64,000 nucleotides of DNA, from contig JAPQLC010000003.1 in assembly GCA_030826945.1 (NCBI GenBank), forward strand, positions 1-64,000, written 5' to 3'. A program made the position numbers and the translations under genes. The notes beneath the pieces were generated by a model. It ran no database searches and was not told the origin of the DNA. It saw nothing but the letters and a program-made list of their open reading frames with translations. Shown piece by piece: positions 1 through 64,000 of the stretch. The DNA comes from Candidatus Thiobius zoothamnicola. GTDB taxonomy: Bacteria; Pseudomonadota; Gammaproteobacteria; Chromatiales; Chromatiaceae. Position 1 is the first letter of the stretch; every line of letters starts with the position of its first letter.

Positions 1-156
1 GAACGCAAGAACCTCAACTGGCGCACCTGGATCAAACGCTTGGCGCGCAAAACCATCTGCTTCTCAAAACTCGACTCTATCCAGGACACGGTCATCGGAT
101 TGATCATCAACCGCGTTGAATTTGGTATTGATATTCATACCCTGCAACAGGTTTGA
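1..156 (+). CDS. IS1-family transposase, C-terminal fragment
   Basis: Open from base 1 to a TGA at 154-156, so only the last 51 residues are in the window. The fragment contains RLARKTICFSK and a following HDKVIG-like stretch (QDTVIG), which resembles the end of the IS1 InsB/InsAB DDE transposase. It would cut and join the ends of its own IS element. The stop codon lies within the presumed right inverted repeat, as is usual in IS1 elements. The rest of the element is off the left edge, so intactness cannot be judged. Confidence 0.75.
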   Translation, partial: ERKNLNWRTWIKRLARKTICFSKLDSIQDTVIGLIINRVEFGIDIHTLQQV

Positions 157-165
157 CCCACTACC
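1..165 (+). mobile_element. Right end of an IS1-like element
   Basis: The bases at 151-165, read on the minus strand as GGTAGTGGGTCAAAC, resemble the IS1 right terminal repeat, which begins GGTAATGACTCCAAC (11 of 15 match by eye). This places the element boundary at about 165. The 8-base segment CCCACTAC (157-164) is also mirrored by GTAGTGGG at 174-181, just outside the boundary, which makes a hairpin across the junction. Identification rests on family knowledge. The left end is not visible, so no target duplication can be checked. Confidence 0.55.
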
Positions 166-205
166 GCCGATTAGTAGTGGGAAACACGCTATCTTGAGAT
201 CAACT

Positions 206-811
206 TTAAACGTGGGTCGGCATCGCCAACCACTGGTTCAACTGATCACGGGCTTGATCAAGCCCCCATTTCTTCGTCGATGAAAACAGTTGGGCGCTGA
301 AATCCACGCTGAATTCCTTTAATGCGTCTTCCACGGCTTCCAATGCCTGAGCGGATTCCTGCCGGTTCAACTTATCAACCTTGGTCAACAGGATATGTAC
401 GCGCAAGGGAAGCTGGTTGGCCCATTCAAGCATTTGCACATCGTAGGGCTTCAAAGGATGGCGTGAATCCATCACCAAAATCAAGCCACACAAACATTGC
501 CGTTGCTCCAGATAATCAGCCAAAGCCCCCTGCCAGTCCCGTTTCACAGATTCGGCAACTTTAGCGTAGCCGTATCCCGGCAAATCCACCAAACGGCGTT
601 GTTCATCAAGCGTGAAAAAATTGAGTAACTGGGTCCGCCCCGGCGTGCGGCTTGTCCGGGCTAATGCTTTTTGTCCGCATAGCGCATTGATAGCACTGGA
701 TTTGCCCGCATTGGAACGACCCGCGAAAGCAATCTCATAACCCGTATCCGGCGGGGATTGGCGCAGTTTGGCCGCACTGGTGAGAAAAGTCGTTTGCTGA
801 TAAATCGTCAT
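206..811 (-). CDS. engB: Ribosome-biogenesis GTPase EngB (YihA/YsxC)
   Basis: Small GTPase of about 201 residues, needed for late large ribosomal subunit assembly. All G motifs are visible: P-loop GRSNAGKSS, the threonine-containing G2 in SRTPGRTQ, G3 DLPGYG, G4 TKVD and a G5-like SS. I chose the start at 811 because MTIYQQT aligns with the known family N-terminus and because its ATG overlaps the moaC stop as ATGA. An in-frame ATG four codons upstream (823) is the alternative. It is the last gene of the ppa-phosphodiesterase-moaC-engB operon and is probably translationally coupled. Confidence 0.95.
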
Positions 812-1284
812 ATGCGGCACCATTCACCGGACTTTCCACCAGCTTTATAATCGAGTTGAACTTGCTCAATCACCATACCGCGATCCACCGCTTTGCACAT
901 ATCGTAGATCGTCAACAACGCATTTTGCACAGCGCACAAAGCCTCCATTTCAACGCCGGTTGACGCATGCGTCTCAGCCCGGCAAGTGGCTTTAATCATA
1001 GATTGCGGAATATCCGGCATCAAATCGACTGAAACATGAGTCAACGACAACGGATGACATAAAGGTACCAGATCGGCGGTTTTTTTCGCTGCCATAATAC
1101 CAGCGATGCGGGCGATGCCCAGTACATCGCCTTTCTTATGGCCTCCCTCAACAACCAACGTCAAGGTGGCTGGTTGCATGCGGATCAAGCCGCTGGCGAT
1201 AGCGGTTCGGTGATTGGCTGTTTTAGCCCCCACATCCACCATATGCGCCTCGCCCTGACGATTGAAATGATTCAGTCCGTTCAT
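808..1284 (-). CDS. moaC: Cyclic pyranopterin monophosphate synthase MoaC
   Basis: Molybdenum cofactor synthesis enzyme that, after MoaA acts on GTP, forms cyclic pyranopterin monophosphate. It is about 158 residues, the usual length. Family motifs are present: [21 protein letters not shown] and YDMCKAVDR, the last containing the catalytic Lys and Asp. The start overlaps the stop of the upstream phosphodiesterase gene as ATGA, and its own stop overlaps engB the same way. No moaA or other moa genes are in the window, so the pathway must be completed elsewhere. Confidence 0.96.
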
Positions 1285-1832
1285 GCTGAGCGTGCGTATT
1301 GAGCATGATACTCGAGCGACTTTGGCACTTCATAAGATTCGAACCGCATCTCCGCCAGATCACCCAGCACCCAAGTAGCATTCGAGTCGCCAACGCCACC
1401 AATCGTGCCTGGATTAACCAACCAGGTCGTACCGCCCTTGCAATTACGCCGCTCACTAATTTCAACCTGATGACTGTGGCCGCAACACACCAAATCCCAA
1501 TCCCCTGTCGCCGCCATCGCTTGCGCATAGTGCGGATAATGCACCACGAAAATCATCCGGCCAGCCAGCTCAATACCGGCATCCATACCATGATATTGAA
1601 TGACACTCCCCGCTTGCTGAGAGATACGCGCCATGCCATGCAAATCGCCCGTATTGTTGCCATGAATCACATGCACTGGCAATTGGTATTTTTCCAGGCA
1701 GCGCAACGTACTGGGCGCAACCACATCGCCAGCATGCACAATTGCCTGGGCACCCATGGATTTGGCATCCGCCACAGCAGCGTCAATCAAGGCGATATGG
1801 TCGTGACTGTCTGACAGAATGCCAATCTTCAT
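1281..1832 (-). CDS. YfcE/MJ0936-type metallophosphodiesterase
   Basis: Calcineurin-like phosphodiesterase of about 183 residues. Metal-binding motifs appear in order: DSHDH near the N-terminus (DxH), GDVV (GD), GNNTG (GNxD/H region), and CGHSHQ followed by NPGTIG near the C-terminus. Relatives hydrolyse phosphodiesters and their physiological substrates are mostly unknown. The start at 1832 ([10 protein letters not shown]) matches the family and overlaps the ppa stop as ATGA. The longer open frame to 1901 is not homologous. It sits between ppa and moaC in a tightly coupled operon. Confidence 0.88.
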
Positions 1833-2365
1833 GAAGATTTGTTCTGGTGACGCGCGATACTGTCCAGAATTTCCTGCTTCGCTTCTTCGACGCCGACCCA
1901 ACCTTCAATTTTGACCCATTTGCCTTTTTCCAGATCTTTATAGTGGGCGAAGAAATGGGACAAACGCTCCAAGGTTTCTTCCTGCATATCACGGAAAGAC
2001 ACCATATTGCGATACAAAGGCGTCAGCTTATCAATTGGCACCGCCAATATTTTCGCGTCAATACCGCCATCATCCTCCATCTTCAACAAACCGAGAGGAC
2101 GGCATTTAATGACTGCGCCACTGATAATCGGCAATGGCGCAACCAGCATCACATCAACCGGATCCCCATCCAAAGATAAGGTTTGAGGCACATAACCATA
2201 ATTACACGGATAGTACATGGCGGTGCCGAGAAAGCGATCAACGAACATCGCACCAGTGGATTTGTCGATTTCATATTTGACCGGTTCTTTATAGGCCGGA
2301 ATCTCAATGATGACGTTGATTTCATTCGGGGCATTATCGCCGGGGCTGACGCGATCCAGATTCAT
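1829..2365 (-). CDS. ppa: Inorganic pyrophosphatase, family I
   Basis: Cytoplasmic Mg-dependent enzyme that hydrolyses pyrophosphate and pulls biosynthetic reactions forward. It has 178 residues, typical of bacterial family I. The signature DGDPVDVM with its catalytic aspartates is present, as are the conserved YPCNYGYVP and [11 protein letters not shown] segments. A good Shine-Dalgarno (AGGAG) precedes the ATG. It is the first gene of a four-gene operon (ppa, phosphodiesterase, moaC, engB) whose genes each overlap the next by four bases, suggesting translational coupling. Confidence 0.97.
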
Positions 2366-2522
2366 GTGGAAAACTCCTGAAGTTACGATGGAGCCTAAGT
2401 GTATCTGCTATCAAAAAATTGGTACATGTTGGATTTTGATGCTATCGGCTCTCGCGATGAAAAACGCTTTGATTAAGCACCAGACAAAAAATCACAGCGA
2501 CAGCCAGATGAATCATTCTGCA

Positions 2523-2979
2523 TCACTGAGATCGAATGATGTCCACAACAATGGCTTTGGCTGGAATATTCCCTGTATTTTCCCACCAATGGACAACACC
2601 CGTTTTTTCAAAAGCGGAATCGCCTGCTTTTCTCACCAACGGATTAACATGGGAAGAACGGTGTTCTGTCATTTCCCCTTCCAGAATATAGGCGATTCCA
2701 GGTCTTTTATCGTGTGCGTGCACCGCTACAACGCCACCCGGATTAATCACTAAAACTCGAGCACGCAAATTAAGCCCATCCGAACTTTCAAATTCCCCAT
2801 CAAGAGAGATTTCCCCTAAGGCAGTGACCTCAGCTATACCCGTTGTTTTCTTTGGCCCACTCATTAACAACTGCGCTTTTCTTTTTTCTGCTTCAGGAAC
2901 AACCGCATGCGCCTGATGTTAAGTGAATAAATAGAATTGTGAAAAATATTGAGGGGTGAATTCTTGATCGCATTGTCAT
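2523..2979 (-). pseudogene. Secreted cupin-domain protein, frameshifted near the signal peptide
   Basis: The intact part (2523-2870 on its own, from TTG 2870 or ATG 2864) is a single cupin domain with the metal-ligand pattern HAHDKRPGIAYILEGE and a later HWWENT. Its reading frame stays coding-like upstream to about 2918 (HAVVPEAEKRKAQ), then meets a stop with no start codon. A neighbouring frame from ATG 2979 or 2973 encodes a typical signal peptide (basic MRSRIH, hydrophobic FFTILFIHL, then TSGA). A single-base indel near 2910-2920 would join the two. The ancestral product was probably an exported cupin of unknown function. The lesion could be an assembly error. Confidence 0.7.
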
Positions 2980-3069
2980 GGATTAACTTGGCTAATAGAG
3001 CCTAACATTCTCATATCATTGCGTATTGCAGTGCAAGGTTAGCGGTGCTTTCGCACATAAGAATTCAGC

Positions 3070-3098
3070 TTGACTATTTTCTGTTACTACAGTAATTT
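3070..3098 (+). promoter_or_regulatory. Promoter with embedded palindrome upstream of the GbsR-like gene
   Basis: TTGACT at 3070-3075 and TAATTT at 3093-3098 are separated by 17 bases, a plausible sigma-70 promoter. The perfect palindrome TTACT-AC-AGTAA (3084-3095) lies in the spacer and touches the -10 box. That is where a repressor would block polymerase. It may be the autoregulatory operator of the MarR/GbsR-type regulator that starts 34 bases downstream. Confidence 0.4.
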
Positions 3099-3131
3099 CT
3101 GTCAATATAGTAGAGTCAAGGGTGAAATCAG

Positions 3132-3659
3132 ATGAAATTAACGTCAATTATGGAAAAATACATATTGCATTGGGGGGAAATGGGTACCCGATGGGGGGTC
3201 AACCGTACAGTCGCGCAAATCCACGCGCTACTTTTCCTTTCGTCAGATCCAATGAACGCTGAAGAGATCACAGAAACACTTGTGGTAGCTCGATCGAACG
3301 TCAGCACCAGCATTAAAGAACTTCAAGCTTGGCGATTAATCAAGATTGTTCGTTTGCTCGGTGATCGCCGAGATTACTTCACGACAATGAAAGATCCTTG
3401 GGAATTGTTCCACACCATCATGGAAGGCCGCAAACAACGAGAGCTTGATCCAACCATAACAATGCTTCGGGAGTGCATGCTTGACAGCCAAGAAGACACT
3501 CAAACGCCTGCGGAAGTAAAAAAGCGCATCAATCATGTATTGGAATTCATGGAAACCTTAGATATTTGGCATAATCAAATCAAAGTGCTTCCCAACCCTA
3601 CTTTACAAAAACTCATTAAGTTAGGAGCCAAAGTGCAAGGATTCTTGAAAGGAAAATAA
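3132..3659 (+). CDS. GbsR/MarR-type transcriptional regulator
   Basis: Protein of 175 residues with a winged helix-turn-helix in the first half: the region QIHALLFLSSDPMNAEEI is followed by a recognition-helix segment LVVARSNVSTSIKEL, and GDRRDYFT forms the wing. This layout, with N-terminal EKYILHWGEMGTRWGVNR, is typical of GbsR-type MarR relatives, which repress membrane or osmolyte genes. The C-terminal half is helical and probably forms the dimer. It lies directly upstream of the SDR-DoxX/DUF2269 pair on the same strand, which makes that pair its likely target. The ligand is unknown. Confidence 0.85.
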   Translation: MKLTSIMEKYILHWGEMGTRWGVNRTVAQIHALLFLSSDPMNAEEITETLVVARSNVSTSIKELQAWRLIKIVRLLGDRRDYFTTMKDPWELFHTIMEGRKQRELDPTITMLRECMLDSQEDTQTPAEVKKRINHVLEFMETLDIWHNQIKVLPNPTLQKLIKLGAKVQGFLKGK

Positions 3660-3674
3660 CGCTTTTTTTTGCTT

Positions 3675-3702
3675 TTTTATTTCTTTCTATACAGAAATAA
3701 AA
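3675..3702 (+). terminator. AT-rich inverted repeat after the GbsR-like gene
   Basis: Perfect 10-base arms TTTTATTTCT and AGAAATAAAA with an 8-base loop, starting 16 bases after the regulator stop. The stem is AU-rich and lacks a following U run, so it would be a weak terminator at best. It may instead limit read-through into the SDR gene. Confidence 0.25.
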
Positions 3703-3786
3703 GAAAGATCTACCAGGAAATATCTCAGATGAATACGCCCTTACCATTTTCCTTTATCAAATAAACAGGTAAAAAAGAGGACCAAC

Positions 3787-5088
3787 ATGCATATTCTCAT
3801 TACTGGGGCAAGCGGTTTCATTGGCGATCATCTGGTGAACGCCTTGTTATGCGCTAACCACAAAATCATTGTTTGCGCACGCCATCCGCAATATATCCGC
3901 CAACGATGGCCTGAAGTCGCCGTCACCAAAGCTGACTTTACCATAGACCATACAGCAGCAGATTGGATGCCACGGTTGAAAGATATTGATCTTGTCATCA
4001 ATACCGTAGGGATCATCCGCGAAAATCGCACTCAGACATTCGATGCACTACATATCTCTGCTCCCATCGCGCTCTTCCAAGCCTGTGAATCAATGGGAAT
4101 CAGACGAGTCATTCAAATTTCTGCATTAGGTGCTAATGAAAAAGCTTTCAGCCGTTACCACAAAAGTAAGTATGCGGCAGATCAATATTTGAGAGGAAGC
4201 GCTCTGGATTGGGCTGTTGTTATGCCTTCTATCGTGTATGGTCCAGGCGCAAAAAGCATGGCTTTATTCAAAGCGTTAGCCGCCTTACCCTTTATTCCTC
4301 TTATCGATACCGGTGACCAATGTATTCAGCCCGTGCATATCAATGACCTGACCAAAGCCATAGTAAAACTGGTGAATTCACCCACACAACTCCGTTCAAC
4401 AATTGAAATAGTTGGGCCTGCGCCAATCACCCTGAAAACCCTTTACGCAACCTTGCGAAATTGGCTGGGCCAGGGTCAAGCCAGATTTCTCTTTATCCCT
4501 AATCAATTGGCCTTACTTGGCGCACGTTGGTCTGAACGATTGGCAAACACACCGATAACAGAAGAATCCGTGCAAATGTTACGCAGCGGGAACACAGGAA
4601 ATGTGGGACCTTTCATCACGCAATTTGGATTCAAACCCCGCAGCATTGAGCAAGCGCTGAAAGAGACGCCAGCCCAACAAGCCGATTACTGGCACGCCAA
4701 GCTTTACTTCCTCGCCTCAGCCTTGCGCTTCATGATCGCTTTCGTCTGGATCTTCACAGGATTCGTTTCAGCCTTCGTCTATCCCATCGAATTAAGTTAC
4801 GCCTTGTTATCCAAAATCGGCATAGAGGGTATCTGGCAACCTCTCATGCTGTATAGCGCAGCAGCAATGGATATGCTGCTTGGCATCGCAACATTATTCG
4901 CATTTCGTCTACGCATGATCGTAGCGCTACAAATCAGCATCATACTGCTATACAGCGTCATCATCACTTTATGGCTTCCAGAACAATGGGTGCATCCATT
5001 TGGCGCAATCAGCAAAAATCTACCGCTTACCATTGCCACTCTCATCATGCTCGTGTTGGAAGGAGAAAAAAGATGGAATATGCATTAA
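3787..5088 (+). CDS. SDR oxidoreductase with C-terminal DoxX-like membrane domain
   Basis: Two-part protein of 433 residues. Residues 1 to about 300 are an extended short-chain dehydrogenase/reductase of the NmrA/complex I-subunit-like type: Rossmann motif GASGFIG at the N-terminus, NTVGIIREN in the middle, and YHKSKYAAD carrying the YxxxK pair. From about 310 to the end there are four hydrophobic segments resembling DoxX-like proteins (FMIAFVWIFTGFVSAF, MLYSAAAMDMLLGIATLFAF and others). A GAGG ribosome site precedes the ATG. The fusion suggests a membrane-tethered reductase of unknown substrate. Its stop overlaps the next gene. Confidence 0.85.
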   Translation: MHILITGASGFIGDHLVNALLCANHKIIVCARHPQYIRQRWPEVAVTKADFTIDHTAADWMPRLKDIDLVINTVGIIRENRTQTFDALHISAPIALFQACESMGIRRVIQISALGANEKAFSRYHKSKYAADQYLRGSALDWAVVMPSIVYGPGAKSMALFKALAALPFIPLIDTGDQCIQPVHINDLTKAIVKLVNSPTQLRSTIEIVGPAPITLKTLYATLRNWLGQGQARFLFIPNQLALLGARWSERLANTPITEESVQMLRSGNTGNVGPFITQFGFKPRSIEQALKETPAQQADYWHAKLYFLASALRFMIAFVWIFTGFVSAFVYPIELSYALLSKIGIEGIWQPLMLYSAAAMDMLLGIATLFAFRLRMIVALQISIILLYSVIITLWLPEQWVHPFGAISKNLPLTIATLIMLVLEGEKRWNMH

Positions 5089-5546
5089 TCAAAGTGATTC
5101 ATATCCTTAGCTCCACGCTCTTATTCGGCACGGGCCTGGGAAGCGCATTCTACAAATGGATGGCTGATCGTAGCGGAGACCTAAACACCATCGCACGCAC
5201 AAATCGTATTGTCGTGATTGCTGATTGGGTATTTACCATGCCAACCATGATTATTCAGCCTGTAACCGGATTTTGGCTGGTCTATATTCTTGATATTCCT
5301 CTGAGTCAGACATGGATAATAGCCACTATCGTGCTGTATACCATTAGCGGAGGATGCTGGATTCCTGTTGTTTGGTTGCAGATACGTATGCGAGATATTG
5401 CAAATCAAGCTTTACACCTGAATGCCGATCTGGATAAACGCTATTATCATTACGCGCGCATATGGTTCTGGCTCGGTATCCCAGCATTTATCTCCATGAT
5501 CATGATTTATTGCCTCATGGTCTTCAAGCCGACAATCAACCTGTAG
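5073..5546 (+). CDS. DUF2269 family integral membrane protein
   Basis: Protein of 157 residues with about four transmembrane segments, beginning MEYALIKVIHILSSTLLFGTG. The conserved histidine in the first helix (VIHILSS) and the GxWLV-like second helix fit DUF2269. The start at 5073 is preceded by AAGGAG and lies inside the end of the SDR-DoxX gene, so the two genes overlap by 16 bases and are likely cotranslated. The constant pairing of DUF2269 with SDR-DoxX fusions suggests a joint membrane function, which is not known. Confidence 0.85.
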   Translation: MEYALIKVIHILSSTLLFGTGLGSAFYKWMADRSGDLNTIARTNRIVVIADWVFTMPTMIIQPVTGFWLVYILDIPLSQTWIIATIVLYTISGGCWIPVVWLQIRMRDIANQALHLNADLDKRYYHYARIWFWLGIPAFISMIMIYCLMVFKPTINL

Positions 5547-5683
5547 AAGACGACGATACTCCTCATACCTCATACCATTTAGTCTAAATGTCGAAAAAAC
5601 CAAGAGGAAACACCGAGAAATAACAGATACCCGAAAACCTTAACCATCGACCACAACATCAAAATGGGCAACCGCCAGATCAA

Positions 5684-6421
5684 CTACTGCGAATCCTGAT
5701 CTGAGTTATCTGGTTCTTGCTCCGATGTCCAAAGCGTTAGATTGTCTCGTAACAACTGCATAATCATCGTTGAATCCTTATAAGAGTCTTCTTGTAAATC
5801 ATCCAACTCTTCAATCGCCGCATCAAAGGCTTTTTTCGCAGTACTGCAAGCCTTAGACGGAAGATTCGCGATCTCATAATAATAAATGGACAGATTCAAC
5901 ATGATTCCAAGCCTTATCGGATGAGTATAGGCCAAGTGCTGCGCAGCATTTTCCGCTTGTTTATAGTATCCCAAAGCCTGGGCAGATAGCCGATCACGCT
6001 CATCACCAGTTCCCTCAACCTCGGTCATATAACGGCTATAATCACCAAGCATTTTCTGGAAGAACGGAATCGACTCCTGATCATCCTGACTTAAGCGAGT
6101 TAAGATCTTATTTTCAACAAGATCAAGCACATGACGACAACGCTCTTGCAATTCAAGCTCCATTTTGGAACGGCAGTTTCTCACTAAATCCACATACTCC
6201 GAACTAACTCCTTTTGCCTCAATGGAAAAGATAACCCGCCATGCGGAACGCTTTGCGCCGACAACGTTTTTGTAAGCATTGGAGAATAAATTGCTAAACT
6301 CCGAAGAAATCACCGTATCGGTTGCAAGTACGTACTGATCGGCCACACTCGCCATATCATCGTAGCACTCAGCCTGCTCCCATAGCTTCATCGTTTCGAT
6401 CAGTTGCATTTGTTTATTCAC
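5684..6421 (-). CDS. 14-3-3 protein (phosphoserine/threonine-binding adaptor)
   Basis: With a GTG start at 6421, preceded by AGAGG at good spacing, the product is 245 residues, the length of human 14-3-3 zeta. The whole nine-helix family is recognisable: EQAECYDDM (helix A), NAYKNVVGAKRSAWRV (helix C), GDYSRYMTEV (helix E), LNLSIYYYEI (helix G) and MQLLRDNLTLWTS (helix I), then an acidic tail. Residues that hold the phosphate and peptide in eukaryotes are all present: K51, R58, R130, Y131, N176, L223, N227, W231 (zeta K49, R56, R127, Y128, N173, L220, N224, W228). The family binds phosphorylated client proteins as dimers and is considered eukaryotic. A longer frame to 6535 exists but is not homologous. 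Both flanks are bacterial genes, so this looks like an acquired gene. Confidence 0.95.
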   Translation of the reverse strand: MNKQMQLIETMKLWEQAECYDDMASVADQYVLATDTVISSEFSNLFSNAYKNVVGAKRSAWRVIFSIEAKGVSSEYVDLVRNCRSKMELELQERCRHVLDLVENKILTRLSQDDQESIPFFQKMLGDYSRYMTEVEGTGDERDRLSAQALGYYKQAENAAQHLAYTHPIRLGIMLNLSIYYYEIANLPSKACSTAKKAFDAAIEELDDLQEDSYKDSTMIMQLLRDNLTLWTSEQEPDNSDQDSQ

Positions 6422-6518
6422 AGAAATTACCTCTTTGCTCGCAAAAGCTTTGATTGGCTTGTAGGGCACCTCGAAAAACAGGCCCTCAGTGGCAAAATAA
6501 CAAGAAATCCCGGCAACA

Positions 6519-6671
6519 ATGCAATACCCAGGCAACCGAGGATTTTTTGACCAAGAGAATCATTTAGCGGAATTAGAAAAACTATGTGGCCCATCCGGCT
6601 TTAATCAAGCCGTGACAACCATCCACAGTGGGCTATGCCTGGCTCGGCGACGGTTATCTTACGCTTTTTAA
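6519..6671 (+). pseudogene. Possible IS5/IS1182-type transposase N-terminal remnant
   Basis: A 50-codon frame starting at ATG 6519 contains RGFFDQENHLAELEKL, which resembles the N-terminus of IS5-group transposases (a GFFDE..RL.KL.KLGDPL pattern). It then runs into unrelated sequence and stops. No DDE residues are present. It lies just upstream of the 14-3-3 gene, on the opposite strand, and may mark an old insertion or recombination point. Recognition is from a short pattern only. Confidence 0.35.
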
Positions 6672-7429
6672 TAGATCAACCAACGATTAACCATTTCCAA
6701 TAAAGGTTCATCCTTACCCTCAAAAAAGTGATCCGCACCGGCAATCTCCTGCTGTACATAAGCAGCGTTACGAATGCTGGCGCTTTTGCGGATACCCACG
6801 CTCTCTGACACACTCGGCAAATCTGCACTGCCGTAGAGATCAAGCACCGGAATCCTGATTGAACGTAACGAGGTCGCTGCGCTAACCGCAATCGCCTTAG
6901 GGTCGTCACTATGCTGCGCCGGCATGCCAATTGCGATGAACGCTTTCGCTCGCGAAGGCTGATGCGCCAGATAATAAGCCGCCATGGTGGCTCCCTGGCT
7001 ATGCGCTGCAATCACAATCTCAGTGACGCCTTGATCCAGAAGATATTGCTCCGCCGCTTGCAAGCGCGCCGGAATTTGTGGATATAAAGGCGTATATTCG
7101 CGGTATTCGGCATCATTTTGCAGAACCGGCATTTGCACCGATAAAGTATGCCAACCTTTCTCCGTCATCCCCACTCGCAATGGGCGAACCACCTGATCCC
7201 AATTCGGATGAACGCCAGTGCCATGTACCACAATCATACCTTGCGTGGATTCATCTTCCGCTTCGGTATAGATGGACAAGAACTCATGATCACCAGTTGT
7301 TAACCAGACAGCTTCGCCATCCATAATAGAATCAACGATTTCATCCGCCCAGCGTTGCTCTTTGGCGAAATCAGACGCTTGCAGCAAGCTGCTGAACAAC
7401 AACAGAATATAAACGAATCGACTTTTCAT
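6668..7429 (-). CDS. Exported alpha/beta-hydrolase, DUF3530 type
   Basis: Protein of 253 residues. The first 18 or so residues form a signal peptide (MKSRFVYILLLFSSLLQAS), so it is probably periplasmic. An alpha/beta-hydrolase fold follows: the oxyanion region VVHGTG, the nucleophile elbow AAHSQGA with the catalytic serine, an acidic residue in LYGSADLP and the catalytic histidine in GADHFF. DUF3530 members are annotated as hydrolases without a defined substrate. It ends the long minus-strand run downstream of metZ and is probably expressed from its own promoter. Confidence 0.85.
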   Translation of the reverse strand: MKSRFVYILLLFSSLLQASDFAKEQRWADEIVDSIMDGEAVWLTTGDHEFLSIYTEAEDESTQGMIVVHGTGVHPNWDQVVRPLRVGMTEKGWHTLSVQMPVLQNDAEYREYTPLYPQIPARLQAAEQYLLDQGVTEIVIAAHSQGATMAAYYLAHQPSRAKAFIAIGMPAQHSDDPKAIAVSAATSLRSIRIPVLDLYGSADLPSVSESVGIRKSASIRNAAYVQQEIAGADHFFEGKDEPLLEMVNRWLIY

Positions 7430-7500
7430 GAGGCCCCCTTAACATCATAAAAAACGTCACTATCCAGCATGTTGTTGAATGGTGACAAAAAACAATCCGG

Positions 7501-8691
7501 TCACAATCCAGACAGACCAACCTCCAAATCCGCCTGAATATCCACAACCTCCTCCAAGCCAACGGCCAGACGAATCAGATTCTGTCGAATCCCCGCCTGA
7601 TCACGTTGTTCTTCAGTCAAACGCCCATGCGTGGTGCTGGCCGGATGAGTGATCGTGGTTTTGGCGTCTCCCAGATTAGCGGTGATAGACAACATCCGGG
7701 TGGCGTCTATCACTTGCCAAGCGGCTTGACGCCCACCTTTTACTTCAAAACTGACTATGCCGCCGGGCGCTTTTTGTTGTTGTTGCGCCAAACTTTGTTG
7801 CGGATGATTATCCAACCCGGGGTAATACACGCGTTCGACAGCCGGATGCTGTTCCAGCCAGATGGCGAGTTGCTGCGCCGACCGGGCATGCGCTTCCATA
7901 CGGATTTTGAGCGTTTCCAATCCCTTCAGAAAAATCCATGCGTTGAAAGGACTCATGGTTGGACCGGCAGTACGCAACACGCCAAAGACCTGTTCGCCCA
8001 CGGTTTGGTGATCGCCAACCACAGCTCCACCCAATGCGCGTCCCTGTCCATCCAGATATTTGGTGGCTGAGTGAATCACAATATCTGCGCCCAAATGCAA
8101 CGGCTGTTGCAGAGCAGGCGTGCAAAAGCAATTATCCACCGCCAATAAACAACCATGGGCATGCGCCAAATCAGCCAATGCCGCAATATCAGCCAACTGG
8201 GTTAACGGATTGGATGGCGTTTCGACAAAGAATAACCGGGTATTCGGTTTTATCGCGCTGGCCCAGGCATCGACATCCGTCAGATCGACATAATCGGTTT
8301 GAATGCCGAAACGTGACAAGTATTTATCAAACAAGACCGTGGTGCTGCCAAAAATACTGCGCGAACTGAGTAGATGATCACCTTGCTCCATCAACCCCAT
8401 ACAAGTCGCCAGGATGGCGGACATACCAGAGGCCGTTGCCACGCAAACCTCACCTCCTTCCAAAACAGCCAAACGTTGCTCAAAGTTACGCACAGTCGGA
8501 TTGGTGAAACGCGCATAAATGTTACCCGGCTCATCCCCTGCAAAACGCGCGGCGGCTTCAGCCGCTGACTGGAAGACAAAACTGGAGGTGGTGAAGATCG
8601 GTTCTCCATGTTCGCCTTCCATGGTGCGCTGATGGCCTGTACGCACAGCGCGGGTGGCGAAGCCCTGACTGGCATCATCAATCTCTTTCAT
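7501..8691 (-). CDS. metZ: O-succinylhomoserine sulfhydrylase MetZ
   Basis: PLP enzyme of 396 residues in the Cys/Met metabolism family. It condenses O-succinylhomoserine with sulfide to homocysteine for methionine synthesis. The PLP lysine lies in SATKYLDGQG, the cofactor-phosphate region is ATASGMSAI, and VDNCFCTP and ETPSNP are conserved family stretches. Length is normal. Its place downstream of purF is the common gammaproteobacterial purF-metZ arrangement, which supports MetZ over cystathionine gamma-synthase, although the fold alone does not exclude the latter. Confidence 0.93.
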   Translation of the reverse strand: MKEIDDASQGFATRAVRTGHQRTMEGEHGEPIFTTSSFVFQSAAEAAARFAGDEPGNIYARFTNPTVRNFEQRLAVLEGGEVCVATASGMSAILATCMGLMEQGDHLLSSRSIFGSTTVLFDKYLSRFGIQTDYVDLTDVDAWASAIKPNTRLFFVETPSNPLTQLADIAALADLAHAHGCLLAVDNCFCTPALQQPLHLGADIVIHSATKYLDGQGRALGGAVVGDHQTVGEQVFGVLRTAGPTMSPFNAWIFLKGLETLKIRMEAHARSAQQLAIWLEQHPAVERVYYPGLDNHPQQSLAQQQQKAPGGIVSFEVKGGRQAAWQVIDATRMLSITANLGDAKTTITHPASTTHGRLTEEQRDQAGIRQNLIRLAVGLEEVVDIQADLEVGLSGL

Positions 8692-8767
8692 ATCATCTGA
8701 ATTCCATCTGTTTTAGAAGCTGAATGGCGAAACGCAGCCTCATGACGACAAGATCAATAGCCTGCTG

Positions 8768-10291
8768 CTAAGTTTGATTATGTAACCCAATCACATTACC
8801 TCTATTCGCCGCCTCCTGGCTTGCTTTCGCTTTATCATTGCGGCGCTCTGCGATAGCAGCCAGATAATCCGACGTTACGTCATCCGTGATGTATTGACCA
8901 TTGAATACCGATGCATCAAACCGATTAACATGGGTTTTACCCTTTTTTTGCACCGCTTCAATCAAATCATCCAAATCCTGATAAATCAATGCATCCGCGC
9001 CGATATTTTCGCAAACCTGTCGGGTCGTACGGTTATGCGCAACCAACTCCTCAGCGGCGGGCATATCAATACCATACACATTCGGATAACGGACAGGAGG
9101 CGCAGCAGATGCGAAAAAAACTTTATTCGCGCCGGATTCGCGCGCCATATCAACAATCTCGCGTGAAGTCGTGCCACGCACGATTGAGTCATCAACCAAC
9201 AATACATTTTTCCCTTTGAATTCAACATCAATAGGATTTAGCTTTTGGCGCACTGATTTTTTGCGCTTGGTCTGTCCAGGCATAATAAAGGTGCGACCAA
9301 TGTAGCGGTTCTTGATGAAACCTTCGGTAAAGGGTATGCCGAGTTCATTCGCCAAACTTAAAGCGGAGGTGCGGCTGGTATCGGGAATCGGGATCACAAC
9401 ATCAATGTCCAATGCGCTGAATTTCTGACGGATCCGGTGCGCCAGTTTTTTGCCCATACGCAGACGCGCCTTATGTACGAAAATGTCATCAATAACAGAA
9501 TCGGGGCGGGCAAAGTACACAAATTCAAACAGACAAGGCGAACGCTGTGGATTATCCGCGCACTGCGCATGATGTAATTCGCCCGCTTTGGTGAACACAA
9601 TAGCTTCGCCAGGTTCCACATCACGTATGCGCTGGAATCCTAGCGTATCCAAAGCGACGCTTTCAGAAGCTGCCATCAATTCCGCACCATGTTCGCCTTC
9701 GCGCGTACCGAACACCAAAGGCCTGATACCATGGGGGTCACGAAAAGCGATGACGCCATAATTAGGGATCATGGCGACTGCTGCATAACCGCCACGACAA
9801 CGTTGATGTACGCCGCGCACCGCGCGAAAGATATCCTGATGATCAATGGACAATTGATCGTCCCGCGCCATCAATTCATGCGCAAATACGTTTAACAGAA
9901 TCTCAGAATCTGAATCCGTGTTGATATGGCGCCGATCTTCACGGAATAAAGCTTGCTTGATTTCAGCCGCATTGGTCAGATTACCATTATGAGCCAGCGC
10001 GATGCCATAAGGAGAGTTCACATAAAATGGCTGCGCCTCCGCCGTCGATGAACTACCCGCAGTTGGGTAGCGCACATGCCCAATGCCCATATCGCCGCGC
10101 AATTCAAACATATGTTCTTCCGTGAACACATCCCGCGCCAGCCCATTGTGCTTACGTAAATGTAAACAGCCTTTGTCATCGCAAGTCATGATGCCGGCGG
10201 CATCCTGTCCACGATGTTGCAAAACCTGCAATGCATCGTATAACGATTGATTCACAGGCGTCGTCGCCACCAAGCCAACAATACCGCACAC
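8768..10291 (-). CDS. purF: Amidophosphoribosyltransferase PurF
   Basis: First enzyme of de novo purine synthesis, converting PRPP and glutamine to phosphoribosylamine; about 507 residues. I chose a GTG start at 10291 because the next codon is the catalytic N-terminal cysteine (CGIVGLV) and GGGAGGGGAGA precedes it. The longer open frame would bury the nucleophile. The glutaminase half contains [10 protein letters not shown] and RYPTAG. The C-terminal half has the PRPP-binding motif [13 protein letters not shown]. It starts a few bases after the cvpA stop, the conserved cvpA-purF pair. Confidence 0.97.
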
Positions 10292-10292
10292 G

Positions 10293-10814
10293 TCAATCTC
10301 CCCTCCCAGCGTCCGCCGATGAATCGGCATAATGGAAATACTGCGCCAAATCCTCTGGCAATAAGCTTCTCAACCACAAAGCCAGTTCTTGAAAATAAGG
10401 AATCAATTGCGATGCCTTCCACCAACTCTCCTGCGGCAATGTCGTCAGGCCAGCCAGCAAAATCAGAATAGCATTCAATAACACGCCGCGCGCCATGCCG
10501 AAAATCATGCCGATAAACCGGTCGGTTCCCGACATGCCAGTGCGCTCAATAAGCTGGATAATCAAATAGTTGACCATGCCGCCAATGATCAGCGTGGCGG
10601 TCATCAATAACGCAAAGGCTGCGCCCAGGCGCACAGTGGGTGATTCAACCCAGGGTTGAAAATGGACTTGCAACTCGCGGAAAAAACTCCAACTGATCCA
10701 AAACGCCAAAACCCAAATCGCCAGCGAGAAAGCCTCGCGGACAAAGCCGCGCGCCAGACTGATCAGAGCGGAAATTAAAACGATGGCTAATAAAACGTAA
10801 TCGACCCAAAACAT
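10293..10814 (-). CDS. cvpA: CvpA family inner-membrane protein
   Basis: Protein of 173 residues with four hydrophobic segments, starting [15 protein letters not shown] and carrying the characteristic [10 protein letters not shown] after the first helix and [13 protein letters not shown] between later helices. CvpA was named for colicin V production, and its basic role, linked to membrane stress tolerance, is not settled. The ATG at 10814 fits the family, and the longer frame to 10916 overlaps dedD and is not conserved. It lies between dedD and purF in the conserved order. Confidence 0.93.
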
Positions 10815-10818
10815 GAGG

Positions 10819-11409
10819 TTACGGCCTATGTAAAACAACGCGACCCTGAGAACCGCTGAGTGAATTGATCTTGGGGAGCAGTTTTTTCGCGCGGGATTTC
10901 TCCAGCATGGGACCAACTTTGACCCGATAGTGCGGCTGTCCCTGAACGCTCACCCTTTCCGGGTCAGGCGTTTGGAAGCCTGCCCGGCGTAAACGCTTAA
11001 CTAACTTCAACGCATTCTCCCGCTTGACAAAACTGGCGGCCTGAATAACCCAGGACGATAAATTTGGATGATGCTCAACCACGGAAGCGGATGAGCCGTC
11101 CTCAGCATCCGTCGTCAACGGCGTTCCAATCGATTCACCTTGTCCTGACGCCAGGGAAGCCAGAGATTCAGATGGCGCATCCGCCGCGTTCGCAGGATAT
11201 CGGATATATTCTGGAATTTGCGGTGCGACAGGCGGCTGATATGACCAGGCTTCAGCGGACATTCGTCTCAAATCGTCCGGTACGGGTGGCATCGCAGATA
11301 TCTGAATCGGTTCATGCACGGGCCGCTCTATCAGCGGTGGAATGAAAATCACAGCCAACGCAACCATTGTCACAGCGCCGACCAGACGTTTTTTCAGGGC
11401 TTCTTCCAC
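10819..11409 (-). CDS. dedD: SPOR-domain cell-division protein DedD
   Basis: Protein of 196 residues: a short cytoplasmic start MEEALKKRL, one transmembrane helix (VGAVTMVALAVIFIPPLI), a Pro/Ala/Ser-rich periplasmic linker, and a C-terminal SPOR domain from about residue 118 (SSWVIQAASF to RVKVGPM and VVLHRP). SPOR domains bind glycan strands lacking stem peptides at the division septum. It lies between folC and cvpA, as in many gammaproteobacteria. Confidence 0.92.
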   Translation of the reverse strand: MEEALKKRLVGAVTMVALAVIFIPPLIERPVHEPIQISAMPPVPDDLRRMSAEAWSYQPPVAPQIPEYIRYPANAADAPSESLASLASGQGESIGTPLTTDAEDGSSASVVEHHPNLSSWVIQAASFVKRENALKLVKRLRRAGFQTPDPERVSVQGQPHYRVKVGPMLEKSRAKKLLPKINSLSGSQGRVVLHRP

Positions 11410-11447
11410 GTTTTACGACGAGTCAAATTGAAAGCGGCATTATAACG

Positions 11448-12707
11448 TTAATGCTTTAACCATCGCATGGCCGCCGCCACGACAGCAAAAGAGCCGAAAA
11501 CCAACACCAGATCATCAGAACCAGCCGCTTCATGCGCCAAAACAAAACCTTCCTCAGGTGCATGACATAAGGTTGTGGTTTGCGCAGGCAATAACGTTTT
11601 GACATGTTGCGCGGAAGCACCGCGTGACTCCATGGATAAATCCAGAATAAACCAGGCATCGACAGGTTCCAACAATGGCGCAAACAAACCAACCTGTAAT
11701 TTATCCTGCAACAAACCCACCACCGCAATCACTTTACCGGCGACAAAGATACGTTTTATCTGGTCAGCCAATACCTGAATCGCTTGAGGGTTGTGGGCGA
11801 CATCCAGAATCCAGCGCGCGTCCGGTTGATAAATCGCCATGCGTCCAGGCAATTGGACAGCCAACAAACCCTGACGCACCGCCGCCTGAGTAACCGGATA
11901 ATCCGTTTCCAGACACTCCAGCACCTGCAATGCCGCCGCCGCATTGCGCAACTGCGCCGGGCCACGTAAATTCGGCAACGGCAGAGCATAGCGTTGCTGA
12001 TTATCTGAAGTCCAATGCCAAGCAGATGCTTCAACCCGATAATGGTAATTGACGCCCAGACGCAATAAATCCGCGCCAATGCGTTGCGCCGTTTTCAGAA
12101 TATTCGTGGGCATATCCACTGAAGCATAAATTGCCGGGCGATGAGCGCGGAATATCCCGGCTTTTTCAGCGGCGATGCTTTCCAAGTCATCACCCAGCCA
12201 ATCCATATGATCCAATGCAATGGTCGTCACCAAAGCGACATCCGCATCCACAATATTGACCGCATCCAGCCGTCCGCCCAGGCCGACTTCCAACAAGGCA
12301 ATATCCAGATTTCGCTGGCTGAAAATCCATAAAGCGGCTAATGCGCCAAACTCAAAGTAAGTCAGTAAAGTATCGCCGCGCGCTTGTTCCACTTGCCCGA
12401 AGGCATCGCATAAGACTGGGTCAGCCACTGGCTGGCCTTGCAAACAGACACGCTCGTTATATCGCAATAAATGCGGCGACGTATAAGCACCCACAGCATA
12501 ACCAGCGGCGCGCAACAGACTCCCCAGTAAGGCGACGCAAGAGCCTTTGCCATTCGTACCCGCAACCGTGATGACTTTCCGCGCAGGTCTGGGCTGGCCT
12601 AAAGCACGCCATACTTGGCGTACGCGATCCAGCCCAAGTGCCATATTCTGCGGATGCAAACTTGATTGATAATCAAGCCATTCGGATAAACTGGATGGCA
12701 TCATCAT
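11448..12707 (-). CDS. folC: Dihydrofolate synthase/folylpolyglutamate synthase FolC
   Basis: Mur-ligase-family enzyme of about 419 residues that adds glutamate to dihydropteroate and to reduced folates. ATP-binding GTNGKGSC lies near residue 50, LLEVGLGGRLDAVN in the middle, and the C-terminal domain begins near LDVAHNPQAI. The start is one of three consecutive in-frame Met codons. It follows accD and precedes dedD in the same direction, the common accD-folC-dedD order. With folK, folB, folA and pabC also in the window, much of the folate pathway is represented here. Confidence 0.95.
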   Translation of the reverse strand: MMMPSSLSEWLDYQSSLHPQNMALGLDRVRQVWRALGQPRPARKVITVAGTNGKGSCVALLGSLLRAAGYAVGAYTSPHLLRYNERVCLQGQPVADPVLCDAFGQVEQARGDTLLTYFEFGALAALWIFSQRNLDIALLEVGLGGRLDAVNIVDADVALVTTIALDHMDWLGDDLESIAAEKAGIFRAHRPAIYASVDMPTNILKTAQRIGADLLRLGVNYHYRVEASAWHWTSDNQQRYALPLPNLRGPAQLRNAAAALQVLECLETDYPVTQAAVRQGLLAVQLPGRMAIYQPDARWILDVAHNPQAIQVLADQIKRIFVAGKVIAVVGLLQDKLQVGLFAPLLEPVDAWFILDLSMESRGASAQHVKTLLPAQTTTLCHAPEEGFVLAHEAAGSDDLVLVFGSFAVVAAAMRWLKH

Positions 12708-12738
12708 AAGCGCGGGCGCAACGGCTTGGCAACGCGAT

Positions 12739-13596
12739 CTAGGCTGCGCGCCTGGATAACAGGCTTAACACATTCGCCAACAGATCACGCATCTCACGAC
12801 GATCAACAATCATGTCAATTGCGCCTTTCTCCAACAAAAATTCACTGCGTTGGAAACCTTCGGGCAAGGTTTCGCGGACCGTTTGCTCAATCACGCGCGG
12901 CCCGGCGAAGCCAATCAATGCATTGGGTTCAGCGACATTAATATCACCCAGCATCGCCAAGCTGGCGGATACCCCGCCCATCGTGGGATCCGTCATCACC
13001 GAAATAAACGGCAATCCACGTTTTGCCATTTGATTCAGCACCGCCGATGTTTTCGCCATTTGCATCAAGGAAAATAACGATTCCTGCATACGGGCACCGC
13101 CAGTGGCGGAGAAACAAATATAAGGGGTATGGTGCTCCATCGCTGCATTTGCACCACGCACAAAACGTTCACCAACCACAGAACCCATGGAACCGCCCAT
13201 GAACTTGAACTCAAACGCCGCCGCAACCACATCGCGTTCCTTGAGTTTGCCCCGCATAACTACCAGGGCTTCATTTTCATTGGTGGTTTTTTGCGCTGCC
13301 GCGAGGCGGTCTTTGTAACGCTTGCTGTCTTTGAACTTGAACGGATCGCCTGATTCCAGATCCGCACCAATTTCTTCACGCGGCTCCAAATCCAAAAATA
13401 AATCCAAACGGCGACGCGCGCTGATGCGATTATGATGACCGCATTTCGGACACACATCCAGATTGCGCTCCATCTCGGCGCGGTATAACACGGCGTCACA
13501 GCCCGGACATTTTGTCCAGAGCCCTTCGGGAACCGCTTTTTTGGAACCGCCTTCGGTACGAATGCGGCTGGGCATCAATTTTTCAAACCAGCTCAT
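12739..13596 (-). CDS. accD: Acetyl-CoA carboxylase carboxyltransferase subunit beta AccD
   Basis: Subunit of 285 residues that, with AccA, transfers the carboxyl group from biotin to acetyl-CoA to give malonyl-CoA. The N-terminal four-cysteine zinc ribbon is visible (CPGC then 15 residues then CPKC). The crotonase-like domain has [10 protein letters not shown] and [10 protein letters not shown], and [11 protein letters not shown] is near the end. It lies between trpA and folC. Malonyl-CoA from this enzyme feeds the fab cluster at the right end of the window. Confidence 0.97.
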
Positions 13597-13667
13597 GAAT
13601 GTATGCTCTCAATGCTTTAATCTCCTTTATCCTCATATTCCGTTTGGTTAACGGCGTATGAGATCCT

Positions 13668-14477
13668 TTATGCACCCTGATCCATGGCGGTACGCATGGC
13701 GCGAACCAATTCGCCAATGGCCTCATGCATTTTGGATGGCTCATCAACCAATCGCTCAATTTGCGACACAATCGCGCTGCCAACCACAACGGCATCAGCA
13801 ATCTGCGCCATGGCTTTAGCAGTGGCTGCATCTTTGACGCCGAAACCGACGCCAACCGGCAACGCCGTCATGGTGCGAATCTGCGTCAGCTTATCAGCGA
13901 CTGACTGCACATCCAAATGAGCAGCTCCGGTTACGCCTTTCAGGGAAACATAATAGACGAAACCACGCGCCGAACCGGTAATCCGCTGGATGCGCTCAGG
14001 CGTACTGGTCGGTGCCAACAGGTAAATCGGATCCAATTCATGTTGCTGCATCACCGGAATAAATTCATGCCCTTCCTCTGGCGGTAAATCCACCGTCAAA
14101 ACGCCATCCACGCCGGCCTCTTGCGCGGCGGCGGCGAAATGTTGATAACCCATGATCTCAATCGGATTCAAATAGCCCATCAATACAACTGGCGTCGTCA
14201 GGTTTTGGCTGCGGAACTCCCGCACAATATCCAATACATCACGCAGCGAAGTATTTTGCGCCAACGCGCGTTCACTCGCGCGTTGAATCACTGGACCATC
14301 CGCCATCGGGTCGGAAAAAGGTACGCCCAGTTCAAGAATATCAGCACCCTGTTCCACTAAAGTCTGCATCAATGGCGCTGTCATGGAGGGCTGCGGATCA
14401 CCTGCCGTGATGAATGTCACCAATGCAGTACGATTTTGATGCTTTAAGGCGGCGAAACAATCCGTAATACGGCTCAT
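13668..14477 (-). CDS. trpA: Tryptophan synthase alpha chain TrpA
   Basis: TIM-barrel subunit of 269 residues that cleaves indole-3-glycerol phosphate to indole, which passes through a tunnel to TrpB. The catalytic Glu and Asp are in [17 protein letters not shown]. The phosphate-binding GFGVKD and VVGSAIV are near the C-terminus. Its start overlaps the trpB stop by four bases (ATGA type), which fits coupled synthesis of the two subunits in equal amounts. Confidence 0.97.
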
Positions 14478-15676
14478 AATTGCAATCCCTCTTGCGCGGC
14501 CACGGTATGCATATCTTTATCGCCACGACCTGACAAATTGACCAGAATAGTTTGCTGTCTGTCCATGCGCTCCGCCAGTTGCATGGCGTATGCAATCGCA
14601 TGGCTGGACTCCAGCGCCGGAATAATCCCCTCAATACGGGTTAATTGATGAAAAGCATTCAAGGCCTCATCATCCGTCACCGCCACATAGTTCGCTCGCT
14701 TTAAGTCCTTCAACCAAGCATGCTCCGGGCCAACTCCCGGATAGTCCAGTCCAGCGGAAATTGAATGCGTTTCAATAATCTGGCCGTCCGTATCTTCCAT
14801 CAGATAGGTGCGATTACCGTGTAAAACGCCTGGCTTGCCAGCACATAATGGTGCCGCATGCATGCCGCTATCCAAACCACTACCGGCTGCTTCCACACCA
14901 TAGATAGCGACATCCGTATCCGCCAGGAAAGGATGAAACAAACCAATCGCATTAGAACCACCACCGACGCAAGCAACCAAAGCATCCGGCAAACGCCCCG
15001 TCATATCCTGCATCTGTTCACGCGATTCACGCCCAATCACGGTTTGGAAATCACGCACCATTGCCGGATAAGGATGTGGGCCTGCAACCGTGCCAATGAT
15101 GTAAAAGGTATCATCCACATTCGTCACCCAATCACGCATGGCCTCGTTCAACGCATCTTTCAGCGTTTTGGAGCCTGAGGTGACTGATCGCACTTCAGCC
15201 CCCAGCAAACGCATGCGGTAAACATTGGCTTCCTGGCGGGCAATATCCACTTCTCCCATATAAACCACGCACTGCAATCCCAAACGCGCCGCCACAGTGG
15301 CCGATGCGACGCCATGCTGGCCTGCGCCCGTCTCTGCGATAATGCGTGTCTTACCCATGCGCTTCGCCAACAAGGCTTGACCAATCGTATTATTCACCTT
15401 ATGCGCGCCAGTATGATTCAAATCCTCGCGCTTTAGATAAATCTGCGCACCCCCTAATGAATCACTCAAGCGCTCAGCATAATAAATCGGTGATGGACGC
15501 CCGACATAGTGATGTAAATCAGCCTGCCATTCCGCTAAAAAAGTCGGATCCTGTCGGTACTTCTCATAAGCCAAGCGCAGTTCTTCAATTGGTTCCATTA
15601 AGGTTTCCGCCACGAAGACACCGCCATAAGGACCGAAATGACCTGATTCATCCGGCAACTGATTGACATTCATCAC
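14474..15676 (-). CDS. trpB: Tryptophan synthase beta chain TrpB
   Basis: PLP enzyme of 400 residues that joins indole with serine to make tryptophan. The PLP lysine is in HTGAHKVNN. The glycine-rich phosphate loop is GGGSNAIG, and [11 protein letters not shown] holds the catalytic glutamate. It is a normal-length TrpB1. It lies directly downstream of trpF and overlaps trpA. No trpE, G, D or C are in the window, so the early pathway genes are at another locus, as is common in gammaproteobacteria. Confidence 0.97.
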
Positions 15677-15684
15677 ACACTCTC

Positions 15685-16311
15685 CTACTGAAAATTCGCC
15701 TGACGCGCTTGCGCGACAAAACGATGAATCTTGTCCGCATCCTTGATCCCAGGCGAAGACTCGACGCCGCCACTGACGTCCACGGCATAAGGTTTGACCT
15801 GGCGCACAGCATCAGCAACATTGTCGGGCCGCAAGCCGCCCGCCAGTATGATGGGCTGCGTTAAAGTCGCTGGGATCCGTGACCAATCAAACGTCTCACC
15901 GGTTCCTCCTGGTATTCCCGGGCGATAAGCATCCAATAAAACGCCTCGCGCATTGGCAAAAACCGCCATTTGTTCACCCAGATTCAAACCTTCTTTCATA
16001 CGCAAAGCGCGTATCCAGGGACGGTCATGGCTGGAGCAGTAATCAGCGCATTCATCGCCATGAAACTGAATTAAATCAATCCCGACCTCACGCACCACTT
16101 GGCTGATCCAGTCAGCCTCCGCATTCACGAACAACCCCACTGTGGTGACGAAAGGGGGCAAATCAGCCGCAATGGTCGCCGCCTGGTCAATGCTGACATT
16201 ACGTGGACTGGGTGGATAAAACACCAGACCAATCGCATCAGCACCAGCGGTCACGGCAGCTAATGCATCTTCAGACCGGGTAATACCGCAAATCTTTATT
16301 CGGATAGCCAT
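15685..16311 (-). CDS. trpF: Phosphoribosylanthranilate isomerase TrpF
   Basis: TIM-barrel enzyme of 208 residues catalysing the Amadori rearrangement in tryptophan synthesis. The N-terminal KICGITR carries the catalytic cysteine. VQFHGDE-like LIQFHGDE is in the middle, and [11 protein letters not shown] and [14 protein letters not shown] form the phosphate-binding end. It is a stand-alone enzyme, not fused to TrpC, and the first gene of the trpFBA-accD-folC run. Confidence 0.96.
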
Positions 16312-16376
16312 AAAATGCCATCAGCCCGGACCAGGGTCTCACAACGCCTGCCAATCAAAACCACCATGAAAAAATC

Positions 16377-16868
16377 CTATAACAAATCCGAACACTGGAT
16401 AAAACCCTGTAAAGCGCTTTCAACCGCTTGATAACGCACCGCGTCACGGTCGCCCTTAAAACACTGACATTGACTGATAACGCCTTTCGGCCCACTCCAT
16501 GCCAGCCAAACCATCCCTACCGGCTTATGCTCAGAACCGCCGCCAGGCCCGGCAATGCCACTCACCGCTATCGCATACTGAGATGCACTATGGCTTAAAG
16601 CGCCCTGCGCCATCGCCTGCACGACAGAATCGCTGACTGCACCGTGCTGCGCCAACACTGAGTCGGATACACCCAACATATCCTGCTTGGCCAAATTACT
16701 GTAAGTGATGAAGCTGCGCTCAAACCAAGCACTGGAACCCGCTTTGTCAGTCAAGACCTTACTGATCCAGCCACCAGTGCAGGATTCGGCGCAGGCCAGC
16801 ATGGCTTGCCTGGCCAGTAAAAATTCAGCGATGCGGCTCACTTGCTCTTCAATGAAATGCGCAGACAT
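16377..16868 (-). CDS. pncC: Nicotinamide-nucleotide amidase PncC (CinA C-terminal type)
   Basis: Protein of 163 residues consisting only of the CinA C-terminal domain, which deamidates nicotinamide mononucleotide for NAD recycling. AESCTGGW carries the catalytic serine and threonine region, and VSGIAGPGGGS and KPVGMVW are conserved. I took MSAHFIEEQ at 16868 as the start. An open frame to 16946 runs into galU and is not conserved. recA, which often follows this gene, is not here. It lies eight bases after galU. Confidence 0.9.
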   Translation of the reverse strand: MSAHFIEEQVSRIAEFLLARQAMLACAESCTGGWISKVLTDKAGSSAWFERSFITYSNLAKQDMLGVSDSVLAQHGAVSDSVVQAMAQGALSHSASQYAIAVSGIAGPGGGSEHKPVGMVWLAWSGPKGVISQCQCFKGDRDAVRYQAVESALQGFIQCSDLL

Positions 16869-16875
16869 GGGGCGA

Positions 16876-17703
16876 CTATTCCGCAAGCATCTGCTGATAG
16901 TAATAATTGGTCGCTTCGACAAAACCTCCGACGCTGCCGCAATCAAAACGCCGTCCTTTGAAACGATAAGCCAACACCATATTGCGTTTGGCCTGGGTTA
17001 ACAAGGCATCGGTAATCTGTATTTCACCGCTTTTGCCAGGGGCAGTCTGACGCAGAATATCAAAAATATCCGGCGTCAATATATAACGCCCGATGATAAT
17101 CAAATTGGATGGCGCCTTTTCCGGATCCGGTTTTTCCACCATATCGGAAACCAGATACACATTATCTTCCAATTCAGAACCCGCAATCACGCCATATTTC
17201 AGGGTATCTTCCTGAGGGACCTCCTGAATGGCAACGATACTGCAACGATATTTGTTGTAAATCTTCAACATTTGGGAAAGCACGCCGCCAGCCTCGCCGC
17301 CATCACACAGATCATCCGCCAGAATCACGCCAAAAGGTTCGCGGCCAATCAAAGGTTCACCCGTCAATATCGCATGACCAAGTCCTTTCATGGCGTTTTG
17401 GCGCGTATAAGAAAACGTGCATTGCTCCATCAAGAGACGGATATCTTGCAAATAGCTTTCCTTCTGGGTGCCGCTGATCTGATGCTCCAGTTCATAACTG
17501 ATGTCAAAATGGTCTTCCAAGGCACGTTTTCCTCGTCCCGTGACAATGGCAATATCATGCATGCCCGTCGCCAGCGCCTCTTCCACTCCATATTGAATCA
17601 ACGGTTTATTGACAATCGGCAAAACTTCTTTTGGCATGGCTTTGGTCGCCGGCAGGAAGCGGGTGCCATAACCAGCAGCGGGGAATAAGCATTTTTTAAT
17701 CAT
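16876..17703 (-). CDS. galU: UTP-glucose-1-phosphate uridylyltransferase GalU
   Basis: Nucleotidyltransferase of about 275 residues that makes UDP-glucose for surface polysaccharides and osmoregulated glucans. The N-terminal signature FPAAGYGTRFLPATKAMPKE, with the catalytic Arg and Lys, is complete. The metal-site region VILADDLCD and the C-terminal RFDCGSVGGFV are present. Start MIKKCLF at 17703 fits the family, and the longer frame to 17784 does not. It is the first gene of the minus-strand run leading through pncC to trpF. Confidence 0.96.
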   Translation of the reverse strand: MIKKCLFPAAGYGTRFLPATKAMPKEVLPIVNKPLIQYGVEEALATGMHDIAIVTGRGKRALEDHFDISYELEHQISGTQKESYLQDIRLLMEQCTFSYTRQNAMKGLGHAILTGEPLIGREPFGVILADDLCDGGEAGGVLSQMLKIYNKYRCSIVAIQEVPQEDTLKYGVIAGSELEDNVYLVSDMVEKPDPEKAPSNLIIIGRYILTPDIFDILRQTAPGKSGEIQITDALLTQAKRNMVLAYRFKGRRFDCGSVGGFVEATNYYYQQMLAE

Positions 17704-17754
17704 GAGACCAACCTGATACTTCCATACATAAAGACAAGTAGACCGCAGCCTAAT

Positions 17755-17800
17755 AGGCTGTTGAAGCTCAACCCAAATGAACATGGGATAAAACCCAAAA
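17755..17800 (-). repeat. Single end of an AGGCTGTTGAA-type repeat
   Basis: AGGCTGTTGAA at 17755-17765, followed by an imperfect short palindrome (CCCAAATGAACATGGG), in the galU-msrQ intergenic gap. The same 11-mer opens the complete-looking inverted repeat at 24257-24349. The opposite end is not seen, so this may be a solo remnant. Orientation relative to a parent element is unknown. Confidence 0.35.
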
Positions 17801-17887
17801 ACGGAATTTACGGATTCAGCAAACCGGGAAGTTTTATGCGACCATAGGCGCGCTTAATTACCTTGTCCTTGAGATACTGCAAACGCC

Positions 17888-18487
17888 ATGCGCGCATCCC
17901 AGATAAAGCCCATCCTTTTCACCCTTTGTCTGCTACCCTTCGCCAGCTTGACATTCGGCATCATACAAAATGATCTCGGGCCAAATCCAGTGGAGGCTGC
18001 ACTACACGCAACAGGTGAGTGGAGTTTAAGATTGCTATTGATCACCCTGACCATGACACCGTTAAGACGCATGTTAGGTCAACCATGGCCCATCCAACTA
18101 CGACGCATGTTAGGCTTATTCACCTTTTTCTACGCCAGCCTGCATTTTACCATCTGGTTATGGGTGGACCAGGCATTCAGCTGGGCCAATATCATCAATG
18201 ATATTACTGAGCGACCTTATATTACCGTGGGCTTCATGGCTTGGCTGCTGCTACTCGTTTTAGCCGGCACATCCAATCATTACTCAATCAAACGTCTGGG
18301 CAAAAGCTGGAAATCACTACACAGGGCCGTGTATGTCGCCGCAATATTTGGCGTATTGCATTTCATCTGGCTGGTTAAAGCCGATTGGCTGGAACCGCTT
18401 ATATACGCTTTGATCTTGACGATTTTGCTGGCAGTCCGGCTATTTTTCCGCAAAAAACCCCAATCATGGAGCATCAAACATGCCTAA
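17888..18487 (+). CDS. msrQ: Heme-binding membrane subunit MsrQ of methionine sulfoxide reductase
   Basis: Ferric-reductase-like b-type cytochrome of 199 residues with about six transmembrane helices. It passes electrons to the periplasmic reductase MsrP, which repairs oxidised methionines. Heme-ligand histidines sit in the helix SLHFTIWL and in LHRAVYVAAIFGVLHF. The family motif PLRRMLGQPWPIQLRRMLGL is present. msrP normally precedes msrQ, but the upstream gene here is galU on the other strand, so the partner must be elsewhere or absent. It overlaps the next gene by eight bases. Confidence 0.9.
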   Translation: MRASQIKPILFTLCLLPFASLTFGIIQNDLGPNPVEAALHATGEWSLRLLLITLTMTPLRRMLGQPWPIQLRRMLGLFTFFYASLHFTIWLWVDQAFSWANIINDITERPYITVGFMAWLLLLVLAGTSNHYSIKRLGKSWKSLHRAVYVAAIFGVLHFIWLVKADWLEPLIYALILTILLAVRLFFRKKPQSWSIKHA

Positions 18488-19040
18488 AGTACTCATTCCA
18501 TTGGCGGAAGGTTGTGAAGAACTGGAAGCTGTCACCCTCATTGATCTGCTGCGTCGCGCTGGGATTCAAGTCGTCACCGCCGGTTTACAGGCTGGCCCAG
18601 TGAAATGCAGCCGTGGCACTGTCATTCTGCCGGATGCTGAATTGGACGCTGTGCTGGGTGATGGTTTCGATATGATCGCCCTACCCGGCGGACTCCCTGG
18701 AGCCGATCACCTGAATAACGATCCACGTATCCGAAAATTGCTCCACGACATGACGGAATCAAACCGTTATACCGTCGCCATTTGCGCAGCACCTAAGGCG
18801 CTGGCTGATGCTGGCCTGCTGGATAACCGGACAGCCACAGCCTACCCCGGCGCGCTCGACCCCAAGCAACTGCCAACAACCCGGTTGGTCGAGCAATCTG
18901 TCGTGCAGGATGGGAAAATCATCACCTCACGCGGCCCCGGCTCCGCCATGGATTTCGCCCTGACATTGATTGAAGTACTTTGCGGAAAAGAAAAACGCCA
19001 AGCGGTTGAACAACCTTTGATGCGTTCAAACGGATCCTGA
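18480..19040 (+). CDS. DJ-1/PfpI family protein (YajL-like)
   Basis: Protein of 186 residues with the DJ-1 fold. The nucleophilic cysteine is in the elbow VAICAAPKAL, its partner glutamate in LAEGCEELEAV, and LPGGLPGADHL and SRGPGSAMDFAL are family signatures. YajL-like members are tied to oxidative-stress protection and to chaperone or deglycase activity, which is debated. The eight-base overlap with msrQ makes a two-gene operon in which both products would deal with oxidative damage. Confidence 0.9.
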   Translation: MPKVLIPLAEGCEELEAVTLIDLLRRAGIQVVTAGLQAGPVKCSRGTVILPDAELDAVLGDGFDMIALPGGLPGADHLNNDPRIRKLLHDMTESNRYTVAICAAPKALADAGLLDNRTATAYPGALDPKQLPTTRLVEQSVVQDGKIITSRGPGSAMDFALTLIEVLCGKEKRQAVEQPLMRSNGS

Positions 19041-19055
19041 TCTGATTCAAAGCAA

Positions 19056-19078
19056 GCCCCGCACACAAACGGCGGGGC
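19056..19078. terminator. GC-rich hairpin between convergent yajL-like gene and folK
   Basis: Perfect seven-base stem GCCCCGC/GCGGGGC with a nine-base loop, between two convergent genes. It may act on transcripts from either side. There is no clear U run in either direction. Confidence 0.5.
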
Positions 19079-19095
19079 GTTAAACCTAAAGCCAT

Positions 19096-19605
19096 TCAAC
19101 CACAGTCCAATGGTATTGGCCTCAAATCAGTTTCACTTCCTGGAAACTGTTTCCACAACGCGCGGTAGCTCACGGCCAATTCAGGATGCAACTCATCAGG
19201 CGCGACATCGGCCAAAGGTCGTAAAACATACCCATATTCGAGAATCTCCCGATTCGGGATACATTTTCCTGAAAAATGACCCACTGCATCGCCATACGTC
19301 AGCACATCAATATCCAAAGTACGCGAACTGAATTTCTCAGCGCCCCGCACTCGCCCATTAGATGCTTCAATAGCCCGCAATCTGGCATGTAATGACGCAA
19401 ACGGCAGTTCCGTCTGTAAGCCAATCACCAGATTATAAAAGTCGTCGCCATCAAATCCTTCGGCGGGCGTCTCATACACTGGCGACACAATCAGCTTGCC
19501 AAATATCACGCCCAGATCATGAATAGCAGCGCATATCATCCGTTCCCGCTGGATGTTACTCCCGATGCTGAGCCAAACTTTACGCCGGACGCTGACCGCG
19601 TTCAA
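19096..19605 (-). CDS. folK: 2-amino-4-hydroxy-6-hydroxymethyldihydropteridine pyrophosphokinase FolK
   Basis: Folate-pathway kinase of 169 residues that transfers pyrophosphate from ATP to the hydroxymethyl pterin. LSIGSN starts the fold, PVYETPAEG is the substrate loop, and SSRTLDIDVLTYGD carries the metal-binding DxD. The C-terminal PNREILEYGYVLRPLADVAP is typical (HPR is replaced by PNRE). Its start overlaps folB by 26 bases, so the two consecutive folate steps are translationally linked. Confidence 0.94.
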   Translation of the reverse strand: MNAVSVRRKVWLSIGSNIQRERMICAAIHDLGVIFGKLIVSPVYETPAEGFDGDDFYNLVIGLQTELPFASLHARLRAIEASNGRVRGAEKFSSRTLDIDVLTYGDAVGHFSGKCIPNREILEYGYVLRPLADVAPDELHPELAVSYRALWKQFPGSETDLRPIPLDCG

Positions 19606-19939
19606 TGATCACCCCCACATCTGTGGCACCACTGATCGCGCCTTTTTTATTAATCGACAATCGCAGCCAGGCCACACCAAATTCCTCACGGATAATATCG
19701 CTACATCGCTCGGCGAGTGTTTCAACCAACATAAATTGACTGCCACCAACAAACTGAATCATACGTTTGGCGACCGCTTTATAATCCAGCGTATCCTCTA
19801 TCTGATCAGTGGCTGCTGCCTTGGCAATATCAGCACTCATTTCAATATCCAGAACCACGGTTTGTTGAATATTACGTTCCCAATCGTAAATACCAATCAC
19901 CGTATCAATCTGTAAATCCCGTAAAAAAACGATGTCCAT
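19580..19939 (-). CDS. folB: Dihydroneopterin aldolase FolB
   Basis: Enzyme of 119 residues that converts dihydroneopterin to the hydroxymethyl pterin used by FolK. Conserved segments are IGIYDWER near the start, DTLDYKAVAKRM in the middle and LVETLAERCSDII with the substrate-binding glutamate. The lysine of NKKGAISGATDVGVIIER is the usual catalytic residue. It is divergent from plsY with about 100 bases between them, a conserved gammaproteobacterial neighbourhood. Confidence 0.94.
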   Translation of the reverse strand: MDIVFLRDLQIDTVIGIYDWERNIQQTVVLDIEMSADIAKAAATDQIEDTLDYKAVAKRMIQFVGGSQFMLVETLAERCSDIIREEFGVAWLRLSINKKGAISGATDVGVIIERGQRPA

Positions 19940-20038
19940 CAGCTACCAACTCACCAATTAACTTACGAAACAGGGATATTAGCTTATAATTAGCAGCATT
20001 AACCCGCTTCTTCCTGTTACATAAACACGGATCCGTAT

Positions 20039-20623
20039 ATGATTGATTTTCTACTCGTATCAGGTGCTTATCTGCTCGGTTCATTATCCAGCGCAATCCT
20101 GGTGTGCCGCATCATGGGCCTGCCCGATCCGCGAACGCAAGGCTCCAACAACCCGGGAGCAACCAACGTATTGCGTATTGGCGGAAAAAAAGCCGCCGCG
20201 CTCACGTTTATCGGCGATGCCCTGAAAGGGCTATTGCCAATATTGGTTGGCTACTTCATCAACGCGGATTTACTCACGCTTGCCTTAGCTGGAGCCGCTG
20301 CATTTACTGGACATCTTTACCCAATCTTTTTTCGCTTCCAAGGGGGCAAAGGGGTTGCAACCTCTCTGGGCATTCAATTCGGACTTTATTGGCCAGTTGG
20401 CCTGATTTCAGCCGCCATTTGGCTTTTCGTCGCCAAAGTCGTCCGCATCTCCTCTCTGTCCGCGCTGATTTCAATGGGTCTGGCTCCTATCGCTGTTTGG
20501 TTGATAGCCCCTGAAATTGAGCTGATCCTCTTACAAAGCGGCATGAGTCTGATCTTGATACGGCGGCATCGCAGCAACATCATAAACCTGATACACGGCG
20601 AAGAAGATACCATCAAAAACTAA
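20039..20623 (+). CDS. plsY: Acyl-phosphate:glycerol-3-phosphate acyltransferase PlsY
   Basis: Integral membrane enzyme of 194 residues that uses acyl-phosphate made by PlsX (partial gene at the right end of this window) to acylate glycerol-3-phosphate, the first step of phospholipid synthesis. The three loop motifs are present: SNNPGATNVLR (serine and arginine), GHLYPIFFRFQGGKGVATSLG, and a final IRRHRSNIINLIHGEE. About five hydrophobic helices are visible. Confidence 0.96.
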   Translation: MIDFLLVSGAYLLGSLSSAILVCRIMGLPDPRTQGSNNPGATNVLRIGGKKAAALTFIGDALKGLLPILVGYFINADLLTLALAGAAAFTGHLYPIFFRFQGGKGVATSLGIQFGLYWPVGLISAAIWLFVAKVVRISSLSALISMGLAPIAVWLIAPEIELILLQSGMSLILIRRHRSNIINLIHGEEDTIKN

Positions 20624-20838
20624 ATACTCCGGTAAAGCTGGTGGCTTAGACGGATAGAACCCCTCAAAGGGACATAATGCGAATCACTTTTGTTTCCTCG
20701 CTTTACATATCAATAACCAGTGATGGCTTCACCATCAAATCGCTTATTCAGTGACCTTTGGATTGGGGATTTTCAATGTGCTTTAAGGTATATAGTCAAT
20801 TGGTTTGATAAAAAATCCAATAGTAGAGTCCGTCATAT

Positions 20839-20856
20839 TACTGCAATACCGCAGTA
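20839..20856. promoter_or_regulatory. Inverted repeat upstream of the 145-residue hypothetical gene
   Basis: TACTGC-AATACC-GCAGTA, 39 bases before the ATG at 20895. It resembles the TTACT..AGTAA palindrome at 3084-3095, so a related MarR-type regulator could bind, but the spacing differs. Read as RNA it would be a small hairpin. Confidence 0.25.
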
Positions 20857-20894
20857 GTCGCGCAACGTGATATCAAATAACGAGGAAACAAAAA

Positions 20895-21332
20895 ATGGGT
20901 AATGCAATTGTAAGAAAATGGAGTGACCAGAGCTATCCTGGATTCAATGAACTGAAAAGCTATATTGAAAGTTGCGATATCATTGAATACAAAAATAACG
21001 AGGTACATAGAGGGGACAATTCCATCTGGTTCAGAGATGCAGGCGGAAGGGCGTCATCCGATATGGAATACGTTTTGAACACGCCTAAATTTCGGCACTA
21101 CCACAATTTAATGCCAGCAGGGACTGATCCATGTGTTGCTTTTTGCCAACTCATGGTGCTCAGATATCGCTCACAACTCAAGCTTGACAACGAATCTGGC
21201 ACCTATTTAATCCGTTTTAACGTTTGGAGTGATATCTACACGCAAAAAAATGAAGCGCAAATGACTCAACAGGTTAATTTCACTTATTCAGCTGGTAGTA
21301 AGAAAGATCAAAACATGATCGTTTGTCTCTGA
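20895..21332 (+). CDS. Hypothetical protein, 145 residues
   Basis: I do not recognise a family. The product is soluble-looking, without a signal peptide or membrane segment. It starts MGNAIVRKWSDQSYPGFNEL and has a mixed composition rich in Tyr, Asn and Asp. A good ribosome site (GAGGAAA) precedes the ATG. A strong terminator follows at 21378, so it is an independent single-gene transcription unit between plsY and the HPr gene. The context gives no clear functional hint. Confidence 0.7.
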   Translation: MGNAIVRKWSDQSYPGFNELKSYIESCDIIEYKNNEVHRGDNSIWFRDAGGRASSDMEYVLNTPKFRHYHNLMPAGTDPCVAFCQLMVLRYRSQLKLDNESGTYLIRFNVWSDIYTQKNEAQMTQQVNFTYSAGSKKDQNMIVCL

Positions 21333-21377
21333 CCGAAGTCTCGGTAAATGTGAAATAAGCTTCACATCACAAAGCTG

Positions 21378-21416
21378 AAAACACCCTTGTAACCAAATGA
21401 GTAACAAGGGTGTTTT
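21378..21416 (+). terminator. Strong intrinsic terminator
   Basis: Perfect 13-base stem AAAACACCCTTGT / ACAAGGGTGTTTT with a 13-base loop, ending in a T-rich run. It lies 45 bases after the hypothetical gene at 20895-21332 and faces the end of the HPr gene, so it may serve both convergent units. Confidence 0.85.
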
Positions 21417-21511
21417 ATATCTGTTAGGCATCTTTTTCCTGAAAGAGCCACATCCGCCAACAAGCCACGCCAATGTGCCTGTTCTCGCTCCCATGATGGC
21501 GCTATCTAAGA

Positions 21512-21781
21512 TTATTCATCTTCGCCAAATCGATTTTCAATCAGAGCAACCAAAGCGTCCATTGCAGCTTGCTCACCCTCTCCTTCAACCTTAAGCCGGA
21601 TATCCGCACCATAAGCCGCTGCCAACATCATGACACCCATAATACTTTTGCCATTCACTACCTGACCCGCCCGCTCAATCGTAATTTCTGCGGGATATCC
21701 ATTCGCAACACTGACCAGCTTGGCCGCCGCACGGGCATGCAGACCTAATTTGTTGATGATCGTAATATCTCGTTGCAACAT
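21512..21781 (-). CDS. Phosphocarrier protein HPr/NPr
   Basis: Phosphotransferase-system carrier of 89 residues. The phosphorylated histidine is in GLHARAA (about residue 16), and a regulatory serine sits in NGKSIMGVM (about residue 46), which an HPr kinase can modify. It is the last gene of the rpoN cluster, after an EIIA of the mannose type. No sugar-specific EIIB/EIIC genes are nearby, so the system is probably regulatory (PTS-Ntr-like) rather than for sugar uptake. Enzyme I is not in the window. Confidence 0.93.
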   Translation of the reverse strand: MLQRDITIINKLGLHARAAAKLVSVANGYPAEITIERAGQVVNGKSIMGVMMLAAAYGADIRLKVEGEGEQAAMDALVALIENRFGEDE

Positions 21782-21825
21782 CGTTCTGATGGGAAAAGTG
21801 AGTTAAAGGAGGAATAAATAGTGAA

Positions 21826-22218
21826 TCATTGATGACAAGCACAGACCCCAAGCTGAGCGCCTTCCCGCGCTTTATCACTCAAGTTTTGCAGATCCGCACC
21901 AACCGCATAATTAAACACCCGCAGCAGCATTGGCAAATTCAGTCCCGCCAGTACCACGACTTGATCGGCATACGCAAACCCACGCGCAATATTATTCGGC
22001 GTGGCTCCGTACAAATCGGTCAGAATCAAGACCCCTTGCCCCTGATCCAGCTGTCTGAGCAGCCTTTCTGCCTCCTGCCTAATACGCTTTGGATTCACAT
22101 CAACAGGCACCTCAAGACAGCTCATACCCACTGGAGTGGAGCCATAAATACGTTTGGCATTATTCAAAATGGATGTGCCGATCCCTGGATGCGTCATCAG
22201 TAAAACACCCACAGTCAC
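21826..22218 (-). CDS. PTS EIIA component, mannose/fructose (ManX) family
   Basis: Single-domain EIIA of 130 residues. The phosphorylatable histidine is in MTHPGIG at residue 9, and DLYGATPNNIAR and GLNLPMLLRV are family stretches. Stand-alone EIIA-Man proteins of this cluster lack membrane partners and are thought to signal phosphorylation state. It overlaps rapZ by four bases and is followed by HPr, its likely phosphoryl donor. Confidence 0.92.
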   Translation of the reverse strand: MTVGVLLMTHPGIGTSILNNAKRIYGSTPVGMSCLEVPVDVNPKRIRQEAERLLRQLDQGQGVLILTDLYGATPNNIARGFAYADQVVVLAGLNLPMLLRVFNYAVGADLQNLSDKAREGAQLGVCACHQ

Positions 22219-23087
22219 GGCAGTTCTCGATGGTTACAAAGCACCGTCCTCTCCTGCGCCTCAAAGAAATCCTTCAATTTCTCGATAAGATAAACTGAGC
22301 GATGTTGTCCACCTGTGCAACCCACCGCGATAGTGAGATAGCTACGCCCTTCCTTCTCAAAACAAGGCAGCCATTCCGCGACAAACTGACGTATCTGCTG
22401 CTGCATCAAATCCACTCGATGATCTTGTTCGAGAAACTGCGCAACCCCTGCATCACGCCCAGTCAATGCGCGTAGTTCTGGCTGCCAATGTGGGTTTGGC
22501 AGACAACGGGCATCAAATACAAAATCGGCATTACGCGGCACGCCATACTTAAAACCAAAAGACTCCAGCATCAAAGAAAGTTGCACCGTATCACGTTCGG
22601 CGACGCGATTCCGAATCAGTTGACGTAACTCATGCAGACTCGTATGACTGGTGTCAATACGTAAATTCGCCATATCATGCAACGGCATCAAAATTTCACG
22701 TTCATGCGCAATCGCAGATGGTAAATTATGCTGATTATCAGTGAGCGGATGACGACGACGTGTTTCGCCAAAACGCCGAATCAAAGCAGCATCTTCCGCA
22801 TCCAGGAAAATCAGTTCATATGCAATATGTTCCTGACGTAAACGCTGCATTAAATCCGGTAAATCATGCAGATCGGCATCCCGCATTCTGGCATCAATCC
22901 CAATAGCAATGCGCACACCTTCTTCGTCAAACGACTGAATCAGGTCATCCACCAATGCTGCAAACAATTTGATCGGCAAATTATCAATACAATCATATCC
23001 GGCATCTTCCAAAGCATTTAAAGCGATACTCTTGCCAGAGCCAGATAACCCGGTTATCACAATAATTTTGATGTTTCCCTGCGCCAT
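22215..23087 (-). CDS. rapZ: RNase adapter/nucleotide-binding protein RapZ (YvcJ family)
   Basis: Protein of 290 residues with an N-terminal P-loop (GLSGSGKS) and the C-terminal substrate-sensing domain typical of the family, ending with VGCTGGQHRSVYLIEKL. In E. coli RapZ guides RNase E to the small RNA GlmZ and so controls glucosamine-6-phosphate synthesis. Whether that holds here is not known. It is embedded between hprK and the EIIA gene and starts soon after hprK. Confidence 0.95.
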   Translation of the reverse strand: MAQGNIKIIVITGLSGSGKSIALNALEDAGYDCIDNLPIKLFAALVDDLIQSFDEEGVRIAIGIDARMRDADLHDLPDLMQRLRQEHIAYELIFLDAEDAALIRRFGETRRRHPLTDNQHNLPSAIAHEREILMPLHDMANLRIDTSHTSLHELRQLIRNRVAERDTVQLSLMLESFGFKYGVPRNADFVFDARCLPNPHWQPELRALTGRDAGVAQFLEQDHRVDLMQQQIRQFVAEWLPCFEKEGRSYLTIAVGCTGGQHRSVYLIEKLKDFFEAQERTVLCNHRELP

Positions 23088-23117
23088 TTTAATGTCCCTG
23101 TATCATCTGAAATAAGA

Positions 23118-23672
23118 TCAATTCAACAGACTCCGCTGTCTATCAATGAATGACTGGGCCGCATTATAGCCATGACGCTTTAACAAATAATTACGCGCTG
23201 CCGCCTCGACCAAAACAGCCAGATTACGCCCAGGCACCACGGGGATAGTGATAAGCGGAATTGACACGCCCAATACATCACGCGTCGCCTGTATAGGTTC
23301 CAGACACCGTATTACGGCGATTTGTCGTTCATCCACCACCTCCAGAGACAGGATCATTTCCAATTCAGCTTGCGGCTTAACCCGTTCATCGCCAAACATG
23401 GCGCGAATATTCAAGATCCCAAGGCCTCTCACTTCCAGAAAATCACGCAGCATCGGCGGACAAACGCCGATGACACGATTTGATCCCACAGATGAACACT
23501 CAACCACATCATCAGCGACTAGACAGCAACCCCGGGAAATTAATTCAAGCGCCAATTCACTCTTACCGACGCCTGGCCTTCCTGTCATTAATACGCCAAT
23601 GCCTGATATCTCAAGCAACACACCGGGCAGAATCATCTGATGGTAGCCGGAAACGGAATAAAGCCGACCCAT
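23118..23672 (-). CDS. hprK: HPr kinase/phosphorylase, kinase domain only
   Basis: Protein of 184 residues. It contains the P-loop GRPGVGKSE, the HPrK signature RGLGILNIRAMFG, and the basic end typical of the catalytic domain. Full-length HPrK is about 310 residues with an N-terminal domain. That domain is missing here because ptsN ends six bases upstream, so this is the short form known from many proteobacteria. It would phosphorylate and dephosphorylate the HPr serine at 21512-21781 and link PTS state to metabolism. Confidence 0.9.
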   Translation of the reverse strand: MGRLYSVSGYHQMILPGVLLEISGIGVLMTGRPGVGKSELALELISRGCCLVADDVVECSSVGSNRVIGVCPPMLRDFLEVRGLGILNIRAMFGDERVKPQAELEMILSLEVVDERQIAVIRCLEPIQATRDVLGVSIPLITIPVVPGRNLAVLVEAAARNYLLKRHGYNAAQSFIDRQRSLLN

Positions 23673-23678
23673 TCAACA

Positions 23679-24140
23679 TCAGGCGACATGAACAGTCGGT
23701 TCGGCCAATAAGCGCTGAATCTCTGTTGCATCTTTTGCTTCACGCATCGCTTGCCGGGTACTCGGAACACGCAACAAACGTGCTAAATCGGCAAGCAGTT
23801 GCAAATGTTCCTCCGTACCTTGTTCCGGCACCAGCAAAATAAAAATCAGATCCACAGACTGCTCATCCAGACTGTCAAAATCAATGGCTTCAGTCAGGCG
23901 GATGAAAGCGCCGCGACTCTGCCGCATGCCCGGCATGCGGGCATGTGGTAAAGCCACTCCACCCGCCATGCCGGTACTGCCCAAACGCTCCCTTTCCAAC
24001 AAGCGTTCAAAAATTAATTCCGCCATATCCTGATCATGCTGGCCCAATAATTGGGCAGCCCGCTCCAATACCCGCTTCTTACTATGGGATGAATCGTCCA
24101 GACTGATAGTGCCAGGGTTAAGAAGTGTTTCAACCATCAT
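23679..24140 (-). CDS. ptsN: Nitrogen-regulatory PTS EIIA component PtsN
   Basis: EIIA of the fructose/mannitol family, 153 residues. The phosphorylated histidine is in VALPHARMPG near residue 66, preceded by GSTGMAGG. The C-terminus has LVPEQGTEEHLQLLADLARLL. PtsN regulates potassium uptake, sigma factor balance and stress responses by protein contact. It sits in its canonical place between hpf and hprK/rapZ. A 270-base gap containing an inverted repeat separates it from hpf. Confidence 0.95.
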   Translation of the reverse strand: MMVETLLNPGTISLDDSSHSKKRVLERAAQLLGQHDQDMAELIFERLLERERLGSTGMAGGVALPHARMPGMRQSRGAFIRLTEAIDFDSLDEQSVDLIFILLVPEQGTEEHLQLLADLARLLRVPSTRQAMREAKDATEIQRLLAEPTVHVA

Positions 24141-24256
24141 AAATGGTGCTCAAGCCATGATTACCAAAGGGGCTTCAGTATTTCAGAATATTCAGCGAAT
24201 ACAATTAACTAAACCAATCTTGCACAGATCAAATGACGTTGCACCCTATGACTGGC

Positions 24257-24349
24257 AGGCTGTTGAAACTCGTTCAGGTGCATGTGAAACAAGACGCAAA
24301 ATCACCCTTTCTGCGCCGTCACACCACATGAACACCATTCCAACAGCCT
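24257..24349. repeat. MITE-like inverted repeat, AGGCTGTTG ends
   Basis: The ends AGGCTGTTGAA (24257) and CCAACAGCCT (to 24349) are inverted copies, and similarity continues about 20 bases inward on both sides (TTCAGGTGCATGTG against TTCATGTGGTGTG). The total is about 93 bases, non-coding, between ptsN and hpf. The left half aligns by eye with the repeat at 33445-33559, including ACAAG.CG.AAAT.ACCC, so these are copies of one dispersed family. Confidence 0.55.
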
Positions 24350-24412
24350 GTTATCCCAACCATCCCGCAAAACATCTGTTCAAACGGCGGGATGGATTGG
24401 CCCATAGATCCT

Positions 24413-24745
24413 TCAGGCATCCAAATTGGTGGCATCCAGATTATGGTGTCCTGCGCCACGATGATTTTTCATTTTCTCTTTTTGTTTGATCACCTGACGA
24501 TCCAATTTATCAGCCAATGCGTCAATAGCGGCGTACATATCCTCACTCACAGCATCGGCATAAACATCAGTCCCTGTTACATGCAGTTGCGCTTCCGCCT
24601 TTTGGGCTAATTTTTCAACGCTCAGAATAACCTGTATGTGAGTGACATGATCAAAATGCCGCTCTAGCCGGGATAGCTTCTCTTCGACATAAGTCCGCAT
24701 GGAATCAGTCACTTCAACATGATGGCCTGACACATTGATTTGCAT
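24413..24745 (-). CDS. hpf: Ribosome hibernation-promoting factor HPF (short form)
   Basis: Protein of 110 residues with the S30AE fold: MQINVSGHHVEVTDSM, then YVEEKLSRLERHFDHV and the helix DMYAAIDALADKLDRQ. Short HPF binds the 30S subunit and helps form inactive 100S dimers in stationary phase. The start at 24745 matches the family, and the longer frame to 24793 overlaps rpoN and is not conserved. A His/Asn-rich tail follows. It is located directly after rpoN, as in most proteobacteria. Confidence 0.95.
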   Translation of the reverse strand: MQINVSGHHVEVTDSMRTYVEEKLSRLERHFDHVTHIQVILSVEKLAQKAEAQLHVTGTDVYADAVSEDMYAAIDALADKLDRQVIKQKEKMKNHRGAGHHNLDATNLDA

Positions 24746-24770
24746 AAAATTCTCCTTAGGAATGATATTT

Positions 24771-26246
24771 TTACAATAGACGCTTACGTTCATTTGAAGG
24801 GGGAATCATCATGGATTCACGGTATTTAGCCACCGTGCGCCGCGCCACTTTAAACCCCTGATCCGCAAGCAAAGCAGCGATTTTATTGTCCGACAATGGT
24901 TTCTTCACGGGTTCAGACTGAATGAGTTTTTTGATCGAAGCACGCACGGCGGTCGCGGAGACTTCTCCGCCCCCCACCGTACCCACATGGCTGGAAAAAA
25001 AATGCTTAAATTCATACACGCCGCGAGGCGTATGCATATATTTTTGCATGGTGACGCGTGAAATGGTTGATTCATGCATATCCACAGCCTCAGCAACCGT
25101 TTTAAGCACTAAAGGTTTCATCGCCTCATCACCCAACTCAAAGAAATCACGCTGCATCTCTAAAATCGTATTCGCAACCCGTAGAATCGTTTCGTTGCGA
25201 CTGCGCAAACTTTTGATCAGCCAACGCGCCTCTTGTAAGTGCTGTTTCAACATGGCGTTATCCCGACTCGTATCCGCGCGCCGCACCAAATTCGCATAGC
25301 CCTGATGGATTCTCAAACGCGGCATAATATTCGCGTTCAGTTCAACTCGCCACCGTCCGGCATGCTTGGACACATACACATCCGGCTCAATATAACGCGT
25401 GGAATCATCCGCAATGCTCGCCCCTGGACGCGGATTTAATGAACGGATCAAGCTGAGAATCTCGCGCAGCTCATCCTGACCGACAAACAAACGACGGCAT
25501 AGTTGTACTTCGTCACAAGCCGCCAAAAGATCGAAATGATGCTGTAGAAGTTCTATCGCGTGTTCACGTTCATCAAACGATGCCGGTAATAAGCGCGCCT
25601 GGATCAACAAACACTCACGCAAATCACGCGCAGCAATGCCCGGGGGATCAAAGTGTTGAATGCGATGCAACACCATCTCAGCATCCGCTAAATCAACCTC
25701 CGTCATATCCAGCGCGGTAATGACATCCTGTAAACAAGAACTCAAATAACCATCTTGGTTAAGATCATCGATAATGGCTTCCGCGATCAACCTGTCTGAT
25801 GGGATGAAACGCGCCATCGCCAACTGCCAAGCCAAATGGTCATGTAAAGTTTCGTCTTGGCTTTGTCGCATCAACCAATCCGTGTCCTGGCCAGATGCTC
25901 CGTTGGAAGATGAATAGGCGATGGTCGGCTCATAGATATCATCCCAAGCCGCGTCAACCGGCAGATCATCTGGCATCGATTCCGTCGCCATCTGCACTTC
26001 ATGCTCGTTATTGATATCATTAACCGCCGGAACCGCAACCTCATCTGATAAGGGAATTTCCCCTTCCCCCACTGTACGCTCATCTGGCTGCGTCTCATCA
26101 ACCTCCAACATAAAATTGGCTTCAAGCGCTTGCTGCACTTCCACTTGCAACTCCAAGGCGGACAATTGCAACAGCTTGATCGCCTGTTGCAACTGAGGCG
26201 TCATTTTAAGTTGTTGGCTCAGCCCGAGCTGAATGGATGGCTTCAT
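24771..26246 (-). CDS. rpoN: RNA polymerase sigma-54 factor RpoN
   Basis: Sigma factor of 491 residues that directs polymerase to -24/-12 promoters activated by enhancer-binding AAA+ proteins. Region I is the Gln/Leu-rich start (LGLSQQLKMTPQLQQAIKLL). An acidic region II follows, then the core-binding and DNA-binding domains. The C-terminal RpoN box reads ARRTVAKYRE. lptA/lptB, which often precede rpoN, are absent; an SDR gene is the upstream neighbour. hpf, ptsN, hprK, rapZ and the PTS genes follow. Confidence 0.97.
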   Translation of the reverse strand: MKPSIQLGLSQQLKMTPQLQQAIKLLQLSALELQVEVQQALEANFMLEVDETQPDERTVGEGEIPLSDEVAVPAVNDINNEHEVQMATESMPDDLPVDAAWDDIYEPTIAYSSSNGASGQDTDWLMRQSQDETLHDHLAWQLAMARFIPSDRLIAEAIIDDLNQDGYLSSCLQDVITALDMTEVDLADAEMVLHRIQHFDPPGIAARDLRECLLIQARLLPASFDEREHAIELLQHHFDLLAACDEVQLCRRLFVGQDELREILSLIRSLNPRPGASIADDSTRYIEPDVYVSKHAGRWRVELNANIMPRLRIHQGYANLVRRADTSRDNAMLKQHLQEARWLIKSLRSRNETILRVANTILEMQRDFFELGDEAMKPLVLKTVAEAVDMHESTISRVTMQKYMHTPRGVYEFKHFFSSHVGTVGGGEVSATAVRASIKKLIQSEPVKKPLSDNKIAALLADQGFKVARRTVAKYRESMMIPPSNERKRLL

Positions 26247-26391
26247 GCAGATTTAAACATTGGATTGACGCTGGCGCTCCGTCAGCTCAGTCATGACGAA
26301 TTTAATGGCTGTCATTTTAGCGTAATTTTTATCGCACTACCTATAACGCGCCCAGAAACAAAGCATGGCTGAAAGAGGGGGCAACACGCGA

Positions 26392-27105
26392 TCACCCCTT
26401 ACCATACACGGGAATCGCCGCCCCCGTCACACAACGTCCCGCCGTAGACGCCAAAAACAACACAACATCCGCCAGCGCGGCAGGCGCCACCCATTGGCTA
26501 AAATCCGCATCCGGCATGTCAGTGCGATTCTGCGGTGTATCAATCGTGCCCGGCAAAATACAATTGACATTGATATTCTGCGGCTTATTCTCCTCCGCCA
26601 GCGATTCCGTCAATGTCAACACCGCCGCTTTTGATGCACAATAAGGTGCCATCCGCGCTCTGCCCGCCAAGGCTGCCCGCGCGGAGACGTTGATGATCCG
26701 TCCCCCTCCCTGCTGAATCATGCCCGGTAAAACAGCGCGGCACACATAGAAAGCCGAACGCGCATTCAGGTTCATCATCAACTCCCAATCACGATCCGCT
26801 ACATCCTGGACCGGCGGCCCCATGGTGAATCCACCGGCAATATTGGCCAGCACATCAATCTGACCAAAATGCGTGAATATTGCTTGCACAACATCTTTCA
26901 CCGAATCCGCATCCAGCAAATCCACCAACCAAGTCGCCGCCTCAGTATCTTTGGGCAAAGCATCCCGCATCTCTTGTAAGACCATCTGATCCCGGTCTAA
27001 CAAAGCTAACCTGGCTCCCTGCTCAGCAAAAGCTTGGGCAACCGCCCGGCCAAGATTGCCAGCGGCTCCGGTAATCAATACAACTTGTGAAGTGAATTGG
27101 GACAT
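26392..27105 (-). CDS. Short-chain dehydrogenase/reductase (SDR)
   Basis: Classical SDR of 237 residues. The cofactor motif GAAGNLGRAV is near residue 13, NIAGG in the middle, the catalytic serine in INVSARAA, and the YxxxK pair in YCASKAAV. The substrate cannot be told from the sequence. The acidic residue at the end of the second strand (LLDRD) favours NAD. It is upstream of rpoN on the same strand with a 145-base gap, and divergent from lapA. Confidence 0.88.
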   Translation of the reverse strand: MSQFTSQVVLITGAAGNLGRAVAQAFAEQGARLALLDRDQMVLQEMRDALPKDTEAATWLVDLLDADSVKDVVQAIFTHFGQIDVLANIAGGFTMGPPVQDVADRDWELMMNLNARSAFYVCRAVLPGMIQQGGGRIINVSARAALAGRARMAPYCASKAAVLTLTESLAEENKPQNINVNCILPGTIDTPQNRTDMPDADFSQWVAPAALADVVLFLASTAGRCVTGAAIPVYGKG

Positions 27106-27195
27106 AACATCATTCCTGAAAATGCGTGATACGATGCGAGCATTATAAGGCGGGGCTTGACAACAGCGCGATCCAAAATAGACACGGTATTTAAC

Positions 27196-27483
27196 ATGCT
27201 TAATTTCATCAAACTTCTGGCGGCATTGATATTTTTATTGTTAGGAGCCGGTTTCGCCGCCACCAACAACAACATGACGGCGTTAGACCTTTATTTCATA
27301 CAACCGACGCTGCCGCTGTCCTTAATCCTGTTATTCACGCTTGGCGTTGGTATTCTGCTTGGCGCAACAGTCAGTTTATTTCTCTTCTTCCGACTGAAGA
27401 AAGAGAACGCAAATCTGAAAAAACAGAAGCAACTCATACAACAGGAAGTCAACAACCTACGCGCCATGCCGCTGAGTGACTGA
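27196..27483 (+). CDS. lapA: Lipopolysaccharide assembly protein A (LapA, DUF1049)
   Basis: Small inner-membrane protein of 95 residues with two transmembrane segments (LAALIFLLLGAGFAATNN and LSLILLFTLGVGILLGATVS) and a C-terminal coiled-coil tail (LKKENANLKKQKQLIQQE). It partners LapB in controlling LpxC degradation and thus lipid A synthesis. The start at 27196 (MLNFIKLL) fits the family. An in-frame ATG at 27157 is possible but adds an unconserved extension. lapB follows 12 bases later. Confidence 0.88.
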   Translation: MLNFIKLLAALIFLLLGAGFAATNNNMTALDLYFIQPTLPLSLILLFTLGVGILLGATVSLFLFFRLKKENANLKKQKQLIQQEVNNLRAMPLSD

Positions 27484-27494
27484 CCCGGTTCACC

Positions 27495-28655
27495 ATGCAA
27501 GAATTACTTTGGTTGCTGTTGCCTGTTGCCGCCGCTTCTGGCTGGTGGGGTGCCATGCGCAGTGTGCGGAAACCATTGCCAGCACCACCCGACAAACAAA
27601 ACCCGGCCTACTTCCATGGACTCAACCACCTGCTGAATGAAGAGCCAGATAAAGCCATTGATATTTTCGTGGAAATGCTGGAAGTTGATAGCGAAACCGT
27701 CGAAACCCATTTGGCGCTGGGCAACCTGTTCCGCCAACGTGGAGAAGTTGAACGCGCCATTCGCATCCACCAGAATCTGATTGCACGGCCAACTCTCAGC
27801 AATGAACAACACGCCCAGGCGCTCCTTGAACTCGGCCAGGACTATCTGCGAGCCGGGTTATATGACCGGGCTGAAAAACTCTTCCAAGAACTTAAGGAAA
27901 AACGTTTACACACCGCTCAGGTGCTGCAACATCTCACCACCATCTACCAGCAGGAAAAAGAATGGCAAGCCTGCCTGCAGACAGCCGAAGCGCTGGAAAA
28001 GCATAGCCAGCAGGATCTGTCGTTAGAGAAATCGCACTATTACTGCGAACTGGCGATGCAGGCGAAAGCGGCTGAACAATACACCAAAGCACGCCATGAC
28101 CTAAAAGCGGCTCTGGCGACCAACCCCGCCTGCGTGCGCGCCAACCATTTAATGGCCCGGTTGGCTTGGGATAAAGGCGACATCCCAACCGCGATGCAAT
28201 TATTGCGCGACATACTGGATCACAACGTCCATTATCTGCCTGAAATCATCCGGGAAATGATAGCCGGGCACCAAAAATTAGGTACCTTGCAAGACTTGCG
28301 CGCCTTATTAGGACAAATCACGGGCCAACACCCCAAAAGCGGGGCTGAGCTGTATGTCGCTGAACTGATTCAGCTTGAGGAAGGCAACCAACCAGCCGCA
28401 CATTATTTAACACGCTATATACGCAACACCCCGTCCCTGCTGGGCCTGAGACAATTGGTTGAATTAGAATGCCTCAATCATGGACAACACCACCTTTTAT
28501 GCGATGTATTGAATCATCTCAATAAAATTTTACAGAAACACAGCAACTACCAGTGTCAAAAATGTGGGTTTCAAGCCTCAACATTGCACTGGCAATGCCC
28601 AAGCTGTCACCGCTGGAGCACAATTCAGCAACAACCGCCACTGGAAAACCTCTGA
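27495..28655 (+). CDS. lapB: Lipopolysaccharide assembly protein B (LapB/YciM)
   Basis: Protein of 386 residues: an N-terminal membrane anchor (LLWLLLPVAAASGWWGA), a long array of TPR helices (for example ALGNLFRQRGEVERAIRIHQNL), and a C-terminal rubredoxin-type metal knuckle CQKCGF...CPSCHRW. LapB bridges LpxC to the FtsH protease and so limits LPS synthesis. The lapA-lapB-pyrF order is the conserved gammaproteobacterial arrangement and is intact here. Confidence 0.95.
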   Translation: MQELLWLLLPVAAASGWWGAMRSVRKPLPAPPDKQNPAYFHGLNHLLNEEPDKAIDIFVEMLEVDSETVETHLALGNLFRQRGEVERAIRIHQNLIARPTLSNEQHAQALLELGQDYLRAGLYDRAEKLFQELKEKRLHTAQVLQHLTTIYQQEKEWQACLQTAEALEKHSQQDLSLEKSHYYCELAMQAKAAEQYTKARHDLKAALATNPACVRANHLMARLAWDKGDIPTAMQLLRDILDHNVHYLPEIIREMIAGHQKLGTLQDLRALLGQITGQHPKSGAELYVAELIQLEEGNQPAAHYLTRYIRNTPSLLGLRQLVELECLNHGQHHLLCDVLNHLNKILQKHSNYQCQKCGFQASTLHWQCPSCHRWSTIQQQPPLENL

Positions 28656-28657
28656 TC

Positions 28658-29377
28658 ATGAACGCTGGAACCCCCCGCCTTATCATCGCCCTTGACTATG
28701 CCGAACAAACACCCGCCTGGCGCTTAATTGAACAACTGGATCCCAGTCTGTGCCGTTTAAAAATCGGTAAGGAAATGTTCACCCGCTTTGGCCCGGATTT
28801 TGTCCGACAGGCCATCCAACAGGGTTTCGACATCTTTCTGGATTTGAAATATCACGATATTCCCAACACCGTTGCCGCCGCCTGTGACGCCGCCGCCGAC
28901 CTCGGGGTATGGATGTTAAACCTGCATGCTTCGGGCGGACGGAAAATGATGGAGGCCGCAATGAATCGCTTAGCCCAGCACCAGCAAGCACCTTTGGTGA
29001 TCGGGGTGACAATTCTCACGGCGCTTGATGATTCAGACCTCGTCGAAATTGGCTATCAGGGTACTGCACAAGCCAACGTCAACCGACTCGCCACTTTGGC
29101 CGCTGACAGCGGGTTGAACGGTGTCGTCTGCTCACCGTTGGAAGCCAACGCATTACGTCAACAACACCCTGAAAGCTTTCTGCTCGTCACGCCCGGCATA
29201 CGTGCTGCCAACGACCCAAAAGACGACCAGATCCGCAAAGCCACACCAGCCGACGCCATCAAAAATGGTGCCAGCCACCTGGTGATAGGCAGACCCGTCA
29301 CGCAAGCGGCCAATCCCCAGCAAGCTTTGATGACTATTCATCAGGCAGTCACCCAGGCACTTCCCGATCAACCGTAA
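28658..29377 (+). CDS. pyrF: Orotidine 5'-phosphate decarboxylase PyrF
   Basis: TIM-barrel enzyme of 239 residues that makes UMP from OMP. The catalytic Asp-Lys pair is in FLDLKYHDIPNT. The substrate region LKIGKEMF is near the start, and LVIGRPVTQAANP closes the phosphate site. Its ATG at 28658 lies two bases after the lapB stop. The longer frame starting within lapB is not conserved. Confidence 0.96.
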   Translation: MNAGTPRLIIALDYAEQTPAWRLIEQLDPSLCRLKIGKEMFTRFGPDFVRQAIQQGFDIFLDLKYHDIPNTVAAACDAAADLGVWMLNLHASGGRKMMEAAMNRLAQHQQAPLVIGVTILTALDDSDLVEIGYQGTAQANVNRLATLAADSGLNGVVCSPLEANALRQQHPESFLLVTPGIRAANDPKDDQIRKATPADAIKNGASHLVIGRPVTQAANPQQALMTIHQAVTQALPDQP

Positions 29378-29431
29378 AACAAACGACCAAAGCAACGGTT
29401 CACCACTTAACCCATTTTTAATGGAAGCGAT

Positions 29432-30025
29432 ATGGATGCCAACTACCTGACAAACCCACTGATTTTTCTGATTGAAGTGATTTTGGGCCTTTATGCCTTA
29501 CTCGTCATGCTACGTTTTTTGCTGCAAAAACTGCGCGCTGATTTTTACAATCCGCTATCCCAGTTCATCGTTAAACTGACTACGCCGGCATTAAACCCGC
29601 TCAGACGCATCATTCCCGGTTTCGCCGGCATGGACATCTCATCCCTGATGCTTGCCTGGTTGGTCACAGCGCTGCAACTCTGGCTTGTCCTGATTTTAGG
29701 TGACCCGGGTTCGGTGTCTTCCACCTCACTGCTGCTGCCCTTACTCCTGGCGATCCCCGAATTAATTCAACTGACCATCAATATCTTCCTGTTCGCCGTC
29801 ATCATTCAGGCAGTGCTAAGCTGGTTTGGCAATGCCCATTACAATCCGGCTTACAGTTTCTTGAACCACTTGACGGAACCACTGCTCAGACCAGCCAGAC
29901 GGATGATTCCCGCAATCAGCGGGATTGATTTATCCCCGATGGCGGTCATGCTTGGCCTGATCTTACTCAAAATGTTGTTGATTCCACCGATACGGGGTTT
30001 GGCGTTGGTATTGGGTAATCCATAA
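29432..30025 (+). CDS. yggT: YggT family membrane protein
   Basis: Integral membrane protein of 197 residues containing two YGGT repeats: the first around NPLRRIIPGFAGMDISSL, the second around LLRPARRMIPAISGIDLSPM. Each has a pair of hydrophobic helices. Family members are linked to membrane organisation and potassium or osmotic tolerance, but the biochemical role is unresolved. It is usually next to proC and yggS, which are not here. Confidence 0.9.
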   Translation: MDANYLTNPLIFLIEVILGLYALLVMLRFLLQKLRADFYNPLSQFIVKLTTPALNPLRRIIPGFAGMDISSLMLAWLVTALQLWLVLILGDPGSVSSTSLLLPLLLAIPELIQLTINIFLFAVIIQAVLSWFGNAHYNPAYSFLNHLTEPLLRPARRMIPAISGIDLSPMAVMLGLILLKMLLIPPIRGLALVLGNP

Positions 30026-30045
30026 GAACCGGTTTCGGCCTCACC

Positions 30046-30603
30046 TTATTGAAGAAAGAAAGTCACCGGAAAAATCTCCGTGATTAACATGATTAACCGT
30101 CCGCCAGAATAAACCGCGTAAGTTCTGGCGACCACTTCAACCTCAGGAGAAACCTTAAAGTGATCCGCCAAATCGCCGGCGCGGAAACGTGAAAAACAAA
30201 GAATCTCCTTGAAAGTTTCAACCCGGTGTCTTTCCCATAAACGGCCAATCGGTTCCTGCAAGCCCAGCAAATCCGCATAAAAAGGCGCGGGCAAATGCGC
30301 CAATAAAATCACCGACTCCGCATATACCCAATTGACCTGGGTACGTTGGCCTTGCAGCAGCACTTTGCGCTCCAGCACGCTAGTGCCAATGTAATCATCC
30401 AGGCATTGGGATGGATGGTAAGTCAAACTCACTTGCCGGGTGGCCGCCTCATGTAATTTGAGCACCTGAATATCTTCCTGCAAATATTGCTCTAACATAT
30501 CAGTGACTGTGCCGTCAGTGATCAACAATAAACGCTGAAAGCAGCTCAACCCAGCCAACAATCGCCGGTCAACTTCACCACACACCAACGGCTTCACACC
30601 CAT
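30046..30603 (-). CDS. Chorismate lyase-like protein (DUF98/Rv2949c type)
   Basis: Protein of 185 residues. The pattern VLERKVLLQG, WVYAES, LPAPFYADLL, PIGRLW, ARTYAVYSGGRLIMLITEIFP is typical of the DUF98 family, whose studied member Rv2949c splits chorismate into 4-hydroxybenzoate and pyruvate. Here it could supply 4-hydroxybenzoate for ubiquinone, consistent with the ubiH/ubiI genes 4-6 kb away, or an aryl starter for a secondary metabolite. The canonical UbiC fold is related but distinct, so I leave the symbol blank. Confidence 0.75.
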   Translation of the reverse strand: MGVKPLVCGEVDRRLLAGLSCFQRLLLITDGTVTDMLEQYLQEDIQVLKLHEAATRQVSLTYHPSQCLDDYIGTSVLERKVLLQGQRTQVNWVYAESVILLAHLPAPFYADLLGLQEPIGRLWERHRVETFKEILCFSRFRAGDLADHFKVSPEVEVVARTYAVYSGGRLIMLITEIFPVTFFLQ

Positions 30604-30639
30604 ACGCCCATCACTGTTTTCGTCAACACCATGAGAACC

Positions 30640-31800
30640 CTACCTCCTACAAGCCAACCACCCGGCGATTAACGCGCCCAGCAAAGCGCACAAAGCCGCC
30701 AATGCAAAAGTCAAACCAGCGCCGACGCCCTCCCATAAATAACCGCTGCACAAACTGCCAACCGCGCCGCCTGCCCCATAACTGATACTGGAATATAACG
30801 CCTGCCCCCTACCCTGCAACCGACCACGAAAATGATGCTGCACCAGATGCATTGAGGCGACATGCGACAACCCAAAAGTCCCCGCATGCAATAATTGGGC
30901 GAATAACAACGCTGACAGACTGTCTGGCCAATAACCAATCAATGACCAGCGTAAGGCAGCCAGCAGTAAACTGGCCAACAATAACCATTCCGCACGCCAA
31001 TACGCCAAGGCTTGATGTATCACCATAAACAACAAGACTTCGGCGACCACGGCTGACGCCCAAAGTTGTCCGATCAGGGTTTTACTATACCCATATTCCG
31101 ACATATGGATGGAATAAAACGTATAGTAAGGCCCGTGACTGACCTGCATTAAAAAGATAACGGCAAAAAACCCAAGCACAGTAGGTTGAACCAGCAACTT
31201 GCGCAACGGCTCTTGCTGCGACGGATGCGGTTCCGGATCAGGGTCGCTGACCAGCAAAGCACTTAACCAAATGCCAGCGAACAGCGCCAGTACGACGGGC
31301 ATAATCACTTCGGCCCCATATTGATCCACCAGCATGCCCAGCAACGCAACGACCACGACAAAACCGATTGATCCCCAGATACGAATCAGCGCATAACGTG
31401 ATACTTTGCCATCACGCCGCAAATAGGTGAATGTAACAACCTCAAACTGAGGCAGCGACGCATTCCAGAAGAAACTGAACAACACCATCACCAAAGCAAT
31501 CAATCCATAGCCCTCTGCCCCATAAATCCCGATGAAACTCACCATGGAGAGTAAAGCAGCAAGCCGGACAATCGACATCCGGTGGCCAAGATGATCGCCC
31601 AACCAACCCCAAATATTAGGAGCGATGATCTTAGTGACCATTAGAATCGCCATCAACTCGCCTATCGCCACCGCGTTAAAACCGCGATGCTGCAACCAAA
31701 GTCCCCAATAAGGGACCAAAGCGCCCAATACCGCAAAATAAAAAAAATAGAAGTTGGACAAACGCCAGTACAAAGGATATTTCGGGGGAATTATTCGCAT
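30640..31800 (-). CDS. MFS transporter, HcaT/MFS_1-like type
   Basis: Major facilitator of 386 residues with about twelve hydrophobic helices. It starts with YWRLSNFYFFYFAVLGALVPYWGLWLQHRGF, a layout typical of MFS_1-like/HcaT carriers (PF12832), and a GDHLGHRMSIVRLAALL loop stands in for the MFS loop 2-3 signature. Substrates of this group include phenylpropionate and nucleosides. None can be assigned here. The upstream gap to the radical SAM gene is divergent. Confidence 0.85.
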   Translation of the reverse strand: MRIIPPKYPLYWRLSNFYFFYFAVLGALVPYWGLWLQHRGFNAVAIGELMAILMVTKIIAPNIWGWLGDHLGHRMSIVRLAALLSMVSFIGIYGAEGYGLIALVMVLFSFFWNASLPQFEVVTFTYLRRDGKVSRYALIRIWGSIGFVVVVALLGMLVDQYGAEVIMPVVLALFAGIWLSALLVSDPDPEPHPSQQEPLRKLLVQPTVLGFFAVIFLMQVSHGPYYTFYSIHMSEYGYSKTLIGQLWASAVVAEVLLFMVIHQALAYWRAEWLLLASLLLAALRWSLIGYWPDSLSALLFAQLLHAGTFGLSHVASMHLVQHHFRGRLQGRGQALYSSISYGAGGAVGSLCSGYLWEGVGAGLTFALAALCALLGALIAGWLACRR

Positions 31801-32042
31801 TTCGACGCAAGCAGATTGATAACAGCAGAGACAAAGCGACAGTGCGATGTTTTGAAGTCAATCGCATATTTTGTTAGTTTACGCCGGATGTCACGCTGAA
31901 ATTCAAATATCGCCGTTTCACATTAGAAATTTCCGCAAACAAACGCTCAGCGCAGAGGAAGCCGCCGACCTAGTAAGCCAGGGATAGCCCGCTATCAAAA
32001 CTCAATCCAGAGTTTCCCAACTGACTTAACAGGAGAGTAGCC
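31801..32042. other. Divergent intergenic region, no confident feature
   Basis: Gap of 242 bases between the MFS gene (minus) and the radical SAM gene (plus). It ends with AGGAGAG before the ATG at 32043, a good ribosome site. A short coding-like stretch around 31927-31986 (KQTLSAEEAADLVSQG) stops quickly and I do not treat it as a gene. Confidence 0.4.
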
Positions 32043-33440
32043 ATGGCCAGAACAGCCGTCGTGCGCAAAATCAACCCTCAGCAGCATATGGCTCAACCAG
32101 CTGGATCGGGACGCGCCTCAACACAATTTAATGTCTTCACCCAACGCGACCTTGGCAAAATCCAGCAACTGAACAAGTTACCAGAGGAAATACGCTTTGA
32201 AATGCAAGTGGTTTCATCCGTATTACCCTTCCGCGTCAACGAATATGTCATCAATGAACTGATTGACTGGAACAACACGCCGGATGACCCAATCTATCAA
32301 CTGACCTTTCCTCAACGCAACATGCTGGCACCAGAGATTTATGACCGCATGGCGCAAGCGCATCGCAATAAACTGGACGCCGAGTCCATCAAAACATTAG
32401 CGAAAACACTGCGTAACGAACTCAACCCCCATCCCGCCGGCCAAATGCAGATGAATATTCCGCAATTGGGAAATGGCGAAATCTTGAACGGCCTGCAACA
32501 TAAATACCGGGAAACCGTCCTGTTTTTCCCCGGCAAAGGACAAACCTGCCATAGCTACTGCACCTTCTGCTTCCGCTGGGCGCAATTCGTCGGCGATAAG
32601 AATTTGCGCATGTCCACCACCGAAGCAGCGAAACTGCACACCTATCTTGCCAAACATACCGAAGTCTCTGACCTGCTGGTGACTGGCGGCGATCCCATGG
32701 TGATGAAAACCAAATTCCTGGTTGAATACCTGGAACCTTTACTACGCCCAGAATTCAACCATATACAAACCATTCGCATTGGCACCAAGGCGCTGACCTT
32801 CTGGCCGCAACGCTTTGTGACGGACGAGGACGCCGACGCACTGATCACCCTTTTGGAGCGCCTGGTCAACGCGGGCAAACATGTCGCCATCATGGCGCAT
32901 TACAACCACTGGCGTGAATTAAGTACCCCAATATCCCATCAAGCAATAGCCCGGTTACGCAACACAGGTGCTGAAATCCGCTGCCAAGGCCCGCTGCTGG
33001 CGCATATCAATGACGATGCCAACGTTTGGGCCAAAATGTGGAAGATGCAAGTCAAGCTGGGCATGATCCCATACTACATGTTCGTCGAACGCGACACTGG
33101 CGCTCGCCATTACTTTGAAGTACCGCTCGCCCAGGCATGGCATATTTACCGTGACGCCATGCAACAAGTCTCCGGATTAGGCCGTACGGCGCGCGGCCCC
33201 AGCATGAGCGCCAGCCCCGGCAAAGTGGAGATTCAAGGCATCACGGAAATCAAAGGCGAAAAAGTTTTCGTGCTCCGTTTCGTCCAGGGCCGTAATCCTG
33301 ACTGGGTGCAACACCCATTTTTTGCGCAATACGATCCCCAGGCCACCTGGCTGGACCAACTCAAACCGGCTTTTGGCGAAAAAGAATTTTTCTTCAGCGC
33401 TGACTACCGGGAAATCCAGCAAGCGCGCAAGGTTGCCTAA
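32043..33440 (+). CDS. KamA-family radical SAM protein (lysine 2,3-aminomutase-like)
   Basis: Protein of 465 residues. The radical SAM cluster motif is CHSYCTFC (C-x3-C-x2-C) near residue 170, followed by FRWAQFVG and TGGDPMVMKT, as in lysine 2,3-aminomutases. The candidate PLP lysine is in SASPGKVEI near residue 395, where classical enzymes have a PGGGGK motif, so it is a divergent subgroup. Classical members shift the amino group of lysine to make beta-lysine, used in antibiotics and as an osmolyte. The substrate here is uncertain. It is monocistronic and 5 kb from an NRPS cluster. Confidence 0.8.
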   Translation: MARTAVVRKINPQQHMAQPAGSGRASTQFNVFTQRDLGKIQQLNKLPEEIRFEMQVVSSVLPFRVNEYVINELIDWNNTPDDPIYQLTFPQRNMLAPEIYDRMAQAHRNKLDAESIKTLAKTLRNELNPHPAGQMQMNIPQLGNGEILNGLQHKYRETVLFFPGKGQTCHSYCTFCFRWAQFVGDKNLRMSTTEAAKLHTYLAKHTEVSDLLVTGGDPMVMKTKFLVEYLEPLLRPEFNHIQTIRIGTKALTFWPQRFVTDEDADALITLLERLVNAGKHVAIMAHYNHWRELSTPISHQAIARLRNTGAEIRCQGPLLAHINDDANVWAKMWKMQVKLGMIPYYMFVERDTGARHYFEVPLAQAWHIYRDAMQQVSGLGRTARGPSMSASPGKVEIQGITEIKGEKVFVLRFVQGRNPDWVQHPFFAQYDPQATWLDQLKPAFGEKEFFFSADYREIQQARKVA

Positions 33441-33444
33441 CCGT

Positions 33445-33559
33445 CCATTGAAATTCACTCAGGCGAATCAAGACAAGGCAGAAATGACCCGAATCAATGC
33501 CTTCGAGGCTGCTTTTAACGCTATATCGTGCCGCATGAGTAGCATTTCAACAACCTGTT
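33445..33559. repeat. MITE-like inverted repeat, second copy
   Basis: The ends CCATTGAAATTCACTCAGGC and, inverted, AACAGGTTGTTGAAATGCTACTCATGCGGC form an imperfect terminal repeat of about 115 bases just after the radical SAM gene. The left end aligns by eye with 24263-24305 (TGAAA.TC..TCAGG and ACAAG.C..AAAT.ACCC), so it belongs to the same family as the element between ptsN and hpf. Confidence 0.5.
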
Positions 33560-33642
33560 AAACGCAGGATTCTGGGCGTAAACCTGAGTGATAAACAACG
33601 ACAATTTTGGAATGCGATAGATAGAGGCTGCGGTGGTATTGA

Positions 33643-34077
33643 ATGATGAGATTTCTGCTTGCATCGATATTAATAGCAATCAAGGTGCTCGCCTTTTCTG
33701 CGGATTATCGGAAATTTCAACGAATTTATCATTCAACGCCAGAAAAAATGAGGCAAGATTTAGAAAGCCTGAACGATTTCTCCCGCCCTTTTGATGACAA
33801 GTTATTGCTTGATCTCATCTATTGATTTCACCACAAACCCCTCTATGAACCGCCAAACATAACGTTTGGCAGTTTCGCCAAGACCCGTAACTTTATCATC
33901 GACAATCCCGACGCCTGGATGAAATTGAGCCGGAAAGTTGACGAAAAGGGCATCAAGCTCTCCAAGAAAACCATGCGGAAGATGGAAACCAAGCTTGAGC
34001 GAAATCCAGATTCACTGAAGTAGGGTATTCCGATTCAGCCTGATCATTTGGTAAAAGCGTATTCAGAAATCGCCTAG
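33643..34077 (+). pseudogene. Disrupted reading frame, hypothetical secreted protein
   Basis: From ATG 33643 one frame stays coding-like for 145 codons to a TAG at 34075, but it is broken by TGA at 33823 and TAG at 34021. It opens with a probable signal peptide (MMRFLLASILIAIKVLAFSA) and later reads SFAKTRNFIIDNPDAWMKLS and KKTMRKMETKLERN. I do not recognise the family. The first 60 codons could still be a small exported protein. The end overlaps the ubiI-like gene stop on the other strand by a few bases. Confidence 0.5.
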
Positions 34078-35285
34078 CGTTTCACAAAATCCGGCAACTC
34101 CACACCCTGTCCTAATGCCATCCGCTCAAACTGTTGACGCAGCACAGGTATTCTGCCGGTCAACCCCAGTCCCAGATTGCGCAACGCATACAATGCCGGA
34201 TTAGTGTTGCCAAACAATTGCTTAAAACCATCCATGGCCATTTGCACGGTTTGATTGTATCCCTTGCGTGCACGCTCATAGCGCCTCAATACGCCCAGTC
34301 TGCCCAAAGGTTCATGGTGCATTCGGGCATGATGCAACACGTCAATCAATGCGCCAACATCCAAAAAACCCAAATTCACGCCCTGCCCTGCCAAAGGATG
34401 AATCACATGCGCCGCATCACCCAGTAAGGCCACGCCCGGCTTGATATAAGCGGCGGCAGTCTGTTTGCGTAATGGAAAAGCGACACGCTTGCCACGCAAC
34501 GTCAAATCACCACAACGCTTCTGACTCGCTTCGGTGAGTGCTTGATTAAAATCTTCTGCGGACATTTGCAACAAAGTTTCCGCCTGTGTTGGCGTGGTGG
34601 ACCACACAATCGAAAAAAAATGCTGCGTCACTGGCAACAGCGCCAATGGCCCCGTCGGCATAAAACGCTGCCAAGCGGTGCCAACATTGCCTTGTTGCGT
34701 CTCCACCGTAGCGACCACCGCCCGTTGCTGATAATCCTGCATATGACAAGGAATACCCGCCAGTTCACGCACCTGGGATTTAGCGCCATCCGCCCCGACA
34801 ATCACGCTGGCCTGAATGTGTTGACCATCCGTAAACGCCAAAGTGCTGGCTTGATCACTATGTTCTAACCCAACAATCTCTTTACCCAGGCAAACATCAA
34901 TGTGCGCTGCTTGTTCAATCAGTCGCCACAACGCATGCGTGATCACCCGGTTTTCCACGATATGCCCTAAGTCCGGCTCACCCAGATCCGCTGCATGGAA
35001 AGTCACCTCGCCCAGCACCTCGCGCTCCCAGACGCACATATCCCGATAGGGCGTAATGCGCTGCCCGGCCATCAGCGGCCAGGCACCAAGCTGATCAAGC
35101 AATTGTTGCGAAGTACGGGTCAACGCGGAAACCCGCAAATCAAAACTCTCCGCCGACCATTCAGCAAGTGGGCGCTCGCGCTCCACTAAAAGCACCTGCA
35201 ACCCTTGCTGGGCCGCTGCCAATGCGCAACTCGCGCCCACCATACCGCCGCCCACGACAGCGATATCATAGCGTGATTTAACCAA
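34074..35285 (-). CDS. FAD-dependent ubiquinone-biosynthesis hydroxylase, UbiI/VisC type
   Basis: Flavoprotein monooxygenase of about 403 residues in the UbiH/UbiF/UbiI family. The Rossmann motif is GGGMVG at the N-terminus, the conserved central region reads VGADGAKSQVRELA, and the FAD ribityl motif is GDAAHVIHPLAGQGVNLG. I chose a TTG start at 35285 because it gives the usual MVKSRYDIAVVGGG beginning and follows GGGGGA at proper spacing. An ATG at 35321 is the alternative. It probably hydroxylates the ring at C5 or C6, but which position cannot be read from sequence. It overlaps the ubiH end. Confidence 0.88.
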   Translation of the reverse strand: MVKSRYDIAVVGGGMVGASCALAAAQQGLQVLLVERERPLAEWSAESFDLRVSALTRTSQQLLDQLGAWPLMAGQRITPYRDMCVWEREVLGEVTFHAADLGEPDLGHIVENRVITHALWRLIEQAAHIDVCLGKEIVGLEHSDQASTLAFTDGQHIQASVIVGADGAKSQVRELAGIPCHMQDYQQRAVVATVETQQGNVGTAWQRFMPTGPLALLPVTQHFFSIVWSTTPTQAETLLQMSAEDFNQALTEASQKRCGDLTLRGKRVAFPLRKQTAAAYIKPGVALLGDAAHVIHPLAGQGVNLGFLDVGALIDVLHHARMHHEPLGRLGVLRRYERARKGYNQTVQMAMDGFKQLFGNTNPALYALRNLGLGLTGRIPVLRQQFERMALGQGVELPDFVKR

Positions 35286-36495
35286 GTGGAATCCCCCGGG
35301 CCAAAGACGGCAAACGACCATTCAGCCCCATAGCAGCGCGGGATAAACGATGTTTAGCGAATGGCATGGCGTCCAAAGCGAGCAAGCCCAGGTTTCGTCC
35401 TAACCGCAAACTCCAAAGCGGATTTGTAAACAACCGCGCCAAGCCATCGGTCGCCCGCGCCATCACACGCTGCTCACTCTCCCGCCATGCCTGATATTGC
35501 TGCAAAGCCTTGGCTGCACCGATATCGTTCCGGTTTTCCCGTATCACATCGACCAACGCAGCGACATCCCGGATGCCGAGATTGAAACCTTGCCCCGCAA
35601 TCGGATGCAACGTGTGCGCGGCATTGCCAATCACCACAACACGGGCGCGCACGGATTGACGCGCGCGAAGCAAACCCAATGGATAGCTTTGCCGTTCGCC
35701 AACCCGCTGAAAATAGCCCAGCCGATAACCAAAACGTTGTTGAAAAGCCTGCATGAACGCCTGACCATCCAACGCCATCACCGCCTCAGCTTGATCATCT
35801 AACACCGTCCAGACCAGTTTGCAGCGACCTTCGCTCATCGGTAACAAAGCGACAGGCCCGGTATCTGTAAAACGTTCATAAGCGCAGTTCGCATGCGGCT
35901 GCTCAGGGGTGATATTGGCGACCAAAGCGGTCTGGCCATACGCCAGACGGACGGTCGGCATTTGTAATTGTTCACGAACAAAAGAGTGGGTGCCATCGGC
36001 GGCGACCAATAATTTCGCGCTGAGGCGGCACTGATGATCGGCCTGAGCCACCTCAACGGTGACCTGCTCAGGTTGGTTATCAATCGCCGTCACCTTGGCA
36101 GGCGCAATAATATCCAGCCCGGTGTTTTTCGCCAAATGCGCCAATAAAGTTTGCCCCAGACGACGGGCCGTCAACACATAGCCGAGTGCAGGCACATTTT
36201 CCTCTTCCGCGCGAAGATGCGTAAAGCCAAAATGCCCCCGATCAGAAATATGAATGGCTTTGATCGATTCAGCGTCCGGTTCCAAATCGCGCCAAACATG
36301 CATGGCCTCAAAGATACGTCGCGTGCCATACGCCAGTGCAATACCGCGATCATCGTAACTGGGCCTGCCAGCCGGATTATGCGGTGGATTCGCATCAATC
36401 AAAGCGATTTTCAGACCTTGGTCCGCCAAAGTGATCGCCAGACTCGCGCCAACCAGACCGCTGCCGACAATCATCAAATCATAATCGGTATTCAT
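35278..36495 (-). CDS. ubiH: 2-octaprenyl-6-methoxyphenol hydroxylase UbiH
   Basis: FAD monooxygenase of 405 residues. GSGLVGASLA starts the Rossmann fold, VAADGTHSFVRE is the central motif, and GNAAHTLHPIAGQGFNLGIRDVA binds the ribityl chain. The order ygfB-pepP-ubiH-ubiI-like is conserved in gammaproteobacteria and supports the UbiH call. Its start overlaps the pepP stop by four bases, so the aminopeptidase and hydroxylases are cotranscribed. It acts at the inner face of the cytoplasmic membrane within the Ubi complex. Confidence 0.92.
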   Translation of the reverse strand: MNTDYDLMIVGSGLVGASLAITLADQGLKIALIDANPPHNPAGRPSYDDRGIALAYGTRRIFEAMHVWRDLEPDAESIKAIHISDRGHFGFTHLRAEEENVPALGYVLTARRLGQTLLAHLAKNTGLDIIAPAKVTAIDNQPEQVTVEVAQADHQCRLSAKLLVAADGTHSFVREQLQMPTVRLAYGQTALVANITPEQPHANCAYERFTDTGPVALLPMSEGRCKLVWTVLDDQAEAVMALDGQAFMQAFQQRFGYRLGYFQRVGERQSYPLGLLRARQSVRARVVVIGNAAHTLHPIAGQGFNLGIRDVAALVDVIRENRNDIGAAKALQQYQAWRESEQRVMARATDGLARLFTNPLWSLRLGRNLGLLALDAMPFAKHRLSRAAMGLNGRLPSLARGIPLG

Positions 36496-37793
36496 GTCGC
36501 CATCAGGGCCTCAATTTCACAGATGCTTTTAGGCACATCCTGACTGAGGACTTCAGGTCCATTCGTTCCCACCAACACATCATCCTCAATACGAATCCCG
36601 ATGCCACGCCATTTTTCCGCCACTTTGGAATCATCTTTCGGCATATACAGCCCAGGCTCCACTGTCAACACCATACCAGCCTCCAACGGACGCCAGTCGC
36701 CATCCATTTGGTAAGCTCCCACATCATGTACATCCATACCAAGCCAATGACCGGTACGATGCATGTAATACGGTTTATAACGCTCTTCCGCCAACGCCGT
36801 ATCCAAATCGCCTTGCAAAATACCAAGCCGCAACAAACCCTCAGTAAGCACGCGCGTCGCCGCCAAATGCGGATCGTTCCAATCATGGCCCGGCTTGACG
36901 TGCGCAATAGCGGCTTGTTGGGCGGCCAGCACCAGTTCATACAGTTGCGCCTGGGCCTCAGTAAAACGGCCATTCACCGGGAAAGTGCGAGTAATGTCAG
37001 CTGCATAATAATCAAGCTCGCATCCTGCATCAATCAACACCAAATCGCCATCCCCTAATCTGTCACGATTATCAATATAGTGCAGGACACAGGCGTTTTC
37101 GCCGCCGCCGACAATGGATGGATAAGCCAGCGCCTGCGCGCCCTGTCGTTGACAATCATATTGAAAAGTCGCCGCCAATTGATATTCATATTGGCCTGGC
37201 TTACAGGTCTGCATGACCGCTTGGTGCGCCGCAGCTGATATCTGCGCGGCCCGCCGCAGCGTACCCACTTCCAATGCCGTTTTATACAAGCGCATCTCAT
37301 GCAGATGTTGATCCAGGGATGCAATACTCAACGGCGCTTGAATGCCGCTGCGTGCTTGATTACGCACTTGACTCAGCCAACGGATGACGCGCTGGTCAAA
37401 AGCCTGATCACAACCCAACGGATAGAAAACCTGCTCACGCTGCGCCAGCAAATCTGGCATCACAACATCCATTTCCGCATAGGAGAAAGCTTCATCCGCC
37501 CCATAATCCGTGACCACTCCCTCCAAGCCAGCGCGATAACCCTCCCATTGTTCAGACTGAGGATCTTTCTCGCGGCAAAATAACGCATACTCCCCTTGCT
37601 GCCGTCCGGGTGCTAAAACCAATACGGCATCAGGTTCGGCAAATCCACTCAGATAATAAAAATCACTATCCGGGCGAAACGGATGATGCACATCACGATT
37701 ACGCACAAACTCGCGCGCCGTGGGCAGGATAACGATACTGTTTGCGCCGATACGCCGCATCAATTCGGTGCGGCGACGCTGAAATTCAGTCAT
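36492..37793 (-). CDS. pepP: Xaa-Pro aminopeptidase PepP
   Basis: Metallopeptidase of about 433 residues that removes an N-terminal residue before proline. The pita-bread metal ligands are visible: two Asp in VLIDAGCELDYYAADITRTF, His in HWLGMDVHDVG, Glu in LTVEPGLYMP and Glu in GIGIRIEDDV. The N-terminal creatinase-like domain carries FRPDSDFYYLSGF. The start at 37793 (MTEFQRRR) overlaps the ygfB-family stop as ATGACTGA. An upstream start at 37817 is less likely. Confidence 0.95.
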   Translation of the reverse strand: MTEFQRRRTELMRRIGANSIVILPTAREFVRNRDVHHPFRPDSDFYYLSGFAEPDAVLVLAPGRQQGEYALFCREKDPQSEQWEGYRAGLEGVVTDYGADEAFSYAEMDVVMPDLLAQREQVFYPLGCDQAFDQRVIRWLSQVRNQARSGIQAPLSIASLDQHLHEMRLYKTALEVGTLRRAAQISAAAHQAVMQTCKPGQYEYQLAATFQYDCQRQGAQALAYPSIVGGGENACVLHYIDNRDRLGDGDLVLIDAGCELDYYAADITRTFPVNGRFTEAQAQLYELVLAAQQAAIAHVKPGHDWNDPHLAATRVLTEGLLRLGILQGDLDTALAEERYKPYYMHRTGHWLGMDVHDVGAYQMDGDWRPLEAGMVLTVEPGLYMPKDDSKVAEKWRGIGIRIEDDVLVGTNGPEVLSQDVPKSICEIEALMAT

Positions 37794-38337
37794 GAGCACG
37801 ACCCTGCATATCCGCATGAATCATAAAAGCCGTCATCCGTAAATATTCTTCAATTTCACTTTGCGCCTGTTGATCCGCCTCATCCGCGTCATCACTGTTC
37901 GCGACATCCAACTGAGCAATCGCGTAACAATCCTGAAGCGCCTCACGGCCCTCCGCCGACAAACGCCGATTCAACCGATCTCCGGCCAAACCAACACCGA
38001 ACAAAAAACCCTGCGCCCAATCAGCCAACGCCTGCGTGGTGGAATAACCTGAGGCATCACCCTCGGGCAACAGAAGCCGTAAACCCAAAATCTCATCCGC
38101 TATTTGCGCCTGAGTCGCTACATATAATTCATCCAGCAACGCACGGCACTCCTGCGCCAACAAATCCCCCTGCGCCAACCCTTCCGCCATTTCACCATAC
38201 ACTTCAGCCTGCCAAGCCGCATCTGGTTGATCAACGGCGCTGCTCAATAGGCCAACAGCAACGCCATGCGCTTCGCTGGCAGTGAACGGCATACCAACGC
38301 GCTGCATAACACTTTGGCATTGGTTGAAATCAAGCAT
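37786..38337 (-). CDS. ygfB: YgfB/UPF0149 family protein
   Basis: All-helical protein of 183 residues that starts MLDFNQCQSVMQRVGM and contains SEAHGVAVGLLSS and ADWAQGFLFGVGLA, hallmarks of UPF0149. In Pseudomonas a homologue modulates expression of antibiotic-resistance genes, but the general function is unclear. I use the ATG at 38337; an in-frame TTG at 38352 is possible. It heads the ygfB-pepP-ubiH-ubiI-like operon. Confidence 0.88.
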   Translation of the reverse strand: MLDFNQCQSVMQRVGMPFTASEAHGVAVGLLSSAVDQPDAAWQAEVYGEMAEGLAQGDLLAQECRALLDELYVATQAQIADEILGLRLLLPEGDASGYSTTQALADWAQGFLFGVGLAGDRLNRRLSAEGREALQDCYAIAQLDVANSDDADEADQQAQSEIEEYLRMTAFMIHADMQGRAHD

Positions 38338-38390
38338 GGTGAATAAACTCAATGAATAACTGAAATCATTATGATACGGGATAACCTAGG

Positions 38391-38575
38391 TGTGAAGCCC
38401 TGCTGAACTTTGCAAGAACCCGCAACAACTGGACAAAATAACAATCCTTCACACTGTGAACCTGTTGCCTATCCACCACGCCTGAAACCGTTTTGACGTA
38501 CCCCCAAACGACTTCCTGCAATCGCCGCCACGCTCTCTGGAAAAGCATCACCGCCTAAAGTATAGTCAGCTGACT
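38391..38575 (+). promoter_or_regulatory. Palindrome-rich region upstream of the NRPS genes
   Basis: The 260-base gap before the first NRPS gene holds three symmetric motifs: GTGTGAAG (38391) mirrored by CTTCACAC (38449), the compact palindrome TTCACA-C-TGTGAA at 38448-38460, and GTCAGCTGAC at 38566-38575. A TATAGT at about 38560 could be a -10 box, but no good -35 is seen. These are candidate operators only. Confidence 0.25.
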
Positions 38576-38597
38576 GACCGACAATACAGCTTGACCT

Positions 38598-40442
38598 ATG
38601 GAATCCGCAAAAGGACTGCTCGCGGAGCTGAACAGACTGGACGTTCATCTCTCAATTGACCATGCCAAACTTCGGTGTAATGCCCCCAAAGGCGTCATCA
38701 CGCCTGAATTACGCACCGACATCCAACGTTTTAAAACCGAGCTGATAAAGCTGCTGGAGAACCAACAGCGAGAATCTGCTGACGTTGCGACAAGAAACGC
38801 CATAACTCGAATACCTCGTGAGGGTGAATTGCCCTTATCTTATTCACAAGAACGCATTTGGCTGTTGAGCAAGCTTGATCCAGCACACCATGTAACGGGC
38901 AACGTCCATTTCGCCTTCCACATCATTGGCCCATTAGACATTCCTATACTAGAGCAGGCACTCAACGCCATTATCCAGCGCCATGAAGTCTTTCGCATTC
39001 GTTGCGCAACCCGCGACGAACGGCCAACGCAATCCATCGTTTCATCAATCAAGCTTAAATTAACCGTTGATCATTTAACAACGTTAGCCGCCGATGAAAA
39101 AACCGCGGTCATTCACCAAATTCGATTACATCATGCACTAGCACCGTTCGACCTCGCCACCGCCCCTTTACTGCGCGCCAGGGTGTTGAAAATTGCTGAT
39201 CAAGCCTATTATTTCCTGCTAACAACACATCTATATATTTTTGATGGCTGGTCAACCGCCATTTTGCTGCGCGAACTATCCCATTTATATCGCGCTTTAC
39301 AGGTGGGAGAGAAACCGTCATTACCGCCTCTCAATGCGCAATATGCTGATTTCGCCCACTGGCACCGCCAATGGTTTGAAGGCACGGAAGCTGATCATCA
39401 ACACCGCTGGTGGATAGAACGGCTCCGCCATACCCAATTAGTGGTAAATCAGCCGTTAAAGCATGCGACGCGACCCAGCATTCCCGGCGACAGTGACGTT
39501 ATTGAATTCATTCTGCCGGATTTCCTCGCCGACGCCGTGCGCAATTTGTCACAACAATCCGGCGTCACGCTATTCATTGGCCTGTTGGCGGCCTTCCAGG
39601 CACTGCTATACACTTACACCGGACAAACAAAACTCGCGACTGGCTCCATTGTGTCTAACCGTCGGTCAACGGAAACGGAAAATATGATTGGCTCTTTCGC
39701 CAATAATATTTTGATTCCCTCTGATTTCTCATCCGGCGTCACTTTTCAAAACCTGCTTGAGCAAGTTGGAAAAACCTCGCGTGAAGCTTATGCCAACCAG
39801 GATTTGCCGTTTGAACGTCTGTTGGGTGAACTCAATCCCAACCTGACCACTAACCCATTATTCCGCACAATGTTCGTGCTGCATCAGCACCAGTCTCAAT
39901 CCGGTTCAGCCTCAAAGCTGAAGCTAACCGGCTTGCAAGTGGAAAAGCTCTCAGACATCAAGACATTATCTAAATATGACCTAGAACTGGTGATGGTCGA
40001 GCGTGATGACAAACTATCCGGCATGTTCATTCACCAGACTCGCGTATTCACTCAAGACACCATCCAAGCGCTGAAAAATCATTTTCTGCAAATACTGAAA
40101 CAGGTCACTGATAACCCAAAGCTTTTGCTAACCGACTTACCCACCCTCAACCCAACTCTACGCAGACCCTCAAACCGTCCAGTCGCTAACCAAGCCGCCT
40201 ATGAAGCGCCCCGCAACGCAAATGAAACCGCCATTGCTGAAATCTGGCGAAATATTTTCCATCTTGAGCGCATTGGGATTCATGACCGTTTTCGAGATTT
40301 GGGTGGGCATTCTTTATTAGCCATCCAATTGATCAACAAACTCGAACAAAGACTCAATCTTAAAATGCGTTTGACCGATTTAGATCACTTCCCAACAATC
40401 GCCGAATTGGCTGCATCACCGGACTGGCGGCGAGAAGGGTGA
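38598..40442 (+). CDS. NRPS: docking domain - condensation - peptidyl carrier
   Basis: Protein of 614 residues without an adenylation domain. Residues 1 to about 55 look like a TubC-type N-terminal docking domain (GLLAELNRLDVHLSIDH, then APKGVITPELR). Residues about 75-510 are a condensation domain beginning LPLSYSQERIWLL. The usual HHxxxDG core reads HLYIFDG near residue 210, so the second, catalytic histidine is leucine. A carrier domain follows with the phosphopantetheine serine in DLGGHSLLAI (about residue 572). The docking domain implies that it receives a chain from another protein. It lies 60 bases before the large NRPS on the same strand. Confidence 0.92.
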   Translation: MESAKGLLAELNRLDVHLSIDHAKLRCNAPKGVITPELRTDIQRFKTELIKLLENQQRESADVATRNAITRIPREGELPLSYSQERIWLLSKLDPAHHVTGNVHFAFHIIGPLDIPILEQALNAIIQRHEVFRIRCATRDERPTQSIVSSIKLKLTVDHLTTLAADEKTAVIHQIRLHHALAPFDLATAPLLRARVLKIADQAYYFLLTTHLYIFDGWSTAILLRELSHLYRALQVGEKPSLPPLNAQYADFAHWHRQWFEGTEADHQHRWWIERLRHTQLVVNQPLKHATRPSIPGDSDVIEFILPDFLADAVRNLSQQSGVTLFIGLLAAFQALLYTYTGQTKLATGSIVSNRRSTETENMIGSFANNILIPSDFSSGVTFQNLLEQVGKTSREAYANQDLPFERLLGELNPNLTTNPLFRTMFVLHQHQSQSGSASKLKLTGLQVEKLSDIKTLSKYDLELVMVERDDKLSGMFIHQTRVFTQDTIQALKNHFLQILKQVTDNPKLLLTDLPTLNPTLRRPSNRPVANQAAYEAPRNANETAIAEIWRNIFHLERIGIHDRFRDLGGHSLLAIQLINKLEQRLNLKMRLTDLDHFPTIAELAASPDWRREG

Positions 40443-40502
40443 TTTAACCTTCACTTTTCTGACAACCCCTATCACTCTGACTCTGGAAAAGGATTTCCAC
40501 GC

Positions 40503-43500
40503 ATGAACAAAACAACGAAAAACCAATCCACCACCAATCCCTTAGCCATCAGTCAAGGTGGAACCCTTGAATTCAACCCTGCGGTTCCTGCCACGCTGCC
40601 CAAAATGCTGCTGGATTCCGTCAGCAAAGCCACTGATAAACGCATCATCTATCGCATGGAGGATGGCAGTGACCGGGTCAATACTTACGCTGACCTGCTA
40701 CAGGAAGCTCGCTGCCTGCTAACAGGCTTACAGCAGCAAGGTTTGCAACCCAAAGACAGCAGCATCCTGCTGTTGGACCAAAACCACGACATTATCCCGG
40801 TGTTCTGGGCCTGTATGCTGGGCGGTTTCCGTCCACTGATCATGGAAGTCCCTGAGCACTTCGGCCAAGGTAATCGCGCTTTTGAACATGTCTGTGCATT
40901 GGGCAAACTGGTAGACGTGCGCCTGATCATTACCAGCGACAAACGCTATGCTGAAGCCACTCAACTCTTGGAAGATCTGTCAGAACAACAGGTCGCCATG
41001 AGTCCTGTCGAGCAACTGCGGGACCATCCACCTACCCTCACCCATCACGCCAGCCAACCCGATGACATTGCCTGTTTCTGGCTGACTTCCGGCAGTACCG
41101 GCACACCCAAATGCGTGAGCATGAAGCACCGTAATATCCTGACCCGCGCGGCAGGCACCAACCGCTTCAATGGGCATGACGCCAACGATGTTTATCTGAA
41201 CTGGCTACCCTTCGACCACAACGGCAGCCTGGCTGAGCACATCCGTTGCATCAAAAGCGTGTGCAATATGGTTTACCTGCACAAAGAAGACATACTCAGC
41301 GATCCGCTTAATATGCTGCGCACCATTGATCGATACGGTATTACCCATACCTGGGGGCCGAATTTTATCTACTCGCTGATGCGGGATGCACTCAAGGAAA
41401 GCAACAACGAGGAATACGGCTGGGATTTATCCAGCATTAAATTCATGATCTCCGGCGGCGAACCGGTATCCGCCCGCACCATGCATGATTTTCTGGATCG
41501 GGCTGGTCAATACGGCTACCCACGCACGGGTTCCCGTCCCAGCTTCGGCATGGCAGAAGCCGGTGGTGGCGGCACCACCTACGGCGAACCGACTGACGCA
41601 GAGCCGATCAAATTTTTCTGGGTGGAAAACAACGCTTTCAACGGCGAAGATGTACGCCAAACTACCCCGGAAACACCCGACGCCACCCCCATCGCCAGTT
41701 TGGGACGCCCGATTCCTGGCGTCACCATCCGCATCATTGATCAACAAAATCAGATTGTGCCAGAAAATGTCGTCGGACATGTTCATCTCAAAGGCCCGTT
41801 GATGCTGGAAGGCTATTACAACAACCCGGAAGCCAATGCCGAGTGTTTTTTGGAAGATGGCTGGGTCGATACCGGCGACTTGGGTTTTCTCAGCCGTGGC
41901 GCGCTGGCACTGACTGGCCGCGCCAAAGCCATGATCATCATCCACGGGCGCAACTTTTACAGCCACGAAATTGAAGGCGTTGCTGAAGAAATCGAAGGTG
42001 TGGAACGTTCCTTCACTGCCGCTTGTGCCGTGGGCGATACTGATAATGATACCGATAAACTGGCGATTTTCTTCCATTCGCTGACAGACGATAAAACGCA
42101 ATTACAACGGATCATTCGCCAGATTCGTCAGGCCATCGTCAGCCGCATTCATATCAATCCAGAAACCATTATCCCGGTCAAACGCGAAGACATCCCCAAA
42201 ACACCCATCGGTAAAATCCAGCGCAACCTGCTGGCCAAACGTTTCAATCAGGGTTGGTTTGCTGAACACCTGCAAGCCATCAGCCACCTGCTGGAGCAGG
42301 AAAACACCGCACCACGTAATGAACTGGAGAATCAACTGGCCGATGCCTGGGAAGAAATTCTGGGCATTCGCCCCAGCATCCACGACAATTTCTTCGACCT
42401 CGGCGGTAACTCCATCAAAGCCGTCATGGTAATGAACAAATTCCAGGAGAAAATCGGCGCGATCTTCCATCCGGTTTCCCTGTTCGATGCCCCCACCATT
42501 GCAGGACTGGCGCAATATTTCGAGGATAACTACCCTGCGCTGTTCAAGGCGGCGGAAGAAGCGACTGCCGAGCAAGAGGCGGAGCCACTATCCGCAACCC
42601 AAATCGAACACATGCAGCGCTATCTGGCAGATTGCCTGAGTGACCCGAATGTTCATCCCGATCCGGCAGGGGGTAAAAATCCACGCGCTGTATTCATCCT
42701 CTCACCAGCCCGTTCCGGCTCGACCCTGCTACGTGTCATTCTGGCGGGCAACCCGCAACTGTTCAGCCCACCAGAACTGTACCTGTTGGGCTTCAATCGT
42801 TTCCGTGAATGGCGACAGTTTTATTCCGGTCGCCTTGCGTATATCCGTGAAGGCTTGACCCGTGCCATTATGGAACTGAAAAACTGCTCGCTGGAACAAG
42901 CCGAGCAAAGCATGGCGGAGATGGAAACGCAGGACATCACCATCAAGCAAGTATTCGCCCAACTACAAGCTTGGTCTGGCGAGCGCATGCTGGTGGACAA
43001 GTCGCCACCTTACGCTTTCAACCTCAATATCCTCAAACGCCTGGAAGCTGAGTTTGAAGACCCACTGTATGTACACCTGATGCGCCACCCGGCAGGCATG
43101 ATTGCCTCCTTTGAAGAAGCACGGGTTGACCTGGCCGTGGACGTACACGGTGATGAAGATGGCACAGTTGAATTGAGCGGACGCCAGAAAGGTGAAGCCT
43201 GGTGGTTGATCAGTCATCAAAATATCCTGGCGTTCCTAAAAGACATTCCGGCTGAACGCCAGCACCTGATCAAGTTCGAGGATATTGTCACCACACCAGA
43301 ACCCACTTTGCGGGGCTTGGCGGACTTCCTCAGCGTGGGCTTCCACGCCGACATGCTGGAGCCACAAAAAGACAGCAAACAACGCATGGTTGATGGTACG
43401 CACGAGCTATCCCGTCGTGCTGGCGATCCCAAATTCCACACGCATAAGGGTTTTTCATCCAGTTCTGCTGACCGCTGGAAAGCGGTGTACCACAAGGATT

Positions 43501-46500
43501 TCTTGTGTGAGCAAACCTGGCAGATCGCCAACAACTACGGCTACCGTTTTGACCGTGGCGTGTCACTGAGCGACTTCAAGGTGCAAGCTGACCCTGCCAA
43601 TCGTGGCAAGCCGTTTCCACTGACCGATATCCAGCAGGCCTACTGGGCAGGCCGGGTCGGCAGCTTTGAACTCGGTGGTTACTCAGTGCATTCCTACACG
43701 GAAATCGACAGCACTGATCTGGATATGCGCCGCCTGCAACAAGCCTGGCAAAAAATGGTGGATCGTCACGAAATGCTGCGCACCATTATCCTGCCGGACG
43801 GACAGCAGCAAATTCTGGTGGACATACCAAAGTACAACATCCGTGTCATGGATCTGAGTAGCCTTGACGAAAATGGTGTACAAACTGAGTTGATGGCAAC
43901 CCGTGAACGCATGTCGCATCAGGTATTCGCCTTCGACCAGTGGCCGCTATACGAAATCTTCGTTTCGCGGATGGATGAACACCGTTACCGGGTACACCTC
44001 AGCTTCGATGCCATCCTGTTTGACGCCCGCAGCCGTTATATCCTCTACGCCGAATTCCAGCAGTTTTATCAGCAACCAGCGCTCAGCTTGCCACCATTCG
44101 AACTGTCTTTCCGCGATTACGTGCTGGCTGAAGAACGCATCAAGGATTCACCGCTGTATGCACAGTCGCGTGATTACTGGATGCAGCAATTGGCAACCCT
44201 ACCGGGAGCGCCGGAACTGCCTTTAGCCATCAACCCAGCCACGCTGACAGAACCCAAGTTCGTACAGAAAAACCATTTCGTCGCCAAAGCAGACTGGAGC
44301 AAGCTGAAGGCGCGCGCTGCACAGGAGCAAATCACCCCATCCTGCCTGCTGATGACCGCTTTCTCCGATGTGCTGCGCACCTGGAGCAAACAGGACAGCT
44401 TCACGATCAACCTGACCGCTTATAACCGCCAACCACTGCACCCGGAAGTCAACAACATCATTGGGGATTTCACATCGCTGATTCTGCTGGGTATCGACAG
44501 TCCGGCGCAGCACAGTTTCATCGAACGCGCCCACACCCTGCAAAAACGCCTGTGGGACAATCTCAACCACAACCATTTCAGCGGCATTGAAGTCTTGCGC
44601 GAACTCGGCAAGCGCAATAACCATCAATCCGGCGCACAAATGCCGGTGGTATTCACCAGCGTGCTGGGCGATGAAATCAGCGACAGCACTAACAACTCTG
44701 GCCAGCAAAGCACCGACTGGCTGGGTGAAATCGCCTTCAACGTGGCGCAGACCCCGCAAATCTGGTTCGACCACATTGCCTTTGAAGAAGGTGGCGGTCT
44801 GCTATGCCGCTGGAATGTGATCGACACATTATTCCCGGCTGGCATGATGGACGCCATGTTCGATGCCTATCTGGACTGTCTGCAAAAACTGCTAAATGAT
44901 GAAAATACTTGGCATGAACGCTGGCCGGACACCACCAAACGGTTGGTTACTCCTGCGCAACTGGAACAGCGCCACGACGCCAATGCCACGGATGCTCCCG
45001 TTTCTGATGAATTGATGCATACCCTGTTCTACAAGCAAGTTGCGCTTCAACCAGAAGCCACTGCGGTGATTGCCGCAGACCGGACACTGAACTATCAGGA
45101 ACTGTACGAACTTTCCAACCAGATCGGCCATCGCCTGCAAGCACTGGGCGTACAACCCAATCAGTTGGTTGCGGTAGTAATGGAAAAAGGCTGGCAGCAG
45201 GTTGCCGCCGTGATGGGTATTCTGGCTTCCGGTGCTGCTTATTTACCGGTCGATCCATCCCTGCCGGAAGAGCGTTTCCACTATTTACTGGAATTCGGCC
45301 AGGTGGATGTCGTACTAACCGAAAGTGCATTAGGTAACCTGATGAATTGGCCACAAGACACCCAAATCGTATGTGTGGATGACGGTTCACTGGCGAATGA
45401 AAGCATCGCCCAGCCGGAAGTCCGCCAGCAGCCGGAAGACCTCGCCTATGTCATCTTCACTTCCGGCTCCACCGGTCTACCCAAAGGCGTGATGATCGAC
45501 CACCGGGGTGCAGTCAATACCTTGCTCGACATCAATTCCCGCTTCAAGGTTAGCCCGCAAGATCGCGCTATCGGCCTGTCAGCTCTGAACTTCGACCTGT
45601 CCGTGTATGACATCTTCGGCTTGCTGGCGGCAGGCGGCGCAATCGTCATGCCACAAACCACCGATGTGCGTAATCCACCCCAGTGGGTGAAGCTGGTCAA
45701 CGAGTATCAGGTCACTATTTGGAACACAGTGCCCGCCTTTGTCGGCCTACTGACGGATTACGTGGAAAGCCATCCTGGTACAACGACCGACTCCCTGCGC
45801 CTGATGATGATGAGCGGCGACTGGATTCCAGTGACCCTGCCGAGTCGTATCCAGCAATATTTCAAACAACCCGAGGTCATCAGTCTGGGCGGCGCGACAG
45901 AAGCCTCCATCTGGTCGATCCTCTATCCAATCCATGCCGTCGAGCCGGAATGGACCAGCATCCCTTACGGCAAACCGATGGTGAACCAACAATTCCATGT
46001 ACTGAACGTCGCCATGGAAAACTGCCCGGTATGGGTACCCGGCCAGCTGTATATCGGCGGTATCGGGCTGGCCAAAGGCTACTGGCGCGATACGGAAAAA
46101 ACCAATAAGGCTTTCATCACCCACCCCAAAACGGGTGAACGCCTGTATTGCACCGGTGATTTGGGTCGTTACCTGCCGGACGGCAATATCGAATTCCTGG
46201 GCCGTGAGGACTTCCAAGTCAAAATTCAGGGTTTCCGGGTGGAAATCGGTGAAATCGAAGCCGCGTTGATGCAGCATTCTGCCATCAAAACCGCCGTGGT
46301 TGACGCCAAAGGCGAAGCCCATGCCGAAAAACAACTGGTAGCCTATTGTGTTGCAGAAACCGGTGAAGCACTGAAGGCTGGCGACTTACAGAATTTCCTG
46401 CGGCAAAAAATTCCTACGTATATGGTGCCTGCTGTCTACATCTCCCTGAAAGATTTACCATTGAGTGCCAACGGCAAAGTTGACCGCAAGGCGCTGCCAG

Positions 46501-47639
46501 ATCCTTCAACTGTCGCCACTCTGGAACCAACAGCAGTCACTGACAGCAAACCAGAACAGACAACAACCCCCTCCAGTACTGCCAGCCAGATTCTCGACAT
46601 TGTTGAAAATGTACTGGAAAGAACCAATATTGCCCCGGATGACAACATTTTCAATTTTGGCGCGACCTCCATCCATATGATGCGTATCGTCAATCAGTTG
46701 GAAATGGGACTCGGCTTCCGTCCACAAATTGATGCGTTTTACACGGATCCGACGGTACAGGGATTAATCAGCGCCTACGAAGCAATTCACGGCAAGCTGG
46801 ATGATGGCAATCAAACCGAGGCGGCCAATAAACCTGCCATGCAGGTACATGCCCTCTCCGGCAATGAACTGCTGGAGCAATTCCACTTCATTACCGACCC
46901 GGAAGAACGCACGGCGTTCAAGGAAGCGCAACACGGTATCCGCCAACTGTCTGCGCCCTCCATACCACTGGTCGGCTCGGAAGCACTCGATAAACTGTAC
47001 GCCAAACTACGCAGTTACCGTCATTTTTCGGCCGAACCGATTTCCCTGGCAAACTTTAGCGATCTATTCAGCTGCCTGCGCCAACAAACCTTACAAAAAC
47101 AACCCAAGTATCTGTATGGCTCGGCAGGCGGCTTGTACCCGCTACAAACCTACATCTACATTAAACCGGGGCGGGTAAAATCGCTGGCTGGCGGACTCTA
47201 TTACTATCATCCACAAAAGCATCACCTGATGCTGCTCTCTAAAGAGGCATTGGATGAATGCATTTATAACCCTCATATTAACCGTCCCATTTACCAGCAA
47301 GCCGCCTTCGCCATATTCTTAATCGCGCAATTGGCGGCGATTGGGCCAATGTATAAAGAACTGGCGCTGCATTTCTCTACGCTGGAAGCCGGTAATATCT
47401 CACAGCTATTACGCCACCATGCGCCCAATGCCAATCTGGGTGTTTGTGAAATCGGCGAGCTGGATTTCAACCGGGTAAGACATCTGTTCTCACTGAGTGA
47501 TTCGCATGTGCTGATGCATTCGTTGGTGGGCGGAACGCCTGATGAAGACACCGGAAGAGAGGATACGGCTTACTACCAAGGCGTGTTCGCCGATCAACCA
47601 GAGGTCGATAAAGTAGAGCGAGAAGAGGAGGAGTTCTAA
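40503..47639 (+). CDS. NRPS: acyl ligase - PCP - sulfotransferase - Cy - A(Cys) - PCP - oxidase
   Basis: Protein of 2378 residues. In order: an acyl/aryl-AMP ligase (about 20-600; LTSGSTGTPK near 195; GRNFYSHEIE); a carrier (serine in DLGGNSIKAV, about 636); a sulfotransferase (PARSGSTLL near 735, RHPAGMIAS near 860); a heterocyclization domain (PFPLTDIQQAYWAGR near 1036, DAILFDARS near 1167, the DxxxxD motif); an adenylation domain (FTSGSTGLPKG near 1650, NFDLSVYDIFG near 1695); a carrier (NFGATSIHM, about 2055); and a C-terminal nitroreductase-like oxidase (YLYGSAGGLYPLQTY). The specificity residues I extract for A are D-L-Y-N-M-S-L-I-W-K, one change from the cysteine code. Together these predict thiazoline formation and oxidation to thiazole. 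No thioesterase or reductase ends the protein. Confidence 0.93.
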   Translation: MNKTTKNQSTTNPLAISQGGTLEFNPAVPATLPKMLLDSVSKATDKRIIYRMEDGSDRVNTYADLLQEARCLLTGLQQQGLQPKDSSILLLDQNHDIIPVFWACMLGGFRPLIMEVPEHFGQGNRAFEHVCALGKLVDVRLIITSDKRYAEATQLLEDLSEQQVAMSPVEQLRDHPPTLTHHASQPDDIACFWLTSGSTGTPKCVSMKHRNILTRAAGTNRFNGHDANDVYLNWLPFDHNGSLAEHIRCIKSVCNMVYLHKEDILSDPLNMLRTIDRYGITHTWGPNFIYSLMRDALKESNNEEYGWDLSSIKFMISGGEPVSARTMHDFLDRAGQYGYPRTGSRPSFGMAEAGGGGTTYGEPTDAEPIKFFWVENNAFNGEDVRQTTPETPDATPIASLGRPIPGVTIRIIDQQNQIVPENVVGHVHLKGPLMLEGYYNNPEANAECFLEDGWVDTGDLGFLSRGALALTGRAKAMIIIHGRNFYSHEIEGVAEEIEGVERSFTAACAVGDTDNDTDKLAIFFHSLTDDKTQLQRIIRQIRQAIVSRIHINPETIIPVKREDIPKTPIGKIQRNLLAKRFNQGWFAEHLQAISHLLEQENTAPRNELENQLADAWEEILGIRPSIHDNFFDLGGNSIKAVMVMNKFQEKIGAIFHPVSLFDAPTIAGLAQYFEDNYPALFKAAEEATAEQEAEPLSATQIEHMQRYLADCLSDPNVHPDPAGGKNPRAVFILSPARSGSTLLRVILAGNPQLFSPPELYLLGFNRFREWRQFYSGRLAYIREGLTRAIMELKNCSLEQAEQSMAEMETQDITIKQVFAQLQAWSGERMLVDKSPPYAFNLNILKRLEAEFEDPLYVHLMRHPAGMIASFEEARVDLAVDVHGDEDGTVELSGRQKGEAWWLISHQNILAFLKDIPAERQHLIKFEDIVTTPEPTLRGLADFLSVGFHADMLEPQKDSKQRMVDGTHELSRRAGDPKFHTHKGFSSSSADRWKAVYHKDFLCEQTWQIANNYGYRFDRGVSLSDFKVQADPANRGKPFPLTDIQQAYWAGRVGSFELGGYSVHSYTEIDSTDLDMRRLQQAWQKMVDRHEMLRTIILPDGQQQILVDIPKYNIRVMDLSSLDENGVQTELMATRERMSHQVFAFDQWPLYEIFVSRMDEHRYRVHLSFDAILFDARSRYILYAEFQQFYQQPALSLPPFELSFRDYVLAEERIKDSPLYAQSRDYWMQQLATLPGAPELPLAINPATLTEPKFVQKNHFVAKADWSKLKARAAQEQITPSCLLMTAFSDVLRTWSKQDSFTINLTAYNRQPLHPEVNNIIGDFTSLILLGIDSPAQHSFIERAHTLQKRLWDNLNHNHFSGIEVLRELGKRNNHQSGAQMPVVFTSVLGDEISDSTNNSGQQSTDWLGEIAFNVAQTPQIWFDHIAFEEGGGLLCRWNVIDTLFPAGMMDAMFDAYLDCLQKLLNDENTWHERWPDTTKRLVTPAQLEQRHDANATDAPVSDELMHTLFYKQVALQPEATAVIAADRTLNYQELYELSNQIGHRLQALGVQPNQLVAVVMEKGWQQVAAVMGILASGAAYLPVDPSLPEERFHYLLEFGQVDVVLTESALGNLMNWPQDTQIVCVDDGSLANESIAQPEVRQQPEDLAYVIFTSGSTGLPKGVMIDHRGAVNTLLDINSRFKVSPQDRAIGLSALNFDLSVYDIFGLLAAGGAIVMPQTTDVRNPPQWVKLVNEYQVTIWNTVPAFVGLLTDYVESHPGTTTDSLRLMMMSGDWIPVTLPSRIQQYFKQPEVISLGGATEASIWSILYPIHAVEPEWTSIPYGKPMVNQQFHVLNVAMENCPVWVPGQLYIGGIGLAKGYWRDTEKTNKAFITHPKTGERLYCTGDLGRYLPDGNIEFLGREDFQVKIQGFRVEIGEIEAALMQHSAIKTAVVDAKGEAHAEKQLVAYCVAETGEALKAGDLQNFLRQKIPTYMVPAVYISLKDLPLSANGKVDRKALPDPSTVATLEPTAVTDSKPEQTTTPSSTASQILDIVENVLERTNIAPDDNIFNFGATSIHMMRIVNQLEMGLGFRPQIDAFYTDPTVQGLISAYEAIHGKLDDGNQTEAANKPAMQVHALSGNELLEQFHFITDPEERTAFKEAQHGIRQLSAPSIPLVGSEALDKLYAKLRSYRHFSAEPISLANFSDLFSCLRQQTLQKQPKYLYGSAGGLYPLQTYIYIKPGRVKSLAGGLYYYHPQKHHLMLLSKEALDECIYNPHINRPIYQQAAFAIFLIAQLAAIGPMYKELALHFSTLEAGNISQLLRHHAPNANLGVCEIGELDFNRVRHLFSLSDSHVLMHSLVGGTPDEDTGREDTAYYQGVFADQPEVDKVEREEEEF

Positions 47640-47654
47640 TCGGATAAAGTGCCG

Positions 47655-47684
47655 TCAAGGGGGAATTCCATCACTTCCCCTTGA
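47655..47684 (+). terminator. Hairpin after the NRPS operon
   Basis: TCAAGGGG(G)AA and TTCCCCTTGA form a ten-base stem with one bulged G and a loop of about nine bases, starting 16 bases after the NRPS stop. No U run follows, so termination efficiency is uncertain. Confidence 0.45.
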
Positions 47685-47698
47685 AAACCCCATCGTAG

Positions 47699-47724
47699 CG
47701 GTCGGTTGCATGGCATTGTTATAC
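47699..47724 (-). repeat. Truncated attC site, R''/L'' half
   Basis: Read on the minus strand, GTATAAC (47718-47724) is followed by a spacer and TGCAACCGACCGC, the pattern of the left half of an attC site. The methyltransferase stop TAA falls inside the GTATAAC box, as in the other two cassettes here. No matching L'/R' half is found toward the NRPS gene, so the site looks cut off at the array edge. Confidence 0.5.
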
Positions 47725-48399
47725 ACATTTTGCTACCAACATTTCAGTAGCACCTTTTTGAAACTCATATTTAACTGGAACCAATGTAATATCAATACCA
47801 CTATCAGTTAAGGCTGATGTTACAGATTCAAGGTGTGGTGATTTTTCATTGTTCCCTATAGATAGTAACGGATATATCCGAACCTCACTTGCTACACGAC
47901 ACAATTCCTTCATCGATAAAATATGTTGTTCTTGGCTGACATGCTCGCTGTACAAAAACAAATAATGTGAGCACAATGCCAATTCAAATCCAGCATCTTT
48001 AAAAGGAAGTAATGGCAATGATTCATTTATATATCTTCCTGATTCTCTACCTTGCTTATAGTCATTTAAGAATATTCTCATTGCATCCATTCTGACTTTT
48101 CCAAGTTCTTCAGTATTGATTATATTTTTCCATACATAATCATCTTTGTTTTTTGATATTTGATCCATTATTTGAGGATATACGTCATCAATTCTTGAAC
48201 GGATTTGTTCTGCATTAAACTGATATATAGGGTCAATGGATATGATGTCGTTACCTGCTTTTGATAGTTCAGCATTAAAGGAAGCAGGGCCATCGCCACA
48301 ACCAAGAATATCTTTATTAAGATCATTATCTGATAATGAAAACATTTCCTTATACTCGATTAATGATCTTCCCCAAGGGACTACTTTTGATAATTCCAT
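47719..48399 (-). CDS. SAM-dependent methyltransferase-like protein, cassette-borne
   Basis: Protein of 226 residues. ILGCGDGPASFNAEL matches the glycine-rich SAM-binding loop, and ISIDPIY would be the acidic end of the second strand. FELALCSHYLFLY resembles motif IV of class I methyltransferases. The substrate is unknown. Base composition is clearly AT-richer than the NRPS gene beside it. It lies between two attC sites with its stop in the R'' box, so it is an integron cassette gene. Some members of this group may not methylate at all. Confidence 0.75.
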   Translation of the reverse strand: MELSKVVPWGRSLIEYKEMFSLSDNDLNKDILGCGDGPASFNAELSKAGNDIISIDPIYQFNAEQIRSRIDDVYPQIMDQISKNKDDYVWKNIINTEELGKVRMDAMRIFLNDYKQGRESGRYINESLPLLPFKDAGFELALCSHYLFLYSEHVSQEQHILSMKELCRVASEVRIYPLLSIGNNEKSPHLESVTSALTDSGIDITLVPVKYEFQKGATEMLVAKCV

Positions 48400-48414
48400 A
48401 GTATTTTCTTTTAT

Positions 48415-48528
48415 GTATAACGCCTAGCTCAGTGGCACCCAACGCGAAGCGGCGTTTGCGCAACAATGGCAGGGCCATGCGCAAAAAGCCGCTGAATGTT
48501 GGGTGTACGCTGGAGCGCTGTGTTATGC
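48415..48528 (-). repeat. attC recombination site (114 bases)
   Basis: On the minus strand the site runs from GCATAAC (R'', 48522-48528) to GTTATAC (R', 48415-48421). L''-type AGCGCTCCAGCG pairs imperfectly with L'-type CACTGAGCT. Inner stems are ACCCAAC/GTTGGGT, AGCGGC/GCCGCT and TTTGCGCA/TGCGCAAA. This is the imperfect cruciform of a long attC. The higA stop codon lies within R'', and the methyltransferase gene starts 16 bases after R'. Confidence 0.85.
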
Positions 48529-48813
48529 ACTAGCAGCCACCAGCGGCTGAACATGACGCTCCGGTTTATGGAGAGATAAATCGTAGGTTACTTGCAGGTT
48601 GAGCCAAAATTCCGGTGACGTGTTAAATGCCTTTGAAAAAAGCCAAGCTGTATCCGGCGACACGCCCCTTTTACCCCTGACAATTTCATTGATCCGTTGT
48701 ACAGGGATACCAATATGTGCTGCCACTGATTTTTGAGACAGCCCCAAAGGTTCAATAAATTCTTTAAGTAATATAACCCCAGGATGCGTTGCTATTCGGT
48801 TGGATGGAATCAC
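48523..48813 (-). CDS. higA: HigA-type antitoxin (HTH)
   Basis: Antitoxin of 96 residues. It begins with HPGVILLKEFIEPLGLSQKSVAAHIGIP, a helix-turn-helix of the HigA family, followed by RINEIVRGKRGVSPDTAWLFSKAF and PEFWLNLQ, which are strongly conserved. It binds and neutralises HigB and represses the operon. It starts 18 bases after the toxin gene, the toxin-first order usual for higBA. Its TAA lies in the attC R'' box, so the pair forms one integron cassette, where such modules help stabilise the array. Confidence 0.94.
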   Translation of the reverse strand: MIPSNRIATHPGVILLKEFIEPLGLSQKSVAAHIGIPVQRINEIVRGKRGVSPDTAWLFSKAFNTSPEFWLNLQVTYDLSLHKPERHVQPLVAASA

Positions 48814-48831
48814 TTACTATCTCCAAACTTG

Positions 48832-49122
48832 CTAATGGTAATCAATGATTTGGACATCATGGGCATTTGAATCTTGCCACCTGAACACAATACGCCATTG
48901 ACTGTTAATGCGAATACTATGAAAATCTGCGAAATCACCTTTCAATGCTTCCAATTGATTGCCTGGAGGTGATTTCAAATCCTCTAGTGATTGGGCTGCA
49001 TTAAGCACATCCAACTTGTAAAGTGCTACTTTTTTGATTTGATTCAGTAACCGCCTGACGCGACTACTTGAAACGCCATGAAACAAATCGGAGGTTGCAC
49101 GATTTCCAAACAAAACCATCAT
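48832..49122 (-). CDS. higB: HigB-type ribosome-dependent mRNA interferase toxin
   Basis: Toxin of 96 residues in the RelE/HigB superfamily. The conserved C-terminal half reads LNAAQSLEDLKSPPGNQLEALKG, then SIRINSQWRIVFRW and VQIIDYH, which carries the basic and aromatic residues used to cut ribosome-bound mRNA. The first 40 residues diverge more from common HigB sequences but keep length. It begins 47 bases after an attC site, consistent with expression from within the cassette. Confidence 0.94.
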   Translation of the reverse strand: MMVLFGNRATSDLFHGVSSSRVRRLLNQIKKVALYKLDVLNAAQSLEDLKSPPGNQLEALKGDFADFHSIRINSQWRIVFRWQDSNAHDVQIIDYH

Positions 49123-49168
49123 GAACTAAAGTTAATGTATTCACGGGTTCCGTCCTAGTGTGTTTTTC

Positions 49169-49226
49169 GCATAACGCTTAGCTAAGCGGCGTGGTTTTCA
49201 GCGTCCGCTTGAGCTTTTTGTTATGT
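49169..49226 (-). repeat. attC recombination site (58 bases)
   Basis: On the minus strand it reads ACATAAC (R'', 49220-49226), then AGCTCAAGCGG (L''), a short loop region, CCGCTTAGCT (L') and GTTATGC (R', 49169-49175). L'' and L' are complementary except for one extra base in L'', the extrahelical base that sets attC orientation. Size and layout match classic short attC sites. It separates the DUF2778/lipoprotein cassette from the higBA cassette. Confidence 0.9.
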
Positions 49227-49556
49227 CATTCTTGATCCTTTTATAGATATTGACGCACATAGCATGAGAGTCGCCAAAATAACTGGAACAACCCTCTAGA
49301 GCCGACAAAGACTCATTAACATGCTTCAATTCAACCTCTATAGGCTCCTCAATATAAGGGATCGTGCACAAATCAAGATTTCATCTCCACTTTCCATTTC
49401 GTTAAGTAAAGATGCGTACGCTTGCGTGGAAACAAGCTGATTAAAGTAAGGCTTTCCTTCTAACTCCAGCTTTTTAATGATTTTTTGATGGCTTTTATCT
49501 CCCATAGAGCAGCCGCTAACAAATATGAAAATAAAAAGGTAGTTTGCTAATTTCAT
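49198..49556 (-). pseudogene. Lipoprotein, likely immunity partner of the DUF2778 toxin, frameshifted
   Basis: Starts MKLANYLFIFIFVSGCSMGD, a lipoprotein signal with lipobox VSGC. The open frame stops at 49338, but a coding-like frame continues one base out of register (DLCTIPYIEEPIEVELKHV to SSYFGDSHAMCVNIYKRI) down to a TGA at 49198-49200 inside the attC. A one-base indel near 49371-49390 would restore about 118 residues. It follows the toxin gene by 14 bases, and cognate immunity proteins of such toxins are periplasmic or lipoproteins. Whether the indel is real decides if the toxin is still guarded. Confidence 0.6.
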
Positions 49557-49570
49557 TCAGCACTCCTTTA

Positions 49571-49933
49571 TCACTGGACTACAACCAATATTCTGACGTG
49601 ACTATTCCAAATGCTTTCTCTTATCGACCTATCCATAATGATGCAATCATTGGATGCATTCCCTGGATTTGACTTAGAGTCACCATGTATTTGGAAGTCT
49701 GTCCTTCCAAGCGCGTTATGCCCAATTGGAATCAAGAGTAAAACATATGGTCCCGTTCTGGCGCTAGTTCTTGGAGCCTCAATTCCATATTTAACCTTTG
49801 GTATTGAGCCTATGTCCTTTACCGCCTCCATATTGGGATTGTTCTTCCCGCTTCCATATCCGGCATAGCCTGTAACCACTTGAATTCCATTGAATTTTAA
49901 ATTCCCTGTAGATTGACGGTATTCCCACTGCAT
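49571..49933 (-). CDS. DUF2778 (Tlde1-like) peptidoglycan-targeting toxin
   Basis: Protein of 120 residues. The opening WEYRQSTGNLKFNG, GYAGYGSGKNNP, TGPYVLLLIPIGHNALGRTDF, IHGDS and a later NDCIIMDRSIRESIW match DUF2778. The studied member Tlde1 is a type VI secretion effector with L,D-transpeptidase-like activity that uses the His and Cys seen here in IHGDS and DCII. Most members have GCIV where this has DCII. It has no signal peptide, in line with delivery by a secretion system. No T6SS genes are in the window. It is the first gene of an integron cassette. Confidence 0.82.
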   Translation of the reverse strand: MQWEYRQSTGNLKFNGIQVVTGYAGYGSGKNNPNMEAVKDIGSIPKVKYGIEAPRTSARTGPYVLLLIPIGHNALGRTDFQIHGDSKSNPGNASNDCIIMDRSIRESIWNSHVRILVVVQ

Positions 49934-49955
49934 AATTTATCCTCCTAGCACTTTG

Positions 49956-49988
49956 ACATAACAATCAGCCTTGTCAGGCTCTGTTAAC
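49956..49988 (-). repeat. Short attC-like hairpin upstream of the DUF2778 cassette
   Basis: The minus strand reads GTTAAC, AGAGCCT, GACA, AGGCT, GATT, GTTATGT. TAACA/TGTTA and AGCCT/AGGCT pair. At 33 bases it is shorter than a normal attC, so it is either a deletion derivative or an unrelated hairpin. Its place, 23 bases before the toxin ATG, is where the preceding attC should end. Confidence 0.4.
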
Positions 49989-50016
49989 GTTTTAAGGTAT
50001 GCCTGTTTTCAAACGA

Positions 50017-50115
50017 TTTTTTCGCTATCAGAACGCAGAAAGTGGCGTGTAGTTGACCTGCATAACATTTTTTCGATGCAGATAGCCGAAAAAAACGCCA
50101 CAAAGAGGTGTGGCG
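50017..50115 (+). promoter_or_regulatory. Structured leader with competing stems
   Basis: TTTTTTCGCTATC (50017) pairs with GATAGCCGAAAAAA (50081) apart from one bulge. GTGGCGT (50042) pairs with ACGCCAC (50095), which gives an interleaved, pseudoknot-like order. CGCCAC (50096) can instead pair with GTGGCG (50110). The region ends about 55 bases before the small membrane protein gene. Alternative pairing suggests a switch, or it may be decayed cassette/attachment sequence. Confidence 0.3.
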
Positions 50116-50171
50116 GGAAATGTCAACAGCGCCTAATATGCGCCTCACTGAAATTGATGATGGAGATCAAT

Positions 50172-50486
50172 ATGGTCATATTTTCACGTCTCGGCACTTT
50201 ACGCATCATCTTGTTATTAGCCACAGCTATTTGCTATCCATTGGTCTGGTTATCGGATAGTGAGCCTGAAGGGATTGGCATATTTACCGCCTATGTCGCG
50301 CCTTCTTTGGTTGTGATTTTCTTTTTCGTATTGTTGTTGGACGCACTCATGAATCGGGTTTTCATGATTGAACAAACCGAAGAAGTGCGTCGCGTCGCGC
50401 GTACGAGAATGTGGTTCGACTTGGCGGCGGTCGCCGGTTTAATCTTGTTCTGGTGGCCTTACTTTCGCGATATTGGCGCGCTCTAA
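50172..50486 (+). CDS. Small hypothetical membrane protein
   Basis: Protein of 104 residues with three hydrophobic segments (IILLLATAICYPLVWL, FTAYVAPSLVVIFFFVLLL, WFDLAAVAGLILFWWPYF). A charged cytoplasmic-looking loop EQTEEVRRVARTRM separates the second and third. The start at 50172 is preceded by GGAG; the frame is open upstream to 49971 but lacks coding character there. I do not recognise the family. It stands alone between the cassette array and dsbC. Confidence 0.7.
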   Translation: MVIFSRLGTLRIILLLATAICYPLVWLSDSEPEGIGIFTAYVAPSLVVIFFFVLLLDALMNRVFMIEQTEEVRRVARTRMWFDLAAVAGLILFWWPYFRDIGAL

Positions 50487-50667
50487 ACCATCATAGGCTT
50501 GATTTTAGAAGGCGTTTTCAATCACCATTCAGAGCGTCTTACCTTGAAAACGCCCCCTAAACGAAAGTTAATGATGCCAATCCCCAACTTTCAGGAAACC
50601 TCTGCTTGTCCAAACGGTCAACAAGACGATCAAGCGCGTTTTCCCCTACTCTGAGTATTATTCATCC

Positions 50668-51390
50668 ATGAAAAAATCACCTTGGCTTTTTCTGGTTTTC
50701 ATCGCCAGTTTTGCCCCCCAAATCATCGCTGATACCCTTGAACAAAATGTCCTTAAGCAACTTGCCGAACGTTTACCTCGACTCCCGGTTGATTCAATCA
50801 GCAAAACACCACTGCCTGGCATTTATGAAATCACCTTTGGCACCAGAGTGATTTACGTAGACCAGAATGTTCGTTATTTATTGAATGGTGAGCTGTTGGA
50901 TTTGCAAACCGGTGAATCAGCTACCAAGGAACGCACCAAAAACCTAAAGGCGGCTAAATTGCGTCGTTTGGATGAAAAAAGCATGATCATCTACGGCGAT
51001 CCAGACGCTGAGCACACGGTCACCATATTCACGGATATCGAATGCGGCTACTGCCGCAAGCTACATCAGGAAATGGCGGACTATCTTGAACAAGACATCC
51101 GCATTCGATATCTGGCTTATCCACGCGCCGGATTAACCAGTTCCGCCGCCAGAATCGCAGAATCAGTCTGGTGTTCCGATAATCCCAACCAAGCCATGAC
51201 CACCGCTAAACAAGGTGGCCAACCCGAACCCAAAACTTGTGACGATAATCCAATTGCCGCACATTACCAATTAGGCCAACAATTCGGCATTAGCGGCACC
51301 CCGGCCTTAGTATTCGATAACGGAGAAATACTCCCCGGTTATGTGCCAGCCAAACAACTCAAACAGGTTTTACAACAGCAACAATATTGA
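50668..51390 (+). CDS. dsbC: Thiol:disulfide interchange protein DsbC
   Basis: Periplasmic disulfide isomerase of 240 residues. There is a signal peptide (about 21 residues ending QIIAD), an N-terminal dimerisation domain (VDSISKTPLPGIYEIT, a DsbC/G signature), a linker, and a thioredoxin domain with the active site CGYC and the cis-proline GTPALV. It shuffles wrong disulfides and is kept reduced by DsbD. It has its own ATG after a non-coding gap; the gene for a HupE-like protein follows 82 bases later. Confidence 0.94.
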   Translation: MKKSPWLFLVFIASFAPQIIADTLEQNVLKQLAERLPRLPVDSISKTPLPGIYEITFGTRVIYVDQNVRYLLNGELLDLQTGESATKERTKNLKAAKLRRLDEKSMIIYGDPDAEHTVTIFTDIECGYCRKLHQEMADYLEQDIRIRYLAYPRAGLTSSAARIAESVWCSDNPNQAMTTAKQGGQPEPKTCDDNPIAAHYQLGQQFGISGTPALVFDNGEILPGYVPAKQLKQVLQQQQY

Positions 51391-51472
51391 TAAACCTATG
51401 CTAAACACCGCTCCCAGCAGGCCTACCTGCTTGAAGATAACGTCATAGAGACGTATTACTGGGAGAAATAAT

Positions 51473-52603
51473 ATGCGGTATTGGTTTATTTGCCTGTTTG
51501 GGTTATTCCCGGGCTTCTTACAAGCTGATGTGGTCAAACCCGCGCTGATTGAAATCAGCGTTAGCACCACTGGGGAGGTATCGATCGAAATCCGGGCCAG
51601 TATTGAAGCCTTGCTGACCGGGATTAACGGACAATATCAAAACACGCAAGATGCGCCATCAGCAGAAGCCTACGATGCACTGCGGGTGCTGCCTGCGAAT
51701 CAACTACAAAAGCAATTCGTCTCTTTTGCCAACCCGTGGATCAACCAAATGGCCTTATCTGGCGATGGACAGAAGGTACCCTTAACCATTACCCAGGTTG
51801 ATATCCCTGAGCCTGGCTACACCAAAGTACCGCGTATCAGCGTACTAACCCTATCAGGCACTATACCCCGCTCCATCGAAAATCTGCGTTGGTACTATCC
51901 AACCGTCTTTGGAGATCATGCCGTACGGGTGCGCCAGATTAACCCTGAAACAGAACAGTGGCACTGGTCGGATTGGCAATGGATTAAAACAGACCGGCCC
52001 AGCGAAGCCTTTTCCCTGACGGAGGTATTCACACAAAAACCCTTAGGCGCGGTGATCATCAATTACATCGGCATCGGCTTTGACCACATCATTCCGCTGG
52101 GACTGGACCATGTGCTGTTTATCTTGGGAATTTATCTGTTAAGCACCACTTGGTCATCATTGCTGTGGCAGGTCACCATGTTCACCCTCGCCCACACCAT
52201 CACCCTTGGCTTGGGGGCAGTCGGCTGGGTTCAGCTACCAGCGAATATCGTCGAACCCTTGATCGCATTATCCATCGCCTATATTGCGATTGAGAATCTG
52301 TTTATTCGCCATTTACGTTCTTCACGCCTGGCGTTAGTGTTTGTATTCGGATTGCTGCATGGTCTGGGTTTTGCTGACATGCTCAATGAATTTGGCATGC
52401 CCAATGACGCCTTTCTGACCGCTTTGATCAGCTTTAATATGGGCGTGGAACTCGGCCAGCTCACCGTGATTGGCATCGCATTTTCGTTAATTGGCTGGTG
52501 GCGGCGAAAAAGCTGGTATCCAACTTACATCGCAATGCCCTTATCCCTGCTCATTGCGCTCGTCGGCTTGTACTGGTTTATCGAACGCCTGGAATGGGTT
52601 TAA
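51473..52603 (+). CDS. HupE/UreJ-like membrane protein
   Basis: Protein of 376 residues: a signal peptide (ending LQADV), an extracytoplasmic domain of about 190 residues rich in beta structure, then about six or seven transmembrane helices containing GFDHIIPLGLDHVLFILGIYLL, FTLAHTITLGL, FGLLHGLGFADML and FNMGVELGQLTVI. The histidine-rich helices are typical of HupE/UreJ_2, whose relatives transport nickel or cobalt. This larger form with an N-terminal domain is of unknown function. A GGGAGAAAT ribosome site precedes the start. Confidence 0.85.
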   Translation: MRYWFICLFGLFPGFLQADVVKPALIEISVSTTGEVSIEIRASIEALLTGINGQYQNTQDAPSAEAYDALRVLPANQLQKQFVSFANPWINQMALSGDGQKVPLTITQVDIPEPGYTKVPRISVLTLSGTIPRSIENLRWYYPTVFGDHAVRVRQINPETEQWHWSDWQWIKTDRPSEAFSLTEVFTQKPLGAVIINYIGIGFDHIIPLGLDHVLFILGIYLLSTTWSSLLWQVTMFTLAHTITLGLGAVGWVQLPANIVEPLIALSIAYIAIENLFIRHLRSSRLALVFVFGLLHGLGFADMLNEFGMPNDAFLTALISFNMGVELGQLTVIGIAFSLIGWWRRKSWYPTYIAMPLSLLIALVGLYWFIERLEWV

Positions 52604-52669
52604 AGCATAGATCCGAATGATCATAGATTTTTCGATTTTGGTAAACTCCCCCTCTGTCAGGCTAGTTAT

Positions 52670-53176
52670 CGTCCCGCAGAGATACCAACAACCTGACACG
52701 TCATAGCCATTGGAAAGAAAATACCGTTGAAAGCCGGAAACATTGTGGTGGGGTATGCAACCCATATTGGGCGTAAAAACCGTTTTCTGATGGCTGGCAT
52801 GCTGGAAAACCAAACAACCGAAACGTTTGTTTACGCAAGCGACGCTGGCGTATTTTGCCTCGGTACCTAAAGCGTTACGTTTGAGCAATACATTAATAAT
52901 GGTTCAGAAAACGCCAAGCATGCCCAACTGACTCAAACGCTTAGCATGAAAGTCTTTTTTGCTGATCCATATTCACCCTGGCAGCGTGGGAGTAATGCGC
53001 ACACCAATGGCATGATCCAGTGCTACTTCCTAAAAGACACAAACTTTCATCAAGTAGGCAAACGGGCATTGCAATGGGTTGCTGACAAAATTAATAAGCG
53101 CCCGAGAATGTGCCTCGGCTATCAAACGCCTTACGATGTCTTTTCTGATGCCCTACGTGTTGCACTTGCAACTTGA
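52670..53176 (+). pseudogene. IS30-family transposase, degraded
   Basis: This fills most of the 618-base gap after the HupE-like gene. Pieces of an IS30 transposase are readable across shifting frames: HIGRKNRFLMAGML, then VPKALRLSNT, then NGSENAKHAQLTQTL, and an open stretch from 52946 with FADPYSPWQRGSNAHTNG and the C-terminal KRPRMCLGYQTPYDVF. At least two frameshifts and an in-frame TAA (52868) break it. No terminal repeats were found. It is a dead element that lies between conserved genes and the AT-rich RavA-like operon. Confidence 0.8.
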
Positions 53177-53221
53177 ATCCGTCGCGCTTTTTCTATCCAA
53201 GTGTATGTGATTATTATGCAT

Positions 53222-54544
53222 TTATATTTCACTGACCATAGCTTGTAATGAATGGACACTGCAATTACTAGGGTTGTAAACCCATTCATTATCAAATACA
53301 GGCCTCATTCTTTGCTCTAAGAAAATAGAACCAATTGATAATGAGAAAAATCTGTTCCCATTCTCTTTAGCTACAGTTATTTTACTTTTTAATGATTCAG
53401 GCAGTGATGCCATTATAAAGTCAGAAATCATCAGACAATCTGACTTTTTATACTCTTCTTTTTTCATTAAGTCTAGCGCATAATCTAATGCTGGAGAAGC
53501 GTCCGTTCCTCCACAAAAAGAACGTTGTAAGAAATTAACAACCTTAGGAATACCTAGGCCTCCTGACAGATCCAAAGTCTCAACCCCAGTTGAGAAGTTT
53601 ATCAAAAAACAATTCCTTTTTTGCTCATTAGCTCTGGTGGCCATAAACAAAGTAACTGCTTTTGCTATTGTTTCAGGTGAACCCTGCATAGAGCCACTGG
53701 TATCGACACAGATAATAACCGGACCATTTTCCACTTCATCTTCTACTTCAATTAATATTTCTTCATCAACAAAGGTTTCTTTTAGTTGATAACCTTCCAT
53801 ATCAAAACAAACCAACCTATCTTCAGTGTATTTCATATCAAATAAAATAGATATATCATCATCAGCCAGCAAGGCTAACTCTTGAGGCAAAGCATGCTCA
53901 ATATCGCTCCCTAAATGGATACCAACAATCTCCTCTTTTGAATTTACATCAGGTATAAACTCTTGAACATTTATCGTGTTTTTAACTAGTTCCTGACGCT
54001 TGGTTTTTCCTGCTTGTTTCATTCTCTCCATCATATCACAAAGGTTTTTAACACCATCATCTCTAGATATATAGGTTACCCACTTTTTTAATTGTTCAAT
54101 ATCAGATAGTGATAAATTATCTTGTGAAAAATCTAAGAAAAAGCCAGTACCCAAAGATAAATCAGACATCACATCGTCCAATTGCTGTAGCAAACTTAGC
54201 CAGTCAGATACTTTTTTTAAAAATTCTCGCCTGTATTCATCAATAGCCTTTAGTTCCCATTCTGAATAAGCCTTATTTAATGATTTTAACCATTGCTCTT
54301 GTAGCAATGTTCGGCAAATCAAGCTACTTTCTTCATTTGAGTGCTTGTTTCTTTTTTTATATTTTGTAGAATTTGAATCTTGGAATTTATCCATCAATAA
54401 ATTTAATTTACATATATTCTTTAGTTTATCAATCTCAGAAACCCAAAATTTCTCATCTACTGAATATTTTGCTTTTCTAGATAGAGACTTAAAGTCTGAA
54501 TAATCACCTTCAATGTCAGAAATTGAAGTATTCTTTTGCTTCAA
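53222..54544 (-). CDS. VWA-domain protein, ViaA-like partner of the MoxR ATPase
   Basis: Protein of 440 residues. The N-terminal two thirds is helical and Lys/Glu-rich. The C-terminal von Willebrand A domain starts near residue 270 and has a complete metal-dependent adhesion site: VDTSGSMQGS (DxSxS), the threonine in GGTDASPAL and the aspartate in MISDF. In E. coli ViaA works with the MoxR ATPase RavA on respiratory and metal-related targets. It starts with TTG after AGGAG, directly behind a small gene and the RavA-like gene. The operon is markedly AT-rich compared with both flanks, a sign of transfer. Confidence 0.88.
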   Translation of the reverse strand: MKQKNTSISDIEGDYSDFKSLSRKAKYSVDEKFWVSEIDKLKNICKLNLLMDKFQDSNSTKYKKRNKHSNEESSLICRTLLQEQWLKSLNKAYSEWELKAIDEYRREFLKKVSDWLSLLQQLDDVMSDLSLGTGFFLDFSQDNLSLSDIEQLKKWVTYISRDDGVKNLCDMMERMKQAGKTKRQELVKNTINVQEFIPDVNSKEEIVGIHLGSDIEHALPQELALLADDDISILFDMKYTEDRLVCFDMEGYQLKETFVDEEILIEVEDEVENGPVIICVDTSGSMQGSPETIAKAVTLFMATRANEQKRNCFLINFSTGVETLDLSGGLGIPKVVNFLQRSFCGGTDASPALDYALDLMKKEEYKKSDCLMISDFIMASLPESLKSKITVAKENGNRFFSLSIGSIFLEQRMRPVFDNEWVYNPSNCSVHSLQAMVSEI

Positions 54545-54560
54545 ACTCCTACTTGCAACT

Positions 54561-54745
54561 TTAAACTTTAAACTTCATCTCTTCTTCGTGAAAAGGGTTT
54601 TCTTTATTAAGCCGCCGTTGAGTCCTCTTATTCCATTGCCTTATTTCAGACAAAAGCCTTTCTTGTATCTTTTTTTTGCTGCTACTGGGTAGCATTTGAC
54701 TAATTCATCTATTTCTATATTAGGCAAGAAGTCTTCATGAGTCAT
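54561..54745 (-). pseudogene. Small middle gene of the RavA/VWA operon, A-tract frameshift
   Basis: ATG 54745 opens MTHEDFLPNIEIDELVKCYP. Read as given, the frame ends after 34 codons at 54641. At an A8 run on the coding strand (54670-54677) a one-base gain would continue into KKIQERLLSEIRQWNKRTQR and end KFKV at TAA 54561, giving about 61 residues of coiled-coil-like, charged sequence. It begins four bases after the RavA-like stop and ends 17 bases before the VWA start. I do not recognise a family. It is too short for routine gene calling. Confidence 0.55.
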
Positions 54746-54748
54746 AAA

Positions 54749-56270
54749 TCAGCCTATCAAGCTCTTTAACCGATCACAGTCTTTATGGCGTAGTTTCATC
54801 TCTCTGAGTTGATTGGAAATGCTTTCCAATGCAATGTCGCGTGTTTGCTCCATCACAAAAGGGGTATCCAGCTCATTTTTAAACTCAATCAGTTTATTGT
54901 CAATATCCTTGATAATATTCTGAATTCTATCGGCCAATTGAATAACTTCATTTCTTAATGAGTCAGTCAAGCGTACATTTACATCTGTTTTTTTATCACC
55001 TTTATGAAATAGTATGTTTGGTGAAAATTCACCAATACCTTTCCATTGACCATAATAGTTATCTTTATTAGATCTAATATGACAAACACCTTGTTTATCA
55101 AAGTTGCACTGAATCCATTCGAGTTGATTACCTTGCTCATCAATCGGATGAAAATCTTCTTCGCTTTTAAGGTTGGTGTATGGAATATAAAACTCCACCG
55201 CACGAGCGTTATCTCCATATTTTCTTACACATTTAAAATAGGATTTATTATCAGGCAAAGTAACAGTTTCATATACATCTCCTGAATGGTAAAGTTCTTT
55301 TTCAATCTCCTTTTCCAAATTTTCTTTTTCTTCATCAAGATGATATAAGTTAAAGCCTGTTTCAAAGCCACAATTTCTAACAGCATCTTCGACAACTCTA
55401 ATAACCTCCTTACGATTATCATTTGTTGTCCATAAGCAATGCCTTAATAATAGTGCATCTACAAGGTTAGTTTCCTTCCTGCCAGAGAAAAAGGCAGATG
55501 CTTTTAGAAGTATAGCTGCTCTTTGCCAACGGCGATCAGAAACATAAACATCTAGGTCTTCTCCTTTTTCTGAAAAAGTCAGTCGAATGTCATGTATTAC
55601 ATTTAGGGTTTCTGATGAAAGCTTGATTTCTTCAATTTCAAGTCGCCATATTTCCCACTCATCATGGGTTATCAATATTTCTCTAGGTAAGTTAATCTTC
55701 TCTTTTGTTGGGCTTGATTGCAATAAAGACTCAAAGTTATGTTTCTCTCCCATTGGTGGCACGTATAATCGCACTAGAAACCGGTCATATAAGGCTTCTA
55801 ATCCTTGATTATCTGGCGGTATCTCATTAGATGCTGAAATCAAAAACTTTAGCGGCACACTCTCAATATTCTTCCCATTTCTAAATATTTTCTCATTAAT
55901 GATGGTTAAGAGCGTATTAAGAATGGCTGGGCTAGATTTCCAGATTTCATCCAAAAAGGCGAAATCACTTTTTGGTAAAAAACCCTCTGTTTTGCGAATA
56001 TAATTATCCTTTTTTAATTCTGATATAGATACAGGGCCAAATACCTCTTCTGGCGTACTGAATCGTTGCATTAGATATTCGAAATATGTTTTTTTTTTCA
56101 AAAGCATGTGATAAACGCCGAGAGATTAAACTCTTAGCTGTACCGGGAGAGCCGAGTAAAAAGATATTTTGATCTGCTAAAGCTGCCAACAGAGAAACAG
56201 CTACAACCTCTTCTCTTTCGTGAATACCTTTATTCAGGTGTTCTAAAATTTCACTTATTCTTTTCTTCAT
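54749..56270 (-). pseudogene. RavA-like MoxR AAA+ ATPase, interrupted at an A10 tract
   Basis: Two frames together make one ATPase of about 507 residues. The first (from ATG 56270) carries KGIHEREEVVAVSLLAAL and Walker A GSPGTAKS. The second carries Walker B FAFLDEIWKS, sensor 1 ISASNE and the arginine finger LEALYDRF, then a C-terminal region unlike E. coli RavA except in general layout. The switch occurs exactly at a run of ten A (56089-56098 as T on the plus strand). Nine A would join RRLSHAFEKK to TYFEYLMQRFS. Slippage, phase variation, decay or an assembly error are all possible. It is the first gene of the operon with the small gene and the VWA protein. Confidence 0.85.
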
Positions 56271-56431
56271 ATTCTGTAAATAACCCCATGTTTCGTAGAA
56301 TCAGTGCAATGAATTTTATCATGGTTATCCATTCTATCCAGGGATACGACCGAAGAGATTGATTCTTAGCGATTAAACGCTGCCTTTCGTGAGAATAATA
56401 CTCAAGAAATTACCATACCTGAATTAAGCGG

Positions 56432-56450
56432 ATACCCATGAGATGGGTAT
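56432..56450. terminator. Perfect small hairpin after the DUF2147 gene
   Basis: ATACCCAT-GAG-ATGGGTAT, 30 bases past the stop of the minus-strand gene at 56480. Its length and position suit a terminator, but no U tail follows on that strand. Confidence 0.4.
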
Positions 56451-56479
56451 ATAAGTCATCATAGCGATGACGACACGCT

Positions 56480-56920
56480 CTAATCCACCTTCAACCAGGT
56501 TTGAGTGCGATAAAAAAAGGCAATGTAACCTCTGACTTTGAGCTGTCCTTCCTCAATCCACAACTTGCATCGGTAAACTTCACCATTTTGAGGATCCAAA
56601 ATAGTGCCATCCACGAACTCAGAATCCTCCTTAACCAAATCTTTGATAATCACCATTCCTTGAATTGGCTGATCCTTGCGTGGATCATCATCCGCGCACT
56701 CGTCACACACCGGGTTCGGGTTATTGCCGGGCTTGATAAATAACTGGGTGATTTTGCCAAAGCGCTTACCGTTTTGCGCATAGATCTCGACGATGGATTT
56801 CGGCTCGCCGGTTTCATCATCAATGGTTTTCCAGCGCCCTATAATCTCCGTATCATCCGCAAATACCGCCGCTGTGCAGAAAAATAACGAAAAAACCATT
56901 AACAAAGCAGTTTGTCGCAT
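56480..56920 (-). CDS. DUF2147 family exported protein
   Basis: Protein of 146 residues. A signal peptide (MRQTALLMVFSLFFCTAAVFA) is followed by GRWKTIDDETGEPKSIVEIY, a lipocalin-like opening typical of DUF2147, then a CDEC pair and a conserved GTILDPQNGEVYRCKLW and LKVRGYI. Function is unknown; the domain is thought to be a periplasmic small-molecule binder. The start at 56920 gives a proper signal peptide and follows GGAG. It is a single-gene unit. Confidence 0.88.
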   Translation of the reverse strand: MRQTALLMVFSLFFCTAAVFADDTEIIGRWKTIDDETGEPKSIVEIYAQNGKRFGKITQLFIKPGNNPNPVCDECADDDPRKDQPIQGMVIIKDLVKEDSEFVDGTILDPQNGEVYRCKLWIEEGQLKVRGYIAFFYRTQTWLKVD

Positions 56921-57028
56921 CCGTCTATCTCCATGAATCGCTTGCGAAATATCATCCAACCTTTAGTTCCCGCCATCAGCGGCGGGCGCAAAAAGGAGCA
57001 AATAAGCCTCCCCTTTGTCGATTTTATC

Positions 57029-57517
57029 TCAAGAAAACCGCTCCCACTCTACAAATTCGTAATCGCCATCAGCGCCAGCTTTACGGCCAACCTCCCGCCA
57101 CTCCGCTAAGTCAACAACCGGGAAAAACGCATCACCTTCGGGCCGTTGATGCACTTCGGTCAAATACATTTTCATCGCCAACGGTATGGCTTGCGCATAT
57201 AAATGCGCACCGCCAATGAGCATCATCTCAGCGTGTCGGCAATTTTTTCGCAAAGCTTCCGTCAACGAATGAACGACATGTCCTCCTGGTGCTTGATAAT
57301 CCATATCGCGCGTCATAATCCAGTGCTCCCGTCCAGGCAAAAGGCTTGGCAAGGATTCCCAGGTTTTACGTCCCATCAAGATAGGCTTTCCCAAAGTCAA
57401 TCGTTTGAAATGCTGCAAATCCTCAGGCAAATGCCAAGGCAGTTGGTTATTACGACCAATCACCCGGTTATCCGCAACGGCAGCAATGATCGATAAATTA
57501 GCGCACGAGCTTGTCAT
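57029..57517 (-). CDS. folA: Dihydrofolate reductase FolA
   Basis: NADPH-dependent enzyme of 162 residues that makes tetrahydrofolate; the target of trimethoprim. IIAAVADNRVIGRNNQLPWH is the N-terminal signature, the catalytic Asp/Glu position is Glu in PEDLQHFKRLT, MGRKTWES binds NADPH, and MLIGGAHLY and YLTEVHQ follow. It ends with a typical WERFS. It belongs to the chromosomal type, with no sign of cassette origin. Confidence 0.96.
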   Translation of the reverse strand: MTSSCANLSIIAAVADNRVIGRNNQLPWHLPEDLQHFKRLTLGKPILMGRKTWESLPSLLPGREHWIMTRDMDYQAPGGHVVHSLTEALRKNCRHAEMMLIGGAHLYAQAIPLAMKMYLTEVHQRPEGDAFFPVVDLAEWREVGRKAGADGDYEFVEWERFS

Positions 57518-57540
57518 TTATGGCAGCTTAGTGATGGATG

Positions 57541-57918
57541 TTATTCATTGATCACGCAAAAACCATTACCAAAAGGGTCAGCGCAATAAGCGATCGACCC
57601 CCAATCGCCACTGTCCCCGCCCTCATGCGAACCGCCGGATTGAACAACTTTATTCACAATTTCATCAATATTCTCGGCAAGAAAATCCAAATGTACCGGC
57701 GTCCAATGACGTTTATAATCGCGCTTTGCTTTTTCACCGGATTCAAAAGGCTGCGTTCCAGCTTGTTTTTCTTGCAAATAAATGTCGCAATTTGCTGTAG
57801 AGAGAACAACCATGTCAGCCCCCTGATCCCTCACTTTTTCGCAACCAAGCGCCTCGACATAAAATGCCTCCCCCTGTTTTAAATCAGAAACGTCAATGCT
57901 CACAGAAATTTTTATCAT
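57541..57918 (-). CDS. VOC (glyoxalase/bleomycin-resistance) superfamily protein
   Basis: Protein of 125 residues with two babbab halves: VSIDVSDLKQGEAFYVEALGCEKV and, after HWTPVHLDFLAENIDEIVNKV, the second half ending in CADPFGNGFCVINE. The DPFGNGF motif is typical of the family. Possible metal ligands are His in PVHLDF and the terminal Glu. Substrate cannot be told; relatives include antibiotic-binding proteins and dioxygenases. It lies next to folA on the same strand. Confidence 0.85.
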   Translation of the reverse strand: MIKISVSIDVSDLKQGEAFYVEALGCEKVRDQGADMVVLSTANCDIYLQEKQAGTQPFESGEKAKRDYKRHWTPVHLDFLAENIDEIVNKVVQSGGSHEGGDSGDWGSIAYCADPFGNGFCVINE

Positions 57919-58081
57919 AAAATTCTCAGTTTAGATTCAACATTCAAAATAGACAGATTTCCTGCGCAACGCATTCTGCTAGAAACACCGCAATCCGCCC
58001 GTTTATTAGAATAACATTGACCACACATATGGGTTGCCAACAAAATACCCTCCGCTTGAGTCATTCAAAACGTTTGCCATC

Positions 58082-58879
58082 ATGGACTTTTTTCAGTTAT
58101 TAATATTAGCCGCCATCCAGGGCCTAACCGAGTTTCTCCCCATATCCAGTTCTGGACACTTGGTTTTGGCCCCCCATTTATTCGGGTTTCATGATCAAGG
58201 TCTGGCGCTGGACATCGCTGTACATCTGGGTTCTTTAATCGCCGTGATCACCTATTTCCGGCGTGATATCACCCAATTGACCCTGGCCTGGGGAGGGTCG
58301 CTCATTCAACAACGCCATTCCCCCGAAAGTCAACTTGCCTGGCACATCATTATCGGCACTCTGCCCATCATCATGGGCGGATTGCTCTTAAAAAGTATTG
58401 TTGAGGACGAACTTCGCATGCCCTGGGTCATCGCCAGCGCGACCATCGGCTTTGGGTTATTGCTGGCTTGGGCTGACTGGCGAGGCAAACGCGCAAAAGG
58501 CGTCCATGAAATCAATATGCAAACCGCTTTGATCATCGGTTGCTCGCAAATACTGGCGTTAATTCCTGGCACATCGCGCTCTGGCATCACCATCACAACC
58601 GGGTTGTTGCTCGGAATGACGCGGGAAGCGGCCACGCGATTTTCATTATTGTTATCCATACCTACGATTCTGGCCGCTTCGCTGCTTATGCTGATTGATT
58701 TAATACAGGCGACTCAACCAATCGCTTGGTTGGATCTCATTACCGGTTCAATTTTATCGGCGATCACCGCCTATTTATGCATCCATCTCTTCTTGCGTTT
58801 CGTTGAACGCATCGGCATGTGGCCTTTTGTCATTTATCGCCTTTTACTTGGAGGGTTCATCTTCTGGCTGATTTTTTAA
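58082..58879 (+). CDS. uppP: Undecaprenyl-diphosphatase UppP (BacA)
   Basis: Integral membrane enzyme of 265 residues that recycles the undecaprenyl carrier for peptidoglycan synthesis. Both active-site signatures are present: EFLPISSSGHLVL near the start and LIPGTSRSGITIT in the C-terminal half. About eight hydrophobic helices are visible. The start at 58082 (MDFFQLLILAAIQG) fits the family. An upstream ATG at 58034 is not conserved. It is convergent with pabC. Confidence 0.96.
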   Translation: MDFFQLLILAAIQGLTEFLPISSSGHLVLAPHLFGFHDQGLALDIAVHLGSLIAVITYFRRDITQLTLAWGGSLIQQRHSPESQLAWHIIIGTLPIIMGGLLLKSIVEDELRMPWVIASATIGFGLLLAWADWRGKRAKGVHEINMQTALIIGCSQILALIPGTSRSGITITTGLLLGMTREAATRFSLLLSIPTILAASLLMLIDLIQATQPIAWLDLITGSILSAITAYLCIHLFLRFVERIGMWPFVIYRLLLGGFIFWLIF

Positions 58880-58923
58880 TCATTTACCTTATTTGACAAT
58901 TGCCTGAACACACTTAGAACACG

Positions 58924-59745
58924 CTAAACACGAAAACAACGCTCTGAGACTTTTCGCACCAAGGTTGATACCGGAATTTGTGGATATTGATGGTTTTCAA
59001 ATGCCGCCACTTGCCGAATACCTAACAAAGAATTCATCAAATAAACGGCATCCGCTTGTATCAGCATTTCCAAGGTAACAGTAGAGATCTCCAGCACTTG
59101 GTCTGACTGAGCCGCTTGTTCTATCAGCAAATCACGCACCACACCTGCGACCCCACAATCCCGGATCGGCGGCGTTATATAGCGCCCATCCCACCTGATC
59201 ATCAGGTTACTCATAATGCCTTCAACCACTTCACCCTGTTGATTGAGCATCACTCCCTCGGCTATGCCAGGAGACAGCTCGGCACGTGCCAATACTTGCT
59301 CTAAGCGATTCAGATGTTTGATGCCCGACAAGAGTGGTTGGCTGCCGAGACGAGTTTGGCAGAGTTGTAACTGAATTTCGGTACTCGGATGATATAAAGG
59401 CGTATCCGGCCAGGACGTGACATGCAGATAGTAATGAGGCATCGTCGGCGCAATACGTTGATAACCACGTTCAACATGCCCGGCACTCAAAATAATTTTC
59501 AGCACTCCCTGAATATGACCAATACAGGCTTTTTGCACATCGGCGGTTAGAGCGTCTGCATCAACAGGGGGTAATGCCAGCCGTTCGCAACCTCGCAACA
59601 AACGGCGCAAATGACGATGCCATAAACAAGGACGACCGCGTACGATGGCGACAGTCTCAAACAGACCATCGCCAAACTGGCAGATTCTATCGGTAGGATA
59701 AGGAGTGGGAATCAGCGCTTTCAGTAGAAAATGACTTTGATTCCA
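58924..59745 (-). CDS. pabC: Aminodeoxychorismate lyase PabC, start codon unclear
   Basis: PLP fold-type IV lyase that releases 4-aminobenzoate for folate synthesis. Homology runs through the whole open stretch to 59745: QFGDGLFETVA, the start of LWHRHLRRLLRGCERL, the PLP lysine in SGIKHLNRLEQVLARAE, GEVVEGIMSNL and VYLMNSLLGI. The stretch begins directly at the fabF stop codon and holds no ATG or GTG; the first TTG (59610) would delete the essential N-terminus. CTG at 59724 or ATT at 59712 might serve, or a start was lost. It is in its canonical place after fabF. Confidence 0.85.
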   Translation of the reverse strand, partial: WNQSHFLLKALIPTPYPTDRICQFGDGLFETVAIVRGRPCLWHRHLRRLLRGCERLALPPVDADALTADVQKACIGHIQGVLKIILSAGHVERGYQRIAPTMPHYYLHVTSWPDTPLYHPSTEIQLQLCQTRLGSQPLLSGIKHLNRLEQVLARAELSPGIAEGVMLNQQGEVVEGIMSNLMIRWDGRYITPPIRDCGVAGVVRDLLIEQAAQSDQVLEISTVTLEMLIQADAVYLMNSLLGIRQVAAFENHQYPQIPVSTLVRKVSERCFRV

Positions 59746-61005
59746 CTAATCAGCAAGACGACGAAACACTAATGTGCCATTCGTACCGCCAAAACCAAAA
59801 GAGTTGGAAATCGCAACATCAAGCTTTGCGTCACGCGCAGCATGTGGGGCGTAATCCAGATCACAGCCTTCCCCTGGATTATCCAGGTTAATCGTCGGTG
59901 GTATCACTTGATCCTTTAACGCCATTATCGTAAACAAGGCCTCAGCGCCTCCAGCGGCTCCCAACATATGCCCCGTCATCGATTTGGTCGAACTCATCGT
60001 CAGCTTGTAAGCATGATCACCAAATGCGCGCTTAACAGCCATGGTCTCAGCCAAATCGCCTGCCGGCGTTGATGTGCCATGAGCATTAATGTAATCAACC
60101 TGATCCGGCTCAATACCCGCATCCTCCAATGCCAACAACATACAGTCAGCAGCGCCTGAACCATCAGGCGTTGGGGATGTCATGTGATAAGCATCTGAGT
60201 TCATCGCTGAGCCAGCCAATTCCGCATAAATGTGCGCTCCGCGCGCTTTAGCATGCTCAAATTCTTCAAGGAGTAATACGCCAGCACCATCACTCAGCAC
60301 GAAACCATCACGATCTTTATCCCAAGGCCGACTGGCTGCTTGCGGATCGTCATTACGCGTTGACAACGCCCGTGCCGCCGCAAAGCCGCCCAAAGCGGTT
60401 GGCGTTGTACCTCTTTCAGAACCACCAGCGAGCATCGCATCAACAGTGCCATATTGGATCATCCGCATCGCGTCGCCAATGTTGTGCGCTCCTGTACTAC
60501 AGGCAGACACAATGGAAATATTAGGGCCTTTTAAGCCATACATAATGGAAAGATCGCCAGCAACCATATTAATGATATTGGCGGGAACGAAAAATGGAGA
60601 AATACGACGCGGACCGGATTTCAAATAGGCCTCATAACTCGACTCAATGCCGGCTATGCCACCAATCCCCGAACCAATCGCCACACCGATCCGTTTGGCG
60701 CTCTCTTCAGTTATTTCAATGCCGCTGTCCTGTATGGCTTGAACACCAGCGGCGATACCATAATGGATAAACGCGTCCATTTTTTTGGCTTCTTTCCGGC
60801 TGATGTATTTTTCGACATCAAAGTCATAAATAGGCCCACCAAAGTGAACGCTAAATGGCTCTATGTCTAAATGGGTAATGCGCTGAATACCGCTTTCACC
60901 ATTAATGATGCTTTTCCAGCCAGTTGCAACATCCTGTCCTACAGGAGCAACCAGGCCGAGGCCCGTCACTACCACCCTTCTTTCAGATTTTGAATAACCA
61001 GACAT
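59746..61005 (-). CDS. fabF: 3-oxoacyl-ACP synthase II FabF
   Basis: Chain-elongating ketosynthase of 419 residues that condenses malonyl-ACP with acyl-ACP. The nucleophile is in [11 protein letters not shown]. The catalytic histidines are in [11 protein letters not shown] and [14 protein letters not shown]. The C-terminal NSFGFGGTN is conserved. It lies downstream of acpP and directly before pabC. It determines the share of long and unsaturated fatty acids. Confidence 0.97.
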
Positions 61006-61100
61006 CCGGAAGAAGCCCTCTCTCTATCAATGAAACACAATCCCTCAATACAAACGCATTCAGGTCAATTAAATCTACTGAGATTGTCGCCAATAACGAC

Positions 61101-61334
61101 TCAGCTATTCGCCTTTACATAGTCTATGGCTTGCTGAACCGTGGTGATTTTCTCTGCTTCCTCATCAGGAATTTCCGTTTCAAATTCCTCTTCCAAAGCC
61201 ATAACCAATTCTACGGTATCCAAAGAGTCAGCACCCAGGTCATCGACAAAAGATGCCTCATCTTTCACTTCGTCGTCTTTAACGCCGAGCTGTTCAATAA
61301 CGATTTTTTTAACTCTGTCTTCAATGGTACTCAT
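61101..61334 (-). CDS. acpP: Acyl carrier protein AcpP
   Basis: Carrier of 77 residues for all fatty-acid intermediates. The phosphopantetheine serine is in [12 protein letters not shown]. The highly acidic helices ([33 protein letters not shown]) are typical. It is located between fabG and fabF. Gaps of about 95 and 155 bases on either side leave room for its own promoter, as is common for this highly expressed gene. Confidence 0.97.
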
Positions 61335-61489
61335 TTTATTAAATCCTCTAAACTACATGAGCTATGCTGTGAAATAACCGCCGCACATTGTATGCGTAAA
61401 ACCATTTCATTCATAGCATGACTAAAAATCTCACAGTCAGGCTCCACCCTTAAACAAAGCCAGACCAGACCAAACTTAACCGGAACCGG

Positions 61490-62230
61490 CTAATTCATAT
61501 ACATGCCGCCATTAACATGCAAGGTTTCACCAGTGATATAGGCCGCTGCATCAGAAGCCAGAAACCCAACTGCCGCCGCAATCTCATCGGCTTGACCAAA
61601 ACGTTGCAACGGGACTGTGGACATCAGCGCTTCTTTCTGCTCATCAGATAACGCTTGAGTCATATCCGTATCAATGAAACCCGGTGCCACAGCATTGACC
61701 GTGATATTCCTGGAACCAATTTCCCGTGCCAGAGATTTCGTGAAACCCAGCATCCCCGCCTTGGTCGCTGCATAATTCGTCTGCCCCATATTGCCATTGG
61801 AGCCAACAACAGAGGCGATATTAATGATGCGCCCGGAATCAAGCTTCATCATAGGACGAAGACAAGCCTTCACAACACGATATAGCGCAGTCAGATTGGT
61901 CTCAACCACCTCTTCCCACTCATTAGGCTTCATACGCATCAACAAATTATCTCGCGTGATGCCTGCGTTATTCACTAATACGCTGACCGGCCCGATTTCT
62001 TTGATGATGGTCTTGATAACCTGTTCGACCGATCCCTGATCCGATACGTCAAGACACATGCCTTGACCTGATAGACCCTCATCCGCCAAATAAGCCGTGA
62101 TCGCGTCCGCGCCTTGCTCACTGGTTGCGGTGCCAACAACCAACAAACCTTGCTGCCCCAGATTTTGCGCGATCGCCTTGCCAATGCCTCGACTGGCTCC
62201 AGTCACCAAGGCAACTTTTTGTTCCACCAT
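61490..62230 (-). CDS. fabG: 3-oxoacyl-ACP reductase FabG
   Basis: NADPH-dependent SDR of 246 residues that reduces the keto intermediate in each elongation round. The cofactor loop is TGASRGIGKAIA, NNAGITRDNLLMRM is the typical FabG stretch, and the catalytic tetrad includes Ser in ASVVGSNG and YxxxK in YAATKAG. The ending LHVNGGMYMN is characteristic. fabD, usually between fabH and fabG, is missing from this position. Confidence 0.96.
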   Translation of the reverse strand: MVEQKVALVTGASRGIGKAIAQNLGQQGLLVVGTATSEQGADAITAYLADEGLSGQGMCLDVSDQGSVEQVIKTIIKEIGPVSVLVNNAGITRDNLLMRMKPNEWEEVVETNLTALYRVVKACLRPMMKLDSGRIINIASVVGSNGNMGQTNYAATKAGMLGFTKSLAREIGSRNITVNAVAPGFIDTDMTQALSDEQKEALMSTVPLQRFGQADEIAAAVGFLASDAAAYITGETLHVNGGMYMN

Positions 62231-62267
62231 GCTTCTCCTCCAAAACGGCTATTCATCCATTCACCGA

Positions 62268-63251
62268 TCAATAAGTGAATAAGACCGAACCCCAAGTAAA
62301 TCCGCCTCCAAATGCTTCCAAAAGCACTTTTTCGCCACGTTTTATACGTCCATCACGCACTGCAACATCCAGAGCCAAAGGAATAGAGGCTGCTGATGTG
62401 TTCGCATGTTGGTCAACAGTCACCACAACCCTATCCTTTGACATATTCAATTTACGCGCCGTTGCATCAATGATACGAGTATTGGCTTGATGCGGCACCA
62501 GCCAATCAATATCCGATTTTTGCAGTTGATTAGCAACCAAGGTTTCTTCAACAATTTGCCCAAGCGTATTCACAGCGACTTTAAACACCTCATTACCCCG
62601 CATATGCGTGTAATGAGGATCATTAATGTTGTCACCCTCGATATCGAATCCAAGTGAAACCCCGCCAGGCACATGTAAAAGTTCTTCATAAGCACCATCG
62701 GCATGCAGATGCGTTGAATGGATACCCGGCTCAGTGGAAGCTTCCAATACGACAGCACCAGCGCCATCACCAAACAACACGCATGTGCTTCGGTCAGTCC
62801 AATCAATCAAACGGGAGAAAGTTTCAGCACCGACAACTAATGCGCGCTGATGGGAACCGGAGCGAATAAATTTTTCTGCTATGCTGACGGCATAAACAAA
62901 ACCGCTGCACACGGCCTGCACATCAAAAGCCGGATGATTTTTCATGCCTAAACGTGATTGCAATAAACACGCTGTGCTGGGAAATATTTTATCGGGCGTG
63001 GTAGTCGCCAATACCAATAAATCGATATCCGCCGCTTTCTTCCCTGCGGCGTCTAAAGCCGCGCGCGCCGCATGCTCAGCCAAATCGCAGGTCGTCTCGT
63101 CATCCGCCGCAATATGCCGCTTAGCTATGCCGGTACGCTCACGAATCCATTGATCGCTGGTATCAATATCAACCATCTTTTCCAAATCATGATTAGTCAA
63201 TATTTTTTCAGGTAAATAACTACCCGTACCAATAAACCGGGTATAAATCAT
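62268..63251 (-). CDS. fabH: 3-oxoacyl-ACP synthase III FabH
   Basis: Initiating ketosynthase of 327 residues that condenses acetyl-CoA with malonyl-ACP. The catalytic triad is Cys in [12 protein letters not shown], His in [10 protein letters not shown] and Asn in [11 protein letters not shown]. It starts four bases inside the plsX end (overlap). fabG follows directly, so malonyl-CoA:ACP transacylase FabD must be encoded elsewhere. Confidence 0.97.
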
Positions 63252-64000
63252 GCGCTATCCTTCAACTCTAACAAAGATGTCACCTTATCAGCGATACGAT
63301 GCGCGACATCAGCGCGCACTTCCTTTTTTGCAATACTCAACGCATTCTCGAAAGCCAAAACATCAGCTCCACCATGACTTTTGACCACAATGCCGCGCAA
63401 ACCTAATAACGGCGCTCCGTTATAACGCCGTGGGTCGATACGTCGCTGTAACGACTTCAAAACGGGTAAAGAAATAACCGCAATCAATTTCGTCAACCAA
63501 TTACGCTTATACTCAGCATTCAGAAAATTTTTAATCAGCTTTGCAACACCTTCACTACTTTTCAATGCCACATTACCGATGAAACCGTCCGTGACGACAA
63601 TATCCAGATCTTTCATCATATAAATATCGTCGCCTTCAATGTAACCAATATAATTCAGACCACAACAATCCATCATGGTATGCGCCAGTTTAACCTGCTC
63701 TACCCCCTTAATTTCTTCCTGACCGATATTCAACAACCCTACAGCAGGAGCCGGATCGCCATCAACAGCCGTCACCAGAACAGAACCCATCACCGCAAAT
63801 TGCCGCAGATGTTCAGCACTGGAATCAATATTTGCCCCCAAATCCAGCACCCAGGTACGCCCATCAATTGCAGGGAAAGCAGATATAATCGCCGGGCGAT
63901 CAATACCGGGAATGGTTTTCAGGACAAAACGCGCAGTAGCCATCAAGGCGCCAGTATTACCAGCACTGACGCAGGCATCCGCCACGCCTTGCTTAACCAG
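63248..64000 (-). CDS. plsX: Phosphate acyltransferase PlsX, 5' end beyond the window
   Basis: The frame is open to base 64000, so the N-terminal part (about 90 residues) is missing from view. The visible part carries [34 protein letters not shown] and [10 protein letters not shown], which are PlsX signatures. It makes acyl-phosphate from acyl-ACP, which PlsY (20039-20623) uses. The plsX-fabH overlap of four bases indicates a common operon linking phospholipid and fatty-acid synthesis. Confidence 0.97.

Follow-up and report, generated by a model that had tools for sequence, protein, structure and literature searches.

A 14-3-3 gene and its chromosomal surroundings

The window, i.e., the whole stretch of 64,000 nucleotides analyzed here, belongs to the genome of Candidatus Thiobius zoothamnicola, a sulfur oxidizer that carries RuBisCO and colonizes the outside of the giant ciliate Zoothamnium niveum. 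The lineage is matched by the named relatives of its PurF protein, which belong to Sedimenticolaceae, Thiosocius, Thiolapillus and Chromatiaceae. Excerpts of the genome paper describe it as a vertically transmitted ectosymbiont (PMC10952691). A gene coding for a 14-3-3 protein lies 5.7 kb from one end of contig C19 (268,565 bp) and is the only 14-3-3 copy in the source genome (2,381,364 bases, 46 contigs); an assembly of 2,381,364 bp in 46 contigs with an N50 of 98,217 is reported for strain BelizeG43 in the same excerpts (PMC10952691). The features of the locus are given in Table 1.

Table 1. Features at the 14-3-3 locus (positions refer to the window).
Feature	Position	Strand	Remarks
14-3-3 protein gene, 245 aa	5684..6421	minus	GTG start, TAG stop
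Likely ribosome-binding site AAAGAGG	6430..6436	minus	8 nt before GTG; judged by eye
DUF3530 alpha/beta-hydrolase-like protein, upstream neighbor	6668..7429	minus	Pfam PF12048; codon z +0.3
DUF2269 membrane protein, convergent neighbor	5073..5546	plus	PF10027, 1.2e-60 for 4971-5546; codon z -4.5
NAD-epimerase/DoxX fusion	3787..5088	plus	PF01370 + PF13781; codon z -10.4
MarR-type regulator	3132..3659	plus	PF12802; codon z -7.1

Read from 6421 to 5684, the gene is a single open frame of 245 codons plus stop; TAA or TAG occurs in frame only as the stop codon, and there is no intron. Residues 11-232 of the product matched positions 2-223 of the 223-position PF00244 profile with 248.3 bits (E = 8.7e-74; curated cut-off 33.2 bits), which is far beyond chance. 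An alternative in-frame TTG start at 6535 is mechanically possible and would give 283 aa; the GTG start, however, coincides with the one given for a nearly identical database protein (P0001). According to the preliminary description of the locus, a bacterial chromosome here carries a complete 14-3-3 gene that starts with GTG, has a good ribosome site and is closely flanked by bacterial genes; its coordinates were correct, and all of this was borne out by the intact, intronless frame, the full-length domain, the AAAGAGG motif upstream of the GTG and the flanking genes. Promoter and terminator scans stayed at chance level, and Rfam and tRNA scans of the 64-kb window gave no matches.

The gap to the convergent DUF2269 gene is 137 bases, and 246 bases separate the 14-3-3 gene from the DUF3530 gene on the same strand; the DUF2269 frame was listed from 4971, and its start at 5073 was picked by eye. 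Codon usage of the 14-3-3 gene is moderately atypical (z -4.0), which alone is weak evidence because FabF, one housekeeping gene, reaches -3.6; MetZ has native usage (z +0.4). The MarR, epimerase-DoxX and DUF2269 genes directly adjoining it (3132-5546) are all atypical as well, and these values, set against DUF3530 and MetZ, place the 14-3-3 gene at the margin of a block that looks imported, its codon usage being foreign.

Foreign codon usage was also seen elsewhere in the window. Two large genes, assigned by eye to the nonribosomal-peptide type and coding for 614 and 2378 aa, lie on the plus strand at 38598-47639, the larger with a codon z of -15.1, unlike housekeeping genes. A low-GC island (0.33-0.35) on the minus strand at 53222-56107 encodes MoxR-type AAA and vWA proteins (bpMoxR, VWA_2) with z about -10.

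Conservation of the fold and the peptide-binding groove

A 14-3-3 fold is predicted for the product. The structure prediction matched this fold with nine helices, the number expected from the preliminary description, and had low confidence at residues 240-245. In a 52-row alignment including the window protein, all eight residues previously named as holding the phosphate and the client peptide were invariant. The phosphate pocket (K51, R58, R130, Y131) is complete, its counterparts in the zeta protein presumably being K49, R56, R127 and Y128, and so is the clamp and hydrophobic wall for the peptide main chain (N176, L223, N227, W231), which we take to correspond to N173, L220, N224 and W228 of zeta. 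At 28 groove columns, chosen by hand and not computed, the window protein agreed with the consensus of the 50 other rows at 25, compared to 109 of 217 columns elsewhere (Fisher p = 7e-5). With the comparison limited to columns showing at least 90% conservation among the other rows, agreement was 25/28 in the groove and 62/83 in the rest, which is not significant (p = 0.12). From this conservation of residues and predicted fold, the protein may have kept its function, as the preliminary description supposed, and is predicted to bind phosphopeptides.

14-3-3 proteins form homo- or heterodimers by way of helices 1-4. At the dimer face, two of nine hand-chosen columns of helices 1 and 3 are altered (E6Q and R19C); of the three among them with at least 90% conservation, two are kept. 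The conserved Y83 is a cysteine in the window protein, and conserved positions are also changed by A14W, K125L and V48N. Given E6Q, R19C and Y83C, dimerization is not assured.

Distribution and origin of the gene

In a profile search the PF00244 cut-off was exceeded by one of 74 relatives, one of 210 genomes of the order and one of 369 genomes of the class, each time the source genome itself (the three sets overlap; 168 of the 210 order genomes have a completeness of 90% or more and a contamination of 5% or less). DUF3530 homologues were present in 26 of 57 family genomes, the source genome included. None of 11 other query genes lay next to the DUF3530 homologue in the 19 loci examined from the family (L008-L026, about 3.7 kb each), and DUF2269 had no family locus; no clean pre-insertion site was therefore found. 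Two genomes with scores below the cut-off (G065, 19.5 bits; G076, 18.5 bits) were not taken as carrying a 14-3-3 gene; Caulobacter vibrioides, one of 14 control genomes, gives an equally weak signal.

A pattern scan of a collection of named genomes, described as covering 84,980 species, matched 379 stretches, one of which was confirmed (L003); the scan used two short motifs, may omit the window's own genome and may miss divergent copies. L003 is a contig of a Verrucomicrobiaceae MAG in which the 14-3-3 sequence (1772-2548) is spread over two separate frames with a gap, as if split by an intron, with ankyrin- and HMG-like frames (identified by eye) around it, and for these reasons it was read as a eukaryotic contaminant, not as a second bacterial 14-3-3. 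In a single-sequence scan none of 37 stretches was confirmed as 14-3-3, and plasmid and phage searches gave no 14-3-3 match. The viral collection yielded one confirmed stretch out of 65 (L004): the C-terminal part of a 14-3-3 protein (1-339, about 85 matched residues) at the very edge of a 5.3-kb contig with phage-like frames (by eye) beside it, which may be a chimera or real cargo. Among the titles and abstract openings of the matches listed in our literature searches there was no report of a bacterial 14-3-3, and the main text of the genome paper uses "14-3-3" 0 times (PMC10952691).

Two trees were built. The first (54 rows: the window protein, P0001 and 52 of 119 other listed proteins; no outgroup) left the window protein and P0001 alone at the midpoint root. 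The second comprised 52 rows, i.e., the window pair, 10 domains, 11 other named and 26 unnamed proteins and three PDB sequences; the rows were hand-picked, largely from near the window protein in the search, so that sampling is biased, and they include no row identified as coming from ciliates, Giardia or Trypanosoma. Here the window pair stood on a long branch (2.29 changes per column) and joined cnidarian and unnamed sequences in a group of 19 rows (97/98; bootstrap not settled). However, grouping the pair with all 12 outgroup rows, a set that includes one mollusc and was named after the tree had been seen, was not rejected (AU p = 0.413), nor was holding it with two dinoflagellates, the only named alveolates in the tree (likelihood worse by 23.9, AU p = 0.0755). 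The comparison with other 14-3-3 sequences put forward in the preliminary description therefore gave a placement but no named donor.

14-3-3 proteins are regarded as a hallmark of eukaryotic signaling. That an ancient prokaryotic 14-3-3 gene has survived by vertical descent in one species is close to refuted: the long branch would be compatible with it and nothing speaks positively for it, but above the cut-off the gene was found neither in the 209 remaining genomes searched for the order nor in the 368 remaining ones searched for the class (overlapping sets, some genomes incomplete), and the protein is about 50% identical to animal 14-3-3 proteins. Transfer from a eukaryote to the bacterium, as the preliminary description had supposed, is by far the likeliest direction. 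No true homologue above the cut-off was found in the other bacterial genomes searched.

A gene of the host or another eukaryote might also have been misjoined to a bacterial contig during assembly. The MAGs derive from ciliate colonies, collected in Belize and Guadeloupe according to excerpts of the genome paper (PMC10952691), eukaryotic contigs do find their way into bacterial MAGs (L003 seems to be such a case), and the gene lies near a contig end with slightly atypical codons. Such a chimera is nevertheless highly improbable given the bacterial neighbors on both sides, the intronless frame without in-frame UAR codons, the bacterial translation start and a contamination estimate of 0.02 for the source genome, the same excerpts giving 0.1% (PMC10952691). 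In addition, P0001 is untruncated, 98% identical (5 of 245 residues different) and encoded on a 78,133-bp contig, which must belong to another assembly because the source genome has only one 14-3-3 copy. P0001 represents a cluster of four member sequences; as four Thiobius MAGs have been published, the cluster members are presumably these four. PurF shows 6 differences over 507 positions, the start residue included, from the representative of its cluster, and the divergence of the two proteins did not differ significantly (p = 0.35), although the two representatives may stem from different strains.

The nearest suspected donor is Zoothamnium niveum itself, given how intimately the partners live together and that the symbiosis is passed on vertically (PMC10952691), and the trees, with no known ciliate sequence among their rows, would be compatible with it. 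The host is nonetheless disfavored and rather unlikely as the source. Peritrichs translate UAR as glutamate according to an article available in part (PMC10553269), a code that we infer for Zoothamnium from its group, yet all 21 glutamate codons of the gene are GAA (7) or GAG (14), and UAR is found in frame only as the stop. If one in five host glutamate codons were UAR, a share that is assumed, 21 clean codons would have a 0.9% chance in an unchanged gene. The likelihood loss with the dinoflagellates points in the same direction, though that placement was not rejected. It is unusual for a host's genetic code to speak against the donor that would be suspected first.

Putative role and comparison with known systems

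The gene probably came from a standard-code eukaryote, and its product, with its predicted 14-3-3 fold, would bind phosphoserine or phosphothreonine peptides, most likely in the bacterial cytoplasm. The protein would form the usual cup-shaped dimer, each groove of which would clamp a phosphorylated Ser/Thr segment through K51, R58, R130 and Y131, with N176, L223, N227 and W231 holding the peptide; the marked putative client could thereby be masked, bridged or stabilized. A Hanks-type kinase was sought in the genome, and one is present (the single Pkinase match), fused to PP2C and encoded beside a formate/nitrite transporter. This fusion may both make and remove the phosphate marks in the cytoplasm. 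To our knowledge, it is not known as a maker of RSxpSxP-type sites. A cytoplasmic phospho-adaptor is favored because nothing local marks the protein for export: no secretion signal or signal peptide was seen by eye, and none of the five neighbors scanned was VgrG, PAAR or Hcp.

The main rival is a host-directed adaptor, possible but clearly the less probable of the two, in which the symbiont would deliver the protein to sequester phosphorylated host proteins, the likely route being a T6SS, or lysis when the ciliate eats its symbionts. A T6SS cluster is present on contig C33 (TssB, TssC, TssF and TssG, with a T6SS FHA protein adjoining TssG) and keeps such a role open. The kept groove and the presence of just one Hanks kinase inside the bacterium would also fit, and in excerpts of the genome paper T6SS genes are reported for Thiobius and none are named for the free-living relative ODIII6 (PMC10952691). 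Against delivery stand the missing export marks described above and the lack of FHIPEP (T3SS/flagella) and VirB4 matches in the genome. A second TssB-like protein, which has an N-terminal membrane-like stretch (by eye), was noted at the end of C19 (L031, 14100-17895, minus strand); next to it is a protein of 1058 residues that has no Pfam match and contains HEIGH (HExxH) near its C-terminus.

Between the cytoplasmic adaptor, which we prefer, and delivery to the host, slightly better than even prospects remain that this is the first functional bacterial 14-3-3 protein, translated from bacterial signals and either coupled to the bacterium's own kinase/PP2C fusion or aimed through the T6SS at the host phosphoproteome. 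If so, a 14-3-3 hub works outside the eukaryotic network, or a surface symbiont uses one on its host. The gene is intact and occurs in more than one assembly, and its product has conserved groove residues despite a very long branch. According to excerpts of the genome paper, the ciliate and its symbiont have been grown together in culture (PMC10952691), which makes location, clients and binding of the protein directly testable.

Among known systems, the eukaryotic-like proteins of Legionella and further host-associated bacteria resemble this case in that such a bacterium gained a eukaryotic family; "14-3-3 domain" occurred in none of the papers among the matches listed for that literature, and, as a difference, VirB4 had no match in the Thiobius genome. 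Like the bacterial FHA-domain phosphothreonine readers, the window protein would read Ser/Thr phosphorylation. The FHA domain is a beta-sandwich that reads phosphothreonine, and its fold is unrelated to 14-3-3. With eukaryotic 14-3-3 proteins of the zeta/gamma type (PF00244) the window protein shares the full-length domain, the length, the nine predicted helices, the pocket and peptide-holding residues and 45-53% identity to the 50 alignment rows other than P0001. It differs from them in R19C, Y83C, A14W, K125L and V48N, in its long branch, and in being encoded by one gene per genome, on a bacterial chromosome and with a bacterial translation start.
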